From assembly GCF_016811915.1 (NCBI RefSeq), contig NZ_CP069127.1, forward strand, positions 4,790,001 through 4,854,000: DNA of 64,000 bases. Reading direction: 5' to 3'. Numbering within the stretch: position 1 is the stretch's first letter; each line of letters opens with the position of its first letter. The notes under the pieces were generated by a model. The model saw only the letters and a program-made list of their open reading frames with translations. It had not been told where the DNA came from and did no database searches. Position numbers and translations under genes: made by a program. Shown here in pieces: positions 1 through 64,000 of the stretch. This DNA is from Brevibacillus choshinensis. GTDB lineage: Bacteria; Bacillota; Bacilli; Brevibacillales; Brevibacillaceae.

Positions 1-151
1 CTGAGACTCCACCAGAGGCGATCTGATTCGGATTCAGAAAGAGATTAAAGCTGGTAGCCAGTATGAGCGATCCCGCAAGCAGCATCAAATACTCCAATGC
101 CTTGCGCTGGGGGCTGTTTAACTGAACGGCTGCACGTCTTCTTCGCGCCAC
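1..151 (-). CDS. YitT family membrane protein (N-terminal fragment)
   Basis: Only the first 50 residues are inside the window; the gene runs off the left edge. The GTG start at 151 has an AGGAGTGG ribosome binding site at 158-165, six bases upstream. After a basic N-terminus (VARRRRAAV) comes a first membrane segment ending in NLFLNPNQIASGGVS. An 'N-x-F-L-x-P-x-x-I-A-x-G-G-V-(S/T)-G' ending of this kind is typical of the YitT (DUF161) family, integral membrane proteins of unknown function with roughly five or six membrane spans in Bacillota. Family assignment rests on this one segment, so it is good but not certain. Confidence 0.75.
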   Translation of the reverse strand, partial: MARRRRAAVQLNSPQRKALEYLMLLAGSLILATSFNLFLNPNQIASGGVS

Positions 152-251
152 AAGATTCCACTCCTGACATTTTCACTTAGACCAAAACCGCCCATACACT
201 ACCATGTTTTGGTCAAAAAGGAAACCCCTTTTTTCAGGCATGCTCCCTCTC

Positions 252-629
252 CTACCACTGATACGAGCCTCCCGTTCCGGACGATGAGCCGGCTACATCA
301 ATGTCCACATGGCGCAATCCTGCCGCAGTACTGGTAAACGCTCGCCCAAAATCGTCGACGAATGATGACAATGTAATGCTCGTGCTCCCCCGCGGAACGA
401 CGTCCATCTGGTATTGGTACGTCCCATTCACCGTGAACGTCACCTGCCTCCAGACGAATGAGTTGTTATTCGTGATCAATAGGTGCTGCCGAGTCGCCCC
501 GATATCAGCCAAAATCGGTGCTTCGCCAGACTCCGCGTAACGGGCAGACGGGACGCAGCCTGCAACGAAGAACGTGAGCGCCGCCGCACATACTTGAAGC
601 TCGTACACACTCCATCTCTTTCTGCTCAT
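252..629 (-). CDS. small lipoprotein of unknown function
   Basis: This 125-residue protein starts at an ATG at 629 with GGAGGAG a few bases upstream. A TTG one codon earlier is less well placed. The N-terminus is basic (MSRKRW), then hydrophobic, and ends in a lipobox-like FVAGC near residue 25, so export and lipidation at the cell surface are expected. The mature part is rich in Ser, Thr, Val and Asn and looks like a small beta-rich domain; I recognise no family. It is the last complete gene of a minus-strand run and begins 15 bases after the stop of the phosphoesterase-like gene upstream. Confidence 0.7.
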   Translation of the reverse strand: MSRKRWSVYELQVCAAALTFFVAGCVPSARYAESGEAPILADIGATRQHLLITNNNSFVWRQVTFTVNGTYQYQMDVVPRGSTSITLSSFVDDFGRAFTSTAAGLRHVDIDVAGSSSGTGGSYQW

Positions 630-644
630 CAATGACTCCTCCGA

Positions 645-2026
645 TCACCTGATGTACGACAGACTCAAATCAAACAGGAAATTCGGTGACCCGGGATGGC
701 TGCGGTGTACTTCCACCGCCAATGTGTTGCTGCCGGCACGCAGCTTGCCGATGTGATTTTGCAAAGATACGGTCCGATACCAGACGGCCTGATTGGTAAT
801 GGCCAAAGAGGAGGGCAAAATCAAGCCCGTGCGAATTCCATCCCGAAAGACCTCCTCCCCGTTCAAGTAAACGATCAGACCATCCTCGTAGGAGAGCCGC
901 AAGATGAGGTCTCTCATATCCTTGGGCTTGTCCGCCAGCGTAAAGGCTCGGCGAAAGTAATACGACGGAGATTCCGGGTCCGCCTTGAGCCTGGTGTTCA
1001 GCTTGCTTTCTTCCCCCCTGCGATTGGTAAAGCCAAGCGGCGCATTCCCTGATTTCCAGTCTGCATCGAGATACGCAGGACTACGCCAATCGTCAGCAGG
1101 CAAATGAAACGGCGTCGTAATGGGATTTTCCCCCGTGACATCAAAGCCTTGCGGGATCACTGCTTTCATGGCTGGATCTGCAAGGTGATACTTCCACTCC
1201 TGCTGGATGCCCACGGCCACCCACTCCCGGCTTCTCTGCGCTGCGGCATCTTTTGGGTTCAGCTCCATCTGGTCCAGCACTTGCTCGCCTGGCGTCATGG
1301 CTTTGATGGCCATTCCCTTTTCGCTATAATCCAGCATCAGCATCTGGGACTCTTCCATCGAAAGACCTGGCGTCCATCGCCCATACCCTTCATGCGGACT
1401 CGGAGCAAAATCGGATGGTTCTTGCACGATGGCCCTTTCTCGTGCATACACGTTTTCGCCCACGATCACCAGCTCGACACCTGCTTCCCGCAGCAGCTTC
1501 CACAGATTCGCTTGCCCTGCGGCAGGTTCATCATGGAAAAGCACAACTTTGTGAGGCTTCGCACCAGCTCCGAGCAGCTGCCTCGCCCACGTTATCTGCT
1601 GCTGCCCCATCGCGTCCGATCGCAAAAACAGGATGCGTGCATTTCCGTAATCGACATGGTATACGGTGCTGCCCAGCCCAGGGACCGACTCTGCCGGCAG
1701 ATAACCGTAAAGCTTCTCAAACAGGTCGGCACTTTTGCTATGGTCATAGACTGGGTAAACGAAAGGAAGCGGTCTTTGCGGATCTGGAGCATACAGCCGA
1801 TCCTGAACGGCGAAAACAGCCTTTCCTTGGCGCTGCTTCAGCCAATCGAGCATGTCGGGAATACGACTTTTGCTGTTATGTATCCAAAATGAAATGTCTC
1901 CACGTCTGGTTCGGCGGTCGTGACATAGCCCTCCTGCGGGATCCGCGTCCAGAACAACGAGCTGACCATCACAATACCAACGACCATACTTCCAAACCAT
2001 AGCGGATAGCGGTTCACAAAGCGCAT
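645..2026 (-). pseudogene. metallophosphoesterase-like exported protein with an apparent frameshift
   Basis: The reading frame is split. An ATG at 2026 preceded by an AGGAAAGGAG site opens MRFVNRYPLWFG followed by a membrane or signal segment and then DVETFHFGYIT, and the frame closes at 1838. The downstream frame carries SRIPDMLDWLKQRQG and continues to 645. A one-base difference near 1865-1885, beside a TTTT run at 1868-1871, would join them. The body resembles the phosphoesterase encoded at 3025-4008 (VDYGNARILFL matches FDYGNARFIAL), but the metal-binding motifs are degraded: VYDH stands where GNHE is expected and VGENVYAR where GHEHNY is expected. The C-terminal third (FRRAFTLADKPKDMRDLILRL onward, within 20-residue blocks) looks like a beta-sandwich ligand-binding domain. 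Either a decaying gene or a single sequencing error in a pseudoenzyme gene. Confidence 0.65.
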
Positions 2027-2045
2027 GCAGCGAAAGCTCCTTTCC

Positions 2046-2417
2046 TCACTCAGGCAAGCCCGGCGGCCAACCCAGCAGCGCATGATAGACGGGAGGCCAT
2101 GCCAGGATGAGGATGAACCCAAACCCGATGACAAACAGAGTGGCAGCCGGGCGAACAGGTACCTCCCGACGCCGGAGCAAGAAATGCAGCGCCAGCCATC
2201 CCCCCAGCCACATCGCCAATCCCACTGTCTCTTTTCCGGCAAAGGGCCCAATGCCCCACCAGCCAGGTATCCAGATCCCCAGCTTGAGCAAAGCAGGTTT
2301 ACTTCCCGCCGGATCAACCGTGCTCCAAAGATGGCTGAAGACGACCCCCGCCAAGCCCAGCCACAGTCCGCCAAGCGCCGCTGCCACCTCTCCACTTTGG
2401 GGCTGCCTCTTTTCCAT
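2046..2417 (-). CDS. small integral membrane protein, unknown function
   Basis: The ATG at 2417 is preceded by GGGAGTG at a spacing of about seven bases. Longer in-frame extensions upstream read as a shadow of the neighbouring gene. The 123-residue product has about four hydrophobic segments with Trp-rich boundaries (GIWIPGWWGIGPF) and a basic loop RRREVPVR between the third and fourth. I recognise no family. It sits 20 bases after one membrane protein gene and 20 bases before the phosphoesterase-like gene, so these are probably co-transcribed. Confidence 0.7.
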   Translation of the reverse strand: MEKRQPQSGEVAAALGGLWLGLAGVVFSHLWSTVDPAGSKPALLKLGIWIPGWWGIGPFAGKETVGLAMWLGGWLALHFLLRRREVPVRPAATLFVIGFGFILILAWPPVYHALLGWPPGLPE

Positions 2418-2437
2418 GCCAACACTCCCTATTTCGA

Positions 2438-2986
2438 TTACGGATGCAGGGTAATCAATCCGATTCCCGTGACCAAGCCAACCATCAAGCACAGCCAGAG
2501 AAGAGCAATAAGCAAGAGGACAATCTGCCCTATTTCCTTGTTGTTTCCAAAACGGCGCAGGATGAACCCAGCAGCCACTCCGAGCGGCAACGGAAAGAGA
2601 GAGACGAATTCCTTCCACTCCATCACAATGTTGTGGGCAAGAGGTGTGTGGGCAAGCAGCCATGACTGCGGTCCATCCGGCGAACGGTATCCCATGTACA
2701 GCCAATTGCCAGAAATGATAGCGAGTAAGACAAGCAGGTTCGTCAGCCACAAAAGCCGCTCAAGACCCGAGCCGCCCTCTTTTCCCCTGCCCAATTTCAT
2801 AAACGCAACATGAAAAGTCCAGCAGCCCAGCATGACGGTCATGGTCGCCGAAAGGCCATGCAGCAAGCCTTGCAACCAATAAAAGCCTTTGTCCAGCAAG
2901 TGAACCAAGGGGATCAGCAAAAACAAAAAAGCGGTCACGCATGCTTGCGTAACCGCCAGATCACGTGTGCGGAATAGCCCTTTCAT
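2438..2986 (-). CDS. integral membrane protein, unknown function
   Basis: The 182-residue product has about five hydrophobic segments. A candidate start is the ATG at 2986 behind AGGTGGAG; a GTG at 2995 would lie inside that site. His residues occur in or near helices (HLLDKGFYWLQGLLHGL, HVAF, HTPLAHNIV), which could suggest a haem or quinone-linked membrane protein, but no signature is clear enough to name one. It follows the metallophosphoesterase by 38 bases on the same strand and probably shares its transcript. Confidence 0.65.
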   Translation of the reverse strand: MKGLFRTRDLAVTQACVTAFLFLLIPLVHLLDKGFYWLQGLLHGLSATMTVMLGCWTFHVAFMKLGRGKEGGSGLERLLWLTNLLVLLAIISGNWLYMGYRSPDGPQSWLLAHTPLAHNIVMEWKEFVSLFPLPLGVAAGFILRRFGNNKEIGQIVLLLIALLWLCLMVGLVTGIGLITLHP

Positions 2987-3024
2987 CCTCTCCACCTCAT
3001 AGGTGACTCGATCCGAAAAAGCGG

Positions 3025-4008
3025 CTATCCAGCCAGTCCCGCGCTTTCTTTATCCACCGTAAACGAATCGAGCAGATTATCATCTTTGTCGTACACGTTG
3101 CAGACCGCTTTCTTCCCATTTACATCGACGGTCATGTAATGAGAAGTAGCCTTTGGTCCTTTCACTACGTTTTTCTTGTCTTCAACGACCTTGCTGTAAG
3201 GGGAACCAGCAGCCCCCAGTGTCAGCTGATAAATGCCATGAGTAAAATGATAGCCGTTTGCGTCAAAGTCGCTGTTGATGAGTCGTCTGTTGTAATTGTG
3301 CTCATGCCCGACAAAGGCTGCTGTCACATTATGCTCGTCCAGAAGGTGCCAAAAGGCATCGCGCTGCTTCTTGTTACCATCCAAAGAACGGCCATAGTGC
3401 CCTCCCACCGGATAAGCCGGGACGTGAAACATGACGAAGGTGTGGTCTCTCCCTTTCACGGAAAGCTGTTGCTTCAGCCATGCACTCTGCTGTTCGTCTA
3501 CCACGTAATTGCCTTTTTTATCCTCATGATCTGTATTCAGTGCAATAAAACGCGCATTGCCATAATCAAAGCTGTACGCTGTGCGGCCGTAGCCTTTGAC
3601 CTGCTCGTTTGGCAGGTGGGGAAACGCTTTGCTGAATGCCTCGGGGTCGTCCTCGTGATTGCCCATCGCCGGATAATACATCGAGAGAGGGTAGTAGTCG
3701 TCCACGATATCCTTCCACTCATCCAGTTCCTTCTTCAGATCTGAGCCGCCTTGAACCATATCCCCGGTCACTAAAATAAAACTGGGCTGGGGACTCAGCT
3801 CTTTTACATTCTTCAGGAGCTTTCGAAGGGTTTTCTCATTGACACTGTCCGAGCTGCCCCGGGTATCACCCATCACCACGAAGCGGAACGAATTGGAGGT
3901 CGCCTTCGTTTTGCCGATTCCCATCCATTGCGCGCACGCAAACAGCATGACGAGTCCGCAAGAAATGCCAATCCACTTCAGTTTCCCTCTGGCTGTTTTC
4001 ATCAACAT
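3025..4008 (-). CDS. calcineurin-like metallophosphoesterase, exported or membrane-anchored
   Basis: This 327-residue protein has an N-terminal signal or anchor segment (WIGISCGLVMLFACAQWMGI) followed by a full calcineurin-like catalytic domain. The motifs appear in order: GDTRG near residue 48, GDMVQGG near 80, GNHEDD near 115, FHVPAYP near 196 and GHEHNY near 237. These give the Asp, Asn and His ligands of a two-metal phosphoesterase like those in purple acid phosphatases. The active domain should be outside the membrane. An ATG at 4008 follows GAGGACGGGAA. The substrate cannot be told from sequence. It appears to head the minus-strand run that ends near position 252. Confidence 0.85.
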   Translation of the reverse strand: MLMKTARGKLKWIGISCGLVMLFACAQWMGIGKTKATSNSFRFVVMGDTRGSSDSVNEKTLRKLLKNVKELSPQPSFILVTGDMVQGGSDLKKELDEWKDIVDDYYPLSMYYPAMGNHEDDPEAFSKAFPHLPNEQVKGYGRTAYSFDYGNARFIALNTDHEDKKGNYVVDEQQSAWLKQQLSVKGRDHTFVMFHVPAYPVGGHYGRSLDGNKKQRDAFWHLLDEHNVTAAFVGHEHNYNRRLINSDFDANGYHFTHGIYQLTLGAAGSPYSKVVEDKKNVVKGPKATSHYMTVDVNGKKAVCNVYDKDDNLLDSFTVDKESAGLAG

Positions 4009-4135
4009 TTCCCGTCCTCTACGTAAGATTTACCAATCCTCGCGAAACATGCGCTTCATTCCCTCAATCATGCGTGCTTTTCTCCTTTTTAAATTATCAA
4101 AATAAAAAGAACCCTAGTAGGGTCCAAATAAAGGA

Positions 4136-4172
4136 TTGACGTCTATCCTAAAAAGAACGATAATAATAATCA
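4136..4172 (+). promoter_or_regulatory. SigA-type promoter overlapped by a Fur-box-like operator
   Basis: TTGACG (4136-4141) and GATAAT (4159-4164) are separated by exactly 17 bases. Over the -10 lies CGATAATAATAATCA (4158-4172), which matches the 7-1-7 Fur consensus TGATAAT-N-ATTATCA at 12 of 14 positions. It drives toward the truncated Fur-family gene starting at 4204, suggesting iron-responsive control or autoregulation. Confidence 0.6.
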
Positions 4173-4203
4173 AATAAGAATTATTTTAAAAAGAAGATGA
4201 CCT

Positions 4204-4503
4204 GTGTTGGAACATCATCCTCTCAGTTTCACACAGCAGGTAAAGCATCTGGGCAAGCGCCTGACCATTCAACGCAGAGCAGTCCTGCTCTACATGCTGC
4301 ATACTTTGACCCCCACTACCGCCAAAGACGTCTACCATGCACTGAAAATTGACATGCCGAATATTACCCTGTCGACCGTTTACACTTCCTTGCGCTTTTT
4401 CGTAAAGCTGGGCATCCTCGAAGAACAGGCACACCCCGATGCCCCCAATCAATTTCTCTGCCTCGTTACGGCAGACACGCTCGATTTGCGTGAAGTCATG
4501 TAA
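4204..4503 (+). CDS. truncated Fur/PerR-family DNA-binding protein
   Basis: The 99-residue product corresponds to the winged-helix DNA-binding half of Fur/PerR proteins: GKRLTIQRRAVLLYML, a TAKDVYHALK helix and the recognition-helix region TLSTVYTSLRFFVKLGILEE. Family members are normally about 140-160 residues and continue into a dimerisation and metal-binding domain with His-rich and CxxC motifs; this one stops before those. It should therefore bind DNA without canonical metal sensing or stable dimerisation, unless it pairs with a full-length relative. The GTG start at 4204 has only a weak AGAAGA-type site. The region after the stop does not read as a lost C-terminus in another frame, so this looks like a real truncation. 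Confidence 0.65.
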   Translation: MLEHHPLSFTQQVKHLGKRLTIQRRAVLLYMLHTLTPTTAKDVYHALKIDMPNITLSTVYTSLRFFVKLGILEEQAHPDAPNQFLCLVTADTLDLREVM

Positions 4504-4580
4504 GGAACGCGAGAAACGCAGGAATTAGAAAACTTGGCTGCGCCAAGCCTTTTGGCGAAGCCGTAGTTGCACTTATACTG

Positions 4581-4605
4581 GATAGGAATCTTATAAATTC
4601 CTATC
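4581..4605. repeat. perfect 9-bp inverted repeat
   Basis: GATAGGAAT and ATTCCTATC are separated by seven bases (CTTATAA). It lies between the Fur-like stop and the terminator at 4611-4647. No U-run follows it on either strand, so it is more likely an RNA stem or protein site than a terminator. Confidence 0.45.
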
Positions 4606-4610
4606 TGTGC

Positions 4611-4647
4611 AAAAAAGGTAGCCCCTATGCTCGCGGGCTACCTTTTT
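4611..4647. terminator. bidirectional intrinsic terminator
   Basis: GGTAGCCC (4617-4624) pairs with GGGCTACC (4635-4642), flanked by six A before and five T after. It serves the beta-lactamase-like gene on the minus strand, whose stop codon lies inside the stem, and the Fur-like gene on the plus strand. Confidence 0.8.
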
Positions 4648-5426
4648 GCATATTCATAGACTTCTTTTCCCAGCTGGCCTAGTACGCCCAGAGCCGATTC
4701 AGGTCGTACATCCTGGGAAAGGGCGACAATCGACAGGCGACGCTCTCCTACGTACAGGACCCCTGCATCATGCTGTCTTCCCGTATCCCAACCGGACTTG
4801 CAGGCTATTTCCCAATCCGGCTGGCCTTCCGCTGTCGGGAGCAAGGAAGGTAATCCATTGCGCACCTGCTGCTTTTTCATGATCGCCATCATGTCCTCAC
4901 AGGCTCGATGCGAGAGGAATGTGCCCGTAGCCAATTTACCCAGCATCCTTGCGACATCACCGGCCGTGATGGTGTTGTTCTCAGCGATGTCCACAGGATA
5001 AATCATCAGCTTGCGAGAAAAAGCGCTCTCCCGCATACCCAGCTCATGCATGGTCAGATCGATTCTCTCTTTCCCAATCAGGTCGATGAGGACGTTGGTC
5101 GCCGTGTTGTCGCTTTGGATGATCATCAAGGTGACCAGCTCCCTGATCGTCAGCTTCAGCCCAGGTGAGAGTGCGTGCAAGAGGCCCGAGCCTTTGACGA
5201 GATCCTCTTTGCGCAAGGCGAGGCGATCCTCCATGGCAAACTGCCCCAGGTCCGCCGCTGCGTAAACCGCAGCCATGATCGGGACCTTGATGACGCTCTC
5301 CGCAATGAAGGATGCGCTGGCTTGATGCTCAAATCGAGTACCGCGGTCCAAATCTTCCACCACTACTCCCCAGGTTCCTTCCGCTTTTGCCAGTAACGCT
5401 GACAGCCTTTGCCGTAATCGCTCCAT
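4638..5426 (-). CDS. class A beta-lactamase-like serine hydrolase, probably cytoplasmic
   Basis: The 262-residue protein has the serine beta-lactamase/penicillin-binding fold signatures: SVIK near residue 44 (Ser-x-x-Lys nucleophile motif), SDN near 104 and KSGW near 214 in place of the usual KTG. Where the omega loop should present the deacylating Glu166 about 14 residues before the conserved N-T-x-T segment, the sequence reads RKLMIYPVD, with no Glu. No signal peptide or membrane segment is visible, which is unusual for a beta-lactamase. It may be a related amidase, esterase or peptidase rather than a resistance enzyme. It precedes the cupin-side operon end and has its own terminator. Confidence 0.75.
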   Translation of the reverse strand: MERLRQRLSALLAKAEGTWGVVVEDLDRGTRFEHQASASFIAESVIKVPIMAAVYAAADLGQFAMEDRLALRKEDLVKGSGLLHALSPGLKLTIRELVTLMIIQSDNTATNVLIDLIGKERIDLTMHELGMRESAFSRKLMIYPVDIAENNTITAGDVARMLGKLATGTFLSHRACEDMMAIMKKQQVRNGLPSLLPTAEGQPDWEIACKSGWDTGRQHDAGVLYVGERRLSIVALSQDVRPESALGVLGQLGKEVYEYAKR

Positions 5427-5449
5427 TTATTTGTTGATCCTCCCTGGCA

Positions 5450-5809
5450 TCAAATCTGCTCCAGCTCCGCTACCGTTCTTTCACTCGTGACATTTCCCGT
5501 ATTCAAGGTGCTGGTCGGTTCCATCAGCACGACATGGCATACTTCTGGGGCTACCGGACGATGCTCGACCCCTTTGGGTACGATGATGAACTCCCCCTCT
5601 TCGACCCAGACTTCCCGATCGCGAAATTGCATGAGCAAACGGCCTTTCGTAACTAAGAACAGCTCGTCTTCCTCTTCATGATGATGCCAGACGAACTCGC
5701 CCTCGAGCTTTACTACTTTAATATGCGAATCATTGACGGTACCGACAATCTTCGGGCTCCAGCATTCCTCAAACTTCGAAAACTTCTCAGCAAGATTTAC
5801 TTTCTCCAT
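5450..5809 (-). CDS. small cupin-domain protein
   Basis: The product is a single cupin barrel of about 119 residues: motif 1 WHHHEEEDELFLVTKG and motif 2 GEFIIVPKGVEHRPVA supply the usual His/Glu metal ligands. Such proteins range from isomerases and dioxygenases to binding proteins, so no reaction is assigned. The ATG at 5809 (MEKVNLAEKF) is preferred because an AAAGGG stretch lies upstream; an in-frame ATG at 5827 and further ones up to 5866 have no better site. It lies downstream of the hexose cassette but 155 bases away. Confidence 0.75.
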   Translation of the reverse strand: MEKVNLAEKFSKFEECWSPKIVGTVNDSHIKVVKLEGEFVWHHHEEEDELFLVTKGRLLMQFRDREVWVEEGEFIIVPKGVEHRPVAPEVCHVVLMEPTSTLNTGNVTSERTVAELEQI

Positions 5810-5964
5810 GTTCTTCATCCCTTTCATCGGTTTGGCTTCGTTACGAGTATACCTTCCCATTATCATACAATTACGAAAACGGTTCGGACAGGATTATTTG
5901 GGTCCAGACCAATCGCAAAGACGCCTGCCTGTTAAGCAAGCGCCTCCGATGTTATTACAAACTT

Positions 5965-6972
5965 CTATTCAACCACTCGCAACTCGCCATCCCCGCTCCA
6001 TATGTCGGCTCCTAGCGCAAGTGCCCCTGCTCCCAGCATCCCGGCGTCCGGCCCCAATGATGCGCGAACAATCCTGGTTGTTTCGTGCCCGGCTTGCATC
6101 ACATGACGCTCGACACTTCGGCGAACCGGTTCGAGCAGCAGATCCCCTGCCTCCGAGACGCCACCGCCGATGACGACCATCTGGGGGTTGAACAGATTGA
6201 TGATCAAGGATACAGCCCAACCCGTGACTTCACATACTTCCTTCCATGCCTCTGCGGCGAGCGGATCTCCTCTGAGGACTGCAGCAGCCACATCCTGCGC
6301 GGTCAGCCGTTCCAGCTCCCCGCCCGCTCTTTGCATTAGGGGCAGCATTTGCACTTCTTCCGGAATTTCCCTGATGGCTTTTTGCAGCCTTTCCCTTGCC
6401 AAGCGGACAATTCCCGCAGCCGATGCCACCGTTTCCACGCAGCCCACTTTCCCGCAGTTGCACACAGCCGTGTTGCCTGGCACCGTAACGTGACCAAGCT
6501 CTCCCGAGATGCCAAATGCTCCCCGCAGCAGCTGCCCGTCGATGATATTGCCCATGCCGATGCCGGTCCCGATCGGAACAAACGTCATGTGACGGACACC
6601 TTTCCCTGCACCAAACACAGCCTCTCCCAGCGTCGCTGTCCGCAAGTCGTTCTCAAAAGCAAGAGGCAACCGGATCGCCTCCGCCAACGGCGTTCGGACA
6701 TCCACCTGGCGTAGACCCAGATTGGGAGAATGAATGGAACGGCCACTCGGTCCGTCAAACGGCCCGGGAAAACCTATCCCTACTGCTTCCACAGGGACAG
6801 CCGCACTCTGCCTAAGCTCCTCCACTAATGACGCCATTCGCTCGATTACAATTGGGAGATTGTTGTGCACTCTCGTTTCTCTGCTTCCGCGCGCGATGAT
6901 GCGCCCCGTCTCATCCATGACGGCGCCTTTCATCGTCGTTCCGCCCACATCCAGGCCGATTACGTACCTCAT
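5965..6972 (-). CDS. ROK-family sugar kinase
   Basis: The ATG at 6972 has AGGAGG just upstream and gives 335 residues, the usual ROK length. It opens with the phosphate-binding loop YVIGLDVGGTTMKGAVMD, has the sugar-contact region FENDLRTATLGEA, and the ROK zinc motif CNCGKVGCVET near residue 175. The family phosphorylates glucose, fructose, mannose or N-acetylhexosamines with ATP in the cytoplasm; the exact sugar is not readable here. It is the last gene of a DeoR-aldolase-isomerase-PfkB-ROK series, 20 bases after the PfkB gene, and would supply the hexose 6-phosphate entering that series. Confidence 0.88.
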   Translation of the reverse strand: MRYVIGLDVGGTTMKGAVMDETGRIIARGSRETRVHNNLPIVIERMASLVEELRQSAAVPVEAVGIGFPGPFDGPSGRSIHSPNLGLRQVDVRTPLAEAIRLPLAFENDLRTATLGEAVFGAGKGVRHMTFVPIGTGIGMGNIIDGQLLRGAFGISGELGHVTVPGNTAVCNCGKVGCVETVASAAGIVRLARERLQKAIREIPEEVQMLPLMQRAGGELERLTAQDVAAAVLRGDPLAAEAWKEVCEVTGWAVSLIINLFNPQMVVIGGGVSEAGDLLLEPVRRSVERHVMQAGHETTRIVRASLGPDAGMLGAGALALGADIWSGDGELRVVE

Positions 6973-6992
6973 TGCTGACCTCCTCTCTCCTG

Positions 6993-7937
6993 TCACCCTG
7001 AACCTATCTGTTTTGGCTGCACCGGGAGCCGCAGCAATTCTTCGACGACATCGGGGTCTACCATGCCCGCTCCTATCGAGATCACATTTGCCGCGGCGCT
7101 CGCCATCCCCATCTGGACGGCTGCCTCCCAATCCAGGCCTTTCAGCTTGCCCGCGATGATTCCTGCCAGCAAAGCATCACCGCACCCAACCGGATTCACA
7201 GCCTTCTCCACCTGGACCGCAGGAAAATGCCAGCGCGTATCGCCCGTAGAGAACCACGCTCCTTGCTCCCCCATGGATAAAAGAACGCTCTTCGCCCCGA
7301 GCGAATGAATGTCATGCAGAGCCTGGATGACAGCCCCCTCGCAATTCAGCTCATAGCCGAGCAGGACCTGTGCTTCATCTCGGTTTGGCTTCACCAGGTA
7401 GGGCTTTGCCTTCAATCCATGAACGAGTGCCGTTCCGCTCGCGTCCAGCACCGGCAGCGCGCCTGACTGACGGACCAGATCAATCAAAGTATGATATCCA
7501 TCCACGGGCACCCCCGCAGGCATGCTGCCGGAGAAGCTGACGAAAGTCGCCTGTCTGGCCAGATGACTCAGCTTGCCTTGTAAATGCGCGAAAGCCCGAT
7601 CCGAAATAACTGGCCCTTGCTCCAAAACTTCCGTCACCTCACCGGTCTCTTCGTCCAAAAAGGTGAGGCAGCATCGTGACTCGCCTTCCGTTTCCACAAA
7701 GGCGGGAGCGATCCCCGCCTTGGCGCAGCCTTCCGCAATAAACCTTCCGTTGTGGCCCGCAACGAAGCCTGTCGCAATCACATCGGTTCCCAGCGCTCTC
7801 GCAACCCGGGCTACATTGATCCCTTTTCCGCCCGGCAGGCTCAGATGCTCTTTTGTACGGTGCAGCTGGCCTGGGGATAGCCGCGGCAGTCTGTATGTCT
7901 TGTCGATCGCTGCATTCAGGGTTACCGTCGCCAGCAT
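6993..7937 (-). CDS. PfkB-family phosphofructokinase (1-phosphofructokinase / tagatose-6-phosphate kinase type)
   Basis: This 314-residue protein has the PfkB signatures SLPGGKGINVARVARALG near residue 35 and NPVGCGDALLAGIIAGK near 245 with the catalytic Asp. MLATVTLNAAIDKTY at the start is typical of the FruK/LacC branch, which makes fructose 1,6-bisphosphate or tagatose 1,6-bisphosphate. The ATG at 7937 lies one base after the stop of the upstream isomerase gene, so translation is probably coupled. With the class II aldolase in the same operon it completes a hexose-phosphate to triose-phosphate route. Confidence 0.88.
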   Translation of the reverse strand: MLATVTLNAAIDKTYRLPRLSPGQLHRTKEHLSLPGGKGINVARVARALGTDVIATGFVAGHNGRFIAEGCAKAGIAPAFVETEGESRCCLTFLDEETGEVTEVLEQGPVISDRAFAHLQGKLSHLARQATFVSFSGSMPAGVPVDGYHTLIDLVRQSGALPVLDASGTALVHGLKAKPYLVKPNRDEAQVLLGYELNCEGAVIQALHDIHSLGAKSVLLSMGEQGAWFSTGDTRWHFPAVQVEKAVNPVGCGDALLAGIIAGKLKGLDWEAAVQMGMASAAANVISIGAGMVDPDVVEELLRLPVQPKQIGSG

Positions 7938-7938
7938 A

Positions 7939-9030
7939 CTAGCGCACCTGCACCTGTACGAGCGGCTGTCCCATCTTGCTCTTGAACAGGTTGATGACAT
8001 CAACCGGGGTAGGATCGACCCCGCGGATCAAAGCGGTATACAGCGTGACATAGTCTGCCAAGTACACAATGGAAAAGAGGCGTGCCAGTCGCGTAACTCC
8101 CTGGGAGCGAACCACCTGTACGCCGCCTGCACGCTCACGGAGAATCTCAGCGCTGATCTCGACTCGCTTGGTCGTCTTTTCGCTGTCTTCCCCATCGCGG
8201 ATCAAGGTAAAGTGGTAGCCTTTGAGCATCGCGGCAGGGGCATCCCACCCCACAGCCTCATCGTGATGCAGGCTGGGAATGGCATTCCAAAAAGCCATGA
8301 CCTTGCCGTTTTCACCCAGCTGATTTTTCCAGCGCCAAGCAGGGGCATCGAAAAATGGAAGCGTGCCGTAAATAACCGGGGTCAAACCATCCATTTCCTG
8401 AGCGAGCTGCTTGGCGGGGTTCAACGACAGCGGAGACTGCAGGCCGTACTGCTGGCGAAGCTGGGAAAAGAGAGAAATGGTCTCCGCCACCTCTGCCGAC
8501 TTGTCTGCCACCAGCCCGAGCTGAGTCAAAATCGCCAGCATCGGCAGGAAGATGTAGCCGAGCGCAATCCGGGGCATCATCCCACCTGGTACGACGAGGT
8601 GCGGATGATGGTGGCGACGCGCCAAATCCAGCACTTGCCCACCCGCAGTGATGACGGCAATCTGCGCTCCTGCGGCGATCGATTGCTCATAGCCGCTGAC
8701 CACTTCCTCCGTATTCCCCGAGTGGCTGACGACGATCACCAATGTCTTTTCATCGACGTAGGCCGGAATCGTGTACCCCTGGTTGAGCTGCAGCGGCACC
8801 CTCAGCTCGTCAAACAAATACGATTTGAGAAGATTGACGCTGGCAGCCGAGCCCCCGCCCGTCCCCAGCACGACGATGCGATCGATACCGCCAGTGATGG
8901 AGGATACATCAAACCGTCCTGATAATTCCCATCCTTCTGAAAATTGTTTGTCGTATTCATCCGTATCCCGCAGCGCTTTGATCGTATCCAGCGCCTCGAC
9001 AGCTGCTACATCATCCAGATTGACCCGCAT
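7939..9030 (-). CDS. SIS-domain sugar isomerase of the bifunctional phosphoglucose/phosphomannose isomerase type
   Basis: The 363-residue protein has two SIS halves. The first contains VVLGTGGGSAAS and VIVVSHSGNTEEV, the phosphosugar-binding loops. The second carries IPSLHHDEAVGWD and the C-terminal block GVTRLARLFSIVYLADY...GVDPTPVDVINLFK, as in the PGI/PMI family with a bact-PGI_C domain. Such enzymes interconvert glucose 6-phosphate or mannose 6-phosphate with fructose 6-phosphate. An AgaS-type deaminase/isomerase is a less good alternative. It lies between the aldolase and PfkB genes, which fits a role feeding fructose 6-phosphate to the kinase. Confidence 0.8.
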   Translation of the reverse strand: MRVNLDDVAAVEALDTIKALRDTDEYDKQFSEGWELSGRFDVSSITGGIDRIVVLGTGGGSAASVNLLKSYLFDELRVPLQLNQGYTIPAYVDEKTLVIVVSHSGNTEEVVSGYEQSIAAGAQIAVITAGGQVLDLARRHHHPHLVVPGGMMPRIALGYIFLPMLAILTQLGLVADKSAEVAETISLFSQLRQQYGLQSPLSLNPAKQLAQEMDGLTPVIYGTLPFFDAPAWRWKNQLGENGKVMAFWNAIPSLHHDEAVGWDAPAAMLKGYHFTLIRDGEDSEKTTKRVEISAEILRERAGGVQVVRSQGVTRLARLFSIVYLADYVTLYTALIRGVDPTPVDVINLFKSKMGQPLVQVQVR

Positions 9031-9059
9031 GTCTCCTCATCCTTCCGAAGGTTTTGACG

Positions 9060-9923
9060 TTACTGTCCTGCTGCTTTCCCGATGCATCCGCACATCGCCA
9101 TTTTGGCATGGGCAATACTCTTGACGGCTTGCTTGGCCCGCTTCATGTACGTCCGCGGATCATTCTCCTCGGGATTCTCACCGAACACCTCTTTGATCGC
9201 ATTGGAAAAGGCGATCCGCAGCTCGGTTGCCACGTTCATTTTCGCCATCCCGAGCGATACGGCACGTTTGACCTGTTCTTCCGGAATGCCAGAGCCTCCG
9301 TGGAGGACCAGCGGCACCCCGACTCGACCTGCGATCTGCTCCAGCCGGGAGAAGGCGATTTTCGGCTCCCCTTTGTACATGCCGTGCGCAGTACCGATGG
9401 CAGGTGCCAGTGTATCCACACCCGTCAAGGCAGCAAACGCTTCGCACTCCTGGGGGTCCGCCAGCACGGCATCTTCTTCCTCGACCACGAGCTCGTCCTC
9501 GACGCCACCCACTTTCCCCAGCTCCGCCTCTACGTTGACTCCCGTACGATGAGCCAGCTCGACCACTCTCTTCGTCAGCTCCACGTTTTGCGAAAACGGG
9601 TGCATCGAGGCGTCAATCATCACAGAGGTATAGCCTGCCTGGATGCATCGCTCAATCAGCTCATAGTCATGGCAATGATCCAAATGAAGCGCGATGGGAA
9701 CCTGTACCGACGAGGCTGCGACCCGTGCGATCGCCGCTACGTATTCCGGCCCGAGGTGCTTGACCGTCCCCACCGTCGTCTGGAGAATGAGCGGCGACTT
9801 TGCCTCCTGCGCCGCTTCCACCACCGCCTGCAGCATTTCCAGCGTGTGCACGTTAAACGCACCGACGCAGTAGCCTTCTGCTCGTGCCCGCCTCAGCATT
9901 TCTGTCGATGACACCAATGACAT
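9060..9923 (-). CDS. class II fructose/tagatose-bisphosphate aldolase (GatY/KbaY/FbaA family)
   Basis: The 287-residue protein has the zinc-dependent aldolase motifs in order: LHLDHCHDYE near residue 75 (catalytic Asp and first His), EAELGKVGGVEDE near 127, GTAHGMYKGEPK near 172 and LHGGSGIPEEQ near 202, plus NVATELR. It cleaves a ketose 1,6-bisphosphate to dihydroxyacetone phosphate and glyceraldehyde 3-phosphate. The ATG at 9923 (MSLVSSTEML) is chosen because an earlier ATG at 9941 lies inside the GAGGAG ribosome binding site. It follows the DeoR regulator gene by 21 bases. Confidence 0.9.
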   Translation of the reverse strand: MSLVSSTEMLRRARAEGYCVGAFNVHTLEMLQAVVEAAQEAKSPLILQTTVGTVKHLGPEYVAAIARVAASSVQVPIALHLDHCHDYELIERCIQAGYTSVMIDASMHPFSQNVELTKRVVELAHRTGVNVEAELGKVGGVEDELVVEEEDAVLADPQECEAFAALTGVDTLAPAIGTAHGMYKGEPKIAFSRLEQIAGRVGVPLVLHGGSGIPEEQVKRAVSLGMAKMNVATELRIAFSNAIKEVFGENPEENDPRTYMKRAKQAVKSIAHAKMAMCGCIGKAAGQ

Positions 9924-9944
9924 GTCCGGATCACTCCTCATCCA

Positions 9945-10709
9945 TTAACCTTGCGCTACTTCAATCTTGACACCGAGATCGAGAAACGACGCTTGCATCT
10001 GTGCATCGAGCCTGTCTGTAATGATGCGATCGACTGCAGACAAATCGGCAAAGCTGCTGAAATGCGACTCGCCAAATTTGGTGTGATCGGCAAGGACATA
10101 GACTTTTCGGGCGCGCTCCATCATGATTCGGTTGACGTGGCTCTCAGCCAGGGAAAGGGTGGAGAATCCGTCTTTCTCATGAATGCCATCCGCTCCGATG
10201 AAGCATTTGTATACAGACAGCTTCTTCAGATTATCCTCGGCCACTGCCCCGACGACTGCAAACGACTTGGCTCGCATTTCCCCGCCGATCAGGATGACCT
10301 GGTGGACACCGTGACTGTTCAGCTCCATAGCAATATTGACGGCATTCGTCACTACCGTCAGCTCCGCCACCTGACCGAGCAGCTTGGCCAGCTCCATCGT
10401 GGTCGTTCCCGCTCCGAGAATCAGCGTGTCTCCCGGCTGCACGTGCAAAAGCGCCTGCCTGGCAATCCGCGCCTTTTCCTCCATCCGCTCCGTCTGCTTT
10501 TCCGTGAAGCTGCGTTCTAGCGGCAAAAAACCCGCGATGGACGCTCCGCCGTGCACTCTTGACAGCAGTCCTTCCTGTTCCAGCTTGATCAGATCCTTGC
10601 GAATGGTGACCTCCGATACGTCCAGCAGCTTGCTTAGCTCGGCGACAGTAACGGTCTTTTCCTTGTTTACATTCTCCAGGATCTTGCTGTGTCTCTCTGT
10701 CGCTAGCAT
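9945..10709 (-). CDS. DeoR-family transcriptional regulator
   Basis: This 254-residue protein begins with the DeoR helix-turn-helix (MLATERHSKILENV, VAELSKLLDVSEVTIRKDL, LSRVHGGA) and continues with the DeoR sensor domain related to sugar-phosphate isomerases (LILGAGTTTMELAKLL, VVTNAVNIAMEL, FIGADGIHEKDGFST, VYVLADHTKFGE). An AAGGAGG site precedes the ATG at 10709. It heads the hexose cassette and probably represses it until a phosphorylated intermediate accumulates; the repeat array in its own promoter supports autoregulation. Confidence 0.9.
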   Translation of the reverse strand: MLATERHSKILENVNKEKTVTVAELSKLLDVSEVTIRKDLIKLEQEGLLSRVHGGASIAGFLPLERSFTEKQTERMEEKARIARQALLHVQPGDTLILGAGTTTMELAKLLGQVAELTVVTNAVNIAMELNSHGVHQVILIGGEMRAKSFAVVGAVAEDNLKKLSVYKCFIGADGIHEKDGFSTLSLAESHVNRIMMERARKVYVLADHTKFGESHFSSFADLSAVDRIITDRLDAQMQASFLDLGVKIEVAQG

Positions 10710-10741
10710 GAATCCGATCCTCCTTGCGAATCGCCCTTATG

Positions 10742-10810
10742 TTTCATTTCATTTCGATTTATTTCGTTTTCTTTCACATTCATCCTATCATTTTCATAGG
10801 GATGCGTCAA
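10742..10810 (-). promoter_or_regulatory. promoter and TTTCR repeat operator of the hexose operon
   Basis: On the minus strand TTGACG (10805-10810) and TAGGAT (10782-10787) are 17 bases apart. Immediately downstream, at 10742-10778, the plus strand reads a run of TTTCA/TTTCG pentamers (about six, some imperfect). Short direct repeats of this kind are typical DeoR-family operators; their place over the initial transcribed region fits repression by the product of the gene at 9945-10709. Confidence 0.65.
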
Positions 10811-10836
10811 ACAAAAACGAATTTTCTGACACGCGC

Positions 10837-10876
10837 AAAAAAAGCCGAAACGCTCACCTTCGTGACGCCGGCTTTT
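10837..10876 (-). terminator. intrinsic terminator of the asparaginase-cutC transcript
   Basis: On the minus strand AAAAGCCGG and TCGGCTTTTTTT form a stem of about seven to eight pairs followed by the T-run. It lies 28 bases after the cutC stop and just before the next operon's promoter. Confidence 0.8.
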
Positions 10877-10904
10877 CTGAACTGCTAATAGGCTCTAGCT
10901 ATTG

Positions 10905-11585
10905 CTAAAACAAGCTTTTCAACGCCTGAACCTTTTGAACGTCCACATATCGGAGAGCTTGTCCGCCTTCCCGCACGCCTGTCCCCACATGGATTTCCTT
11001 TACACCCGTTTTCCGGGCCAGCCCCTTGGCGTTTTCCAGCGTCAAGCCGCTGCCTGCCAGAATCGACAGCTGGGTTTGCTCCGTCACTCGCATGAGCTGT
11101 GCGATGCAATCCGCCCCGTCGATCGCACTCTTTTGTCCTCCCGAGGTCAAAATACGGCGGACTTGGGGGTAGCTGAGCAAGGCGCGGGCTGCTTCGATCT
11201 GATCCACAGCTTCATCAAACGCACGGTGGAACGTCACATCCAGTCCGCCTGCCTCCGCGAGCAGCATTTCCATCCCTTTCAGATCGAGCTGCCTATCTGC
11301 GTTCAGCATGCCGATCACAATGCCGGCAGCGCCGATTTCCCGGATGACGCGGACATCCTCGCGCATCACGTACAGATCGTCCTCGTTGTAGCAAAATGAC
11401 TGGCTGTGAGGCCGCACCATGACATTCACAGGAATCGAGACAGCCTTCACGACGGCCTCCACCAAGCCCCAGCTAGGGGTCAATCCCCCTTCCAGAATGC
11501 CTGTAATCAGCTCCAGCCGATCGGCTCCTCCACGCTCCGCTCGTTTGGCGTCCTCCACCGAGGTCGCGATGACTTCCACGATCAT
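10905..11585 (-). CDS. cutC: CutC family protein
   Basis: The 226-residue product reads MIVEVIATSVEDAKRAERGGADRLEL, then TPSWGLVEAVV, VNVMVRPHSQSFCYNEDD, GIVIGMLNADRQLD, VTFHRAFDEAVD and RRILTSGGQKSAIDGAD, the full set of CutC TIM-barrel signatures. CutC was first described in copper homeostasis, but its enzymatic role is unsettled; the barrel is cytoplasmic. The ATG at 11585 is eight bases from GGAGG, whereas an ATG two codons earlier is too close. It follows the asparaginase gene by 87 bases and the two share a downstream terminator. Confidence 0.88.
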   Translation of the reverse strand: MIVEVIATSVEDAKRAERGGADRLELITGILEGGLTPSWGLVEAVVKAVSIPVNVMVRPHSQSFCYNEDDLYVMREDVRVIREIGAAGIVIGMLNADRQLDLKGMEMLLAEAGGLDVTFHRAFDEAVDQIEAARALLSYPQVRRILTSGGQKSAIDGADCIAQLMRVTEQTQLSILAGSGLTLENAKGLARKTGVKEIHVGTGVREGGQALRYVDVQKVQALKSLF

Positions 11586-11672
11586 TTCCATTCCTCCGCT
11601 CATTTCCCAACATGGGGACATTGTAAATCGTCCGGATCGTATCAAGCAAGCCACTGACGAAAGAGAGCGTTG

Positions 11673-12680
11673 CTACCGTCGCTCCAGGGCAAACACCGCT
11701 TTCTTCTCCCCCACGACCCGTTGATTGTCGTTTTTGATTTCCCTCGGCACCAGTGCTTCCAGACGCTGGATCGTCTCTCTGTTGTCATATCCGATCTGCC
11801 TGAGAATCTCGGCAATCACCAGCGGCCATACCAGCTCCGACCCGTCAATCACCTTGAGCGCAAAGCTGATTCTCTCCTTTTTGAGAGCAAATCCGTATAC
11901 GCCCATCGCACCGCCTTTGGCAATGATGTTGGGGTCTTGGAGCAGAGCTGTGCAGGTAAAATGGTGACTCGCGACGATATCCGGATTCTCCGTCATCCAG
12001 CTGGTAAGCTTGATCACTGCTTGGCGGGTTTCCTCGTCCGCTATGAGATCCGGGCAAGCAAGCTTCGAGTAAGCAATCGCCAAATGCTTGAGCGGCAAAG
12101 CGAAAACGGGAAACCCGCAGCCATCGACCCCCAGCTGGATCTGCTCCTTGGGATAGTCAGCCAGTTCGGCAAAAGCCGCAAGCGCCTCCTGTTGGGCGGG
12201 ATGCTCCACCTCGTAGTAATCATCGGTGGAATACCCGCATTCTTTGGACAAAGCCAGATAGCCCAAATGCTTCCCTGAGCAATTATGAAAGAGCCGCCGC
12301 TTGGCAATGCCTTGCGAGAGGCAGGCAAATTTCGGTTCGTCATTTAATGGATAGGTCGGGTGAGTGAGCAGCTCTTCCTCTGCAATTCCTGTCTTTGCAA
12401 GGAGCGACTCGAGTGCTTCCATGTGGTAGGCTTCGCCGCGGTGCGACGCCGTGAACAATGCCGCCTCCCTGCTCGTCAGTCCGAACTTTTCGTCAATTTT
12501 TCGCTTGGCTACCGGAATCGCTTGGAACGGCTTGGCTGCCGAACGCAAAAAGGCTACATGCTTATCATCTCCGGACGAGTAAATGACCTCTCCCCGATCA
12601 TTCACCCCGCATACCACGCCATAGTGGACATTCTCCAACACGCCTCCGCGATACTCTTCCACCAGTGTGCTGTATTTCAT
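11673..12680 (-). CDS. L-asparaginase II family protein
   Basis: The 335-residue protein belongs to the asparaginase_II (PF06089-type) family, related to the Rhizobium etli thermolabile enzyme and distinct from the bacterial AnsA/AnsB fold. Diagnostic segments are LRSAAKPFQAIP near residue 48 with a Ser and Lys of the active site, TASHRGE, HNCSGKHLGYL near 137, and LGVDGCGFPVFALPL. It should hydrolyse asparagine to aspartate and ammonia. The ATG at 12680 is nine bases after GGAGAGG; the ATG three codons earlier abuts that site. Confidence 0.85.
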   Translation of the reverse strand: MKYSTLVEEYRGGVLENVHYGVVCGVNDRGEVIYSSGDDKHVAFLRSAAKPFQAIPVAKRKIDEKFGLTSREAALFTASHRGEAYHMEALESLLAKTGIAEEELLTHPTYPLNDEPKFACLSQGIAKRRLFHNCSGKHLGYLALSKECGYSTDDYYEVEHPAQQEALAAFAELADYPKEQIQLGVDGCGFPVFALPLKHLAIAYSKLACPDLIADEETRQAVIKLTSWMTENPDIVASHHFTCTALLQDPNIIAKGGAMGVYGFALKKERISFALKVIDGSELVWPLVIAEILRQIGYDNRETIQRLEALVPREIKNDNQRVVGEKKAVFALERR

Positions 12681-12810
12681 TCTCGTCATCCTCTCCGCAG
12701 CAGGATCGATTGATCATTGCAACGCCATACTAGCAGTCGCACAGGCGGGCGTCAATCGTCTGCAGCTGCAAAACCCAGATAACAACAGCCCGCACATGCC
12801 CAATCTGTAG

Positions 12811-12816
12811 TATAAT
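12811..12816 (+). promoter_or_regulatory. -10 element upstream of the preQ1 riboswitch
   Basis: A perfect TATAAT lies about 60 bases before the riboswitch aptamer. No good -35 is visible at 16-18 bases, so the promoter may rely on other contacts. The rest of the 12681-12875 gap holds no convincing gene. Confidence 0.5.
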
Positions 12817-12875
12817 GCTAGGGGGCAAAGGATTCCTTTACCCAACGGAATACGAAATCCATGCGAAAAGCATGG

Positions 12876-12953
12876 GAGAGGTTCGCGAACTCCCTCTATA
12901 AAAAACTAAGGTGTACAGCAGTACCGTTCCTTGGTATTGTTTTGTTTTTTTTC
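12876..12953 (+). ncRNA. preQ1-I riboswitch with terminator-type expression platform
   Basis: GAGAGGTTCGCGAACTCCCT followed by CTATAAAAAACTAAGG (aptamer 12876-12911) matches the preQ1 class I pattern: a short P1 stem (GAGAGG/CCCTCT-like), a loop, and an A-rich tail that folds into the minor groove and pseudoknot. The downstream segment can form a hairpin in which CTAAGG at the aptamer's 3' end pairs with CCTTGG about 20 bases on, and a shorter TACC/GGTA stem precedes TTGTTTTGTTTTTTTT. Aptamer and terminator therefore compete for CTAAGG. It controls queC-queD-queE and possibly queF, shutting off queuosine-precursor synthesis when preQ1 is plentiful. Confidence 0.88.
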
Positions 12954-13011
12954 AGAGCAAAGTTCAAGAACTCTCTTTCTTCCCCTACTATTCAAAAGGA
13001 GATGGAGAGGT

Positions 13012-13680
13012 ATGAAAAAGGAAAAAGCCATCGTTGTCTTCAGCGGCGGACAGGACAGCACGACCTGCCTGTTCTGGGCGAAGCAACAATTTGGCGAAGT
13101 CGAAACGATCACGTTTGACTACGGGCAGCGGCACAAGCTGGAAATCGAATGCGCGCAGGAAATCGCCCGCGAGCTCGGCGTGAACAACACCGTATTGGAC
13201 ATGAGCCTCTTACATCAGCTCGCTCCCAATGCGCTCACCCGCACAGACATTGACATCACCCAAGAGGAAGGTCAGCTGCCTTCTACGTTCGTCGACGGAC
13301 GCAACCTGCTGTTTCTCTCGTTTGCAGGCGTGTTCGCCAAACAGCGCGGAGCACGCCATCTGGTCACAGGCGTATGCGAGACGGATTTTAGCGGCTATCC
13401 CGATTGCCGCGATGCCTTCATCAAATCGCTGAATGTGACGCTGAACCTGTCGATGGACTATCCGTTCGTGATTCACACCCCGCTCATGTGGCTGAACAAA
13501 GCGGAAACATGGAAGCTGGCGGACGATCTGGGTGCCTTCACCTATATCCGCGAGAAAACCCTCACCTGCTACAACGGCATCAAAGGGGACGGCTGCGGCG
13601 AGTGCCCTGCCTGCCATCTGCGAAAAGCCGGTCTGGACACGTACCTTTCCGAGAAAAACACGCAAGGAGAGCATGCCTGA
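13012..13680 (+). CDS. queC: 7-cyano-7-deazaguanine synthase
   Basis: The 222-residue protein carries the PP-loop [19 protein letters not shown] at the N-terminus and the zinc site [13 protein letters not shown] near residue 196. QueC converts 7-carboxy-7-deazaguanine to preQ0 using ATP and ammonia. The ATG at 13012 has AGGAGATGGAGAGG upstream; a longer in-frame reading upstream would enter the riboswitch terminator and is rejected. First gene of the queuosine operon; its stop overlaps the queD start by one base (TGATG). Confidence 0.95.
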
Positions 13681-14168
13681 TGAGCGCGAACTTTGACTTC
13701 CGCATCGTCGACCGCATGCAGCAGCTTGGCACACACATCGATAAATCCCAGCTGCGCTACCACAACAAGCGCGTTTTGGTCAGTAAAGAATTCACCTTTG
13801 ATGCTGCCCACCATCTGCACGCCTACGAGGGCAAATGCAAAAACCTGCACGGCCACACCTATCAGGTCGTGTTTGGGATCAGCGGTTATCCCGACGAAAT
13901 CGGTCTGGTCATCGACTTCGGGGATATCAAGCAGATCTGGAAAGAACATATCGAGATTTACCTGGATCACCGCTATTTGAATGAAATGCTCCCACCGATG
14001 AACACCACGGCGGAAAACATGGTCGTCTGGATGTTCGAGCAGATGGAGCAGCAGCTGCTTTCAGATGCTTACCGCGATCGGTACAACGGAGCGCGTGTGG
14101 AATTCGTCCGCCTGTTCGAGACTCCCACAAGCTACGCCGAAGCCAGACGGGAGTGGATGTACGAATGA
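13680..14168 (+). CDS. queD: 6-carboxy-5,6,7,8-tetrahydropterin synthase
   Basis: The 162-residue protein is a PTPS/QueD family member. KEFTFDAAHHLHAYEGKCKN and LHGHTYQVVFG provide the three zinc His ligands and the catalytic Cys; the C-terminal part has LDHRYLNEM and TTAENMVVWMFEQM with the substrate-binding Glu. It makes 6-carboxytetrahydropterin from dihydroneopterin triphosphate. About 40 residues precede the core, longer than the minimal family. The start at 13680 overlaps the queC stop and its own stop overlaps queE by four bases, indicating coupled translation. Confidence 0.93.
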   Translation: MSANFDFRIVDRMQQLGTHIDKSQLRYHNKRVLVSKEFTFDAAHHLHAYEGKCKNLHGHTYQVVFGISGYPDEIGLVIDFGDIKQIWKEHIEIYLDHRYLNEMLPPMNTTAENMVVWMFEQMEQQLLSDAYRDRYNGARVEFVRLFETPTSYAEARREWMYE

Positions 14169-14890
14169 GTCGGATACCCGTACTGGAAATCTTCGGACCC
14201 ACCATCCAAGGAGAAGGCATGGTCATCGGACAAAAAACGATGTTCGTGCGTACCGCCGGCTGCGATTACCGCTGCAGCTGGTGCGATTCCGCCTTTACAT
14301 GGGATGGCTCTGCCCGGCATGAGATCAAACAGATGACTGCGGAGGAAATCTGGGAGGAGCTGTCCCGGCTCGGCGGAGATCGTTTTTCCCACGTGACGAT
14401 CTCCGGTGGCAATCCTGCTTTACTGGAGGGCATCGGCAGATTCGTGGAGCTCTTACAATCTCGCGGCATCCGCTCTGCTGTGGAGACGCAGGGCAGCAAG
14501 TGGCAGGACTGGCTGAACCAGATTGACGATGTCACCCTCTCACCGAAGCCGCCTAGCTCCGGCATGAAGACGGACTTTGACGTGTTGGATCAGATTGTCG
14601 CAAATCTGCTGGAAAACGGCCACACCGGCGTAAGCCTGAAGGTCGTCATCTTTGATGAAGCAGACTTCGAATACGCCCGCGGCATCCATCGACGCTATCC
14701 AGGCATTCCGTTTTACCTGCAGCCCGGCAATGCGGACCTCGCTGAAGCAAGCACAGAGGACCTGCGCGTCAAGCTGCTTGAGACGTTTGAATGGCTGATC
14801 GATCAGGCGATGGCCGCACCCGATTTCAATGATGCAAAGGTACTGCCGCAGCTGCATGCCCTCGTGTGGGGAAACAAGCGCGGTGTGTAA
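14165..14890 (+). CDS. queE: 7-carboxy-7-deazaguanine synthase (radical SAM)
   Basis: The 241-residue protein opens with IPVLEIFGPTIQGEGMVIG and has the radical-SAM cluster motif CDYRCSWC (CX3CX2C) near residue 32, followed by DSAFTWDG. HVTISGGNPALL is the SAM-binding Gly-rich strand. QueE rearranges carboxytetrahydropterin to 7-carboxy-7-deazaguanine. The ATG at 14165 overlaps the queD stop (ATGA). An in-frame ATG four codons earlier is less likely because of this overlap arrangement. Confidence 0.94.
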   Translation: MSRIPVLEIFGPTIQGEGMVIGQKTMFVRTAGCDYRCSWCDSAFTWDGSARHEIKQMTAEEIWEELSRLGGDRFSHVTISGGNPALLEGIGRFVELLQSRGIRSAVETQGSKWQDWLNQIDDVTLSPKPPSSGMKTDFDVLDQIVANLLENGHTGVSLKVVIFDEADFEYARGIHRRYPGIPFYLQPGNADLAEASTEDLRVKLLETFEWLIDQAMAAPDFNDAKVLPQLHALVWGNKRGV

Positions 14891-14932
14891 TAGACGGTCA
14901 AAAAACTGCTAGGAAATGAGGAACTCTCTCTT

Positions 14933-15430
14933 ATGGCTAACCAACAGGAACGCGATCTTTCTTCCCTGACGCTATTGGGCAACCAGGGCACGACCTATCC
15001 GCAAACGTACGATCCAAGCGTGCTGGAGTCTTTTGACAACAAGCACCCGTACCGCGATTACTTCGTGAAATTCAACTGCCCGGAATTCACCAGCCTGTGC
15101 CCGATTACCGGACAGCCTGACTTTGCGACGATTTACATCAGCTACATTCCCGACATCAAAATGGTGGAAAGTAAAGCCCTCAAGCTGTATCTGTTTTCTT
15201 TCCGCAATCACGGTGATTTCCACGAGGATTGCGTGAACATCATCATGAACGACTTGATCAAGCTGATGGATCCCCGCTATATCGAGGTATGGGGCAAATT
15301 CACCCCGCGCGGCGGCATTTCCATCGATCCGTATTGCAACTACGGCAAGCCAGGGACCAAGTACGAGGAAATGGCAATGCATCGGTTGATGAATCACGAT
15401 ATGTACCCGGAGAAAGTGGATAATCGGTAA
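14933..15430 (+). CDS. queF: NADPH-dependent preQ0 reductase
   Basis: The 165-residue protein is the short, unimodular QueF type. It has the active-site Cys in [18 protein letters not shown] near residue 56 and the family signature [20 protein letters not shown] near 80. It reduces the nitrile of preQ0 to the amine preQ1, the ligand of the riboswitch at the head of the operon. Forty-two bases separate it from queE; a terminator follows the stop directly. Confidence 0.95.
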
Positions 15431-15437
15431 TCCGCAA

Positions 15438-15469
15438 GAAAAAACCCTGATCTGATCAGGGTTTTTTTA
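15438..15469. terminator. intrinsic terminator of the que operon
   Basis: AAAACCCTGAT and ATCAGGGTTTT form a nine-pair stem with a three-base loop, flanked by A-run and seven T. It ends the queCDEF transcript. Confidence 0.88.
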
Positions 15470-15507
15470 GGTTGAGGACATACTAAGCCATAAAGGAGGA
15501 GTAGCGC

Positions 15508-15699
15508 ATGAATGACAATCGTGGGAACGACCTGCCTGATTTCAGACAACTGAATGACAGACTGATCGCACCTCCTCCAACCAGCCCCATATTGGCCATC
15601 CGCACGAACCTGGACAAGGAGCCAAATGGCGCTGATCATCCAAATGTGCAGCCGAATTCCAATCCTGCCGGACAAATCGGGGGTAAAGAAAATGACTGA
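15508..15699 (+). CDS. small hydrophilic protein, unknown function
   Basis: A near-perfect AAAGGAGGAG site lies eight bases before the ATG at 15508. The 63-residue product is rich in Asn, Pro, Asp and Gln (LIAPPPTSPILAIRTNLDKE) and has no hydrophobic segment. I recognise no family. Its end overlaps the next small gene by eight bases, so the two are probably made together. The Asn/Gln-rich composition would fit a spore-associated protein, but that is only a guess. Confidence 0.65.
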   Translation: MNDNRGNDLPDFRQLNDRLIAPPPTSPILAIRTNLDKEPNGADHPNVQPNSNPAGQIGGKEND

Positions 15700-15844
15700 T
15701 CGCACGACAAACCAAAAACCAGACATGGGTTATCACGGAAGCAATATGCATGGCTATTCCATCTCGAAGAAGGGGGAGGCATTGGACGAAACGGCCAAGG
15801 CGGTTGAAGAAAACAAAGAAAACGGAGAAGAGCATCCCGACTGA
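15692..15844 (+). CDS. small acidic protein, unknown function
   Basis: The 50-residue product starts at an ATG at 15692 with GGGGGTA upstream inside the preceding gene. It is hydrophilic and ends in an acidic tail (EALDETAKAVEENKENGEEH). It overlaps the previous gene by eight bases in another frame, which argues for translational coupling. No recognisable domain. Confidence 0.55.
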   Translation: MTDRTTNQKPDMGYHGSNMHGYSISKKGEALDETAKAVEENKENGEEHPD

Positions 15845-15974
15845 TAAACCCCGATACCTTGGCAGCAGCCCCCTTGTTTTCCATAAGGAATGCACCCTCC
15901 GTGAAAATGATCGTAGCGGTCATTGGACAGCCTAATCATCGGTACTCTCGATGACTATTCTGGAGGGATCGCTG

Positions 15975-16121
15975 ATGGGCAAATACCAATGCTATTACTG
16001 TGAAAAAGATACAGACAGTGCGCATCAAATTTATTTTTTCCAAAGCAAGCAGGAACGGGAAGAGCTGCTCTGTGACGTTTGTTACAGTGACTGGCTCGAG
16101 TCCTTGAAAAGCGAACCGTAG
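15975..16121 (+). CDS. 48-residue zinc-ribbon-like protein with two CxxC motifs
   Basis: A GGAGGG site seven bases upstream precedes the ATG at 15975. The product begins MGKYQCYYCEKDTDSAHQIY and contains a second motif LLCDVCYSDW, so CxxC pairs stand about 27 residues apart, as in a minimal treble-clef or zinc-ribbon. The rest is charged (SKQEREELL). It may be a zinc-binding regulator or chaperone-like protein; no named family is recognised. It stands alone between the two small genes upstream and the DUF3231 gene downstream. Confidence 0.65.
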   Translation: MGKYQCYYCEKDTDSAHQIYFFQSKQEREELLCDVCYSDWLESLKSEP

Positions 16122-16214
16122 GGAGAATGCGCCACTGACCAACCTGACCGTTGGGAAGCACAAAAGGAGACCTGCATGGATCTAACCACTTTATGGAGTA
16201 CAGGGAGGACACTC

Positions 16215-16733
16215 ATGGGAATCTTAAGCGGAAATCCTCAAAATGAACCGATGCATTACGGAGAAGTTTTCGGTGTATGGAGCTATCTATCCATCGGGAA
16301 AGGCTTGTTCGTCGGTTATCAAACCCTCATCAATCATACCGGTGACAAGGACTTAAAGAGTTTTCTGGAAGATCTGATTCGAAATATGAAGCCGGAGATG
16401 GAACAAATCGAAAATCTCCTGAAGGCAAATGGCATTGCGCCTCCGCCTACGCCACCTGAACGTCCCGTTGCTTCATTAGAAAGCATTCCAGTTGGCGCTC
16501 GATTCAATGATCCCGAGATTGCCGCCATGGTAGCCGCTGATCTAGCTGCCGGATTAGTTGCTTGCAGCCAAATTATCGGCCAAAGCATTCGGGAAGATAT
16601 CGCCATGACATTTGCCCAGCTTCACACTGCAAAAGCGCAAGCAGGTGCACGCCTTCTCAGAATCAGCAAGGAAAAAGGATGGCTAGTGCCACCGCCCCTG
16701 CATTTGCAAGCCCCTGAGCTCGTACATGCGTAG
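16215..16733 (+). CDS. DUF3231 family protein
   Basis: MGILSGNPQNEPMHYGEVFG, NHTGDKDLKSFLEDLI, PPERPVASLESIPVGARFND, DPEIAAMVAADLAAGLVACS and SIREDIAMTF are the segments I associate with DUF3231, a helical family common in Bacillales with unknown function. The ATG at 16215 has GGGAGG six bases upstream and matches the usual family start. An in-frame ATG at 16176 has an equally strong AAAGGAG site, so a 13-residue extension is possible. A strong terminator follows. Confidence 0.8.
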   Translation: MGILSGNPQNEPMHYGEVFGVWSYLSIGKGLFVGYQTLINHTGDKDLKSFLEDLIRNMKPEMEQIENLLKANGIAPPPTPPERPVASLESIPVGARFNDPEIAAMVAADLAAGLVACSQIIGQSIREDIAMTFAQLHTAKAQAGARLLRISKEKGWLVPPPLHLQAPELVHA

Positions 16734-16751
16734 GATCATCTAAGCAAAACA

Positions 16752-16785
16752 CCCCTACTTGGTACGGCAAGTAGGGGCATTTTTT
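16752..16785 (+). terminator. intrinsic terminator after the DUF3231 gene
   Basis: CCCCTACTT (16752-16760) pairs perfectly with AAGTAGGGG (16769-16777), followed by CATTTTTT. It abuts the stop of the convergent AhpD-like gene. Confidence 0.88.
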
Positions 16786-17171
16786 CAGCAGAAGCATTGC
16801 GGATCCCTATCGACTTTGCTGTCATCCTTGGGAAGCTTTCCATTTGCTTCTTCATGCGAAATCAGAGCATTCAATCCGTGGCTGAGAATGGCACCCGCGC
16901 GTGTAGAAGCAGCTACGAGCAGCGCCTCCATGATTTCCTCCATCGTCCCGTCCAGAGCTTTGAATTTCTTCACATGGACATCGATGCAGTAGGGGCAGCC
17001 TGTCACATGGGCGACCGTCAAGGCGATCAATTCCTTCATCTTCTGCGAAAGCAGGCTGGGGGCTTCGTACACTTGACGCTCAAATTGCAGATAAGCCTCC
17101 GCTGCAGCAGGGCTCCTTTTCATCAAATCGGAAATCCGTTCTAAATTTGCCGGGGAATAGTACGAGTTCAT
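16785..17171 (-). CDS. carboxymuconolactone decarboxylase / AhpD-like protein
   Basis: The 128-residue helical protein contains TGCPYCIDVHVKKFKAL near residue 57, the CxxCxxxH redox signature of AhpD-like members of the carboxymuconolactone decarboxylase family. Such proteins reduce peroxides or peroxidases by a Cys pair; gamma-carboxymuconolactone decarboxylase itself lacks this motif. The C-terminal DRDPQCFC adds two more Cys, which is unusual. The Crp/Fnr gene 91 bases upstream on the same strand may regulate it. Confidence 0.82.
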   Translation of the reverse strand: MNSYYSPANLERISDLMKRSPAAAEAYLQFERQVYEAPSLLSQKMKELIALTVAHVTGCPYCIDVHVKKFKALDGTMEEIMEALLVAASTRAGAILSHGLNALISHEEANGKLPKDDSKVDRDPQCFC

Positions 17172-17262
17172 GCTCCGTTCATCTCCTCATGAATGATTGG
17201 CAGCTTCAGCCACAATCACAGTTTAGAGGAAGAATCATCTCGCTTTCTGTAACTTTGTCACT

Positions 17263-17934
17263 TTACCAGGAGATCAACCGCTCGAGCTCGGCACGCTGCG
17301 AGATGTACACTTTCCCACGGGCCATGCGGATCCACCCCCTCCGTTCAAATCCCTTCAGCACTTTGCTTATGACTTCCCTAGCGGTTCCCAAGTCCTTTGA
17401 TATGGAGTCGTGTGTCACATACAGCGGAGCGTCGGCATGGTCCTTCGCTTTTTTCAGCAGCCATTGCGCCACACGGTGATCCATCGATTGGAAAGCCATG
17501 TCCTCTGCCAGCCCTGCCACGGAAACCATTCGCTTGATAAACATGCGATAAATGAATGAGCTGAGCCCTTTATAGTCCTGCATCCATTCCCGGAACAACC
17601 GGACGGGAAGCACCAGCAATTCCGTCTCTTCTTCGATTTCCGCTATCGCCTCATAGCCGGTTTCTCCCAGAATGCTGGCTATCATGATGACACAAAACTC
17701 CCCCTTTCTCACCCGATACAGCGTCAATTCCTTTCCGGCCGAACTGATTTTATAAATGCGCACGCAACCTCGCAGCACGAAAGATGCGTGTTCAAACAAG
17801 TGCCCTTCCCCTATCACGGCGGGTTGGGCGGACAGGTTGATCAATTGGACACCCGATTGCTCCCACTGCTGGTCGGGAACCTCCTCAAAGAACGGGAAAG
17901 CATGCCGCACTTGCAAAATTTGCTCTGCATCCAA
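17263..17934 (-). CDS. Crp/Fnr-family transcriptional regulator
   Basis: The 223-residue protein has an N-terminal cyclic-nucleotide-type barrel (FVLRGCVRIYKISSAGKELTL, YRVRKGEFCVIMIASILGET) and a C-terminal winged helix (THDSISKDLGTAREVISKVLKGFERRG). The cAMP-contact Arg pattern is absent and there is no Fnr-type Cys cluster, so the effector is unknown. The 91-base gap to the AhpD-like gene could hold its operator, although I see no clear TGTGA-N6-TCACA site there. Confidence 0.87.
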   Translation of the reverse strand: MDAEQILQVRHAFPFFEEVPDQQWEQSGVQLINLSAQPAVIGEGHLFEHASFVLRGCVRIYKISSAGKELTLYRVRKGEFCVIMIASILGETGYEAIAEIEEETELLVLPVRLFREWMQDYKGLSSFIYRMFIKRMVSVAGLAEDMAFQSMDHRVAQWLLKKAKDHADAPLYVTHDSISKDLGTAREVISKVLKGFERRGWIRMARGKVYISQRAELERLISW

Positions 17935-17982
17935 GAGAACTCCACTCCTCTGTTTCCGGACATGTTTAGGTCGCTTCCGTAA

Positions 17983-18015
17983 GAAAAAAGGCAGTCCTTC
18001 ATAACAGGCTGCCTT
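17983..18015 (-). terminator. intrinsic terminator after the GNAT gene
   Basis: On the minus strand AAGGCAG and CTGCCTT form a seven-pair stem with a 14-base loop, followed by TTTTTT-rich sequence. It lies between the acetyltransferase stop and the Crp/Fnr gene start. Confidence 0.7.
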
Positions 18016-18033
18016 GCCCAGAATCTGCCCATC

Positions 18034-18570
18034 CTATAACAACCTCTCCAGCTGGATATCGAGCGGCTCTCTTTCATAGATGGCCGGATTGATTTCCTGC
18101 GCCAACGTGCAGCCGACCGAGCGATAGAACTGTTGCGTCTCGATCGAAGGGTGTGCGGCAATATACAGCTTTTTGGCTCCCAGCTTCGTGGCCTTCTCGC
18201 AGCACAGCGCAAACAATTCCCTCCCGATTCGTTTGCCTCTGCACTCATGGGTGACGTGAATATAGGGCAACTCCAGGTATTCTTTTTGACTCCCGAACAG
18301 CGCTCCCTCCACATTGGCAAAGCCGACCATCGTCTCATCCAGAAAAGCGCCAACTACGACACCGCCATTTTGCACACACCGCCTCAGATCCTGCAGGACC
18401 CACTGTTTCTTCGCTTCATCCCACCGCTCGACAAAGTGATCGTCCTTTTGCTTCCACTGACCGTCTTCGATGTACCAGACTCGACGGGTTTCCTGAAACC
18501 GGTTGAAACGGCTGAGCAACGTGGAGCCCAACTCCTCCAGCTTCAGCTCTCTATACGTCATTTCCTCCAT
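18034..18570 (-). CDS. GNAT-family N-acetyltransferase
   Basis: The 178-residue protein has the acetyl-CoA-binding motif A region VTHECRGKRIGRELFALCCE near residue 107 (R-x-x-G-x-G/A pattern read as RGKRIG) and a following helix and strand GAKKLYIAAHPSIETQQFY. The N-terminal half binds an unknown acceptor amine. Nothing in the neighbourhood points to a substrate. A terminator lies directly downstream, so it is likely monocistronic. Confidence 0.82.
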   Translation of the reverse strand: MEEMTYRELKLEELGSTLLSRFNRFQETRRVWYIEDGQWKQKDDHFVERWDEAKKQWVLQDLRRCVQNGGVVVGAFLDETMVGFANVEGALFGSQKEYLELPYIHVTHECRGKRIGRELFALCCEKATKLGAKKLYIAAHPSIETQQFYRSVGCTLAQEINPAIYEREPLDIQLERLL

Positions 18571-18721
18571 ATTCTCACTTCCTCGCAGGTTTTGACCCGT
18601 TACTTTACTCCATCATTAGAATGGGCATGTGACTTGATTAGATAAAAGGTTTTGTGGAACAATGGAGCTAACAAAAGGAACATATTTTTTGGGAAAACGC
18701 TATTGAAAAGGAGTCCTCTCC

Positions 18722-19240
18722 ATGCTTGCAGATCGCTTTGTCCGGGAGACACGCACTTTTAAAGCGAGTCATGTCCTCCCCCCCGATACGAACAATCACA
18801 ACACGCTTTTTGGAGGCAAGCTGATGTCCTATATCGACGACGTCGCTTCGCTCTCTGCCATGAAGCTCGCTCGTGGACCTGTCGTGACGGCATCCACCGA
18901 CTCGGTTGACTTTTTGCAGCCGATCCCGGTCGATCACGAAGTGTCTCTGGAAGCCTTCGTGACTTGGACGCACAAGACCTCGATGGAAATCTTCGTCAAG
19001 ATCGTAGCAGAAGACCTGCTGACTGGGGAGAGAACCGTTTGCGCCACTTCCTTTTTGACGTTCGTCGCTTTGGGAGCAGATGGCAAGCCCACGATCGTAC
19101 CGAAGGTCATCCCGGAAACAAAAGAGGAAATCTTCCTGCATGACAGCGCGCAGGAACGAGCAGACGCCCGAAAGCAGCGACGCACCCGCAGCAAGCATTT
19201 GGCTGATCTCCTCGGAACGACGAGACCTTGGGAATCCTAG
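18722..19240 (+). CDS. acyl-CoA thioesterase (hotdog fold)
   Basis: The 172-residue protein contains THPDTN-like ASHVLPPDTNNHNTLFGGKL near residue 18 and MSYIDDVASLSAMKLAR, the catalytic Asn/Asp region of YciA/BACH-type acyl-CoA hydrolases, and then VDFLQPIPVDHEV. It should hydrolyse acyl-CoA to the fatty acid and CoA in the cytoplasm, usually as a trimer or hexamer. The C-terminus is basic. AAAAGGAG lies eight bases before the ATG at 18722. Confidence 0.87.
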   Translation: MLADRFVRETRTFKASHVLPPDTNNHNTLFGGKLMSYIDDVASLSAMKLARGPVVTASTDSVDFLQPIPVDHEVSLEAFVTWTHKTSMEIFVKIVAEDLLTGERTVCATSFLTFVALGADGKPTIVPKVIPETKEEIFLHDSAQERADARKQRRTRSKHLADLLGTTRPWES

Positions 19241-19247
19241 ATACTAC

Positions 19248-19290
19248 CGGCAGTCCACTTCGGCTTTAGGAGGGGCTGCCGTTCTTTTTT
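19248..19290 (+). terminator. intrinsic terminator of the thioesterase gene
   Basis: CGGCAG (19248-19253) and CTGCCG (19276-19281) form the base of a hairpin followed by TTCTTTTTT. Confidence 0.75.
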
Positions 19291-19471
19291 GATTGCCTTT
19301 TTTCAGTCCCACTCGGCAGCTCCCGGCTCCACCGAGACGAGCTCGAAGCCATTCTACCAAATTCATTCTCCCCACAATGGTGCCGGCCTCATCGCATCCC
19401 TTCTGCTACTTGCCAAACCCGGGCACTTATCCTTATACTTTTGAAAGCCCATCATATTAGAGGTGATTGAT

Positions 19472-19648
19472 ATGACACAATTGGAACTGACGACTTTGAT
19501 TGCCTATCTGGCATTTACCGTTTTCTTTCTAGTAGCCTACAAGCTGGATCAGTTCTCCCTCCTCGGTCTCATCCTCGCCTTGATTGCAACCGCCGTTCTG
19601 GCTGTGCTCTTTTACGTTTTGATGGCAAAATATTGGCCTGTCTTTTAA
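19472..19648 (+). CDS. 58-residue membrane protein
   Basis: The ATG at 19472 follows GAGGTGAT at seven bases. The product has two hydrophobic helices (TLIAYLAFTVFFLVAYKL and LLGLILALIATAVLAVLFYV) joined by a short DQFS loop. No family is recognised; small two-helix proteins of this type are common in spore formers. The 180 bases upstream (19291-19471) hold no other gene that I can see. Confidence 0.6.
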   Translation: MTQLELTTLIAYLAFTVFFLVAYKLDQFSLLGLILALIATAVLAVLFYVLMAKYWPVF

Positions 19649-19665
19649 TCATCGGCAAGAACAGG

Positions 19666-19706
19666 AAAAAGCGCAACCCTGCGAAAATCGTGGAGTTGCG
19701 CCTTTT
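19666..19706. terminator. bidirectional intrinsic terminator
   Basis: GCGCAAC and GTTGCGC form a seven-pair stem, flanked by AAAAA on one side and CTTTTA on the other. It separates the convergent small membrane protein and WG-repeat genes. Confidence 0.75.
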
Positions 19707-19715
19707 ACGTCATTC

Positions 19716-22634
19716 CTACTGCTGTTGTTGTTTGAGATAATTCGCCAGCATCTGCGGCGCTTGCTTGTTGTACTGATCAATCAACGCATTCATGGCCCCT
19801 GTCCACTCCTCCTTCGGCAACGGGAGAGGCAGCTGATCCCATGCTTTTCCGTTGACGAGAATCATGGATTCCAGCATGTTTTTCTGGGCTGTACTGAGTG
19901 TTGCCAGCGACAGCTTTTTCGGCTGAGCCGCCTTCTTGCCAGCTGGTGTGCGAAGCATCTCACGGAAAAACATTTGGTGATACTCGTGATACAAATCCAT
20001 GGACTGATAGTAGTTGTGTCCGCCGCGCTGAATCACCAATCCCCGCTTATACGCCCACTCCAACAACGAGGCATAGGTCATCTGGCTAATCTGCCCCGTC
20101 TCCATATAGTAGCAAAGAGCAAACATATCTTCATCACTCAAGTCCGTACGGCTATCGTCTTGCTTGATGATTCCTTTGCCGATGAGCTCTTCCAGCACCT
20201 CTTCCTTGCCGGCCTCTTTTGGCAGATTGAGGTGCAAGGCCAAATTGGCAAAGAATCTTTTTTCACTGGAGACACCCTCTGGCCAGCTGTACGGCTTGTC
20301 AAAGGCGACCAGCTCCAACGGATCTTGACGGAGGATATCTGAATAAGACACCAATGTCTGAGTCGACGCCAACGGACGATTCGTAATTGTCGGCTTTTTG
20401 GTCAATAATGCTGTCTGGAAGGTTTCCTGTCCGTTTTGGTCCAGATAGCCGAGGCGCTGCTTTGTCATGAAAACAAACGACGCCTGACTGCTGGTCTCTA
20501 GCCATAATTGCGGGAACACTTGCCTGGTCGGATACAGATTATCGAATTTTGCCTCAGTCAGTTGTTTCCCGTCGATGCTCAGTAGTCCCCACATGCCTGA
20601 TTTCCCATCTTGATAGGCAATCGCCCCAGGTTTGCCATCGCCCGCGTCCAGATACTTCAGGGAGCCGTAGCTGCCATTGCTTTGCATCTGCCCATCAGGA
20701 GAATAGACGTCCCAGCCTGTTCCCTTCTGGATGAATACTCGATCCATACTTTCCACTGTTTGTACGGATGTCGCCCGTTCGACCTGCTGCTTCATTTCTC
20801 CGTTGACGCCCCCCCAGACATCACTCGTTCCATCCGGGCGCCCCAGCGTGAAGAAGTAGCTTTTCGATGTATTTCTTGGGGTGACATTGACGTACGCAAA
20901 CTCGCTTACAGGCTGCAGCTGTCCGTCTTTGATGCTGATCAAGGCCCATTTGTCCGAATCAGCTTTTACCCCTGCCGTATAAACCACTCCACCCACCGTC
21001 GCAAATGAAAGAGGCGGCTGGTTGCTGGAGGGTTCCACCAAAGGAACTTGAATCTCCTTTGTCAGGAGCTCGCCATCCGGGGAATACAGATCGGCTACTT
21101 TCCCGTCTAAGGCGACGATGAGATTTTTACCGTCACCCTCCATGTAAATGCTGCGGTACGTCTTGCTGATGGGGCCCTTTGTCTCGCGATCGATCAGAAC
21201 ATAGCCCGTTTCGGGATTGCCCGTTACCGCCAGATGGTCCGTGAGAGCTCGTTCCATTTCCGCGGTATCATGGATTACGTTTCCGTCAAAGCCGTACGCT
21301 GTCGTCTTGCCGTCAGCAGACTTTACAATAACCCTGCCTGTTTTTTGATCATAGGTGATCACCGTATTTTCTTCGGGCTCAAGGAGAATTCCACGGGTCT
21401 CGGAATACAGGCCGATCTTCTTTCCATCCTGGATGGCCAGCATGCTGTAGGAACCGCCCAAAGTCGTGAGGCTGTCAAACCAGACCGTTGGCTCTGCCAT
21501 TTTTTGCTCCCAGCTCGGGATGAGGCCCTTCTTGCCGTCTGCCCGCACCAAAAGTCGCGCGGCCGGTGGTCCCTCTACCCGCGGATAAACGAACGGAATG
21601 ACTGCTTCTCCGCCCAATTCAACAACCCCGTACAGTCCGGTTTTTACGTCCTGTCCGAGCACATACCGACCATCCAGTAACTCGGCTCCTTTTTTGAGTG
21701 TCACGGACGCTCCTTTGGAGACCGAATGGTACGTAATGCTGTCTTTGGCCATGGTCGAGAATGTATCTGTGGATGGGATGCCTACATCCGCATACTGTGG
21801 CTCTGCCATCATTTTTCCGTCTTTCCAAAGCCCCACTCCTTTGGGCCCTTCGACGCGAACATAACCGTTATTCCAGAAATACAAAGCGTTGTATTGGGGG
21901 GCGAGTGCGTATTTTCCGGAAACGTCCACCAATCCTTCCTTGCCTCCAGATCTCACCTTCAGATACGCGGTATCCGGCCCGCCTTCATTGGGGATCCATT
22001 CGGCATTTTTGAGGGTGAATTTCGGGGTGAACGTCACCGGATCGTACAGTGTAATCTGCTTGGACGCGCTCCTGAGTACATATCGCGTTGTTTTCGTCTC
22101 ATCCTTGTTCGGCTGCGATGTATCTGCGAGCTGCACCACGGATAGTTTCCCGGCTGTTGGCGGGATCAAGACCTTGCCCGATGAATCGAGCAGCATGGAC
22201 GTCTGCCCGACCATCAGGATCACCATTTCATGGGCCGGTGAAAAATAATAAGTGTGCCCTCCGGCAAATTTGGTGGCTGAGAGCTTTCCTGTCCCCAGAT
22301 CCAGATACTGAAACCATCCGCCTTTTTGGACGATGGCGATTTTGCCTGGGCTCGGCACTTCGATTTGATCCCAGATCGCCGGTGTGATTTCTTTTCCCGT
22401 CTTGTTATCGAGAATGCCTTTTTTACCGGCCTTGGTGACTACCGTCCACGCTGTATGGATAGTAAATTCGTCGTAGACCGGCTGGGTAACGAGCTTCGTC
22501 CCATTGGTAAAGCCGAATTTATAGTCGGTGATATAAGGTTGAATGGAAGTAAAATTGGCTGCTTGTGCAGTAGGCATCCATGCGCTTGCACCGAGCAAAA
22601 CGGCCGTAAACGCCGTGAATATCTGTTTCTTCAT
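19716..22634 (-). CDS. secreted WG-repeat protein (972 residues)
   Basis: The protein begins with a Sec signal peptide (MKKQIFTAFTAVLLGASAW, cleavage expected after AQA) and then many repeats of the WG type, each with a Gly-Lys/Leu-Gly 'KxGLxDxxGKxVIPPxYD' flavour. Examples are AGKKGILDNKTGKEITPAIW, GGKEGLVDVSGKYALAPQYN, GVVELGGEAVIPFVYP and SGMWGLLSIDGKQLTEAKFD. Such repeats form beta-propeller-like or extended surface proteins. The last 200 residues change to helical sequence (RTDLSDEDMFALCYYMETGQ and onward) and end in a Gln run. The cell-surface role is unknown. It looks monocistronic. Confidence 0.82.
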   Translation of the reverse strand: MKKQIFTAFTAVLLGASAWMPTAQAANFTSIQPYITDYKFGFTNGTKLVTQPVYDEFTIHTAWTVVTKAGKKGILDNKTGKEITPAIWDQIEVPSPGKIAIVQKGGWFQYLDLGTGKLSATKFAGGHTYYFSPAHEMVILMVGQTSMLLDSSGKVLIPPTAGKLSVVQLADTSQPNKDETKTTRYVLRSASKQITLYDPVTFTPKFTLKNAEWIPNEGGPDTAYLKVRSGGKEGLVDVSGKYALAPQYNALYFWNNGYVRVEGPKGVGLWKDGKMMAEPQYADVGIPSTDTFSTMAKDSITYHSVSKGASVTLKKGAELLDGRYVLGQDVKTGLYGVVELGGEAVIPFVYPRVEGPPAARLLVRADGKKGLIPSWEQKMAEPTVWFDSLTTLGGSYSMLAIQDGKKIGLYSETRGILLEPEENTVITYDQKTGRVIVKSADGKTTAYGFDGNVIHDTAEMERALTDHLAVTGNPETGYVLIDRETKGPISKTYRSIYMEGDGKNLIVALDGKVADLYSPDGELLTKEIQVPLVEPSSNQPPLSFATVGGVVYTAGVKADSDKWALISIKDGQLQPVSEFAYVNVTPRNTSKSYFFTLGRPDGTSDVWGGVNGEMKQQVERATSVQTVESMDRVFIQKGTGWDVYSPDGQMQSNGSYGSLKYLDAGDGKPGAIAYQDGKSGMWGLLSIDGKQLTEAKFDNLYPTRQVFPQLWLETSSQASFVFMTKQRLGYLDQNGQETFQTALLTKKPTITNRPLASTQTLVSYSDILRQDPLELVAFDKPYSWPEGVSSEKRFFANLALHLNLPKEAGKEEVLEELIGKGIIKQDDSRTDLSDEDMFALCYYMETGQISQMTYASLLEWAYKRGLVIQRGGHNYYQSMDLYHEYHQMFFREMLRTPAGKKAAQPKKLSLATLSTAQKNMLESMILVNGKAWDQLPLPLPKEEWTGAMNALIDQYNKQAPQMLANYLKQQQQ

Positions 22635-22717
22635 AAAGAGCTCCCCTCCTCGCGCGTTCTCACCTGTTGCTACTATTCAGACGCAGAAGGCTGGAAAAGG
22701 TTTCAAGCCATTAAAAG

Positions 22718-22743
22718 AAAAAAGGACCCGGCTATGCGGGTCC
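22718..22743 (-). terminator. intrinsic terminator of the dehydrogenase gene
   Basis: GGACCCG and CGGGTCC form a seven-pair stem with a six-base loop; on the minus strand TTTTTTCTTTT follows. Confidence 0.85.
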
Positions 22744-22756
22744 CATTACGATGTAT

Positions 22757-23638
22757 TTATTTCTCAAACCACTTGATGAGCGCCTGTGTGCCGTTGTCCT
22801 CGAAACCAGCTGCCGCCAGCTCGTCATACAGCGATTTGGACAGCTCCAGCCCCGGTGTCAAGAGGCCCATTTCCTTCGCTGCTTCCAGTGCGATTCCCAT
22901 GTCTTTGATAAAATGCTTGATGTAGAAGCCCGGCTCGAAGTTTCCTGCAATCATGCGCGGAGCCAAATTGCTGAGCGACCAGCTTCCCGCTGCGCCCGCG
23001 GCAATGCTTTCCAGCACACGCGACGGATCGAGGCCCGCTTTCTTCGCATAGGCAATGGCTTCGCACACTCCGATCATGTTCGTTGCGATCGCGATTTGAT
23101 TGCACATTTTGGTGTGCTGACCTGCACCTGGTCCGCCTTGAAGCACGACATTGGTGCCCATGATTTTCAGCAGGGGCTCCATCGCGTCAAACGCTTCCTG
23201 ATCGCCGCCCACCATGATCGTCAGACGAGCTTCACGCGCCCCGATATCGCCGCCGGAAACCGGTGCATCCAGCGAAAAAAGATCGCGCTTCTTGGCTTCT
23301 TCGTAAATCCTTCTCGCCAAAGAAGGCTTGGACGTCGTCATATCGATTAAAAAAGATCCCGGCTTTGCGTGAGGCACGATTCCCTCGGCACCGAGATACA
23401 CTTCTTCCACATCACTCGGATATCCGACCATGGTAATGATGACATCAGATGCCTGTGCCACTTCCGAGACGCGTTCTTTCCAGACTGCGCCTGCAGCCAG
23501 CAAATCCGCTGCCTTCTCCTTGGTTCTCGTGTACACGACTACCGAGTAGCCTGCTTTGAGGAAATGAGACGCCATGCTTTTGCCCATTACCCCGGTCCCG
23601 ACAAATCCGATTACAGTCTCTTTTGCTTGCAAGGTCAC
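22757..23638 (-). CDS. NAD(P)-dependent beta-hydroxyacid dehydrogenase (3-hydroxyisobutyrate dehydrogenase family)
   Basis: The 293-residue protein has the Rossmann motif IGFVGTGVMGKSMASHFL, the substrate-binding DAPVSGGDIGAREARLTIM near residue 124, and the catalytic Lys in HTKMCNQIAIATNM near 173. These define the beta-hydroxyacid dehydrogenase family, which includes 3-hydroxyisobutyrate, tartronate-semialdehyde and related dehydrogenases. The precise substrate cannot be read. It is divergent from the Crp/Fnr gene at 23820, across a 181-base gap that may hold both promoters. Confidence 0.88.
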   Translation of the reverse strand: MTLQAKETVIGFVGTGVMGKSMASHFLKAGYSVVVYTRTKEKAADLLAAGAVWKERVSEVAQASDVIITMVGYPSDVEEVYLGAEGIVPHAKPGSFLIDMTTSKPSLARRIYEEAKKRDLFSLDAPVSGGDIGAREARLTIMVGGDQEAFDAMEPLLKIMGTNVVLQGGPGAGQHTKMCNQIAIATNMIGVCEAIAYAKKAGLDPSRVLESIAAGAAGSWSLSNLAPRMIAGNFEPGFYIKHFIKDMGIALEAAKEMGLLTPGLELSKSLYDELAAAGFEDNGTQALIKWFEK

Positions 23639-23819
23639 GTTCTACCACTCCTATCGCTCATCTCTATCCAACATCTATATTTCTCTGAATCCTTCTAAAA
23701 TTCCTGCTCGATTGATTGCCCCTTCCCCAGGAGTATGATCTGACAGAAGAGGGACATATGTCCTTTTTTTCCAAAGGAAAATGCTATTTACTAAGAAGGA
23801 AGGTTTCAGGAGGTCTTGG

Positions 23820-24509
23820 ATGAAAGAACGGACAGATAAAGCCATGCTGAGCTCTCTCATCCGAGCGAGCCAGCTCTCCCCCATTTTTGGCGATGACACA
23901 GTCAGTGAAATGCATTTGTACGAAGCGGAGAAAGGTGAGATTCTCTGCTCCAAAGGCGATCAGCTCACCCAGATGTACTTTTTACTCGCAGGCAAAATCA
24001 AGATTTTCACGACTTCTCCAAACGGCAAATCCCTGCTTTTGCGATTTAACAACCCGCTAGCGATCGTCGGGGATATCGAGTTCATTTCCCAGTGCGAGGT
24101 GCGCAATACCGTAGAGTTCGTGCAGCCGAGCCTGGTGATCGGCATCAGCTACAAGCTGCTGCAGGAACGCTTCGTGAATCACCCGCCTTTTCTGCAATTT
24201 ATTCTGCAAAAGATCAGCCACAAGCTCTATACCTCGTCCAACTCCACCAGCTTGAATTTGTTATACCCGGTGGAAAATCGCTTTGCCAGTTACCTGCTCT
24301 CCACCATTTCGGTCGAATCCGCGTCTGTGGAACTGCAGACATCCAAGCTGACAGAAGTGGCAGAGCTTCTCGGGACCAGCTATCGTCATTTGAACCGAGT
24401 CATCCGGAATCTGTGCGATGCGCAAATCATCGAACGTAAAAAAGGAGCCCTGCTCATTTCCGACAGGGAGAAAATCGAGCAATTGGCGAGTGGAAACATT
24501 TACGAATAA
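23820..24509 (+). CDS. Crp/Fnr-family regulator, YeiL-like
   Basis: The 229-residue protein has a cNMP-type barrel (KGEILCSKGDQLTQMYFLLA, GKIKIFTTSPNGKSLLLRF) and a C-terminal winged helix (SKLTEVAELLGTSYRHLNRVIRNLCDAQIIERKKG, given here only as its key features). The overall layout resembles YeiL-type regulators. The ATG at 23820 has AGGAGG seven bases upstream and is preferred over an in-frame start 13 codons earlier. It is 26 bases before the DMT transporter gene, so the two form an operon and the transporter may be its regulatory target. Confidence 0.82.
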   Translation: MKERTDKAMLSSLIRASQLSPIFGDDTVSEMHLYEAEKGEILCSKGDQLTQMYFLLAGKIKIFTTSPNGKSLLLRFNNPLAIVGDIEFISQCEVRNTVEFVQPSLVIGISYKLLQERFVNHPPFLQFILQKISHKLYTSSNSTSLNLLYPVENRFASYLLSTISVESASVELQTSKLTEVAELLGTSYRHLNRVIRNLCDAQIIERKKGALLISDREKIEQLASGNIYE

Positions 24510-24535
24510 CACAGCTCTCAGGGGGGCATCTCATC

Positions 24536-24964
24536 GTGCAAGGCATTCTTTATTCGTTGCTCGCAGGCGTCTTCATTTGCTTGCAAAGCGTATTCAACGC
24601 CCAAGCGAGCGAAAAGCTGGGCATGTGGCTGACCAATGCCATCGTGCATGGATTGGGCTTTCTGGTATCCTTTTCCATTTTCCTGGCGGTTCGTGATGGG
24701 GATCTGCACAAGATCGGTGAGGTCAACAAAGTCTACTTGCTTGGCGGCGTATTCGGAGCATTGATCGTATTCTTCGTCATGAAAGGGATTACTTCGATCG
24801 GACCCGCCTACTCTGTCTCCATATTGCTCGTCTCGCAACTCATCGTCGCTTTGGTGATCGATTCGCTCGGGTTGTTCGGCGTGGAGAAAGTACCGTTGAA
24901 TCTCAGCAAGGTGGCGGGCATTGCCATCATGATCACAGGCTTGATCATCTTCAAGCTGAAATAA
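24536..24964 (+). CDS. DMT-superfamily transporter of the DUF606/YdcZ type
   Basis: The 142-residue protein has four or five hydrophobic segments, as in the half-size DUF606 (YdcZ) members of the drug/metabolite superfamily: a first helix ILYSLLAGVFICLQSVFNA and then GMWLTNAIVHGLGFLVSF. These often work as pairs or dimers. The start is a GTG at 24536 with AGGGGGG nine bases upstream. It is co-transcribed with the YeiL-like regulator. The substrate is unknown. Confidence 0.8.
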   Translation: MQGILYSLLAGVFICLQSVFNAQASEKLGMWLTNAIVHGLGFLVSFSIFLAVRDGDLHKIGEVNKVYLLGGVFGALIVFFVMKGITSIGPAYSVSILLVSQLIVALVIDSLGLFGVEKVPLNLSKVAGIAIMITGLIIFKLK

Positions 24965-25539
24965 AGATATGAAATAATGCCAGGCTCTAAATACTAGAGA
25001 CGGCTTCATGCTAACCCTTGCTTCTCGTAAACACGCTTGGTTCGGGCTTTAGTGGTGGGAAGGAAAAAGCAGAAAACGCTCAAGCTGGGTAGGGCCACAG
25101 CTCGGGGGTCATTCCTGGTCGGCTCCGCTTCAAAAGCGGAACCCGCGTCCAAGTGGCAGCTTCCGGGAGCATTTTCTTAGGTGGACGCTAAAGGCGGTTC
25201 CGCTTTTTCCACTCAGCCTGGGTCGTGTCCCTAATATCTTTCGCTTATTTCTCCTTTTTCCTCGGACCGGCTTTGTTGTTAGACGAACGAGGTTTGTTGG
25301 TCGCTCTTGATCCATGAGAGAACGAAGCGACTGTGGAGTCCCGCTCAGCGGAGCCATGAAGCCCGAGGCAACAGAATCGCTATCCATGATTAACCCTCGA
25401 AGCTGCGCGCCGTTTTGCGATTCCCTCGAGATTATGGCGCAGCGGACCGTCTACGCTTCCTGGCAGGACGTAGCCCGGAGCGCAGTATGGAAACAGGCTT
25501 CTCCCCACTTCGGATACTTAGGACGTTTGCCCCTACTAT
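24965..25539. other. 575-base non-coding stretch with nested long-range complementary segments
   Basis: The stretch lies between convergent genes and carries no convincing coding frame. GGCTCCGCT at 25121-25129 is exactly complementary to AGCGGAGCC at 25347-25355. Nested inside, AGCGGAACC at 25135-25143 is complementary to GGTTCCGCT at 25196-25204, with GCGTCCA (25145-25151) pairing TGGACGC (25182-25188) further in. The first and second segments can also pair locally (8 of 9). It could be a structured RNA or a dispersed palindromic repeat unit. Confidence 0.5.
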
Positions 25540-26652
25540 TTATTTCCCGAGATGTTCCGGATTCAGCCCCAGCAGTGCCTCATGAACAAAGAGCCCGTCT
25601 TTGCGGATCAGTCTGTCGTCAAACCAAATTTCGCCGCCCCCGTACTCTGGCCGCTGGATGGAGATCAAATCCCAGTGGATCGTGCTCTTGTTTCCATTGT
25701 CCGCCTCTTCGTAGGCCTGGCCTGGCGTCAGATGGAAGCTGCCTGCAATCTTTTCGTCGAACAGGGTGTCTCCCATCGGATGGAGGATGTGCGGGTGAAA
25801 AGCGATGGCAAACTCCCCGATGTAGCGGGCCCCTTCGTCACTGTCCAATATTTGATTCAGTCTTTCCGTATGATTGGCTGTTGCCTCCACGATTTTGCCT
25901 TCTCGGAAGACAAACCGGACATTTTCAAACAATGTCCCTTTATATTGACTCGGTGTGTTGTAGCTGATGGTCCCCTCGATGGAGTCACGCACGGGAGATG
26001 TATACACCTCGCCGTCCGGCATGTTGCGCTTGCCTACCGCCGTTCTCGTTTTGATCCCCTTGATCGAAAACGAAAGATCCGTCCCCGGGCTGACGATCCG
26101 GACTCGATCCGTCTGTTCCATCAGCTCATAGAGCGGCTGACATGCTTTCGCCATTTTCCGGTAATCGAATGCGCACACGTCAAAATAAAAGTCTTCAAAC
26201 GCCTCGGTGGACATATTTGCCTTTTGGGCCAAGGCAGACGTCGGGTAGTTGATGCGCATCCCTTTGACTTTGTTATCGATATGATGGGAAATTTGCCGAT
26301 AAGCTCGCGCGTACATGCGATTCTTTTCTTCCGGCACATCCCGCATTTCGCTGCCGTTGGTCTCTCCGTGAATGCCGATGTAGCCCTGCATCCCCATCCA
26401 CATTTCTTCTTCCCAGCGGACCAATTGGGCGAGCTGCGATTCCGTCAGTCCCTTCAGCCATTCCCGTTGCACCTTGGGTCGCACATAACGCAAGTGAGGA
26501 TAGGCTCCTTTTGCATACAGCTGCTTGACCAGCTCGGCTGCCAGTGCCTCTCCTTCGTCGTATACCATGAGCATGATATTCTCTCCAGGCTGCACATCCA
26601 GACTGTAATCCAGCAGATTGCTCGCAATCTTGCCAATGCGTTCGTCTCTCAT
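25540..26652 (-). CDS. M29-family metalloaminopeptidase
   Basis: The 370-residue protein matches the thermophilic aminopeptidase (AmpS/PepS/AmpT) family. Key segments are GENIMLMVYDEGEALAAELV near the start, RNMPDGEVYTSPVRDSIEG near residue 210 with a Glu ligand, YIGEFAIAFHPHI near 278 with Glu and His, and KSTIHWDLISI near 330 with His-Trp-Asp. It removes N-terminal residues from peptides using a two-metal centre in the cytoplasm. No operon partner is evident. Confidence 0.9.
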   Translation of the reverse strand: MRDERIGKIASNLLDYSLDVQPGENIMLMVYDEGEALAAELVKQLYAKGAYPHLRYVRPKVQREWLKGLTESQLAQLVRWEEEMWMGMQGYIGIHGETNGSEMRDVPEEKNRMYARAYRQISHHIDNKVKGMRINYPTSALAQKANMSTEAFEDFYFDVCAFDYRKMAKACQPLYELMEQTDRVRIVSPGTDLSFSIKGIKTRTAVGKRNMPDGEVYTSPVRDSIEGTISYNTPSQYKGTLFENVRFVFREGKIVEATANHTERLNQILDSDEGARYIGEFAIAFHPHILHPMGDTLFDEKIAGSFHLTPGQAYEEADNGNKSTIHWDLISIQRPEYGGGEIWFDDRLIRKDGLFVHEALLGLNPEHLGK

Positions 26653-26723
26653 TCCTTTTCGCCTCTTTCCTCATTTCTCGGATCTTCTGGTAGAATAGCT
26701 TCCTTTTGTCAGAGGAATATCAA

Positions 26724-26756
26724 GGCAAAAAAAAAACGGCCAAAAAGCTGGCTCGC
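26724..26756 (-). terminator. possible intrinsic terminator
   Basis: On the minus strand a short GCCA/TGGC stem precedes a run of about ten T, 20 bases after the stop of the membrane protein gene at 26776. The stem is short, so the call rests mainly on the T-run. Confidence 0.45.
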
Positions 26757-26775
26757 ATGAGTACCTGTCAGGTTG

Positions 26776-27243
26776 TTATTCGCGAAAAACCGTTGAATGA
26801 GAGGCATGTCTGCCCTGTATGACTTGCCTGGCATGCTTATACACCAAAAAGCATGTGCTTCCCGCGATGACGACCAGGGCGACTGCGGATAGGGCCACTG
26901 TCTCCAGCGAGGGCTGCAATCGCTGATGATCCACCCGATACATCCAAACAAACACGATTTCATACAGAATGAAATGTGAACTGACCGTCCAAAGCAGCGC
27001 TCTCCCCCACAGCTTCCGCTTGCTTGACCACACAGCGTCTTGCTTCCCTGCGCTCTTTTTCAAGCGTGCCAGATAGGAGCTAACCACAAGTGGGCTCGCC
27101 AGCAAATATCCATACACGATCAAGGCCAACGACGCTTGCTGATTGAGAATGTCCATTACCTTTGGGATGACGACCAGTCCGAAAGGCGTCATCAACAGCG
27201 TCACCAAATACATTTGGAGCGAAAACAGAAACGCCTCAAACAT
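26776..27243 (-). CDS. four-helix membrane protein, unknown function
   Basis: The 155-residue product has about four hydrophobic segments (YLVTLLMTPFGLVVIPKVM, LIVYGYLLASPLVVSSYL, WTVSSHFILYEIVFVWMY, VALSAVALVVIAGSTCFLVY) separated by a basic loop (RLKKSAGKQDAVWSSKRKLW). No family is recognised. It stands alone; the 280 bases upstream (27244-27525) contain only the inverted repeat at 27478-27512. Confidence 0.6.
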   Translation of the reverse strand: MFEAFLFSLQMYLVTLLMTPFGLVVIPKVMDILNQQASLALIVYGYLLASPLVVSSYLARLKKSAGKQDAVWSSKRKLWGRALLWTVSSHFILYEIVFVWMYRVDHQRLQPSLETVALSAVALVVIAGSTCFLVYKHARQVIQGRHASHSTVFRE

Positions 27244-27477
27244 ACATTTGCTCGTCCCCTTCCCTCTCGCATGAAATGGATGCTTTCCTTACTAAGGTAG
27301 CAAACTGACGTGAAAAGCGAGACTAACCAAAGTTAAGTTTTCTGTAAATTCCCCATTTCGTAAAGCAAGCCCGACAGATGACTACCATTTTCATTATATA
27401 GAAGTCAATCTCGTTGCTCGTCTCAATTCCGTCTCAATGTTTCCATCTCCACTTCATTGTAGGCACTGGAATGCAGA

Positions 27478-27512
27478 CAGGCCCGGATCTGCAAACGCAA
27501 AATCCGGACCTG
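27478..27512. repeat. strong GC-rich inverted repeat after the first MgtC gene
   Basis: CAGGCCCGGAT and ATCCGGACCTG pair at ten of eleven positions around a 13-base loop, 14 bases beyond the MgtC/SapB stop. There is no T-run on the minus strand, but TTTTTCTTT follows a few bases later on the plus strand. It probably ends or stabilises the MgtC message. Confidence 0.5.
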
Positions 27513-27525
27513 CCGCCTTTTTCTT

Positions 27526-28047
27526 TCAACTTACCCCTTGCTGCTTCACTGAATTTGGTTTTTCGCTGTTTTCCACACGCCGATGCTGCACCTCTTCAAA
27601 GCGCTGGCTGATCCTCGCCAACGCGAAGGAAACGAAAACGGAGAAGATCACGATCCCGTAGAATCCGGCACCGATTCCGATTCCGATACCGCCTGCGAAA
27701 AAAATCATGGCAGCAGAAGTCAAGCCTTTTACCTGCAAGCCATCCTTCAAGATTACGCCCGCTCCCAGAAAACCGAGCCCTGTCACGATCTGAGCAGCCA
27801 GACGCATCGGATCCATCATCGTCCCGCTATTCGGAGAGCTGTACATCTTTGTGCTGTAAATGGAGACCAGCGTAATCAGCGTGCAGGCGACAGAAACGTA
27901 CATGTACGTCTTTAACCCTGCCGGCTTGTTGCGATGGGAGCGATCCCACCCGATAAACAATCCGAGGAATGCGCTGACAACCACACGGATGTACATCTCC
28001 AGATTCATGAAGACATGCTGTTCGTAAATGACATTCAGATATTCCAT
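27526..28047 (-). CDS. MgtC/SapB family membrane protein, first paralogue
   Basis: The 173-residue protein has the MgtC/SapB core: LGLFIGWDRSHRNKPAGLKT, then TYMYVSVACTLITLVSIY, MDPMRLAAQIVTGLGFLGAG, VILKDGLQVKGLTSAAM and a glycine-rich last helix GGIGIGIGAGFYGIVIFSV. The family has about five membrane spans and is linked to magnesium stress and intracellular survival, though its biochemical action is unclear. The ATG at 28047 is preferred; a GTG three codons upstream overlaps the AAGGTG site. A close paralogue is at 34243-34746, with a conserved leader upstream of each. Confidence 0.88.
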   Translation of the reverse strand: MEYLNVIYEQHVFMNLEMYIRVVVSAFLGLFIGWDRSHRNKPAGLKTYMYVSVACTLITLVSIYSTKMYSSPNSGTMMDPMRLAAQIVTGLGFLGAGVILKDGLQVKGLTSAAMIFFAGGIGIGIGAGFYGIVIFSVFVSFALARISQRFEEVQHRRVENSEKPNSVKQQGVS

Positions 28048-28087
28048 CCCACGCACCTTCTTTTTGCGATAGAGACATTATATGCGG
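28048..28087 (-). promoter_or_regulatory. conserved leader and -10 of the first mgtC-like gene
   Basis: CGATAGAGACATT followed by A and TATGCGG (28067-28087, plus strand) recurs almost exactly upstream of the second mgtC-like gene at 34767-34787. On the minus strand it reads ...CCGCATATAATGTCTC..., giving a perfect TATAAT. It overlaps the last codons of the MFS gene here. Confidence 0.6.
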
Positions 28088-29373
28088 TCGCTCGTTGAAT
28101 AGACCGGTGGAATTGAGCTTGGAACAAACAAAGCAGATACCAGAGAGATCGCTCCGATCACAATGAGGAAGATTCCTACTGGCAACCATGAGCCGTTGAA
28201 GGAGTGAATGAGCGCTGTCGCGATCAATGGCGCCATGCCCCCTGCCAACGCCGCGCCTACCTGATAGCCTATCGAAATCCCGGTGTATCTCACCCGGGTG
28301 CCGAACATGTCAGAGACCAGCGTCCCCATCACCGCGGTAATCACACCCCACAGCCCCATCCCCAGAACAGTCGCCAGCGTCAGCGTAAAGACGGACTGGT
28401 AAGAGAGCAGGTGAAAATAAGGAAAGGCGAAGAGAATCATGCCTGACGTGCCCAGAATGAAGATCCGCTTGCGGCCGATCCTGTCTGCGAGAATTCCCGT
28501 GAAAGGAATGACAAAAGCCGAAAACAAAGTCCCCAGTGTCACCGCATTCAATACCGATACTTTATCCATATGCAGCTGTCCCGTCGCGTAGGAAATGACA
28601 AACGTCGCGAAAATATAAAACGGAGCCGATTCGACCAGCTTGACCCCGATCGTCAACAGCACTTCCTTTCGATAATGACGGAAGGTCTCTGCCAAAGGAA
28701 ATTTGGATACATTGCCGCTTTCCTTGATCTCCTGAAAATCCGGAGTCTCTTCCAAACCGCGTCGAATCCATAAGCCGACGAATACCAGAACCACGCTGAG
28801 TAGAAACGGAACACGCCAGCCCCAAGACATAAACTGCTGCTCCGGAAGCAGCCCCATGATCGATACGGTCACCGTTCCGAGCAGCATGCCGACAGCCGAT
28901 CCCATCATGGGAATACTGCCGCCAAAACCCCTCTTGTTTTTCGGTGAATATTCCACGGCCAGCAGCAATGCCCCTCCCCATTCTCCGCCGATCCCGATTC
29001 CTTGAACCAGACGAAGCAGCACAAGCAGAATGGGAGCCCAGATGCCGATGGTTTCATAATTAGGCAAACACCCGATCAAAACGGTCGACAATCCCATCAA
29101 AGCCAGCGTCAAAACCAACGTTTTTTTGCGGCCGATCCTGTCGCCGATATGACTGAAAATAATGCCGCCGAGCGGTCTGAAAAAATACGGGATACCAAAC
29201 GAAGCGTAAGCCAGGAGCAACCCTGCAAAGGAATCGAGCGTAGGGAAAAAGAGTTTGCCAAAGACAAGTGATGCCATCGTTCCAAACAGCAAGTAATCGT
29301 AATACTCAATGGAACTGCCAATCAGACTCGCTACTAAAGCTCTTCTCGTTGTTGCTGCCTGCTTTTGCTTCAT
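28078..29373 (-). CDS. MFS transporter, metabolite:H+ symporter type
   Basis: The 431-residue protein has twelve predicted membrane helices and the MHS-type signature: SLIGSSIEYYDYLLFGTMAS in helix 1, SHIGDRIGRKKTLVLTLAL in the helix 2-3 loop, and VQGIGIGGEWGGALLLAVEY in helix 4-5. This subfamily moves organic acids, shikimate, proline or betaine with protons. The ATG at 29373 follows GAGGAGGAG. It is divergent from the saccharopine-dehydrogenase-like gene and may carry that pathway's substrate. Confidence 0.87.
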   Translation of the reverse strand: MKQKQAATTRRALVASLIGSSIEYYDYLLFGTMASLVFGKLFFPTLDSFAGLLLAYASFGIPYFFRPLGGIIFSHIGDRIGRKKTLVLTLALMGLSTVLIGCLPNYETIGIWAPILLVLLRLVQGIGIGGEWGGALLLAVEYSPKNKRGFGGSIPMMGSAVGMLLGTVTVSIMGLLPEQQFMSWGWRVPFLLSVVLVFVGLWIRRGLEETPDFQEIKESGNVSKFPLAETFRHYRKEVLLTIGVKLVESAPFYIFATFVISYATGQLHMDKVSVLNAVTLGTLFSAFVIPFTGILADRIGRKRIFILGTSGMILFAFPYFHLLSYQSVFTLTLATVLGMGLWGVITAVMGTLVSDMFGTRVRYTGISIGYQVGAALAGGMAPLIATALIHSFNGSWLPVGIFLIVIGAISLVSALFVPSSIPPVYSTSDRI

Positions 29374-29672
29374 GATCACTCCTCCTCTGCCTGATGGCAG
29401 TCCTCTTTATTCACATTTCCATAAATTGAATTTTCTAAATTTTACACCTTCTCTCCATTTTATGTCCATAGTTTTGTTGTGTTTTATTGTTATTGGTTTT
29501 AAAAACCGAATTTCATTGTTGCTTTTACTTTTGATAACCACAAAACAAACTATATACAAATTAAACACACTAAATTTACACAACTAATTACACACAAAAC
29601 AAAACGTGTGTTATACTTGATACCAGGCATCAGAATGTTCAGAAAACAATTCCTTTTGGAGGGTGATTGGTC
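29374..29672. promoter_or_regulatory. AT-rich divergent regulatory region
   Basis: This 299-base gap separates the MFS gene (minus) and the saccharopine-dehydrogenase-like gene (plus). A TATACT at 29612-29617 is a likely -10 for the plus gene. Around 29535-29603 lies a low-G run with repeated ACACA and CTAA(A)TT elements; TTTACACAAC-TAATTA-CACACAAA here closely resembles the plus-strand sequence at the AEP operon promoter near 59880-59905. Confidence 0.5.
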
Positions 29673-30857
29673 GTGAAAGTACTTTGCTTGGGTGGAGCCG
29701 GGAGAATTTGCAGGGAATCGATTCTCGATCTGGTGCAGTATTCCAGCTTTGAAAAGATCACGGTCGCTGATTTTAATGAAAAGGAAGGCCGAGCCATCGT
29801 GGAGGCGTTGAACGATCCACGTGTCGACTTTGTTCAGATCAACGTCCGCGACCACGAGGATACCGTGGGCAAGATGAAGGGGTACGACATCGTCATGGAT
29901 GGAACGACAATCACGTTGAACGGTTTATCGACCGCGTGCATCGCGGAGGCAGGCTGCCACGGGATTAATCTGAATGGCTTTGGTGCTGAAAATGCCTACC
30001 ATGAGCTGTTTCAAAAGCATAACAAGACGTGCGTTCCCGGATTTGGCATGACCCCCGGCGTCACGCAGATGATGGCCATGCACGCAGCAGATCAGCTGGA
30101 TACCGTCGAGTCAGTCCGCGTCAGCCATGGCGCATTTCGCCCGATTGCTTTCTCACGCTCCATCACCGAGACGACCACGTATGAGTACGATCCCCTCTTG
30201 CCTGGCCGCGTCATCTATGAAAACGGCGAATTCGTGCAAGTCCCTCCCTTTGCGCGACCGCGAGAAATCGTTTTGCCTGAACCTTATGGAAAAACCGTCC
30301 AGTACATAATCCCCCACGCTGAAACCAAAACGCTGGCGACCGCACTCGCCCATAAAAACGTCCAGCTCATCGAGGTCCGCGGCACGTGGCCGGCGAAAAA
30401 CATGCAGCTGGTCCGAGCTCTCTACGATTGGGGCTTCATGCGGAATGATCCGATTACGGTCAATGGCAAGGAAATCGGGATTCTGGATTGCATCAGCGAG
30501 TATTTATTCCACTCTACGGAAGGTCAGGAAACGGAGCTGTACGGCTATTCCTTGCACGTAGAAGTCATTGGTGTCAAAGACGGGCGGCGCGTGCAGCACG
30601 TGCTCTATCACACGCACCCTGCCTCGGATGGCTCTGTTGAAGGCTGGGAAAAGCTGCGCGCCTATACCCGCAATGTCGGAATCCCGATGGCCATCGCAAC
30701 GGAATTGATCGCAAAAGGCCAGGTCAAAAAAACCGGGGTCCTCATACCCGAAGAGGCGTTTGAACCAGCAGAAATCTTCGCTGAGCTGGAGAAACGGGGA
30801 ATATTCATGCACGAAGAGATTACCCTGCTCGATGAATCGGTGCAGGCTGCCAGATAG
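29673..30857 (+). CDS. saccharopine dehydrogenase-like oxidoreductase
   Basis: The 394-residue protein has an N-terminal Rossmann motif KVLCLGGAGRICRESILDLV, then ITVADFNEKEG and DGTTITLNGLSTACIAEAG, followed by the catalytic domain typical of saccharopine dehydrogenase/carboxynorspermidine synthase relatives (CVPGFGMTPGVTQMMAMHAA). Such enzymes join or split an amino acid and a keto acid or aldehyde by NAD(P)H-linked reductive amination. The substrate is not evident. The GTG at 29673 is nine bases after GGAGGG; a TTG two codons earlier is also possible. It is divergent from the MFS carrier and ends in a shared terminator. Confidence 0.8.
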   Translation: MKVLCLGGAGRICRESILDLVQYSSFEKITVADFNEKEGRAIVEALNDPRVDFVQINVRDHEDTVGKMKGYDIVMDGTTITLNGLSTACIAEAGCHGINLNGFGAENAYHELFQKHNKTCVPGFGMTPGVTQMMAMHAADQLDTVESVRVSHGAFRPIAFSRSITETTTYEYDPLLPGRVIYENGEFVQVPPFARPREIVLPEPYGKTVQYIIPHAETKTLATALAHKNVQLIEVRGTWPAKNMQLVRALYDWGFMRNDPITVNGKEIGILDCISEYLFHSTEGQETELYGYSLHVEVIGVKDGRRVQHVLYHTHPASDGSVEGWEKLRAYTRNVGIPMAIATELIAKGQVKKTGVLIPEEAFEPAEIFAELEKRGIFMHEEITLLDESVQAAR

Positions 30858-30872
30858 CACGTCAAAGCCAAA

Positions 30873-30908
30873 AAGGTACCCCATTCCTACGGATGGAGTA
30901 CCTTTATT
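30873..30908. terminator. bidirectional intrinsic terminator
   Basis: AAGGTAC and GTACCTT, extended inside by CCAT/ATGG, form a hairpin with AAAAA on the left and TTTATTAG on the right. It separates convergent genes ending at 30857 and 30911. Confidence 0.75.
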
Positions 30909-30910
30909 AG

Positions 30911-31690
30911 TTAACGAACCTGAAAGGAAACCTCGCCCATTTTGGCATAGCTGGCTGTAACATGATCCCCTTTTTTCAGCATGACGGCCTCCGTCATCGC
31001 TCCCGATAGGATCATCGAGCCTTTTGCCAATTTCCCCATTCCATGGCTGTATCGCATATTTGCCAGCATCGCAACCGAAATGGCCGGATTCCCTAAAACA
31101 GCCGCGCCTACCCCTTCTGCCCGCTGCTCGCCATTTGTGCACAAGGTTACGCCAATGGAATCGAGCTCGAATGCATCGGGACGAAATCTTCTATTTCCGA
31201 AAACGACTCCTGCGGCTGAGGTATTATCCGCAATGACGTCTGGCAGCTTGAATACAAAATCGGCAAACCGGCTGTCGATGATTTCCAGAGCAGGTACGAT
31301 CCATTCCGTTTTTGCCAGTACTTCTTCCATGGTGACGTCCGGACCTTCCAGATCCTCTGCCAGAATGAAAGCAATTTCCGCTTCCACCTTTGGATGAATG
31401 AATTCCTCCAGCCTTACTTCTCCTTCATCTGGAACCTCCATCCGGTCAAAGACATAGCCATAGATCGGCTCATCCACATTCATCTGCTTCATTTTTGCCT
31501 GGCTCGTAATCCCCATTTTATAAGCGAGGATTGCTTGCCCTTGTTCCTTTTTCAGTCTTACAAGCTCTCTTTGCACCTGATATCCCATGGCGATATCAAA
31601 CTCAGGATAAGCGTCCGTCAAACACGAGATCGCCTTGTGATCTTCCTCCGCCTTCCGCAAAGACTCTGCCAGTTTTCTGCAGTCAAGCAC
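30911..31690 (-). CDS. 2-keto-4-pentenoate hydratase / 4-oxalocrotonate decarboxylase family enzyme
   Basis: The 259-residue protein belongs to the MhpD/DmpH branch of the fumarylacetoacetase superfamily. Features are YKMGITSQAKMKQMNVDEPI near residue 60, HPKVEAEIAFILAEDLEGPD with the metal-binding Glu pair, and ALEIIDSRFADFVFKLPDVI. It either hydrates 2-hydroxypentadienoate or decarboxylates 2-oxo-hexenedioate in meta-cleavage pathways. The GTG at 31690 lies eight bases after GGAGG; a TTG two codons earlier is too close. The tautomerase gene 48 bases upstream belongs to the same pathway. Confidence 0.87.
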   Translation of the reverse strand: MLDCRKLAESLRKAEEDHKAISCLTDAYPEFDIAMGYQVQRELVRLKKEQGQAILAYKMGITSQAKMKQMNVDEPIYGYVFDRMEVPDEGEVRLEEFIHPKVEAEIAFILAEDLEGPDVTMEEVLAKTEWIVPALEIIDSRFADFVFKLPDVIADNTSAAGVVFGNRRFRPDAFELDSIGVTLCTNGEQRAEGVGAAVLGNPAISVAMLANMRYSHGMGKLAKGSMILSGAMTEAVMLKKGDHVTASYAKMGEVSFQVR

Positions 31691-31738
31691 GTACAATGCC
31701 TCCGATCAAATGCTCCGCGATGATACGGCCACCGCTTC

Positions 31739-31924
31739 TCACATTTCGCTTTTTAACCGATCGCCTACCGCAAAACGATTGGGGGGTACCTCGTTTACGA
31801 TGACTCGAATGCTGGACAAAGGGGCTCCCAGCGATTCATGAACCGTACGCGCAACATTGCGCATGCATTGTTCGACGGTTTCCTGGTCTCTGCCTTCCAG
31901 CATCGTAATTTGTATGATAGGCAT
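31739..31924 (-). CDS. 4-oxalocrotonate tautomerase family protein
   Basis: The 61-residue protein starts MPIIQITMLEGRDQE, so Met removal exposes the catalytic Pro1 of 4-oxalocrotonate tautomerases. Arg residues near 11 and 39 (SSIRVIVNEVPPNRFAVGD) fit the active site. It ketonises 2-hydroxymuconate-type dienols and works as a hexamer. The ATG at 31924 is chosen because the earlier ATG is too close to GGAGGA and would bury the Pro. It is in one run with the hydratase and the LigB dioxygenase. Confidence 0.88.
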   Translation of the reverse strand: MPIIQITMLEGRDQETVEQCMRNVARTVHESLGAPLSSIRVIVNEVPPNRFAVGDRLKSEM

Positions 31925-31957
31925 GCTCATTCCTCCTCATTTGGCAGTCAGGCAGCT

Positions 31958-32740
31958 TCATCCGAACTGCCAGACGCTGTGGCTCAGGTTGCCATATCGG
32001 TAGCTGCGGTGCACCAGTTTTGCTGTCTGCCCGTCATCTGCGGCCCCCATCGCATAGAAAAGGGGGACGAAGTGCTCGTTGCCATAGGGTGGCACAGCCT
32101 GACTAGCATAGGGAGCTTCTGACTCGTACGTAAAGAGCGACGCTGTATCCCAATCCTGCAAACGGCTTTCCAGCCATTCATCAAACCCTAGCGCCCATGC
32201 ATCGACTTGGCCCTCATCCTCTGCCCACTTTAAAGCCCTGAGATTATGGACAGTCCCTCCACTGCCGATGATCAGGACATCTTTCTCCCTCAACTCTGCA
32301 AGCGACTTCCCGATTTGATACTGCTCCTCGGGGGTGAGCTTCGGATTGACTGACATGGCAATGACCGGTACGTCTACCTCGGGATATAGCATCCTGAGGA
32401 CAACCCAAGCTCCATGATCCAGGCCTCGTTTGGTTTCCACATCAAACGGGATTCCCTGCTTCGTGAACAAGTCTTTGATGTCCTCGGTGATGGTCTGGCT
32501 ACCTCGTGCTGGATATTGGATTCGATACAAGGCTTCGGGAAAACCGCCAAAATCGTAAATGGTCTCATACGTATCGACATCACTGACTCGCTGCACCGCT
32601 GATTCCCAGTGAGCGGAGAACAAGACAATCGCTTTTGGTCTTGGCAAAGTACGACCCAATGTCCCTAGAAACTGCGTGTATGGATTATCCTCGATCGCGA
32701 GCAGCGGTGCTCCGTGCGCGATGAAAAAAGACGGTATCAT
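31958..32740 (-). CDS. LigB-type extradiol dioxygenase (DODA/YgiD-like)
   Basis: The 260-residue protein matches class III ring-opening dioxygenases of the YgiD/4,5-DOPA dioxygenase type: FFIAHGAPLLAIEDNPY at the N-terminus, VLFSAHWESAVQ near residue 40, RGLDHGAWVVLRMLYP near 107 and NEHFVPLFYAMGA near 220 provide the His ligands and acid-base residues. Metal is Fe(II) or Zn. It cleaves a catechol-like ring outside the diol, giving the yellow semialdehyde type of product on which the neighbouring tautomerase and hydratase would act. Confidence 0.87.
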   Translation of the reverse strand: MIPSFFIAHGAPLLAIEDNPYTQFLGTLGRTLPRPKAIVLFSAHWESAVQRVSDVDTYETIYDFGGFPEALYRIQYPARGSQTITEDIKDLFTKQGIPFDVETKRGLDHGAWVVLRMLYPEVDVPVIAMSVNPKLTPEEQYQIGKSLAELREKDVLIIGSGGTVHNLRALKWAEDEGQVDAWALGFDEWLESRLQDWDTASLFTYESEAPYASQAVPPYGNEHFVPLFYAMGAADDGQTAKLVHRSYRYGNLSHSVWQFG

Positions 32741-32770
32741 GTTCGCTTCCTCCCTTGTTCTTCTCTCTCG

Positions 32771-33415
32771 TTACTTTTGGAGATCATCAAGCAGCCACTT
32801 CGTAAAATCCTGTTGGTTTTGCATCGAAACGGTGTGCCCTTCCTGATACGTATGGAAGGTGACAGCGGCGCCCAGGCTTTGGTAAAACGCGTTGCTTTCA
32901 ACTCCCCATTCATAGGGTAGAATGCCGTCATATTCCCCATGCGACAGAAAGACGGAAAGCTGATCGACAGCCTGTTTGTCGTATTCCTCCTTGACGAAAC
33001 CCGGAATGTATCCGCTGAGGGCCACAATTCCTTTGATGCGATTCCCCAGAGTCAAGCCGAGCGTCTTGGCGAGGATCGCGCCTTGGCTGAAGCCGAGCAA
33101 GTACAAGCGGCTGCGATCGAGCGGGTACTGCTCTATTGCATAGTCAATAAAGCTGGTCAGATTTTGTACGGCTAGATCAAAGACTTCCCGATGCGGTTTG
33201 CCATACCCTTGAATGGTAAAGAAGGCATACCCTGGCGGCTGCGGCAAATGACCGCGAATGCTGAAAATGTAGAAGCGGTCCTCCAAGCCGTCGACGAGGG
33301 ACAGCATGTTTTGTTCATTGCTCCCGATCCCATGCATCAAAAATAGGGCAGGGTAGACTTGACCGGGTTCGATTTGCTTGGGACGGCGAAGCTCATGCAC
33401 CATAGGTGAATTCAT
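32771..33415 (-). CDS. phospholipase/carboxylesterase-family alpha/beta hydrolase
   Basis: The 214-residue protein has the oxyanion segment LFLMHGIGSNEQNML, the nucleophile elbow LGFSQGAILAK near residue 105, an Asp in SHGEYDGILPYEW near 157 and a His in YQEGHTVSMQNQQ near 190, forming a Ser-Asp-His triad. It is of the YpfH/carboxylesterase type with unknown ester substrate. The ATG at 33415 is ten bases after AAGGAG. It appears to head the minus-strand aromatic mini-cluster, with the XRE-cupin regulator divergent. Confidence 0.85.
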   Translation of the reverse strand: MNSPMVHELRRPKQIEPGQVYPALFLMHGIGSNEQNMLSLVDGLEDRFYIFSIRGHLPQPPGYAFFTIQGYGKPHREVFDLAVQNLTSFIDYAIEQYPLDRSRLYLLGFSQGAILAKTLGLTLGNRIKGIVALSGYIPGFVKEEYDKQAVDQLSVFLSHGEYDGILPYEWGVESNAFYQSLGAAVTFHTYQEGHTVSMQNQQDFTKWLLDDLQK

Positions 33416-33486
33416 GGATCTCATTCTCCTTCACTTTGTTTCTTTATAAGAAATTAATATTCATATTAAAAAACTTTTAGATAAAA

Positions 33487-33521
33487 AAAAACGTCCTTGC
33501 ATGACTGTCTTTTGCGGACGA
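33487..33521 (-). terminator. terminator-like hairpin in the leader of the esterase-dioxygenase transcript
   Basis: On the minus strand CGTCCGCA and TGC-AA-GGACG form an eight-pair stem with a two-base bulge, enclosing a GAC/GTC inner stem and followed by nine T. It stands between the likely promoter (33545-33574) and the first gene start at 33415, as in an attenuator. Confidence 0.6.
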
Positions 33522-33544
33522 AGCGATTGATTTTGTTACGTCTT

Positions 33545-33574
33545 AAGATAACCATAATGGATATAGAGAGTCAA
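33545..33574 (-). promoter_or_regulatory. putative promoter of the esterase-dioxygenase operon
   Basis: On the minus strand TTGACT (33569-33574) and TATCTT (33545-33550) are 18 bases apart, with AT-rich flanks. The divergent XRE-cupin gene starts 51 bases to the right, so its product may bind here. Confidence 0.45.
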
Positions 33575-33624
33575 TGGTAATTTTGCTAATATAGATCTAT
33601 GTTTTTTATCAGGAAACTTTCGAG

Positions 33625-34173
33625 GTGGTCACGCTGGATATCGGATCAAAGATACGTGCGATACGTAAGAGAAAAAAACGAACCATTGCGCAGATGTGTG
33701 AAGCGACAGGACTTTCCAAAGGCTTCATCAGTAACGTGGAGAACAACAACACTTCCCCATCTATTCAAACCCTGCAAACCATTGCCAGCTATTTAGGGGT
33801 TCCCTTGCCATACCTGCTATTGGAAAAGCAGCAGCATATGCGGGTCGTCAGAAAAGATTCGAGGAGGTACAGCACCTTTAATCAATTGAAGATCGAGCAT
33901 TTATCCTCCAAGAGCGGACTTCGCATGATGGTCGTGGAATTTCCGCCAGGAGCTTCCATGGGCGAGCCGCACTCCCATGAAGGGGAAGAGTGCCATTTCG
34001 TGCTGGAAGGAAGACTTCTTGCGGAACAAGGCGAGGACTCCGTTATGGTGGAGGAAGGGGACTCCTTCAGCTGGAATGCGAGTGTGCCTCACTACGTGAA
34101 AAATATTGGCGAGGGAAAAGCAGTCGTGCTGATCGCGATCTACTCGGATGCCGAGCTGCATGATTTATTGTAG
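33625..34173 (+). CDS. XRE-family regulator with C-terminal cupin domain
   Basis: The 182-residue protein joins an XRE helix-turn-helix (IGSKIRAIRKRKKRTIAQMC, SKGFISNVENNNTSPSIQTL) to a cupin_2 barrel (GEPHSHEGEECHFVLEGRLL, VEEGDSFSWNASVPHYVKN), the layout of PuuR/SutR-type regulators whose barrel senses a small molecule. The GTG at 33625 is weakly supported by AGGAAA upstream. It is divergent from the esterase-dioxygenase-tautomerase-hydratase run and most likely controls it. Confidence 0.86.
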   Translation: MVTLDIGSKIRAIRKRKKRTIAQMCEATGLSKGFISNVENNNTSPSIQTLQTIASYLGVPLPYLLLEKQQHMRVVRKDSRRYSTFNQLKIEHLSSKSGLRMMVVEFPPGASMGEPHSHEGEECHFVLEGRLLAEQGEDSVMVEEGDSFSWNASVPHYVKNIGEGKAVVLIAIYSDAELHDLL

Positions 34174-34188
34174 CGAACGCCTGGAAAA

Positions 34189-34222
34189 AGACCCGGGTTC
34201 CGCTGCCCGTCAGCTCCGGGCC
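34189..34222. terminator. hairpin between convergent genes
   Basis: GACCCGG and CCGGGCC form a stem around a GC-rich loop followed by TTCTTTG. It lies between the stops of the XRE-cupin and second MgtC genes. Confidence 0.55.
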
Positions 34223-34242
34223 TTCTTTGTCTGCCCTCTCTG

Positions 34243-34746
34243 TTATCCATTGTCACCTTCTTCGTCGCCTTCTTCCTCCCGCTGCTGTGCCTCTTCAAAG
34301 CGATGACTGAGTCTTGCGAGCACATAGGAGATGACGACGGAAAAGATGACGATTCCGTAAAAGCCCGCTCCAATCCCGATCCCAATCCCTCCGGCGAGGA
34401 AGATCATTGCGGCTGAGGTCAGTCCTTTCACCTTTAGACCGTCCTTCAGGATGACGCCTGCTCCGAGAAAGCCCAGCCCCGTGACGATCTGTGCCGCCAA
34501 ACGCATCGGATCCATCATCGTCCCATTGCCTGGCGCGCTGTACTTTGCCGCGCTGTAGATCGAAACCAATGTAATCAGGGTGCAGGCCACGGCGACATAC
34601 ATGTACGTTTTTAAACCGGCCGGCTTGTTTGCGTTTGACCGATCCCAGCCGATGAACAGCCCCAGAATGGCACTGATGATGACGCGAACGTACATCTCCA
34701 AATTTTTGACGACATGTCCATCCGCCATCTCCGTGAAAACTTCCAT
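34243..34746 (-). CDS. MgtC/SapB family membrane protein, second paralogue
   Basis: The 167-residue protein is closely similar to the product of 27526-28047: NLEMYVRVIISAILGLFIGW, NKPAGLKTYMYVAVACTLIT, MDPMRLAAQIVTGLGFLGAG and VKGLTSAAMIFLAGGIGIGI are identical or nearly so. Differences concentrate in the N-terminal 15 residues and the charged C-terminus (EEAQQREEEGDEEGDNG). The ATG at 34746 follows AAGAAGGTG. Both copies share an upstream leader, so they derive from a duplication that included the promoter and may respond to the same signal. Confidence 0.88.
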   Translation of the reverse strand: MEVFTEMADGHVVKNLEMYVRVIISAILGLFIGWDRSNANKPAGLKTYMYVAVACTLITLVSIYSAAKYSAPGNGTMMDPMRLAAQIVTGLGFLGAGVILKDGLKVKGLTSAAMIFLAGGIGIGIGAGFYGIVIFSVVISYVLARLSHRFEEAQQREEEGDEEGDNG

Positions 34747-34788
34747 TCTCACACCTTCTTTTTTGACGATAGAGACATTCTATGCGGC
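34747..34788 (-). promoter_or_regulatory. conserved leader of the second mgtC-like gene
   Basis: The block CGATAGAGACATT-C-TATGCGG at 34767-34787 differs by one base from that at 28067-28087. On the minus strand it gives TAGAAT at the place of the TATAAT in the first copy, and both have TTCA at the same distance upstream. Confidence 0.55.
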
Positions 34789-34820
34789 AGCCTTGTGAAA
34801 AAGACTGTTCTCCGGCGAAG

Positions 34821-34862
34821 CAAAAAGAAAACAGGTACCCCGTCAGAGTGTGGAGTACCTGT
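34821..34862 (-). terminator. intrinsic terminator of the sugar/DUF4127 operon
   Basis: ACAGGTAC (34831-34838) pairs perfectly with GTACCTGT (34855-34862); on the minus strand TTTTCTTTTT follows. Confidence 0.85.
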
Positions 34863-34868
34863 CAGTAC

Positions 34869-36554
34869 CTATTCCCGTTCGATCTTCACTTCCGGGCCAA
34901 TGAACACTTCAAACAGCCGTTCCCAAGGCAGCACGATGTCTACGTCTTCCAAGCTTTCGATTTTCCCTGTAAAGGTGTGGCTGCCTCGCTTGCCGATGTC
35001 GAGCGATTGGTTGGCGAAGTAGTTTTCATACCAGTCTTCCACTGCTGGAGAGAGCTCCTCTACCACGAAATCGTTGACTTCCTCAAAATCGTCGCCCAAT
35101 CCCCATTCATTGCCGCCAAGCTCTTTCACCAACCGCCTGGCTTCTGCCATGACATCATTGCGATAGTTGTGGTCATTGGCAAACGAGGAGAGGAGAAGAT
35201 TGACGTGCGCTTCTGCCGCATCGACCGTCAGCGGCACCCCGAATTGATTTCCCTTTTCCAGAAAAGCCGTGCGTGAAAGGGCCTGGCCCAATGCACTGCC
35301 CATATTGTTCCCCGCTGTCCCCCATCCGGTATAAGCAAGCAATTTCGGAAGCTTCACTTCGTCCTGCAAACGTTCGATCAAATCTGGATCTGCTTTGTTG
35401 GTGATCGTCACATCCGTCACAGCTACCCGCTTGCCATCCTCTAGATGCTCATTGATGGCATCGACGAAATCGTCCAGCGCCTCTCTTCTGTCAGCCTTGC
35501 TCTCCCCTGCTGCAGGTGGCGTATTCACCATCAGGATGAGGTCGGCATCGTCGGCATCCCGCACCGGTTTCCCCCCCGCTGCGACAATATGCTTGTCTAC
35601 GCTCTCGTCAAACGTCGTATCTTCAAAAGGCGCCGTCCAATCGCTGCCATCCATGCCCGAGTAGTCCACCGCCACCTTGGGATGAATGCGGAGCGTGTCT
35701 AGCGACAGACGACTGACCAGTACCGTACCGACCTCATCAGCTCCCGGGAATATGGCGGTGCGGTCCTCGACACCCAGGTCCTCTGCTTTTTCCACCAGCG
35801 CTTCCCGTTCTGCCCGATGCAGCCCATGCGGCGCCGCATCGTCCTGAGCGAGCACGAGGTAGTCGATGGTCCCGTCTTTGACCCAGTCGATCAGCAAGGA
35901 ATTGATCCTGTGATTGCGCTCGCGAGCATCCAGGTAATCCTGCAGCACGGCTTCGGGAATGAGCTCCTCCAGCTCTTGCAGGCGGTCCTCTTTTTCCGTC
36001 ATCCCCAAATTGTGCACCTCATCATAAAGAATCGCCCACTCCCTGATCTGATCGTAATATTTCAGCGTCTCTGGATCGGTAGCGGTGACTGCCAGCCTCT
36101 GGATCGTATCGAACACATAGATGGGCTTGTTCGGTTCCTTCGCTTTCAAACGCTTGATGGCCTTGATGTTCGACAGCGCATCCTCGTAGGACTGCTCGGG
36201 AGTGCGAGAAGCCACAAGCCCCCCATAGGCAAGCATGCTGACGGAAATGACTGAACCTTCCACGTCATCCGCTTGATCGAGCAGCCAGTCCCCGATCTCC
36301 TCGCCATCCCCTGGGGTCGTGAAGTGGCCCAGCATGTCTTCGTCCGGCATGATCGTTTCGATTCCTCCTGCTCGCGAGGTCATGAGCGGAAAGTACGTAT
36401 TCACCGGGCGATCATCCAGCGGAACCAAGGCGATGCGGGCTATAGGCTTTGGCGACGATTTTGCTTGGACTGTGTTCATTTGACCAAATGGCAGGATGCC
36501 TGTCAGCAGCGCTGCCATCGCGACAGCGGAAATCACAACTCTCAGCTTTTTCAT
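34869..36554 (-). CDS. exported DUF4127 family protein
   Basis: The 561-residue protein has a signal peptide (MKKLRVVISAVAMAALLTGI, cleavage near VQAKSS) and the DUF4127 signature IARIALVPLDDRPVNTYFPL near residue 40. Other conserved features include DEDMLGHFTTPGDGEEIGDW, VSMLAYGGLVASRTP, YLVLAQDDAAPHGLHRAE and LAYTGWGTAGNNMGSALGQA. DUF4127 proteins have no established activity that I know of; the Asp/His-rich segments could bind metal. GGGAGGGAG precedes the ATG. As last gene of the sugar ABC/FAD oxidoreductase run, it may act on the same substrate outside the cell. Confidence 0.87.
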   Translation of the reverse strand: MKKLRVVISAVAMAALLTGILPFGQMNTVQAKSSPKPIARIALVPLDDRPVNTYFPLMTSRAGGIETIMPDEDMLGHFTTPGDGEEIGDWLLDQADDVEGSVISVSMLAYGGLVASRTPEQSYEDALSNIKAIKRLKAKEPNKPIYVFDTIQRLAVTATDPETLKYYDQIREWAILYDEVHNLGMTEKEDRLQELEELIPEAVLQDYLDARERNHRINSLLIDWVKDGTIDYLVLAQDDAAPHGLHRAEREALVEKAEDLGVEDRTAIFPGADEVGTVLVSRLSLDTLRIHPKVAVDYSGMDGSDWTAPFEDTTFDESVDKHIVAAGGKPVRDADDADLILMVNTPPAAGESKADRREALDDFVDAINEHLEDGKRVAVTDVTITNKADPDLIERLQDEVKLPKLLAYTGWGTAGNNMGSALGQALSRTAFLEKGNQFGVPLTVDAAEAHVNLLLSSFANDHNYRNDVMAEARRLVKELGGNEWGLGDDFEEVNDFVVEELSPAVEDWYENYFANQSLDIGKRGSHTFTGKIESLEDVDIVLPWERLFEVFIGPEVKIERE

Positions 36555-36593
36555 CGTTTCGACTCCCTCCCTATGAATGAAATGACTTGCGAC

Positions 36594-37934
36594 TCAGAGA
36601 ACGGCTTTGGCTCGCCCCAGAGCCTCTTGCAGCTTGGCTACGTCGATTTTTCGCGGAATCGTCCCATCCAGATGCGCGATCGCTGCCGCTGTGCCGGCTG
36701 CCTGTCCTGTAGCCATGCAGCTCGGCGTGAGCCTCGTTGTCGCCAGCGCTTCGTGCGTGGTCGAAATGCATCGTCCCGCAGCGAGCAGATTGTCGATCTT
36801 TTGGGGAAGCAGGCAGCGATACGGGATGTCGTAGGCGCCGTCGCCCTCAATGTCGGCGGCGATGACCCCTTTTCCGGAAGGATCGTGGATATCGACGGGG
36901 TAACCGCTGCGTGCGATCACATCCGGGAATTTGCGTCCCTGCACGACGTCCTCGATGGTCAAGCTGTACTCTCCCGAGACTCGGCGGGTCTCACGAATGC
37001 CGATCTGCGTTCCGACCGCTGAGATGGAGGCGCTGGAGAAGCCCGGAACCTCATTTTTCAAAAATTCGGACATCATCAACACCTGCCGTCTCCCCACCTC
37101 CTCCGCTTCCGTGAGATCCTCCACATCCGTACCGTCCAGCCCCTGTACACGCGTGCAGTTGATCAACACTTCATCCTTTTCCGGTCCGCTGAAAAAGAGG
37201 ACCTGATCCCGGTTGATGGGGACACCTGACGCCTTCCATTGGCTGTAAAAGCCTTGGACCCCCGTCAGAGGCAGCTCGCGAAGCTGGTCAAACGGCGTCT
37301 TGTGGTAGAAATCTTCCGGGTGCTCCAGCATGTACGCTTTGACCTTCTCCAGATCGACCCCGCGCATCCGAAATTTCATCGTCATCGGCTGCGTGCGCCC
37401 GTCGCTTTCCCTGCCCTGATTCGTCGGAGCGCCCGACAAGTACGCCACGTCGGCATCGCCGGAAGCATCGACAAAGACGTTCCCGCGAATCTCATATTTG
37501 CCGGACTTGGTCGTGATCTGAACAGCTGCGATCCTCTCTCCTTCTGCGATTACTCGATCGACGAAGCTGTGCACGAGCAGCTTGACCCCTGCTTCCTTCA
37601 GCATTTCGACAGCCAGGAGCTTGTAGATTTCGGGATGGTACGGCGTGACCGTATGAACGAATCCCACCGTATCCCGCAAATGCCCCGGAGAACCGCCCCG
37701 CTCCTGCAAGCGCTCGACGATCTCCTGCGCAATGCCCTTGATCACTTGCTCCCCCTTTTCCGTATGAAACGTCATCCACGGATACACCAGTGCTGCCGTA
37801 GACATCCCGCCGAGAAATCCATACCGCTCGACGAGGATGGTGCTGGCTCCCATTCTTCCGCTGGCCAGGGCAGCATTGATCCCTGCCGGCCCTCCGCCTA
37901 CGACCACGACATCCGCAGCTAGTATACGATCCAT
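36594..37934 (-). CDS. FAD-dependent oxidoreductase (FAD_oxidored family)
   Basis: The 446-residue protein begins with the dinucleotide fold ADVVVVGGGPAGINAALASG, followed by VERYGFLGGMSTAALVYPWM, the Gly-rich second motif of PF12831-type oxidoreductases, and GNVFVDASGDADVAYLSGAP, LLAAGRCISTTHEALATTRL and PSCMATGQAAGTAAAIA at the C-terminus. These FAD enzymes oxidise or reduce carbohydrate or lignin-derived substrates in several gene clusters, but the substrate here is unknown. It is 15 bases upstream of nothing else on its own: it lies between the inner-membrane permease gene and DUF4127, in one operon. Confidence 0.87.
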   Translation of the reverse strand: MDRILAADVVVVGGGPAGINAALASGRMGASTILVERYGFLGGMSTAALVYPWMTFHTEKGEQVIKGIAQEIVERLQERGGSPGHLRDTVGFVHTVTPYHPEIYKLLAVEMLKEAGVKLLVHSFVDRVIAEGERIAAVQITTKSGKYEIRGNVFVDASGDADVAYLSGAPTNQGRESDGRTQPMTMKFRMRGVDLEKVKAYMLEHPEDFYHKTPFDQLRELPLTGVQGFYSQWKASGVPINRDQVLFFSGPEKDEVLINCTRVQGLDGTDVEDLTEAEEVGRRQVLMMSEFLKNEVPGFSSASISAVGTQIGIRETRRVSGEYSLTIEDVVQGRKFPDVIARSGYPVDIHDPSGKGVIAADIEGDGAYDIPYRCLLPQKIDNLLAAGRCISTTHEALATTRLTPSCMATGQAAGTAAAIAHLDGTIPRKIDVAKLQEALGRAKAVL

Positions 37935-37948
37935 CTGTCTCCCTCCCC

Positions 37949-38794
37949 TTACTCCTTCATTCCGGTCATCGACACGCCTTCGATAAATTGCTTTTGGGCA
38001 AAAAAGAATACGATCAACAGCGGCAGCGTGGCCATCACGGAAGCGCTCATCAGATGGTGCCAGGCCGTCCCCGCTTCATCCGTGAACAGAGACAAGGCGA
38101 GCGGCAATGTCATCAGCTCTCGGTCATTCAAAAAGATTAGCGGATCATAGAAGTCGTTCCAGCTGGTCAAAAAGGTAAAGATGGTCAGAGTCGCTATCGC
38201 CGGCTTGGCCAGAGGCAGCATGATGCTCCAGTAAATGCGCCAGCGGGAGCAGCCGTCGATCATGGCCGCCTCCTCGAGCTCCTTGGGGATCCCGAGGAAA
38301 AACTGCCGCATGACGAAGACCCCAAAGATCCCTCCCGCTCCGAAAATCGGCAGCACAATCAGCGGCACATGCGTATTGATGAAGCCAAGTGCACGCATGA
38401 ACAAAAACATCGGGATCGACGTCACTTCATTCGGAATCATCATGGTCGACAGCAGGAGCAAGAAGACGAAATTGCGCCCCTTGAAAGGAATCCTCGCAAA
38501 CGCATATCCGGCGATGGATGCGAACATCACCGTGCCGATCGTCACGAGAATCGCGATGTACAGGCTGTTCCAATAAAACAAGTGGAACGGCGTATTTGCC
38601 AAGACCTCCGTGTAATTTTCCAGCCGGATTGGCGAAGGAATCAGCTCAGGGGGAAACACAAAGATTTTGGACGGCTCTTTGAGCGATGTGGATAGCATCC
38701 ACAGGAACGGGATGAGCATGATGACCGAGACGACTGAAAGCGTGAAGTAATTCATCCCCATGCCGATGATTCTTCCTGGACTCCTACTCTTCAT
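37949..38794 (-). CDS. carbohydrate ABC transporter permease (MalG type)
   Basis: The 281-residue protein has six membrane segments and the inner-membrane EAA loop EAAMIDGCSRWRIYWSIMLP near residue 195, as in MalG/LacG permeases. The ATG at 38794 (MKSRSPGRI) follows AGAGGTGG; an apparent N-terminal extension overlaps the previous gene and is rejected. Its start overlaps the stop of the partner permease by 11 bases. Confidence 0.9.
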   Translation of the reverse strand: MKSRSPGRIIGMGMNYFTLSVVSVIMLIPFLWMLSTSLKEPSKIFVFPPELIPSPIRLENYTEVLANTPFHLFYWNSLYIAILVTIGTVMFASIAGYAFARIPFKGRNFVFLLLLSTMMIPNEVTSIPMFLFMRALGFINTHVPLIVLPIFGAGGIFGVFVMRQFFLGIPKELEEAAMIDGCSRWRIYWSIMLPLAKPAIATLTIFTFLTSWNDFYDPLIFLNDRELMTLPLALSLFTDEAGTAWHHLMSASVMATLPLLIVFFFAQKQFIEGVSMTGMKE

Positions 38795-39722
38795 GGAATA
38801 CCCACCTCTTTCGATACTGCCACTGGAGCAACGTAAAGACGAAAATGATAAAGAACAGCACAAAGGCGAGGGCGGATGCATAGCCAAACTCGAAATTTTT
38901 AAAGGCCTTCTCCCAAATGTAGTAGACCAGCACCTTGGTACTGTTGCCCGGACCTCCCTGGGTCATCACGTAGATCTGTCCGAACACTTTTAGCGAGCCG
39001 ATTATCGTGAGCAGCGTCGTCAGAAAGATGGTAGGGGAAATCATGGGAACCGTAATCAGAATGAATTGGCGGGCCTTGCCCGCTCCATCAATGCGTGCTG
39101 CCTCATACAGCTGCACGGGTACCTGCTGCAGAGCGGCAATAAACAGCACCATGTTCAACCCCACATTTTTCAGAACGCTGGTCACGATGACGACGGGCAT
39201 GGCGAGCTGCGGATTGTACAGCCAGGAAGGACCCGTGATCCCGAACATCTGGAGGATCTGATTGATGAATCCCGTGTCAGTCGCGAACAAATACTTCCAC
39301 ACAATCGCCCAGACGATCAGAGACGTCATCACCGGCACGAAAATAGCCGTACGGAAGATCCCGATCCCCGGCAGCCTGCGGGCGAGCATAAGTGCCAGCC
39401 CCAGAGCGAGGACGATGTTCAGCGGAACCAGTCCGGCAGCAAACGTAAAGGTATTGCCGACGACGGTCCAAAATTCCTCATCCTGAAAAATGGCTCTGTA
39501 GTTGTCCAAACCCACAAAGGTCGGTTCCCCCAGCAATGGCCAATCCGTCAGACTCATGTAAAAGGCGAGGAGGAGCGGTCCGAGCAGCAATGCGAGAAAC
39601 CCGAGAACCATGGGACTGACGAACAGCCAGCCTGCCACGTTGGCCTCTTTTTGAAACGGATTTCTTCTCGGTTTTGCTTTCCTCTGTTCAGGAGAGAGGG
39701 GGACATTCAAGTTGCTCTCCAT
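38784..39722 (-). CDS. carbohydrate ABC transporter permease (MalF type)
   Basis: The 312-residue protein has a basic N-terminus, six membrane segments and the EAA loop EAARIDGAGKARQFILITVP near residue 215. MalF-type signatures include VLGFLALLLGPLLLAFYMSL and TQGGPGNSTKVLVYYIWEKA. It pairs with the MalG-type permease and the binding protein at 40498-41793. No ATPase gene is present in the cluster, so a shared MsmX-like ATPase encoded elsewhere is expected. Confidence 0.9.
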   Translation of the reverse strand: MESNLNVPLSPEQRKAKPRRNPFQKEANVAGWLFVSPMVLGFLALLLGPLLLAFYMSLTDWPLLGEPTFVGLDNYRAIFQDEEFWTVVGNTFTFAAGLVPLNIVLALGLALMLARRLPGIGIFRTAIFVPVMTSLIVWAIVWKYLFATDTGFINQILQMFGITGPSWLYNPQLAMPVVIVTSVLKNVGLNMVLFIAALQQVPVQLYEAARIDGAGKARQFILITVPMISPTIFLTTLLTIIGSLKVFGQIYVMTQGGPGNSTKVLVYYIWEKAFKNFEFGYASALAFVLFFIIFVFTLLQWQYRKRWVFHEE

Positions 39723-39748
39723 TCGTATCCCTCCTTTCGTAAACGAAC

Positions 39749-40435
39749 CTATTTGTCGATCGCATTTCGCAGAGCGGCGACGGACCTTCTGATCTCCTCC
39801 GTCGTCGTACCGAGAGCCATAGCCCCTGCCAGCAAGACCCGCACACCCGTATCACGCAAGGCTGGTATATCGGAAGGCACGATCCTGCGCTGCGTGGGTA
39901 CGATGACAGGAATACCGACCTTCGTGGCCAGATAGCGGTATTTCAGCAGGTCGGTAAAAACGAGCGGCGTACCGTACTCGGACCCCGGCACGATGGAGGC
40001 TTCCAATGCAGTCATGGGAAAATGCTTGACCATCTCCAGCAGGGACCAGTCAAACCGCTCATCGATGGCAAAGGTACTCGACAGCCCCTCTACACGCATC
40101 TGGGCTGCTGGGAGATGATGCCCGTAAATGGAGAAGAAATCGATGCCGAGCGAGGAAAGCTGGACGAGCTGTGCCGGATCGAGATCCTCTACAGAGCCGG
40201 CAGGAACGATGCCAAACGGCCCATCAAACTGACTGCGAATGGTAGTGAACAGGTCCGCGTACTGGGGCAATGGTCCAAAGCTGTTTCCGCTAGCACGATG
40301 GTGAACATTGACATGCACCTTGAGTCCGTCTGCGCCTTCTTCCAGCGCTGCTCTGGCCAGCTCCTCTTCATTTCGCGGCAGACTGACCAACAGGAGAAAC
40401 GGCTTCTCGGCCATCGCTTGCTGCAAACGATTCAT
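39749..40435 (-). CDS. TIM-barrel protein, unknown function
   Basis: The 228-residue protein looks like a phosphate-binding TIM barrel: KPFLLLVSLPRNEEELARAA, GADGLKVHVNVHHRASGNSF, FGIVPAGSVEDLDPAQLVQL, GIDFFSIYGHHLPAAQM and a C-terminal VRVLLAGAMALGTTTEEIRR. It is reminiscent of N-acetylmannosamine-6-phosphate epimerase or HisA-like barrels but I cannot name it. The ATG at 40435 (MNRLQQ) has GGGAG before it; a TTG at 40465 would sit in the stem-loop at 40465-40484. It lies between the binding protein and permease genes, unusual for a barrel enzyme, so it may act on the imported sugar. Confidence 0.65.
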   Translation of the reverse strand: MNRLQQAMAEKPFLLLVSLPRNEEELARAALEEGADGLKVHVNVHHRASGNSFGPLPQYADLFTTIRSQFDGPFGIVPAGSVEDLDPAQLVQLSSLGIDFFSIYGHHLPAAQMRVEGLSSTFAIDERFDWSLLEMVKHFPMTALEASIVPGSEYGTPLVFTDLLKYRYLATKVGIPVIVPTQRRIVPSDIPALRDTGVRVLLAGAMALGTTTEEIRRSVAALRNAIDK

Positions 40436-40464
40436 CGTCTCCCGATACCTCCCATCAAATGACA

Positions 40465-40484
40465 ACGGTCTGTTTCCAGACCGT
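40465..40484 (-). promoter_or_regulatory. stem-loop between binding-protein and TIM-barrel genes
   Basis: ACGGTCTG and CAGACCGT form a perfect eight-pair hairpin with a four-base loop right after the binding-protein stop. There is no T-run. As in many binding-protein operons it probably protects the upstream message and lets the binding protein be made in excess. Confidence 0.65.
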
Positions 40485-40497
40485 CGTGACTTTCTCC

Positions 40498-41793
40498 TTA
40501 TTTCTTCAAAATCGGGTTGATCTTCTCTTCCATCGATTTCATGATATCCACTGGCTGCGCGGTTTGGCCAAACAGCTGGTCAAAGCCGGCGAGGATGGCA
40601 TTATCGATCTTTTGCCACTCCACATGACCAGGCTGGAAGTGCGCTTTTGGCATTTCATCGATCACCGCTTGCTTGATGTGGGCCGGATCCGGATTGCCCG
40701 GCTGGTTCAGGAACAGATCGGAATTGAGTACGGACGTGCGCGGCGGCACAAAGTAGGCCGATGTCGCCTGGACCCCTTCTTCACTGGCGATGAACTTGAG
40801 GAATTCTTTGGTTTCCTGCAGATGCTTGGTGCCCTTGAAGATGGAGTACCCTGCCTGGCCGAGCATCGGAGCAGAGCCCTGCGAACCGGACGGCATCGGG
40901 GCGATATCCCATTTGAAGTCCTTGATCGCACGCGCCTTGGAGACGTAGCTGTACACATCGAAGAACATCCCGATTTTGCCAGACTCAAAGCTCACCTGCT
41001 CTCCTGCCTTTGGATGCGAGCCATCAGTGAACATCATGCGCTGCAGCATGCTGAGCGTCTCAGTGCCGTACTGATCATTCCACGTGAATTGGGTCATTTC
41101 TTTGTTGAAGGGACCGCTGCCATTCGACCATGCGTACGAGGAAAGCAGGATCCACGTTTTCCAGTCACGGAAGAAATTCGCCCCGTAAATCTTGCTGGCG
41201 CCCGTTCCGCTCGTGATGGCCTTCGCCGTCTTTTCAAATTCTTCCCACGTCCACTTTCCTTCCTTGGCCAGATCGTTCGGGGACTGCAGTCCTGCCTTTT
41301 CGATCAGGTCCTTGTTGTAGAACATGACGCTCGGAGGGGTGGAAAATGGGATTCCGTAAAGCTTGTCATCTTTTTTGAACAGCTCCAGCGTGGACCCAAT
41401 GAAGTCATCCATTTTGAAGCTGGCGTCCTGCCCCAGATCCGTGACGTCCTCAAGAATGCCATTCGCCATGAATTGGGGAACCATGCGCTCGGATACCCAA
41501 CCGATGTCCGGCAATTCCTGACCAGCTGCCAGAACCGTTACCTTTTGCTGATAATCCGGGAAAGGAACGGACTCGAGCTTCACCTTGATGTTCGGGTGCG
41601 TCTGCGTGAATTTATCGATCAGCTTTTGGTACAAATCGAGGTGAGCCTGATTGCCCCATGTCAAAAAGGAAAGCTCGACGGGCTCGTTGGTGCCAGCTGC
41701 CGGATCGCTGGAAGCTGCCGGCTTATTGCTGCAGCCCACAAAAGTAAACGCTGCCAAAAGAATCGATAATGCCAAACATGCGGCCTTTTTCAT
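40498..41793 (-). CDS. carbohydrate ABC transporter substrate-binding lipoprotein
   Basis: The 431-residue protein has a lipoprotein signal ending in FTFVGCSNKPA (lipobox Cys near residue 23) and an extracellular-binding-protein family 1 body: FTQTHPNIKVKLESVPFPDY, GQELPDIGWVSERMVPQFM, LYGIPFSTPPSVMFYNKDLI and GVQATSAYFVPPRTSVLNS. The ligand is likely an oligosaccharide or glycoside. The ATG at 41793 follows GGGGG eight bases upstream; a longer in-frame start adds MSEKRGSS but has no clear site. It heads the transport operon and is separated from the regulator genes by about 100 bases. Confidence 0.9.
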   Translation of the reverse strand: MKKAACLALSILLAAFTFVGCSNKPAASSDPAAGTNEPVELSFLTWGNQAHLDLYQKLIDKFTQTHPNIKVKLESVPFPDYQQKVTVLAAGQELPDIGWVSERMVPQFMANGILEDVTDLGQDASFKMDDFIGSTLELFKKDDKLYGIPFSTPPSVMFYNKDLIEKAGLQSPNDLAKEGKWTWEEFEKTAKAITSGTGASKIYGANFFRDWKTWILLSSYAWSNGSGPFNKEMTQFTWNDQYGTETLSMLQRMMFTDGSHPKAGEQVSFESGKIGMFFDVYSYVSKARAIKDFKWDIAPMPSGSQGSAPMLGQAGYSIFKGTKHLQETKEFLKFIASEEGVQATSAYFVPPRTSVLNSDLFLNQPGNPDPAHIKQAVIDEMPKAHFQPGHVEWQKIDNAILAGFDQLFGQTAQPVDIMKSMEEKINPILKK

Positions 41794-41892
41794 GGAGGAC
41801 CCCCTTTTCTCACTCATATCTTTTCATAAAACTAGTATAGATTTGGTGGAATATTGAGATAAATCACCTGGATTACAGATTTGGTATGGGAT

Positions 41893-42645
41893 TTAAAGAT
41901 CTTCATCTGCTGGTGCCTGATCGCGATACCCCCCAGGGGTCATCCCCACTTCTTTTTTGAACACGATCATGAAATGCTTGGGGCTCTGATACCCTACCAG
42001 ACGAGAAATGTCGTAAATCTTGAGGCTTGTCTCTCTGAGCAGCTGCTTGGCCCGTTTCATCCGCATCCTCGTGACGTAATCGGAGACGTTTTCTCCCGTC
42101 TGTGCCTTGAACAGCTGACTGAGGTAAATGGGATTGAGATGCACGAAATCAGCCAGAGTCTGCAAGCGCAGGTCGCCATCCGTATGATCTTGGATGAAAG
42201 CTTTTACTTTGCGAATGATCTGCCTCTCTTCCTTTGGCGATTGCTCCTCTGCTTCCGCCCCCCATTTTTTACGCTCCAGGGATTGCCGGATTCTCTCCAG
42301 CGTGCCCACCAGCTCGATCCGGTCGATTGGCTTGAGCAGATAATCCGACACTTTGTGCTTGAGTGCTTTTTGCGCATACTGGAAATCTCCATACCCGCTG
42401 ATGATGATGATCGGAAGCTCTTCGTACATTTCACGAATTTTGCTGATCATCGCCAGACCATCGATTTCTCTCATCCGAATATCCGTGACGATCAAGTCGG
42501 GCATTTCGGTGCGCAAATAGTGCAGCGCTTCTTTTCCGTCCTCCGCCTCCGCCACGACCGCAAATCCGGTGGTCACCTTTTCGATCAAGGTCTTCAGCCC
42601 TTCCCGAATGATCCGCTCATCCTCCACTAGCAAGACTTTGTACAT
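41893..42645 (-). CDS. AraC-type response regulator (YesN-like)
   Basis: The 250-residue protein has a receiver domain (VLLVEDERIIREGL with acidic pocket, phospho-acceptor Asp in DLIVTDIRMREIDGLAM near residue 55, Lys in DYLLKPID near 106) and a C-terminal AraC-type DNA-binding region with two helix-turn-helix units (LQTLADFVHLNPIYLSQLFK; IYDISRLVGYQSPKHFMIVF). It probably activates the binding-protein operon downstream. Its start overlaps the kinase stop by 29 bases. Confidence 0.9.
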   Translation of the reverse strand: MYKVLLVEDERIIREGLKTLIEKVTTGFAVVAEAEDGKEALHYLRTEMPDLIVTDIRMREIDGLAMISKIREMYEELPIIIISGYGDFQYAQKALKHKVSDYLLKPIDRIELVGTLERIRQSLERKKWGAEAEEQSPKEERQIIRKVKAFIQDHTDGDLRLQTLADFVHLNPIYLSQLFKAQTGENVSDYVTRMRMKRAKQLLRETSLKIYDISRLVGYQSPKHFMIVFKKEVGMTPGGYRDQAPADEDL

Positions 42646-44491
42646 GCCGCATCCCCCTTTTGCCGCTCTCCAACGGAATTTTCAAAGTAAAGCTCGAGCC
42701 TTGTCCTGCCCGGCTATCGATCTGCAGACTGTACGGCTCACCGTACAAGAGCGTGATGCGCTGATGGATATTTCGCAAGGCCGTTCCCGTGCGCTGACCG
42801 CATGTCGCCTCGTTTTGATGAAAGGGCAGACGCACGACGGTACGCAGCCTTGCCAGCTCCTGCTCGGACATCCCTTTTCCATCATCCCGCACGCTGATCC
42901 GCATGTCCTGATCGTCACGCATGACGGTCAGCCAGATGGTCCCTCCATGCTCGAGGCGCTCTATGCCGTGATAGATGGCGTTTTCCACTAATGGCTGCAA
43001 GAGCAGCTTTGGAATGCGCGCATCCCGCAGGTTTTCATCTACTTCCATCTCCACCTGGATGCGGTCCTCCAGCCGCGTCTGCTGGATTCTCACATACGAA
43101 GCCAGAGACGTGAGCTCTTCTGCGAGTGTCACGAAGCCGTCCCCCCTCTCTACCGTGTAGCGCATCAGCTTGCCGAGGGAAGAGACCATATCCGATACAT
43201 CGAAGTTGCCCGCGCGAATCGCCATCATATTGATCGCCTCGAGCGTATTGTAGATAAAATGCGGATGAATCTGGCTCTGCAAGGCTGCCAGCTCCGCCTC
43301 CCTCTCTCGCAGACTGATGGCGTACACTTCATTGACGAGGCGGTTGATCTCCTCGACCATGTGGTTAAACTGTTCGCTCAGCTTGCCGATCTCATCCTCT
43401 GAAACCACTGGCACGCGTTCATGAAAATTTCCTTGCTCCACCTGCAGCATCTTCTCCTTGAGCACAACGAGCGGCTTGCTGAGCGAATAGGCAAAATACG
43501 TGGCCAATCCTCCCGCCACGACGAGAAAAATGGCGGCGATGAAAATCGTGAAATCGCGCAGGGTATTCGAATCCTTTAGCAGGCTGTCTACGGGGATGAT
43601 GCTGATGACCAGAAGTCCCGTCTCTGCTGACTGATTGTCGATCAGCAAATAGCGCTGCCCCTGCAAGCGCACCGTTTTTTCCCCTTGCAAGAACGGCATC
43701 CCCCCATCCGTTTCCCGCAGCAGCGTACGGTAGCCAGGCAAATTCCCATTCTCCCGCTTCTCAAAAAACAGTTCGTTTTGTTGGTTGACGATGATGAGAC
43801 TCCCCTCTTTGGTAAAGGGCATGTTGGCCAGAATCTGATCGATCATCTCCATCTTCATGTCGATCTTGATGATGCCGAGGGGCGCGTTGGTGTTGGGTTC
43901 CCTCAACAGGCGGGCTACCGAGAAGTACGGCTCCTGGGCAGAGTCTGCGTAGTACCCCGCTCGATGCTGCGGAATGATGACCGATGCACCGTTTCCTTTT
44001 ACCACACGGCCGTACCACGATTCTCCTTCCAAATTCACATGCGTGGTCATGGTAGTGGGATCGAGGTTGGAAAAAATCATCCCGTTTTGCGAGATGATCT
44101 GGATCCCTTTCACTTCCGGACGACTGTACGAGAGACTGGATATGTACAACGTCATTTTTTGCCGCTTCTCTGTGGAGAGATACGGGGGTGACGGCGAATT
44201 GCTTCGCAGCTCCCTGAGGATCGAAAGGACGCTATTATCGTAGAGCGGCATGAGCGAAAGACGCTTCATCTCTTCCAGATTCCGCTCGAGGTTGCGATTA
44301 ATCTGATGCACGATCTGCGCTGTGTATTCAGATGTCCTCTCCTCCGAAGAAGTGGAAAACTGACTGTACGTGATCATGCCTTGCAAACTCAGCGGGATCG
44401 CGATCAGGCATATGAATAGCGTGAGCATCTTCACACGGAGCGTTCCACGAGAAAATACATGCAAAGCCTGCTTTTTCTTCCGATCATTCAT
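42617..44491 (-). CDS. sensor histidine kinase (YesM-like, LytS/His_kinase family)
   Basis: The 624-residue protein has an N-terminal membrane segment (LTLFICLIAIPLSLQGMITY), a large extracellular sensor, a second membrane segment (IFIAAIFLVVAGGLATYFAY), a HAMP domain (PVVSEDEIGKLSEQFNHMVE) and a His_kinase domain with the phospho-acceptor in QSQIHPHFIYNTLEAINMM near residue 420, followed by a HATPase (ISVRDDGKGMSEQEL, GTALRNIHQRITLLYG). This kind of kinase senses extracellular sugars. The ATG at 44491 follows GGGGTG. Confidence 0.9.
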   Translation of the reverse strand: MNDRKKKQALHVFSRGTLRVKMLTLFICLIAIPLSLQGMITYSQFSTSSEERTSEYTAQIVHQINRNLERNLEEMKRLSLMPLYDNSVLSILRELRSNSPSPPYLSTEKRQKMTLYISSLSYSRPEVKGIQIISQNGMIFSNLDPTTMTTHVNLEGESWYGRVVKGNGASVIIPQHRAGYYADSAQEPYFSVARLLREPNTNAPLGIIKIDMKMEMIDQILANMPFTKEGSLIIVNQQNELFFEKRENGNLPGYRTLLRETDGGMPFLQGEKTVRLQGQRYLLIDNQSAETGLLVISIIPVDSLLKDSNTLRDFTIFIAAIFLVVAGGLATYFAYSLSKPLVVLKEKMLQVEQGNFHERVPVVSEDEIGKLSEQFNHMVEEINRLVNEVYAISLREREAELAALQSQIHPHFIYNTLEAINMMAIRAGNFDVSDMVSSLGKLMRYTVERGDGFVTLAEELTSLASYVRIQQTRLEDRIQVEMEVDENLRDARIPKLLLQPLVENAIYHGIERLEHGGTIWLTVMRDDQDMRISVRDDGKGMSEQELARLRTVVRLPFHQNEATCGQRTGTALRNIHQRITLLYGEPYSLQIDSRAGQGSSFTLKIPLESGKRGMRHVQSLASGG

Positions 44492-44600
44492 GGCAGACAC
44501 CCCTTGGTTTTTCCCAATAATTCCGACTACTTCTTCCGGCCGCTTCCCAATTCCTGTTTCGGTCCCGGCAAAAGGCGCCAGCCGGGTATATTCGGGAAAT

Positions 44601-44632
44601 AAAAAAACCTCATCACTCTTTGGATGAGGTTT
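44601..44632 (-). terminator. intrinsic terminator after the C39-like gene
   Basis: On the minus strand AAACCTCATC pairs with GATGAGGTTT (ten pairs) followed by TTTTATTT. It closes the run that begins at the quinone oxidoreductase and separates it from the kinase gene. Confidence 0.85.
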
Positions 44633-44645
44633 GTCGACTCGTTCT

Positions 44646-45257
44646 TCATGTCTTGATTAAAATTCCGCGATGCGCATAAAACTTTGAAAAAGTATCCAGA
44701 TCGAGGTGCACCGCCTCCTGTGTCGCAGGTGTGTGTCCGGAGGGGTTGTGAAAGACGATTTCTCGTCTCTCGCTGTTTTTGCCGAACACATACACCAGGT
44801 GCCCCCCTTGCTTGGGTGGCTCTTTCTCAGGTGTGCGAATCCCGGGATGCACGGACGCAATGAACACGTAGCCGCGATCCAGCAGGCCGTAAATTTCTTC
44901 AATCGGCGTGTGCTCCCGAAGCTCTGCGGAAAGACCATACTCCTCCGCAATAAACGTAATGAAAGGGCGATAAATCAATCCTTTGATCGATCCATCCTCT
45001 CCTACCACATATCCGCCGTACGCTCGACATTGCCGCATGAGCTCCATCGTGGGAATGTTACGTTTTTGCCAGTGGGCGAGGTGCATCTTCAGGCAGGCCA
45101 TGCCGCATATATGGGAGCTCCACTGCGCATATTCTTCGGGATCTGTCGCTCCTGACCTCTGCCACAACGGGTCATCGGCATACGGCAGCTTCCCTGCTAT
45201 CAAGTCCAGTACGCGGTCACGGGACTCGAATTGCGCATAGTAGGGTATTTTCTCCAA
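44646..45257 (-). CDS. C39-like cysteine peptidase family protein
   Basis: The product (about 203 residues) resembles peptidase_C39_2-type papain-fold proteins: SHICGMACLKMHLAHWQ supplies the putative nucleophile Cys, GGHLVYVFGKNSERRE the His, and VFHNPSGHT the Asn. There is no signal peptide, so it would work inside the cell. The start is uncertain: a TTG at 45257 (LEKIPYYAQFE) follows AGGGG and AGAGG, 18 bases after the upstream stop, whereas an in-frame ATG at 45341 lies far inside the upstream gene. It is co-transcribed with a nitrilase-family enzyme. Confidence 0.65.
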   Translation of the reverse strand: MEKIPYYAQFESRDRVLDLIAGKLPYADDPLWQRSGATDPEEYAQWSSHICGMACLKMHLAHWQKRNIPTMELMRQCRAYGGYVVGEDGSIKGLIYRPFITFIAEEYGLSAELREHTPIEEIYGLLDRGYVFIASVHPGIRTPEKEPPKQGGHLVYVFGKNSERREIVFHNPSGHTPATQEAVHLDLDTFSKFYAHRGILIKT

Positions 45258-45274
45258 GTCCTCTTCCCCTTCCT

Positions 45275-46030
45275 TTAGAACAGCTCCGGATGAAATCTTC
45301 GCGCCAAAAGTCCGTGCGCCTGCGCAGGATCGAGGTCCCACACGAGCAGTCCCTCGATCCCCTCTGGCAGGACGCTCAATCGATCTCCTGAAGGGGATAC
45401 GAGAGTAGTGGCAGAGCCTTGATCATCCAGAGCGTAATTCACACTGGCGAAGTAGATGTTGTTCTCCAAGCTCCTGCCTACCATCGCCCCCTGATAAAAA
45501 TCAGGATTGGCCACGGCGTTGGTGAACTGTGGATGAAACACGATGCTTGCCCCGTTTCGAGCCGCCCACCGCACTGTTTCGGGGTATCTCCAGCCCTCGT
45601 GGCAAATCACGATGCCAAAGCTGACATCCTTCACCACGAAAATATGGCGACCTGTTCCCGGAACATAATCAAACTGATCTTCGTCCGGGTCAATCTGATT
45701 CTTGGTCTGATACCCCAAGATTTCTCCGGTTTCGGAAATGACGAACGCGACCAGGTGCATGCCCAGCTCATCCTTCCATTCGATCGGCAAAATAACCGCG
45801 ACCTGCCGCTGCTTGGCAAACACACAAACATCCTCAAGGGCCGCCGCCATCACCGCATGGTCATACGCCTCTACTGGATAGCCGACCCCGCGCAAACCCG
45901 GGAGGATCGACTCTGGAAAGCATACGACATCACAGCTCTTCTCCCTCGCCTGTCCAATCATTTCTTTGACAATGGCGATGCCGTCTTTCAACGATTGCGG
46001 AAACCTCGTTTGAGCCAGTCCGATTCTCAT
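45275..46030 (-). CDS. carbon-nitrogen hydrolase (nitrilase superfamily)
   Basis: The 251-residue protein has the Glu-Lys-Cys triad of the family: Glu in VVCFPESILPGL near residue 41, Lys in LGYQTKNQIDPDEDQF near 110, and Cys in FGIVICHEGWRYPET near 145. Members hydrolyse amides, nitriles or carbamoyl groups. The ATG at 46030 (MRIGLAQTRFP) follows AGGAG at eight bases; an ATG seven codons earlier has no better site. The tight pairing with the C39-like peptidase gene suggests the two act on one amide or peptide substrate. Confidence 0.86.
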   Translation of the reverse strand: MRIGLAQTRFPQSLKDGIAIVKEMIGQAREKSCDVVCFPESILPGLRGVGYPVEAYDHAVMAAALEDVCVFAKQRQVAVILPIEWKDELGMHLVAFVISETGEILGYQTKNQIDPDEDQFDYVPGTGRHIFVVKDVSFGIVICHEGWRYPETVRWAARNGASIVFHPQFTNAVANPDFYQGAMVGRSLENNIYFASVNYALDDQGSATTLVSPSGDRLSVLPEGIEGLLVWDLDPAQAHGLLARRFHPELF

Positions 46031-46067
46031 CCTCGCTCTCCTCTCCCCCACACAGTCACTCTTCTGC

Positions 46068-47060
46068 TTATAACCGCACGATCACCCTGCCGCGCATCTG
46101 ACTCGCCAATATTTTCGACAAGGCATTGGGCAGCTGATCCAAATTGATTTCTTCATCTACGAATTTTTCGAGGCCATCCGGCTTCAGGTCGGTCGCCAAT
46201 CGCTGCCAGATGATGCCTCGCAGTTCCATCGGGCAAAAGACAGAATCGATTCCCAGCAGATTGATGCCGCGCAAAATAAACGGAAACACTGTAGTCGGCA
46301 CATCTGTCCCGCCGGTCAAGCCGCTGACCGCTACGGAACCGTTGTAGTTGATCTTGCTCAGTACGGAAGCCAGCGTATGTCCGCCGACAGGGTCGACTGC
46401 CGCTTGCCAGAGCTGTTTGTCCAACCCGCTGATTTTTTCACCGGTCACTTCAGATCGGGAGAGGATCTCTTTTGCCCCCAGCTTGTACAGGTACTCATGC
46501 TCGGATTCTTTGCCCGTGCTTGCGACGACATGGTAGCCGCGTTTTGCCAGAATGGATACAGCAATGCTGCCTACTCCGCCTGTCGCACCGGTAACCAGCA
46601 CCTTCCCTTTTTCCGGCGACACCCCGTTTTCCTCCAAGCGGTGAACCGATAGGGCTGCGGTGAAGCCAGCTGTCCCGAAAATCATCGCTTCCTTCAGCGA
46701 AAGTCCTTTGGGCAGAGGAACGATCCAGTCTCCGGGAACCTGCGCATATTCGCTGTAGCTGCCGTAATGGGAAACGCCGATATCATAGCTCGTCGCAATC
46801 ACTTCATCCCCTTCGCTAAATCGCGGGTCCAGAGAATCTACCACGACGCCTGCCAGATCGATTCCCGGAACAAAGGGATAACTCCTGACAATCCTGCCAT
46901 TCGGAATGCTCGCCAAACCGTCCTTGTAGTTCACGCTGGAGTAATGGACCTTGATTCTCACGTCTGCCTTTGGCAAATCATCCATCGAGATCGTCGTTAC
47001 TTCTGCAAAGAACTCTTCCTCCTTTTTGCTTACCACAAATGCTCGAATCGGTTTTTGCAT
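46068..47060 (-). CDS. YhdH/YhfP family quinone oxidoreductase
   Basis: The 330-residue medium-chain dehydrogenase/reductase starts MQKPIRAFVVSKKEEEFFAE and has VHYSSVNYKDGLASIPNGR, FVPGIDLAGVVVDS and the NADPH-binding VLVTGATGGVGSIAVSILA near residue 152. It lacks the structural and catalytic zinc Cys cluster, as in the YhdH/acryloyl-CoA reductase-like group. The ATG at 47060 follows GAGGAGGG; an in-frame start 14 codons upstream has no site. Its substrate may be an alpha,beta-unsaturated carbonyl such as acryloyl-CoA or a quinone. Confidence 0.87.
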   Translation of the reverse strand: MQKPIRAFVVSKKEEEFFAEVTTISMDDLPKADVRIKVHYSSVNYKDGLASIPNGRIVRSYPFVPGIDLAGVVVDSLDPRFSEGDEVIATSYDIGVSHYGSYSEYAQVPGDWIVPLPKGLSLKEAMIFGTAGFTAALSVHRLEENGVSPEKGKVLVTGATGGVGSIAVSILAKRGYHVVASTGKESEHEYLYKLGAKEILSRSEVTGEKISGLDKQLWQAAVDPVGGHTLASVLSKINYNGSVAVSGLTGGTDVPTTVFPFILRGINLLGIDSVFCPMELRGIIWQRLATDLKPDGLEKFVDEEINLDQLPNALSKILASQMRGRVIVRL

Positions 47061-47255
47061 CGTTTCATTCCCTCCTCGTATCCAACAAGTCGCAATCCTC
47101 AACCATACCCATCCATTTTACCACCGCAGTCGAGCTTTCGTACGGGGCAAACTGCAAGCATGGAAAGAAAACCCTGCCTGCACGAGACGGATTCACCATG
47201 CGACTACAGCCGTAGTGCAGCCTACACTAGCGCAAGAGAGAGTTGCCCTGCATGG

Positions 47256-48122
47256 CTAGCTCATCTTGATGACGATGACACCCGTCAGTATCAAGCCGAT
47301 CGATACCCATTTGACGAGACTTACCGACTCCTTCAGCCAGAAGACTCCGATGACGGTGGCAAACACGATGCTGATTTCACGCACAGATGCCACATACGTG
47401 ACGGGAGTTGTCTGCATGGCGTACACGGCGAGCGAATTCGATACAAAGACGAAGAGCCCGCCTGCAAGCGTATGCCATGGATGACGCTTCAGCAGCGAAA
47501 AATAGGAGACCCCAGCCTGTGCACGGCGGTCGAGGATCCACTTTCCGGCAAACATGCCGATAAACACAACGTATTTGAACAGAAGACCCGACATCATCGA
47601 AGCCCCCATTCCGTCCAATACGCTGCTGAGAGCGGAACAGCTACCCGCCATGAACACCCATTTCATGTTGTGCCAGTCCTTCAGCAAGTGGCTCAGTTCG
47701 CCAAAGGAAAAGGAGCGCTGATTCATGAAGACGACCCCGGCTACGATGATCAGGATGCCCAGATATCCCGTCCAAGCGATGGCGGCACCGATAAACAGCG
47801 TGCTGATGATCGTCGTCACGATGGGCGCTGTTCCCCGCAAGATCGGGTACGCGTAGCTCAGGTTGTTGGTTTGGTAGGCCTTGGCTAACGCGACAAAATA
47901 CATGACTTCGGAGATGGTGCTGAGCAGCAGCCACTTGATCGCAGACACTGGAAACGACGAGGTCCGCCATAAGTAAATGGCCAGTGGCAGGTACAAAATG
48001 ACGGAGGCTCCGAGAATGAGGGTAAAGAAGGCATCGCGTTCCTCGATCCTTTTGGACAGGGCATTCCAGATGGCGTGACAGATGGCGGCAAACAAGAGGA
48101 TGAGCAATATGGTGGTGGACAT
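47256..48122 (-). CDS. EamA-family transporter
   Basis: The 288-residue protein has ten hydrophobic segments in two EamA halves, the first starting LLILLFAAICHAIWNALSKR and the second after FMAGSCSALSSVLDGMGASM. The C-terminal half ends FWLKESVSLVKWVSIGLILT, typical of the RhaT/EamA drug-metabolite group. The substrate is not known. The gap before it (48123-48276) holds the promoter region toward ridA. Confidence 0.85.
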   Translation of the reverse strand: MSTTILLILLFAAICHAIWNALSKRIEERDAFFTLILGASVILYLPLAIYLWRTSSFPVSAIKWLLLSTISEVMYFVALAKAYQTNNLSYAYPILRGTAPIVTTIISTLFIGAAIAWTGYLGILIIVAGVVFMNQRSFSFGELSHLLKDWHNMKWVFMAGSCSALSSVLDGMGASMMSGLLFKYVVFIGMFAGKWILDRRAQAGVSYFSLLKRHPWHTLAGGLFVFVSNSLAVYAMQTTPVTYVASVREISIVFATVIGVFWLKESVSLVKWVSIGLILTGVIVIKMS

Positions 48123-48276
48123 TCTTCTCCCAGCTTTCTTTTTGTTTGGATCGATTCAGCTTGTTACGCTCATGATTGTGGGGGCCAGCCTGCGCAGCAG
48201 CAAAACTAATGCTTGAACTTTTCTGACAACAAATGGATAAATATCAGTAGGTACATACTTCCCATTTAAGGAGTGG

Positions 48277-48675
48277 ATGGTTTTGAGCCGAACACAAGTG
48301 TTTACAGGATCTCCCTGGGAGCCTGTAGTCGGGTACTGTCGGGCGATTCGAATTGGAGATCGGATCGAGGTCGCGGGGACGACTGCCATGAAGGACGGGA
48401 CTGTCGTCGGCGTCGGAGATCCGTATGAACAGACGAAATTCATCTTGCAGACTATCGAAAAAGCCTTGCAGGAGCTTGGCGCTGACCTGTCCCATGTAGT
48501 GAGAACAAGGATGTTCGTCACGGACATTTCCAAATGGGAAGAAATCGGGAAAGCACACGGCGAATTTTTCCGGAACATTCAACCCGTTGCGACGATGGTT
48601 GAGGTGAAAGCGCTGATCGAGCCTGAGCTGCTGGTCGAGATCGAAGCGGAAGCAATCGTCACGTCTGCCGAGTAA
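48277..48675 (+). CDS. ridA: RidA/YjgF family enamine/imine deaminase
   Basis: The 132-residue protein follows the RidA pattern: SPWEPVVGYCRAIRIGDRIE, VAGTTAMKDGTVVGVGDPYE, NIQPVATMVEVKALIEPELL and VEIEAEAIVTS. The active-site Arg (VVRTRMFVTDIS near residue 74) is present. RidA proteins hydrolyse reactive 2-aminoacrylate-type intermediates. The ATG at 48277 is only three bases from AAGGAG; a TTG two codons later has better spacing. It is convergent with the BMC operon and shares its terminator; no direct link is implied. Confidence 0.87.
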   Translation: MVLSRTQVFTGSPWEPVVGYCRAIRIGDRIEVAGTTAMKDGTVVGVGDPYEQTKFILQTIEKALQELGADLSHVVRTRMFVTDISKWEEIGKAHGEFFRNIQPVATMVEVKALIEPELLVEIEAEAIVTSAE

Positions 48676-48683
48676 AAGGAAAC

Positions 48684-48728
48684 AGCAAGAAGGTGTTGTC
48701 TACTACAGACTACACCTTCTTGCTTTTC
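48684..48728. terminator. long intrinsic terminator between ridA and the BMC operon
   Basis: AGCAAGAAGGTGT (48684-48696) pairs perfectly with ACACCTTCTTGCT (48712-48724), 13 pairs, followed by TTTCATG. It ends ridA on the plus strand; on the minus strand it follows the BMC-P stop but has a weaker T-run. Confidence 0.82.
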
Positions 48729-49002
48729 ATGTCTCTTTTGGCACTTCATAAGAGTCCACAATTCCTACGATGACAGCGTCAATGGGGACCATCTTATCCA
48801 GAAAAATGATCCGCGCGGGAGTGCCCGAAGAAACGATGACCTTCTCCCCAAAGCCCGCTCCAATGCGGTCTGCTGCAATCACCGTTCGTCCACCCTCCTC
48901 CTCGTTCCAGTCAATGGGCTGGACAACCAGCAGCTTCAAATTCTCCATGCCCTCTTCTTTTTGCGTGGACCAGACACTGCCGATCACTTTTCCCAAAAAC
49001 AT
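48727..49002 (-). CDS. BMC vertex protein, EutN/CcmL family (BMC-P)
   Basis: The 91-residue protein begins MFLGKVIGSVWSTQKEEGM and has the EutN/CcmL beta-barrel features LLVVQPIDWNEEEGGRTVIA, ADRIGAGFGEKVIVSSGTPA and AVIVGIVDSYEV. Pentamers of this family close the vertices of polyhedral shells. GGGGGAG lies just before the ATG. It is the last gene of the BMC operon. Its presence shows that the locus can form a closed shell rather than only sheets. Confidence 0.92.
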   Translation of the reverse strand: MFLGKVIGSVWSTQKEEGMENLKLLVVQPIDWNEEEGGRTVIAADRIGAGFGEKVIVSSGTPARIIFLDKMVPIDAVIVGIVDSYEVPKET

Positions 49003-49014
49003 GGCACTCCCCCT

Positions 49015-49812
49015 TTACCGCACGTAATGGACCTTGACCCCTTTTTCTTTGAGCAGGTCCAGCGCCAGCGGGGAAACAATCGCTCCCTGACGCAGGACCA
49101 GCGCAGAATCGGGAAAATCGGACTGTGACTGAACCCAATCGGCTGTGATTAGCTTGGCGTCGGCCGGTTGCATGCCTGCCGCATCCGGAAGAGGGATTGC
49201 CAGCTCTGCCGCCTGCCGGATTGCCCGGCTTTTGCGGATGATGGAAGCTGCCAATTCCTTTTGCGCTGCGAACTCGATCCCGAGCTCTTTCATGTCGTTG
49301 ACGTGACGCAAAAACAGCTTCTGGTACGGGAGGGGCAAGGTCAATGTCTTCAGGCAGCGACGGTCGGAGCGCTTTATCCCGGGCACATCTTCTCCCACCA
49401 GGACCGGTTTGCCCAGCACGAGGGCAGAGAAAATGACCTCTGCCTTGATGGTCCCCTTCAGTCCCGCCGCTACCCTTGCTGCATTGTCCAGATCGATTTC
49501 CGGAATCACGATGCCGTCGTACTCTTTTGGCAACTCCAGCGGAGCGGGAGCATACTCATCTGTCGCAATGATCTTTCCAGCCCCTCCGCATTCGATCCGA
49601 TGCATACCGAGCCACGAGGAGGTCTCTCCATCCAAAAACAAAAGGTCGTGGCAGATTCCGTGATTTTGCAGGGCGATAAACTGGTCGGCAAATGGCTCAT
49701 GCGCCGTGCTGTCACAAAAGATGAACAGCCATTTCGGCTTTTTCTCCTGCGGAATCTTCATCGACTGCAAAACTTCCCGCGTGATGGACTCGATCATCTG
49801 GCGGACATCCAC
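49015..49812 (-). CDS. BMC-associated flavoprotein-like cargo protein
   Basis: The product (about 265 residues from the GTG at 49812) starts VDVRQMIESITREVLQSMKI, an amphipathic helix followed by a Lys/Pro-rich linker (PQEKKPK), the layout of BMC encapsulation peptides. The rest looks like the uncharacterised flavoprotein-like proteins found in ethanolamine-type BMC loci: LFIFCDSTAHEPF, YDGIVIPEIDLDNAARVAAG, VIFSALVLGKPVLVGEDVPG and a C-terminal ILRQGAIV-like VLRQGAIVSPLALDLLKEKG. A GTG at 49821 would overlap the GGGAGG site. Probably lumenal; its reaction is unknown. Confidence 0.72.
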   Translation of the reverse strand: MDVRQMIESITREVLQSMKIPQEKKPKWLFIFCDSTAHEPFADQFIALQNHGICHDLLFLDGETSSWLGMHRIECGGAGKIIATDEYAPAPLELPKEYDGIVIPEIDLDNAARVAAGLKGTIKAEVIFSALVLGKPVLVGEDVPGIKRSDRRCLKTLTLPLPYQKLFLRHVNDMKELGIEFAAQKELAASIIRKSRAIRQAAELAIPLPDAAGMQPADAKLITADWVQSQSDFPDSALVLRQGAIVSPLALDLLKEKGVKVHYVR

Positions 49813-49814
49813 GT

Positions 49815-50603
49815 CTACCACCTCCCTGTTGTGGAAAAGAATTCGCCATTTTTCCCGATCAGGTGTACTCGATCCCCTGTGGACAAATTGGCTGCATTGG
49901 CTTCATCCAGATCGATATGAAAATCCAAGGCATATCTGGGGCTGACCCGCACAGTCACGTCTGGAAAGATGAGGGCGCGTTCCCCACTCATCTGCAGCAT
50001 CAGGCTGTCGCCATCCTGAACCCCCGAAATACGGGCATCGACCTCTGACATATGGACGTGGCATTTCGCTACGATCACGCCGCTCGCAAGCACCACAAAG
50101 CCGTTTGGCCCTATAAGGGTGACGCCCGGCGTTCCATCCAGTGCCCCAGACACCCTGATCGGCGGGTGTATGCCGAGTGTAAACCCATCTGTTTTGGAGA
50201 TTTCCACCTGGCTGGCGCCTCGAGCAGGTCCGAGGATTCGCACTCCTGGGATCGTTCCCCTCGAGCCGAGGAGCGTCACTGTCTCTTTTGCTGCGAACTG
50301 CCCGGGCTGGGAAAGCTCTCTCTGAGGCGTCAACTGGTACCCCACCCCAAACAGCTTCTCGACGTCTTCCGGGGACAAGTGCACATGGCGGTTGGACACG
50401 CCCACAGGGATGCTGAGCTGATTGGGTCGTTCGCTTTTGGGAATTGAAGTCTCTGACGATTGGAAGGCTTCCACTTTGATCCCTCTCCCCTTTAGAAAAT
50501 CAATGGCTGCCGGGGTGAACTTGTCTTCGGCTCGGACCAGGTAGGGGTTCGGAATCCCCGATCGCAGCATGGCCCGCAATGCAGTTTCCGTGATCAAAGC
50601 CAT
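49815..50603 (-). CDS. pduL: PduL-type phosphate acyltransferase
   Basis: The 262-residue protein has the two-domain PduL fold: SIPVGVSNRHVHLSPEDVEK near residue 65, GSRGTIPGVRILGPARGASQ, VIVAKCHVHMSEVDARISG near 170 and YALDFHIDLDEANAANL near 228 give the two zinc sites. It moves the acyl group from acyl-CoA to phosphate, releasing CoA for reuse by the aldehyde dehydrogenase. The first 45 residues (LITETALRAMLRSGIPNPYL) precede the core and could serve as an encapsulation peptide. It overlaps the next gene and follows the shell gene by 11 bases. Confidence 0.92.
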   Translation of the reverse strand: MALITETALRAMLRSGIPNPYLVRAEDKFTPAAIDFLKGRGIKVEAFQSSETSIPKSERPNQLSIPVGVSNRHVHLSPEDVEKLFGVGYQLTPQRELSQPGQFAAKETVTLLGSRGTIPGVRILGPARGASQVEISKTDGFTLGIHPPIRVSGALDGTPGVTLIGPNGFVVLASGVIVAKCHVHMSEVDARISGVQDGDSLMLQMSGERALIFPDVTVRVSPRYALDFHIDLDEANAANLSTGDRVHLIGKNGEFFSTTGRW

Positions 50604-50614
50604 AGGCTAGACCA

Positions 50615-50902
50615 TTACCCTTCCAGCTTCGGCAAGATCAGCTCGATATCCGTGTGCGGACGCGGGATGACATGAACCGATTTCAATTCCCCCACTTTTT
50701 CCGCTGCTGCCGCACCCGCATCCGTCGACGCTTTGACTGCTCCCACATCTCCGCGCACCATGACCGTCACCAAGCCGCCGCCCACGTGAACCTTTCCGAT
50801 CAGCTTGACATTGGCCGCCTTCACCATGGCATCGGCAGCCTCGACTGCTCCGATCAACCCTTTTGTTTCTACCATTCCCAGTGCTCCCATTTCTCCTGCC
50901 AT
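50615..50902 (-). CDS. BMC-H shell protein (PduA/EutM type), second copy
   Basis: The 95-residue protein reads [40 protein letters not shown] and [20 protein letters not shown], the canonical single BMC domain with KAANV and the conserved pore region. Hexamers tile the facets of the shell. It is almost identical to the copy at 52455-52736, with about five amino-acid differences. GGAGG lies eight bases before the ATG. Confidence 0.93.
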
Positions 50903-50915
50903 TCTTTATGCCTCC

Positions 50916-52394
50916 TTACCGATTGGTAGATTGTAATTCCAGCAATACACTCTTGATGATTGCTGCGATTTCATCTCTGCTGATCGCGGGCTGCGCTGCT
51001 GCGGGACTTGAGGCAGGTGCTGCCGCCGTTGGATTTCCCAGCTCCATTTCACGCAATCCAAAAGCCACACGGTTGATATTGAAAAGATGCTCAGGTCCGA
51101 TGTTGTCCGAGGTCACATTGTTGCCATGCGAGCCGCACCCCAGTGTCAGAGACGGCACGATACCGGTCGTAGCACCGATTCCGCCGAAGGTTGTACCCGT
51201 GTTCACCACGATCCTCGAGGCCGGTTTATCCACTACGAACCGCTCGATCGCCTGCGTATCCTGGCCATGCATTCCGATGGTATGACCGAGCCCCCCCAGC
51301 GCAAGCAAGCTCGTGCAGATACGGCTCGCCTCTGCCATGTCGCTCGCTGTGTAAAGGGTGAGGATGGGGGCGAGCTTTTCGATGGAAAACGGATGATCCA
51401 GGCCGATTTCGCTCTCTTCGGCTATCAGCAGCTTGGCATCTTCCGGAACCAGAATGCCTGCCAGCTCCGCGATTGCTTGCGGTGACTTTCCTACGATGGC
51501 CGGATTGAGCCCTCCCCCTATCAAGATGATGCCTGCCACCCGCTTTTTCTCGTGGTCATCGAGGAAATAGGCCCCTTGCTGTTTCAGCTCGGCTACGACC
51601 TTGCGCTTGATCGATTTGTCCACGACCAACGCCTGCTCCGAAGCGCAAATGGTTCCGAAATCGAATGTCTTGCTCTGAATCGTTTGGCGGATGGCCGAGG
51701 CAATATCCGCACTTGCGTGGATATAGACAGGAACATTTCCTGGCCCTACGCCGTATGCAGGCTTGCCTGAGCTGTATGCGGCTTTTACCATCGCCGTCCC
51801 GCCAGTCGCGAGGATGACATCCGTACTGCTGTGCTTCATCAGCTCTTGGGAAGCAGCCAGCGTAGGAACCGTAAGGCAAGTGATCAGCCCGGCGGGAGCA
51901 CCGGCGCGCTCCGCCGCAGCCTGCATGACGGCTGCCGCCTCCTTCGTGCATTTGCCTGCATGTGGATGGGGACTGAACACAATGGCGTTGCCTGCCTTTA
52001 CGGAGATCAGCGCCTTGAAGATCACCGTGGAGGTAGGATTGGTGGAAGGGACGATCCCAGCGATGACCCCTACCGGCTGCGCGATCTCCCACACCCGTTT
52101 TTGCTCATCACGCCGGATGATCCCGACCGTTTTCTTGTCTTTGATCGATTGGTAGACATCATTTGCAGCAAACAAATTCTTCACGGTCTTATCCGCCACT
52201 CGTCCGTAGCCGGTTTCCTCTACCGCCAGTGCGGCCAATCGTCCCGCTTCAGCACGAGCGGCTTCGGCCATGCTTTGTACAATCTGATCGATCTGACTTT
52301 GCGACAGGACTTGCAGCTGCTTTTGGGCTGCTTTAGCCCCAGCCAAGCATTGGCGAACTTCCTGGACTGATTGCAAATCTACATCTAGCATCAC
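50916..52394 (-). CDS. acylating aldehyde dehydrogenase with C-terminal encapsulation peptide
   Basis: The 492-residue protein is a CoA-dependent aldehyde dehydrogenase of the EutE/PduP/AdhE-N type: VAGIVPSTNPTST-like GVIAGIVPSTNPTSTVIFKA near residue 112, GNAIVFSPHPHAGKCTKEAA, and the catalytic Cys in KTFDFGTICASEQALVVD near 250. After the enzyme core a Pro/Ala-rich linker (PTAAAPASSPAAAQPAI) leads to a terminal helix SRDEIAAIIKSVLLELQ, as in classic BMC encapsulation peptides. It would turn acetaldehyde and CoA into acetyl-CoA with NAD+. The start is a GTG at 52394 nine bases after AGAGGTGA. Confidence 0.93.
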   Translation of the reverse strand: MMLDVDLQSVQEVRQCLAGAKAAQKQLQVLSQSQIDQIVQSMAEAARAEAGRLAALAVEETGYGRVADKTVKNLFAANDVYQSIKDKKTVGIIRRDEQKRVWEIAQPVGVIAGIVPSTNPTSTVIFKALISVKAGNAIVFSPHPHAGKCTKEAAAVMQAAAERAGAPAGLITCLTVPTLAASQELMKHSSTDVILATGGTAMVKAAYSSGKPAYGVGPGNVPVYIHASADIASAIRQTIQSKTFDFGTICASEQALVVDKSIKRKVVAELKQQGAYFLDDHEKKRVAGIILIGGGLNPAIVGKSPQAIAELAGILVPEDAKLLIAEESEIGLDHPFSIEKLAPILTLYTASDMAEASRICTSLLALGGLGHTIGMHGQDTQAIERFVVDKPASRIVVNTGTTFGGIGATTGIVPSLTLGCGSHGNNVTSDNIGPEHLFNINRVAFGLREMELGNPTAAAPASSPAAAQPAISRDEIAAIIKSVLLELQSTNR

Positions 52395-52454
52395 GATATA
52401 CCGTCACCTCTTCTCAGCCGTTTACGATTCTTGCCATTTGTTCGGAAGTTGGTT

Positions 52455-52736
52455 TCACGATTGCTCGAGTTTGGGCAGGATCAGCTCGATATCCGCATGC
52501 GGGCGCGGTATGACATGGACAGAGACGAGCTCTCCCACCTTTTCTGCCGCCGCTGCCCCAGAGTCTGTCGAAGCCTTCACCGCTCCGACATCCCCTCGAA
52601 CCATGACCGTCACCAGACCACCACCTACGTGCACCTTTCCGATCAGCTTGACATTCGCAGCCTTGACCATCGCATCCGCAGCTTCCACCGCTCCGATCAA
52701 GCCCTTCGTTTCCACCATGCCCAATGCGTCACCCAT
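52455..52736 (-). CDS. BMC-H shell protein (PduA/EutM type), first copy
   Basis: The 93-residue protein reads [40 protein letters not shown] and [20 protein letters not shown]. It is a facet-forming hexameric shell protein nearly identical to the copy at 50615-50902. The ATG at 52736 has AAGGAGG seven bases upstream; a longer in-frame reading runs back over the neighbouring shell gene and is rejected. It begins two bases before the neighbour's stop codon region ends, so coupling is likely. Confidence 0.93.
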
Positions 52737-52738
52737 GT

Positions 52739-53113
52739 CTATTCCTCCTTGCCTGTTTGCGCAGTCGCAGCCGGGTTGCTGCTTTTCGGCTTGCTTGCCG
52801 CCTTTGGCGCCTGTTTGGCTTTTTCTTTTTCCAGCTGCTGCAGTATCATTTGCATCACACTTCGCTCTGGCCGCGGGATGACGCGGGAGTGGAGAAGCTG
52901 TCCTATCCTTCTGGCCTCTGCCTCTCCCACAGAGACGGCCGCCGTCACAGAAGCAACATCTCCGACAATGTATATCGTGACGATTCCCGCATCGGCCCCC
53001 TGGTACGTCACGCAGCGGACATCCGCTGCTTTGGCAGCCGCATCCGTAGCGGCGACGAGTGCAGGGAATCCTAGCGTCTCGATCATTCCCAAGGCGTAGC
53101 CATTTTCGAGCAT
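52739..53113 (-). CDS. BMC-H shell protein with C-terminal extension
   Basis: The 124-residue protein has one BMC domain ([71 protein letters not shown]) followed by about 30 residues rich in Lys, Ala, Pro and Ser ([15 protein letters not shown]). The domain is divergent from the two other copies, and the pore segment differs (YQGADAG). The tail may reach into the lumen and hold cargo, as proposed for tailed shell proteins. It is the first gene of the BMC run, with AAAGGTGG before the ATG. Confidence 0.9.
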
Positions 53114-53245
53114 GTTGGTTCCACCTTTCTCCGGCTTTCATGAAAACAAGAAATATCAGGATTAATAAGTTGCACTTAAGTTTTTTTAATTGATTTTGGT
53201 TGTGACTTTATGCGAAAAATAGAGGGCTTCCTGATGCCCCTGTGT
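53114..53245 (-). promoter_or_regulatory. gap before the BMC operon: weak terminator and palindrome
   Basis: Near 53214-53240 a GGGC/GCCC hairpin followed on the minus strand by TATTTTT may partly terminate the AEP operon. At 53166-53178 TAAGT-TGC-ACTTA is a perfect inverted repeat, a candidate operator for the DeoR-type regulator, within an AT-rich stretch that could hold a BMC promoter. No clean -35/-10 pair was found, so read-through from the AEP operon is also possible. Confidence 0.45.
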
Positions 53246-54031
53246 TTACTCTGCCACTATCCAATTCACGCCTTTTGCTCCCAGCTCGCTCTCCCATTCT
53301 TTCGGGGAAGCCACGTCGCTGACGACGACATCCGTTTCTCTCAGATCGGCAATCTTGTAAAACGTGCTGATCCCTATCTTGGAGTGATCCGTTAGCACGA
53401 TCGTCTCCTTTGCATTCTCGATGAACCGTTTGGCGAGCATGGCTTTCTCCGCGTCATAGCTGGAGATTCCGTAATGAGCCGCAATCCCGTCGATCGAGAG
53501 AAAGGACTTGTCGACGAAAAAATCCTGCATCATTTTTTCAGCGAGGGTACCTACTGAGCGAAAATGCTTCGACTGCATTTTCCCGCCGATGAAGTACACC
53601 TCTCCACTGAATAGCCCTTTGTTCTGATAGTCCATCAATAGATTCAGCGCCGGCACCGAAATGGTGATAAAGCATAGATTCTTGCGGCTGAGCAAATAAG
53701 GAAGCATGTGCATCGTCGTCGTTCCATCGTCAATCAAGACGACTTCGTTGTCCTGCACGAGATTCGCTGCTGTTCTGGCGATGCGTTTTTTCTCGTCCGC
53801 AAAGGCCACTTCCCGCATCAGATGCGAGGGCTCCTCGCGGTCGAACTGTACCTTGATCGCTCCGCCGTAAACACGTTTGAGCCTCTTATCCTGTTCGAGC
53901 TCCTCCAGATAGCGTCGTATCGTTTCTGAGGACACTTGCAATTTTTCCACGAGCTCACTTGTTCTGACTTTGCCTGCATAGTTGAGCATATCGATGATGA
54001 GGTCTTTACGCTCTTCGCCTGCGAGAGACAT
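53246..54031 (-). CDS. DeoR-family regulator of the AEP/BMC locus
   Basis: The 261-residue protein has the DeoR N-terminal helix-turn-helix (KVRTSELVEKLQVSSETIRR, LKRVYGGAIKVQF) and sensor domain (VLIDDGTTTMHMLPYLLSRK, VYFIGGKMQSKHFRSVGTLA, SLSIDGIA-like FLSIDGIAAHYGISSYDAEK, TIVLTDHSKIGISTFYKIAD). It begins seven bases after the phnW stop and lies directly before the BMC genes, so it is placed to coordinate both parts. The likely effector is a phosphorylated or phosphonate metabolite. Confidence 0.88.
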   Translation of the reverse strand: MSLAGEERKDLIIDMLNYAGKVRTSELVEKLQVSSETIRRYLEELEQDKRLKRVYGGAIKVQFDREEPSHLMREVAFADEKKRIARTAANLVQDNEVVLIDDGTTTMHMLPYLLSRKNLCFITISVPALNLLMDYQNKGLFSGEVYFIGGKMQSKHFRSVGTLAEKMMQDFFVDKSFLSIDGIAAHYGISSYDAEKAMLAKRFIENAKETIVLTDHSKIGISTFYKIADLRETDVVVSDVASPKEWESELGAKGVNWIVAE

Positions 54032-54037
54032 AGGCAG

Positions 54038-55150
54038 CTACCAGAACATATTTTGTTCCACAGCTTGCACGAGTCGCTTCATATCATGCGGGTAGACCTC
54101 TCCGATGTTTCCGATCCTGAAGGTATCTGCCACAGAGATTTTGCCCGGATAAATGACGAAGCCTTCTTTTTTCAAACGCTCATAAAACGCTGCAAACGTA
54201 AAGGCTGGGTTCTCAGGGAAGTAAAAGGAGGTGATGATGGGCGACTGCCACTCACGGGTCAGCGGTGTCGAAAAGCCGAGCCGCTCCATTCCATCGACCA
54301 ACGTACGCTGATTCTCGCGGTAGCGCACCTGACGTTTTTCTACGCCGCCTTCCTCCTCCAGCTCGATCAGAGCCTGATAGAAAGCCCGCACCACGTGTGT
54401 CGGAGAAGTGTAACGCCACTTGCCATTGTACTTTTCCATCGTCTCCCATTGATCGTACAAGTCCAGCGAGAGCGATCTTGCCTGGCCTTTGCATTTTTTC
54501 AGCTCTTCCGTCTTGGCCAATACAAATCCAAAGCCGGGCACACCTTGAATGCATTTGTTGGCGCTGCTGATCAAATAGTCGATCCCGAGACCAGCCACAT
54601 CGATCGTAATCCCGCCAAAGCTGCTCATCGCATCGACGATCAGTACCTTGCCATACTCTTTTGCCACCTCTGCGATTTCCGCGATCGGGTTGAGCATGCC
54701 GGTAGTGGTTTCGCAATGGACGACAGCGACGTGCGTGACTTGCGGATCTCGCTCCAGTGTCTCCCGCAGTTTTCCCGCCTCTGCAGGAGAAACCTCCCCG
54801 AAGTCGAGCACCAGTGTATCGATGCCCAGCACCTGCGCCATTTGAGCCAGACGATTGCCATACGCGCCGTTGGTCAGCACGACGAGCTTTCCGTCTGCAG
54901 GTACCACTGAGCCTACGACCGCTTCCACGGAAAAAGTGCCGCTGCCCTGCATGAGCACCGCCGTGTAGTCATCGTGGCTTGCACCGGCCAAGCCCACCAG
55001 CTTGCGGCGAATCACCTGAACCAGATCGTTGTACTCGTTGTCCCACGTGCACCAATCGCGCAGCATGGCTGCTTTTACACCCTTGGAAGTCGAGAGCGGT
55101 CCCGGAGTCAACAAGAGGTACGGGTTATCAGGCAATTGGGTGAGTTTCAT
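54038..55150 (-). CDS. phnW: 2-aminoethylphosphonate-pyruvate transaminase
   Basis: The 370-residue class V aminotransferase begins [20 protein letters not shown] and has [20 protein letters not shown] near residue 65, [20 protein letters not shown] near 168 and the PLP lysine in [20 protein letters not shown] near 194. This matches PhnW, which transfers the amino group of 2-aminoethylphosphonate to pyruvate, giving phosphonoacetaldehyde and alanine. It follows phnX by two bases. Serine-glyoxylate-type relatives are less likely given the neighbours. Confidence 0.92.
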
Positions 55151-55152
55151 CG

Positions 55153-55947
55153 TTATCTCTCCTTTTGCGCCAGGCGCAGGTTGATTTTGGGAATCAATGT
55201 ATCCAGTTCTCCGATGGATTCAATGACATAATCGGCACCGACAGCCTTGAAACGCTTGGTTACCGCTTCAATCTTGTCATACAGCACATCAGGATCGCAC
55301 TCCTGCACCTGCCGCTCGGTCATCCCGAGCTCGCTGCTACCTTTGACCACCCCCACTGCCCACGCACCGGCTGCCACCGCTTCCTTAATATCGCTGGTTG
55401 TATCTCCCACCTTGATGATGTGCTTCATCGGGTGGACATCCAGATTGATGGCATTTTGGTAGCACATCCACGGAAAGGGGCGTCCAGCCGGCATCTCGCT
55501 CGGGGTGACCATCGAATCAGGCGCATACCCTTTCTTTTTGGCTTCCGGAGCCACGACCGCCATCATTTCCGCCGTGTACCCGGTGGTCGATCCGATTTTG
55601 ATTCCGGCTTGCCGCAGCCTCCCCACCAGCTCCAGCACACCGGGGATGGGTGTCGTGTAGTTCCTCAGGATGGAGAAGAGCATCGGCTCGAAATCCGCAT
55701 AAAGCATATCCACGTCTTTCTTCTCAGGGAGCCTGCCAAATTTGTCTTTCCATACATTCGCGATGCGATCCATCTTCAGCATGGTGTCGATGTGATCCCA
55801 TTTGAGCATCCCCATCGGTTCGCGCGCTTCCTCGTGGGTGACCTCGATACCCCGCTTTTTAAATACCTCCAAAAAGACATCGAGGGGCGCGAAGCATCCA
55901 TAGTCAACGGTTGTTCCGGCCCAGTCAAAGATCACTGCTTGAATCAT
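55153..55947 (-). CDS. phnX: phosphonoacetaldehyde hydrolase (phosphonatase)
   Basis: The 264-residue HAD-family protein has the nucleophile motif [20 protein letters not shown] with DWAGTT, the cap-domain Schiff-base Lys in [18 protein letters not shown] near residue 50, and [16 protein letters not shown] and [20 protein letters not shown]. PhnX cleaves the C-P bond of phosphonoacetaldehyde to acetaldehyde and phosphate. The ATG at 55947 (MIQAVIF) follows GGGGAG; an upstream in-frame extension overlaps the permease gene and lacks support. No obvious encapsulation peptide is present. Confidence 0.93.
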
Positions 55948-55961
55948 TGCACTCCCCACCT

Positions 55962-57662
55962 TTATCTTTTTTGCCAAGCCCCTGTCTTCTCTCGCCATTT
56001 CTTCGTCCCGATTTCGTAGATGATCCGCACCAGGACGTTGGTCAGGACGATCAGTACGGACATGGCAGCCGCCGGGGCCACGTCTCCTGCATCATCCATG
56101 TTGACGATGGAGACGGATGCCAATTTGAAATCGGCCGAGTAAAGGAAGACGACGGCGGAGATGGTTACCATCGAGTTGATGAAGTAGTAGACGGCATTCT
56201 CCAGGATGGCTGGCAGTGACATCGGCACCGTCACCCGCCAAAACGTGACGTAGAACGGAACACCCATCGATTCGGATGCGAGCTCGAATTCTTTGTCCAG
56301 CTTTTTCAGCGCGGTCGTTGCCGAGATGAACGGTACGGCGTAAAAGTGAATGAGGTTGGCCAACACCAGAATCAGGATCGAGCCGTACATCCAGTTCAGC
56401 GGATTGTCCGGATGGTTGAAGAAAAAGATGTAGGCGAGTCCGATCACCAAGCCTGGCAAGGCCAGCGGCAAAATGGAAAGGAAGTATCCGACCTGCCGAA
56501 GCCCCTTCATGAAGCGAGTCTTTTCTATCAAGTAGGCATTGATGAAGGTGATGACCGTTCCTGCTATCGCGCTGTAAAAGGAAACCAGCAAGCTGTTCCA
56601 GAACGGCTGCAGCCCTTCACCTGCCACCTTGGAAAAGTCATAGTGCGCAGTGGTCATGGTCAAATCGTACGGCCAGACCTTGACCAGCGAAGCGAAGATC
56701 ACCGTTCCCAGCATGATAAAGATCGATGCGGTAATCAGGGAGCAATAGATGAAGAAAGCGGTGTCTCGTCTACGCTGCGGCATAATTTTGTACGGCGTCG
56801 ATTTCGCGGAGACAGATGAGTTTTGCTTGCGCTCCACGATCCGATCCACGATGAAAGCCAGAATCGCCGGGAGAATCAGGATCATGCCGACCGTCGCGCC
56901 CATGGTCGTGTTTTGCTGACCGATCACTTGCTTGTAGATATCGGTAGCCAGTACGTTGAATTGTCCGCCAACGACCTTGGGTGCTCCGAAATCCGTAAAG
57001 CTGAGAGTGAAACAGACGAAGATGGCGCTGATCAGACCATACTTGACGTTTGGCAGCGTGACGGTGAGAAACTTGCGCAGCTTCCCTGCCCCCATCGTCT
57101 CGGCTGCTTCGTACAGATTGTAATCGGCAAACGCGAGTGACACCGCCATGATCAAGTATGCCTGCGGAAAGGTGTAGATGATTTCCGACAGGATGATTCC
57201 GAGCGGTCCGTACAGCTCCATCTCGAAACCCGGCCATGCACCGAAAAACCCTGTGGTCAAAATGCCTTGGTTGCCAAACAAGTAAGTGAGCGCAATCCCA
57301 TGCATCATCGTAGGGGCAAACAGCGGCAGCAAAGCGACGTAACGGAAAAATACCTTTCCTCTCATGTCTGTGCGGGTCAGGGCGAATGCGTACAAGAACG
57401 CCAGTGCGACCGACAAGAGAGTGGTCACTCCCGAGACGTACATCGTGTTGCTGAAGGACTGTACGAGAGCCGGAGTGGCAAAATATTTGACGAAGTTGGC
57501 AAGGCCGATGAATTGGCCGCTTTCATTGATAAAAGCTCTGCTGAACAAATCCCCGAGCGGCATCAGTACGCTGATGAAAAGCACGATGACGATTCCGCTG
57601 ATGAGTACCTTTTGCAGCCACTCATCCCTGCCCATTTTCTGACGAACGGTTCGTGTGCTCAT
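55962..57662 (-). CDS. fused two-module ABC permease for 2-aminoethylphosphonate
   Basis: The 566-residue protein contains two permease modules in one chain, each with about six membrane segments and an EAA-type loop (YEAAETMGAGKLRKFLTVTL near residue 185; FELASESMGVPFYVTFWRVT near 475). This is the PhnU-PhnV or iron(III)-type permease arrangement, fused rather than split. The ATG at 57662 follows GGGAGTGG. It begins four bases after the ATPase stop. Ligand assignment comes from the adjacent phnX and phnW. Confidence 0.88.
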   Translation of the reverse strand: MSTRTVRQKMGRDEWLQKVLISGIVIVLFISVLMPLGDLFSRAFINESGQFIGLANFVKYFATPALVQSFSNTMYVSGVTTLLSVALAFLYAFALTRTDMRGKVFFRYVALLPLFAPTMMHGIALTYLFGNQGILTTGFFGAWPGFEMELYGPLGIILSEIIYTFPQAYLIMAVSLAFADYNLYEAAETMGAGKLRKFLTVTLPNVKYGLISAIFVCFTLSFTDFGAPKVVGGQFNVLATDIYKQVIGQQNTTMGATVGMILILPAILAFIVDRIVERKQNSSVSAKSTPYKIMPQRRRDTAFFIYCSLITASIFIMLGTVIFASLVKVWPYDLTMTTAHYDFSKVAGEGLQPFWNSLLVSFYSAIAGTVITFINAYLIEKTRFMKGLRQVGYFLSILPLALPGLVIGLAYIFFFNHPDNPLNWMYGSILILVLANLIHFYAVPFISATTALKKLDKEFELASESMGVPFYVTFWRVTVPMSLPAILENAVYYFINSMVTISAVVFLYSADFKLASVSIVNMDDAGDVAPAAAMSVLIVLTNVLVRIIYEIGTKKWREKTGAWQKR

Positions 57663-57666
57663 CGGC

Positions 57667-58725
57667 TTAACCACTCCCCGTCTTCTTCGTCACGGCTGCC
57701 TGATCAAACGAAATCAGATTTTCCATCGGCAGCTCAAAAGCGACCGGCTTGTCGCGGGAAAGCCCCATCCTATGCGCCTGATTGACACCGAGATCAATCG
57801 TGACCAGCTGCGGGAGCAATCCGTTCTGTTGATTGACCAGCTGCAGGGTGACGCGGTAAAACGAACCGCGAAATTCCAAATCCTGAACGATCGCCTGGAG
57901 GCTGTACTCTGCTGCGGGATCCATCAAGTGGATGTTTTCCGGCCTGATGGCAAAGAGTCTGTCCGAAATGACGGCCCCGCCGCGAAAAACCGACTCCTCC
58001 AGGAAGTTGATCGCGCCTACGAAGTCAGCGACAAACGGGCTGTTGGGCCGCTCGTACACCTCCTGCGGAGTGCCCATCTGGACGACCTCCGCATTGTTCA
58101 TCACCACGATCCGGTCCGCCATCGTCAAGGCTTCATCCTGGTCGTGCGTCACCATGATCGTGGTGATGCCGATCTTCTCATGCAGGCTCCGAAGTTCCCT
58201 TCGCAGCTTTAGCCGCACTTTAGCATCCAGCGCAGACAGCGGTTCATCCAGCAGGAGGAAATCGGGGGACAGTGCAATCGCACGGGCCAAAGCTACCCGC
58301 TGCTGCTGCCCGCCAGAGAGTTGGGACGGGTACTTGTCGCGGATGTGCTCCAAATCGATCAGCACCAACACTTCCCTCACCTTATCCTCGATGTCTTTCC
58401 TGGACCATTTTTTCGACTGCAGTCCGTAGGCAATGTTTTGCGCTGCCGTCAGGTTGGGAAAGAGGGCATAGGATTGGAACATCATCCCGAAGTTTCGTTT
58501 GGCAGGCGGGAGAGTCGTAATATCGCGATCTGCTACCAGTATGCGGCCGCTCGTGGGCTGCTCCAGCCCCGCCAAAATGCGGAGCAGCGTCGTCTTCCCG
58601 CAACCGCTCGGGCCAAGCAGGCATATGAATTCATTTTTTTGGATATCGATATCAATCGATGTGAGCGCAACAAACTTGCCAAAGGTTTTTCGTATCCCTT
58701 GTATGCTGAGATATGGCTTTGTCAT
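57667..58725 (-). CDS. ABC transporter ATPase for 2-aminoethylphosphonate (PhnT-like)
   Basis: The 352-residue protein has Walker A LLGPSGCGKTTLLRILAGLE near residue 37, the Q-loop FGMMFQSYALFPNLT, the signature YPSQLSGGQQQRVALARAIA, Walker B FLLLDEPLSALDAKVR and the switch His in VTHDQDEALTMADRI. A TOBE-type domain follows (RPENIHLMDPAAEYSLQAIV). It belongs to the spermidine/iron/phosphonate (MOI) importer group. It sits between the binding protein and permease genes. Confidence 0.92.
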   Translation of the reverse strand: MTKPYLSIQGIRKTFGKFVALTSIDIDIQKNEFICLLGPSGCGKTTLLRILAGLEQPTSGRILVADRDITTLPPAKRNFGMMFQSYALFPNLTAAQNIAYGLQSKKWSRKDIEDKVREVLVLIDLEHIRDKYPSQLSGGQQQRVALARAIALSPDFLLLDEPLSALDAKVRLKLRRELRSLHEKIGITTIMVTHDQDEALTMADRIVVMNNAEVVQMGTPQEVYERPNSPFVADFVGAINFLEESVFRGGAVISDRLFAIRPENIHLMDPAAEYSLQAIVQDLEFRGSFYRVTLQLVNQQNGLLPQLVTIDLGVNQAHRMGLSRDKPVAFELPMENLISFDQAAVTKKTGSG

Positions 58726-58769
58726 ACGGCTCCTCCCTTCTTCCTTTTGCTAGGGCTTCGAGTCATCCC

Positions 58770-59825
58770 TTACTGCTTGGGCTCGCTCTTTGTGCTGTAG
58801 CGCTTATCCCACTCGGCCAAAATCTTCGCTCGATTCGCAGCCGCCTGATTCAGGTCGTTTTTGATCAGCTGAGATTTCGGTTCCTTGGTGTAGCCTTCCG
58901 GAATGCCGCCGCCCGCGCTTTGCAATGTAATGATTGCGAAGTTTTTGTTGTACTCCGCCATCGCTTCATCCGAGATTGCCCAATCGAGGAACGCTTTGGC
59001 TTCCGGCTTGATTTGCGCTTTTTTCACAAGGGCGTTCGCTTCTACGTCCCAGCCCGCTCCCTCCTCTGGAAACACGATTTCGAGCGGAGCTCCCTTTTTC
59101 TTTTCCGTGATCCCCCGGTAGCCGAAGGAAATGCCGATCGGGTACTCCCCTGATGCAGCCATTTTCGCTGGCTTGGAGCCCGAGTGCGTGTACAGCGCGA
59201 CATTCTCGTGCAGTTTGTCCATGTAGCTCCATGCTGCGGTATCACCCTGCAGCTGCAGCCATGCCGAGACGGTGAAGAAGCCGGTACCGGACGAGGATGG
59301 ATTCGGCATGACGATCATCCCTTTATACTCGGGCTTGATCAGGTCAGCGTACGACTTCGGGATCGGCAGATTGCGCTTCTCCAGCTCCTTGGTATTGACC
59401 ACAAAAGCCGTCTCGAAAGCGTCGATGCCTACCCAGTGTGCCGGATCCTTGGAATCCTTGAACTCGGGTACGATGCGCTCAATGCCTTTGGGAGAATAGC
59501 CTTCCAAGACGCCTTGTGCTTCAGCCCCGAGCAGTTCTGTCGCCGCTGTGCCCCAGACGACGTCAGCCTGCGGGTTGTCCTTTTCTGCAATCAGCTTGGC
59601 AATGATGACTCCTGTGGAGTCCCTGACGATATTCAGTTTGATTTCGGGATGAGCCTTGTTAAAGGCACCGACATATGCCTTGAGCTGATCATCCTCCAGA
59701 GCCGTATACACGGTCAGTTCAGATGCGCCCTTGCCGCCAGAAGCCGGATTGGAAGACTGCCCACAACCTGTGAGTGCTGCTAGAAGCAATACGCCTGCAA
59801 AGATGGAGCCATACCATTTTTTCAT
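58770..59825 (-). CDS. 2-aminoethylphosphonate ABC transporter substrate-binding lipoprotein (PhnS-like)
   Basis: The 351-residue protein has a lipoprotein signal ending [15 protein letters not shown] with the lipobox Cys near residue 22. The body resembles the iron(III)/AEP binding protein family: [58 protein letters not shown] and [20 protein letters not shown]. The ATG at 59825 follows GGGGAGGGG; in-frame sequence further upstream overlaps the operator region. It is the first gene of the AEP operon. Confidence 0.9.
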
Positions 59826-59889
59826 CTTTACCCCTCCCCATTTACCTGCACGAGTCTCCCACTCCACCTGCACTTCCGGTTTACACAAC

Positions 59890-59972
59890 ACTAATTCCAC
59901 ACAAATTAGTTTGTTTTCCCGTTTTTTAGTTGTTTTTTGTTTTAATTATATCCAATTATCTAAACATTTCAA
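59890..59972 (-). promoter_or_regulatory. AEP operon promoter and inverted-repeat operator
   Basis: On the minus strand TTGAAA (59967-59972) and TATAAT (59945-59950) are 16 bases apart. About 35 bases downstream, ACTAATT (59890-59896) and AATTAGT (59904-59910) form a perfect inverted repeat with a seven-base spacer. Its position in the early transcribed region fits repression. A related sequence occurs in the 29374-29672 gap. A short AAAAAGC/GCTTTTT hairpin lies further up near 59988-60004. Confidence 0.65.
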
Positions 59973-60112
59973 ATCTTTTTTGGAAAAATAAAAAGCCGAG
60001 CTTTTTGGCCCGACTCTGTGATTTTTCACGAGTGATTTCCGGATTCGCAAACCATTGGTATAACCCTTTTCCCTACAGACGATAATGGAGGCAAGTATTG
60101 AATAGGGAGAGG

Positions 60113-60247
60113 ATGAGGAACTTGTGGAAAGCAGCTCTTTCCGTCCTTCCAGACTGGACCGTGTTTGTGCAAGCCTTCATCGTCATTCTTGTCCCTTATC
60201 TGATTACACGGTTTATCAAATGGATCCATACTTCCTTGGAAGAGTGA
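60113..60247 (+). CDS. 44-residue single-pass membrane protein at the head of the germination operon
   Basis: The ATG at 60113 has GGGAGAGG just upstream. The product begins MRNLWKAALSVLPDWTVFVQ and has one hydrophobic helix, FVQAFIVILVPYLITRFIKW, then a short charged tail. It ends five bases before the A-subunit start, so it is in the same operon. Some Bacillus germinant receptor operons carry a small membrane D subunit; this is shorter, with one helix instead of two. Existence as a gene is inferred from the ribosome binding site, spacing and clear membrane-protein composition. Confidence 0.6.
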   Translation: MRNLWKAALSVLPDWTVFVQAFIVILVPYLITRFIKWIHTSLEE

Positions 60248-60252
60248 TGTAA

Positions 60253-61806
60253 ATGAGAAGGTGGACATTTCGCAGAAGCTTGGTGGGAACCCATTCTCAT
60301 CATCCGGATCGTTCAGCCTCCACTCCTTTGTCTTCCCGCATGTTCACTGGCGATTACCAACATGATCTGGAGCTCGTCCGGCAAGAGCTTGGGCAGCATG
60401 CAGATGTCCGTATCCGCAAGTTTTCCTTTGGGCACACAGCCGTTCGCGGAGCCATGATCTATGCGACAGGCGTGTCAGATCGCACTCTCATCGATCAACA
60501 CCTTCGCCAGCTCCTGCTAAAGGATGAGGACGAGGTGCCTTCCTTTGAAAGCACTGCTGTTTCCAGCGATGAGATAACCAATCAGGTGCTATCCTTCCAT
60601 GATGGAATGGAAACGAACGATTGGAAGGTCTGGAAGCCAAAAGTGTTGGCAGGCTACACTGCGTTGTGGATAGAAGGCAGAGCAGCCGTTTATCTCTTGG
60701 ACACCGTGACAAGAAAGAGCAGAACGATAGAAGAACCGGTCTCGGAGGCTTTGGTCAGGGGTCCCCGCGTCGGCTTTACCGAATCGATCAGCGACAATAC
60801 CGCCCTCCTGCGGCAGCACGGTGAAAATGGAGACTTGATCTTGCTCAAGTTCCAGGTAGGATCGCGGGTAAAAAAAGAGCTGGTCATAGCCTACATGGGT
60901 GATATTGCCAATCCCACCCTTGTCGAGGAAGTAAAAAGCAGAATATACAGGATCGACTTGGACTACTTGGCAGAGTCCGGCTATGTCGAACAATTGATAG
61001 AAGACAACTTCCTCAGCCCTTTCCCGCAAGTGCAGAGTACGGAGCGTCCTGACCGTGTCATAAGTGCGCTCTTGGATGGACGGGTGGCGATTTTGCTGGA
61101 CGGAACGCCATTTGCCCTGATTGCTCCCGTCACGTTCACCATGCTGCTGCAATCTCCGGAAGATTACTATGAACGCTGGATCCCCGGTACGTTTATCCGG
61201 CTTTTACGATTCTTTACCGCATTTGCTTCGGTGCTGATACCCGCTCTGTACATTTCCTTTATCTCGTTTCATCAAGGACTGATCCCTACTGAGCTAGTCA
61301 TCTCCATCATCGAATCAAGACAAAGCGTGCCGTTCCCTGCTCTGCTGGAAGCCCTGATCATGGAAATCTCCATTGAAATTCTGAGGGAGGCCGGCTTGCG
61401 TCTGCCCAAGCCGATCGGTCCCGCCATGGGAATCGTCGGCGGATTGATCATTGGTCAAGCCGCTGTGCAGGCTGGAATCGTGAGCCCCATCATGGTGATT
61501 GTCGTCGCGGTCACCGCCATATCGTCTTTTGCCATCCCCTCGTACAATTTGGGTATCACGCTGCGGATTCTCCGCTTTTTGGCCATGTTCTCAGCCGCCA
61601 TTTTTGGACTGTACGGGCTGATTTTATTTTTTTTGCTGCTGTGCAGTCATCTGGTCCGGCTGGAAAGCTTTGGAGTTCCCTACGTCAGCCCGGCTGTCCC
61701 TTACCGTCTGAGGGATTGGAAAGATCTATTTTTCCGTTTGCCCCTGCACATGATGAAGCGTCGCCCCGGCATGCTTCATCCCAAAGATCCTGTACGTAAA
61801 AGCTAG
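60253..61806 (+). CDS. spore germination receptor A subunit (GerAA family)
   Basis: The 517-residue protein matches the GerA/SpoVAF family: [20 protein letters not shown], the NTD ending in [20 protein letters not shown] and [20 protein letters not shown], then membrane segments with [59 protein letters not shown] and [19 protein letters not shown]. It sits in the spore inner membrane and, with B and C subunits, forms a nutrient-gated receptor. The N-terminal about 30 residues are basic and variable. The ATG at 60253 has only a weak site. Confidence 0.92.
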
Positions 61807-61829
61807 ACGATCGCAAGGAGGGAGCCCCA

Positions 61830-62939
61830 TTGATAGACAATGAGAAAAATCGGCTGACTACCTCGCAGGCAGCGGTGATTGTCATCAATTTCATCTTGGG
61901 ATCGGGCATTCTTACACTGCCCCGGACCTCTGTGGAAAAAGTGCATACGCCAGATGTGTGGATCACCGTCATCCTCGCAGGATTTTTCGCTATGCTCGCG
62001 GGGGTCATTATCGTGAAGCTGAGCCAGCGCTTCCCGCAGACGACATTTTACCAGTACAGTCAGGAAATAGTGGGAAAGTGGCTGGGTATAGCTTGCGGGT
62101 TCCTGATCATCGGGTACTTCATCATGACTTCTGCCCTTCAAGTCCGCTACATGGCGGAAGTCACTTCTTTTTACTTGCTGGAGGGAACACCGGAATGGGC
62201 GATCATCATGGCATTCCTGTGGGTCTCTTTGTATCTGGTCACAGGCGGTATGCAGCCGATCGCCCGCATGTTTGAGATCATCTTGCCGATCACCGTCCTG
62301 TTTTTTTTGCTAGTCTCCCTTTTAAGCTTGAAAATTTTTGAGATCGATTACTTGCGCCCCGTACTGGGAATGGGGATTCAGCCAGTGTTCGCGGGTTTAA
62401 GAACGACCGCTCTTTCTTATTCGGGTTTTGAAATCATGCTAATCCTCTGCGCTTTCATGGACACACCTAGCAAAGCCACAAAGGCTGTGCTTGTAGGAAT
62501 CAGCATTCCATTGGTTTTTTATCTGATCACAGTCGTCATGGTGGTCGGAGCCTTTTCCATCGATGGCGTCGTCACTCGGACATGGCCGACCATCGACCTC
62601 ATTCGGAGCTTTGAGATGACAGGGATTTTGTTTGAGAGGTTTGAATCGTTATTGCTGGTGCTGTGGATCATGCAGATTTTTTCTACCTTTTGCATCGCTT
62701 ACTATGCAGCCTCTTTCGGGCTTTCCCAGCTATTCGGCAAGAAGATCCGACCGTTCCTGTACGGACTGCTCCCTCTCCTCTACCTCATAGCCATGACTCC
62801 AAAGGATCTGGGTCAAGTATTTGCCCTTGGAGATATGGTCGGCAACGCCTCCCTGATTCTATTTGGAGGTCTGCCGCTGTGCCTCTTGATCATCTCCCGT
62901 TGGAGGGTGAAGCGCATTGACGCCACATCATCGCCGTAA
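61830..62939 (+). CDS. spore germination receptor B subunit (GerAB family, endospore permease)
   Basis: The 369-residue protein has ten membrane segments of the amino-acid-permease-like spore_permease family: TTSQAAVIVINFILGSGILT in the first helix, then LPRTSVEKVHTPDVWITVIL. It binds the germinant. The start is a TTG at 61830, nine bases after AAGGAGGG. It begins 23 bases after the A-subunit stop and its end overlaps the C-subunit start by 23 bases. Confidence 0.92.
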   Translation: MIDNEKNRLTTSQAAVIVINFILGSGILTLPRTSVEKVHTPDVWITVILAGFFAMLAGVIIVKLSQRFPQTTFYQYSQEIVGKWLGIACGFLIIGYFIMTSALQVRYMAEVTSFYLLEGTPEWAIIMAFLWVSLYLVTGGMQPIARMFEIILPITVLFFLLVSLLSLKIFEIDYLRPVLGMGIQPVFAGLRTTALSYSGFEIMLILCAFMDTPSKATKAVLVGISIPLVFYLITVVMVVGAFSIDGVVTRTWPTIDLIRSFEMTGILFERFESLLLVLWIMQIFSTFCIAYYAASFGLSQLFGKKIRPFLYGLLPLLYLIAMTPKDLGQVFALGDMVGNASLILFGGLPLCLLIISRWRVKRIDATSSP

Positions 62940-64000
62940 ACGATTGCTCCTGACCCTTCTATCTGCCTTTCTGCTCGCTTCTCTGACAGCATGCTGGAGC
63001 AGCAAAGACATTGATAAAATGGGGGTCGGCGTCGGCCTGTCCCTGGATGTCGCCCATCCGTCCCCCGTCGAGCAAGAGCTGGAGAAAAGAGGAGGAGCCT
63101 ACCCGAAGAGCGACAAAATCACGCTGACCTACCAATTCATCAATCCAAAAGCGACAGGGAAGGAGGGCACTTCTACTGGCCCGCAGCAGAAAGCCTATTT
63201 GAATGTTTCCGAAACGGGCGATTCCCTTCACCAGATCACCCGGGAGTTCGCTTTGCGACAGGATGGCCCGATCTACAGCCCGCATCTAAAGGTCATCGTG
63301 ATCAGCGAAGCCCTAGCCCAGTCCTATCGCCTGGATCATTTGCTGGATCAATATTTGCGTGATAATGAGATTCGCCCAAGCTGTCTGATCTTCATCAGCA
63401 AGGACAAAGCGATGGATGCACTCGAATCCAAAAAGCAAGGGGAGCTGCCGGCGCTGCATCTACTCGGAATCACGGATAACGAGAATAGAACCGACAGGCT
63501 GATCCATCCCGTGTCGCTTGCCCGATTAGCAACCCACATGAACTCTGGCTCGAGCTTTCTTTTGCAAAATCTGGTTTCAGCGGAAAAAGAGGTGAAATTC
63601 GCGGGTGCTGCCGTGATCAATGGAGTGACCAAAAGATGGGGAGGCTTCCTGGATGAGCACGATCTGGAGGGCTTGACGTGGATAACCGGCAAGGGAAAAG
63701 GAGGCGTGCTCAAGAGCCTTGACAAAAAGACAGGCCAGCTTCTTGTCTATGAAATCAAAACCATGGACAGCACCATAACGCCAAAAGTGGAAAAGGACAG
63801 GATTTCCTTTGAGGTAACGATCAAGTCAGAGGGACGCCTATCCGAAAAATGGGTGACGAGCGGAGATCCTTTTGATCAAGGCTTTCTCAAACGGGTGGAG
63901 CAGACGACGGAAGCCGAAGTGCAGCAACTGGTGAGGAACGTAACGAACAAAATGCAAAAACAGTTCAAGGCGGACGTCGCAGGCTTTGGGAATCGCTTGC
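62917..64000 (+). CDS. spore germination receptor C subunit, Ger(x)C lipoprotein (cut by window edge)
   Basis: Translation from a TTG at 62917, nine bases after GGAGGG, gives LTPHHRRKRLLLTLLSAFLL followed by ASLTAC, a lipobox, and then CWSSKDIDKMGVGVGLSLD. Further on come QKAYLNVSETGDSLHQITRE, YSPHLKVIVISEALAQSYRL and SCLIFISKDKAMDALESK, the Ger(x)C family pattern. About 361 codons are present and the frame is still open at the right edge. It overlaps the B subunit by 23 bases. The C subunit is a lipoprotein on the outer face of the inner spore membrane. Confidence 0.88.
   Translation, partial: MTPHHRRKRLLLTLLSAFLLASLTACWSSKDIDKMGVGVGLSLDVAHPSPVEQELEKRGGAYPKSDKITLTYQFINPKATGKEGTSTGPQQKAYLNVSETGDSLHQITREFALRQDGPIYSPHLKVIVISEALAQSYRLDHLLDQYLRDNEIRPSCLIFISKDKAMDALESKKQGELPALHLLGITDNENRTDRLIHPVSLARLATHMNSGSSFLLQNLVSAEKEVKFAGAAVINGVTKRWGGFLDEHDLEGLTWITGKGKGGVLKSLDKKTGQLLVYEIKTMDSTITPKVEKDRISFEVTIKSEGRLSEKWVTSGDPFDQGFLKRVEQTTEAEVQQLVRNVTNKMQKQFKADVAGFGNRL

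Follow-up and report, generated by a model that had tools for sequence, protein, structure and literature searches.

A partly decayed copy of a dispersed, probably REP/BIME-like repeat in a convergent gene gap of Brevibacillus choshinensis

The question raised by this locus is what occupies a 575-nt gap between two convergent genes, encoding a YdcZ/EamA-type exporter and an M29 peptidase, in a 64,000-nt stretch of Brevibacillus choshinensis DNA (NZ_CP069127.1, positions 4,790,001 to 4,854,000), which is referred to here as the window. The original prediction described three nested, long-range pairs of complementary arms together with mutually exclusive folds, and considered either a structured RNA or a mobile palindromic repeat more fitting than a simple terminator. 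All six arms are present in the gap and perfectly complementary:

24965-25539, no strand: gap between the convergent genes (575 nt), delimited by the flanking genes
25121-25129 with 25347-25355: outer arm pair, GGCTCCGCT and AGCGGAGCC, with 217 nt between them
25135-25143, + strand: helix arm AGCGGAACC (conserved; helix 5), pairing with GGTTCCGCT at 25196-25204
25145-25151, + strand: apical helix arm GCGTCCA (helix 6), pairing with TGGACGC at 25182-25188

When the 575-nt gap was shuffled 2000 times with its dinucleotides preserved, a nested arm triple of this kind arose once. The nesting is unlikely by chance, yet the arms are fragments of a larger repeat, the nature of which is described below.

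Two quasi-palindromic elements in one unit

A genome-wide search and a covariation analysis were among the checks proposed with the original prediction. In the former, a BLAST search of the window's own genome with the gap as query returned many partial copies in two groups, covering roughly 25042-25275 (element A) and roughly 25323-25510 (element B). Covariance models were built for both, R1 (204 positions) from 33 A copies and R2 (195 positions) from 20 B copies, and the features of the window copy are as follows:

25046-25059, + strand: motif at the 5' end of the unit, GCTTTAGTGGTGGG (with consensus GCTGTAGTGGTGGG), located by pattern search
25060-25263, + strand: element A, about 204 nt long and forming a quasi-palindromic rod (R1, 190.5 bits; covariation)
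25061-25075, + strand: left closing arm of A (helix 1), pairing with 25248-25262 (93%)
25264-25308, no strand: A-B spacer (about 71 nt in many units of genomes G022 and G023)
25309-25502, + strand: element B, about 195 nt long and likewise a quasi-palindromic rod (R2, 133.9 bits; alignment A4)
25501-25514, + strand: motif at the 3' end of the unit, CTCCCCACTTCGGA (usually CTCCCCAC(C/T)(G/A)CAGC), corresponding to the 5' motif in inverted form

Most strong A copies of G022 and G023 have a B copy about 71 nt further on along the same strand, and this A-B unit of about 500 nt recurs as a single piece in many places with 80-91% identity. Among 51 aligned A..B units, the 5' end motif is conserved just outside A, and the unit is bounded by inverted end motifs (GCTGTAGTGG...CCAC(C/T)(G/A)CAGC), so that terminal inverted repeats are present; GTAG is common at the outer 5' bases, where GTTG, GTCG, and GTGG also occur. 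No gene lies within the unit. B copies are also recognised by R1, in the opposite strand (at G023:1591670, for instance, with 70.3 bits for R1 versus 173 for R2). B therefore represents a distant homologue of A in inverted form, which makes the unit as a whole an inverted pair. Other forms exist in some genomes, namely A with an inverted A or A alone, with inverted A pairs present in G001 and G014, and weaker R1 matches (about 75-87 bits) constitute a more distant group whose orientation is unchanged. In one genome (G010, locus L029), B copies switch orientation six times within about 1.8 kb. The left closing arm of the window's B copy (about 25310-25326) has decayed, and the window copy is probably inert.

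The covariation analysis revealed compensatory changes in the helices of both elements, so that one of the two conditions named for refuting the original prediction does not apply. In the A alignment (A3, 33 rows), 97.3% of the cells are paired and double changes occur in 21/40 pairs, and the corresponding values for B (A4, 20 rows) are 95.0% and 29/47. None of 500 shuffles reached the pairing or double-change values of A or B, and moving the partner by 1-3 columns left at most 64.1% (A) and 45.4% (B) of cells paired. Larger sets, whose alignments were fitted to the structure, gave 97.1% and 20/40 for A (106 rows) and 96.0% and 31/47 for B (52 rows), with no excess of further pair types over the control in the larger A set (319/500 shuffles as high). 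Both elements fold as rods. Nine B copies (eight shown as alignments, one by length) and two A copies, picked for their shortness, some of which may be mutual orthologues, lack the tip of the rod and keep both ends, with symmetry judged by eye; their counterpart, A copies consisting of the tip only, was observed at L310 12199-12279 (model positions 71-151) and L066 3170-3253 (69-151).

Against this background, the two inner arm pairs are conserved helices of A. With G-T counted as paired, GCGTCCA/TGGACGC retains 7/7 paired positions in 31 of the 32 other A copies and 6/7 in the remaining one, and AGCGGAACC/GGTTCCGCT retains 6-9 of 9 across all 32. The outermost pair, on which the proposed long-range nesting depended, keeps just 1-6 of 9 paired positions in 15 other A/B comparisons because its arms sit in two different elements, and it links A to B by coincidence. 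The first two arms can indeed pair with each other, over 10 nt at 90%; this local hairpin, with 9/10 positions paired in the window versus 4-8 of 10 in 32 other A copies, is not conserved, and the mutually exclusive folds are unsupported.

Spread of the unit among genomes and sites

The repeat is widespread in the genus and among its relatives. BLAST of the gap found matches in 23/26 genomes of the genus, R2 in all 26, and within the order R2 and R1 matched 35/39 and 32/39 genomes, respectively. In a sample of 200 genomes from the class, searched under stricter filters, R1 matched 9, of which only G087 (two weak matches) lies outside the family. Among the matches listed in a scan of the wider collection, contig titles were almost all Brevibacillus, and the three others are probably chance matches; the phage and plasmid collections gave no match, and no account of the A-B repeat was found in the open-licence literature on Brevibacillus. 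Copy number is uneven, with a single B match in G014 and three A plus three B matches in G013, whereas related genomes hold dozens.

Several observations concern movement. In nine relatives, only 35-39 nt, apparently a simple hairpin, separate the aligned pieces of the same two genes, and no A-B unit is present. In a tree of 87 A copies (75 of the 118 other copies were drawn at random), the 12 copies from the window's genome need 3 label changes compared with 11.5 in shuffles (0/500 as low), and eight of these 12, from scattered sites, form one branch with support of 81/71. Dispersal in many copies, the empty site in relatives, and the grouping of copies by lineage uphold the suggestion of a mobile palindromic repeat, and with no terminator-like site found in 24940-25560, the statement that the gap is not a simple terminator holds as well; it is the long-range nesting and the mutually exclusive folds of the original prediction that found no support. 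Across 200 kb of four 95%-identical genomes, most or nearly all sites are common and no recent insertion was seen, while tandem units at two common sites number 1/1/3/1 and 5/2/3/2 in G022/G006/G005/G023, respectively. Movement is therefore slow on the scale of 95% identity, and arrays change faster. At one site (L067 2647-4308), about 1.66 kb in G022, largely also in G006, occupies the place where G005 and G023 carry the A half of a unit.

Taken together, the sequence in the gap is a single, partly decayed copy of a large, gene-free dispersed repeat composed of paired quasi-palindromic hairpins, and we consider it rather likely that this repeat is non-autonomous, mobile, and REP/BIME-like.

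Orientation, favoured strand, and competing explanations

Among the matches listed, copies oppose fork movement at 68/72 loci in G022, 64/67 in G023, and 15/16 in G000, where copies were merged into loci and G022 and G023 have many sites in common. These counts are based on the strongest R1 matches listed, with 150 candidates per genome scored; they leave out opposite-strand echoes of the same copy, weak R2 matches (including G023:5133340, 5791191, and 5339038, and G022:2069086), and R1 matches overlapping B copies (14 in G022 and 12 in G023). The replication frame is given by dnaA, which lies at the start of G000, G022, and G023, and by the GC skew, which has a positive sign throughout the first 400 kb and a negative one in the window. 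An oppositely oriented A copy about 41 kb to the left of dnaA (G022:C1:6559965, G023:C1:6115161) is an exception common to both genomes.

Genes are also biased towards the leading strand, at 69-76% or about 70% (234/333; 45/59 in the window; 110-114 of 156-164 in four 200-kb stretches). An orientation derived from the neighbouring gene alone was rejected because fork opposition, at about 95%, exceeds this roughly 70%. Flanking genes were classified with a simple ORF caller at 136 single-orientation and 9 mixed loci with usable flanking ORFs, drawn from 218 clusters. Among the 136, the element lies between two genes that both run against it at 83, between convergent genes at 32, between divergent genes at 12, and between two genes running with it at 9.

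An initial reading of the wobble pairs as showing no strand preference was dropped, as the larger alignments favour the reverse strand of A (15 GT versus 62 AC) and the forward strand of B (50 GT versus 14 AC), and the bias persists among pairs with under 10% non-Watson-Crick cells (GT:AC of 7:37 in A and 28:12 in B); a pooled sum of 24:26 merges A and B in opposite senses and is unusable. Because the reverse strand of A corresponds to the forward strand of B, the two biases agree on a single homologous strand that has to fold, whether as RNA or as single-stranded DNA. The favoured strands of A and B sit on opposite strands within one unit, and the orientation of the unit therefore cannot stem from each hairpin's own strand.

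Among the rivals to a mobile repeat, the one that survives best holds that A and B are structured noncoding RNAs or 3'-UTR hairpins, kept for an RNA function such as transcript stability or termination and multiplied by duplication. Conserved loop sequences, the strong covariation, the preference of wobbles for one homologous strand, and a right-hand gene that runs towards the element at 115/136 loci all speak for it, whereas the opposite strands favoured by A and B in one unit, and an orientation that tracks replication (94-96%) more closely than genes do (about 70%), speak against it. Wobbles are also rare, with GT plus AC accounting for 1.8% (A) and 2.7% (B) of all cells compared with 6.7% GU pairs in 20 tRNAs found nearby, a control whose zero AC count is partly built in since the tRNA finder requires pairing, and which sets the low rate against tRNAs rather than a neutral palindrome. 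Furthermore, the gap contains no promoter-like or terminator-like site, and Rfam 15 gave no match at the gathering score in the gap and no family in or around it; a lenient search returned one chance-level match (PK-BYV, 14.7 bits, E 2.8), and seven further loci yielded only T-box. Elsewhere in the window, a PreQ1 riboswitch aptamer at 12872-12915 on the + strand (48.4 bits) exceeds the Rfam gathering score. A structured RNA is an unlikely reading of these elements, and most of the evidence points elsewhere than to a free-standing one. Group IIC introns insert beside terminators with a fork-linked orientation; the A-B unit differs from these in that no Rfam match occurs in or around the gap and no intron features were identified.

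A conventional MITE, a non-autonomous element left over from a DNA transposon with terminal inverted repeats and mobilised by a classical transposase, would account for the inverted end motifs, the absence of a gene, and the dispersed copies. However, no target-site duplication was detected in 51 units (best match 0.598 versus a shuffled best of 0.613), where unit boundaries were set by motif and a short duplication could be missed, and the strong orientation relative to the fork also counts against this explanation. Nor was a transposase gene with the unit's ends found: 15 stretches of 400-3200 nt between neighbouring copies, considered as possible autonomous carriers, held ordinary-looking genes, and the two sites read because of end-motif matches outside known copies (G022:1740788 and G023:4658921) are remnants without a transposase. 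We regard a MITE as quite improbable. One of the 15 stretches, in G022, contains a two-ORF transposase, IS3-like by inspection, that is inserted in an A-B unit (L064, about 2095-3248).

The copies could also act as a chromosomal signal, for example for polarity or supercoiling, with selection for a host function, and not the insertion process, maintaining their orientation and their low number near the terminus. Such a signal would suit both the orientation and the depletion of the terminus-proximal 40% of the replication arms (10/72 loci in G022, 6/67 in G023, and 0/16 in G000 among the matches listed), but it is very unlikely given the one B match of G014 and the few A and B matches of G013, where related genomes have dozens, and given that units are degenerate and truncated in places.

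Relation to known repeats and a proposed mechanism

The reading that we favour, a mobile repeat of paired hairpins, invites comparison with REP/BIME elements. These are inverted hairpin pairs that form tandem arrays, with an enzyme acting on single strands and in one orientation (PMC8266576, PMC6006769), and frequent GT pairs are reported for REPs (PMC3733652). The A-B unit resembles REP/BIME (REPIN) elements and their TnpA-REP (RAYT) system in occurring as many-copy intergenic hairpins (PMC3733652, PMC8266576, PMC6006769), in combining two inverted units with a spacer, in forming tandem arrays as well as homo- and heterodimers, and in lying mostly between convergent or same-direction genes. 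REPs have a conserved GTAG (or CGTC) tetranucleotide next to the hairpin; GTAG-like bases are frequent at the unit's outer foot, too, though in variable form. The unit differs in that its halves are about 200 nt long (204 and 195) rather than 20-50 nt and its wobbles are rare where the GT pairs of REPs are frequent (PMC3733652); in addition, 8 element-bearing genomes contain no Y1 enzyme. The A-B unit cannot be filed as a REP because it is too large, lacks the expected enzyme, and varies in its GTAG bases.

The enzyme was sought through PF01797 (Y1 transposase): 16/26 genomes contain it, and 8 genomes with 19-59 R1 matches apiece lack it. Only 1 of 30 Y1 loci adjoins a copy, and RAYT or IS200 as mobiliser is unsupported. 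The IS200/IS605 family, with its HuH Y1 enzyme and lagging-strand template, is described as having hairpins and movement coupled to the fork (PMC6006769); the A-B unit shares the hairpins, a probable link to the fork, and the lack of a detected target duplication, but differs in containing no gene and in being so rarely adjoined by a Y1 gene. The bcr1-bcr18 repeats of the Bacillus cereus group, intergenic and in some cases called MITE-like or structured (PMC3446304), are similar, in a comparison by description only, in being family-restricted intergenic repeats of a Gram-positive genome.

By analogy with REP/BIME elements, we infer a fork-linked copying mechanism. One strand of the unit would form hairpins where DNA is single-stranded at the replication fork, and the folded hairpins would probably be processed in trans by a putative strand-specific enzyme, allowing copies to spread; the repeat would then work like REP/BIME elements with much larger hairpins. 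Points against this reading are that the search for a mobilising enzyme found none, that no recent insertion separates the 95%-identical genomes compared over 200 kb, and that the strands favoured by A and B oppose each other within a unit. A bolder proposal, that these copies define a class of mobile element made solely of two opposed hairpins of ~200 nt, copied from single-stranded DNA at the fork by a non-Y1 enzyme and inserted with polarity and a weighting towards the origin throughout the family, is tentative and, in our judgement, unlikely.

For work on Brevibacillus, tandem units of about 500 nt likely disturb genome assemblies and RNA-seq mapping. The mobilising enzyme is to be sought, since the known candidates are missing from copy-filled genomes, and the A-B copies provide a large natural set of sites at which to study how an element's orientation is set by the direction of replication. 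If confirmed, the repeat would extend the REP/BIME lifestyle, in the form of hairpins several times the usual size, to a family of Gram-positive bacteria.
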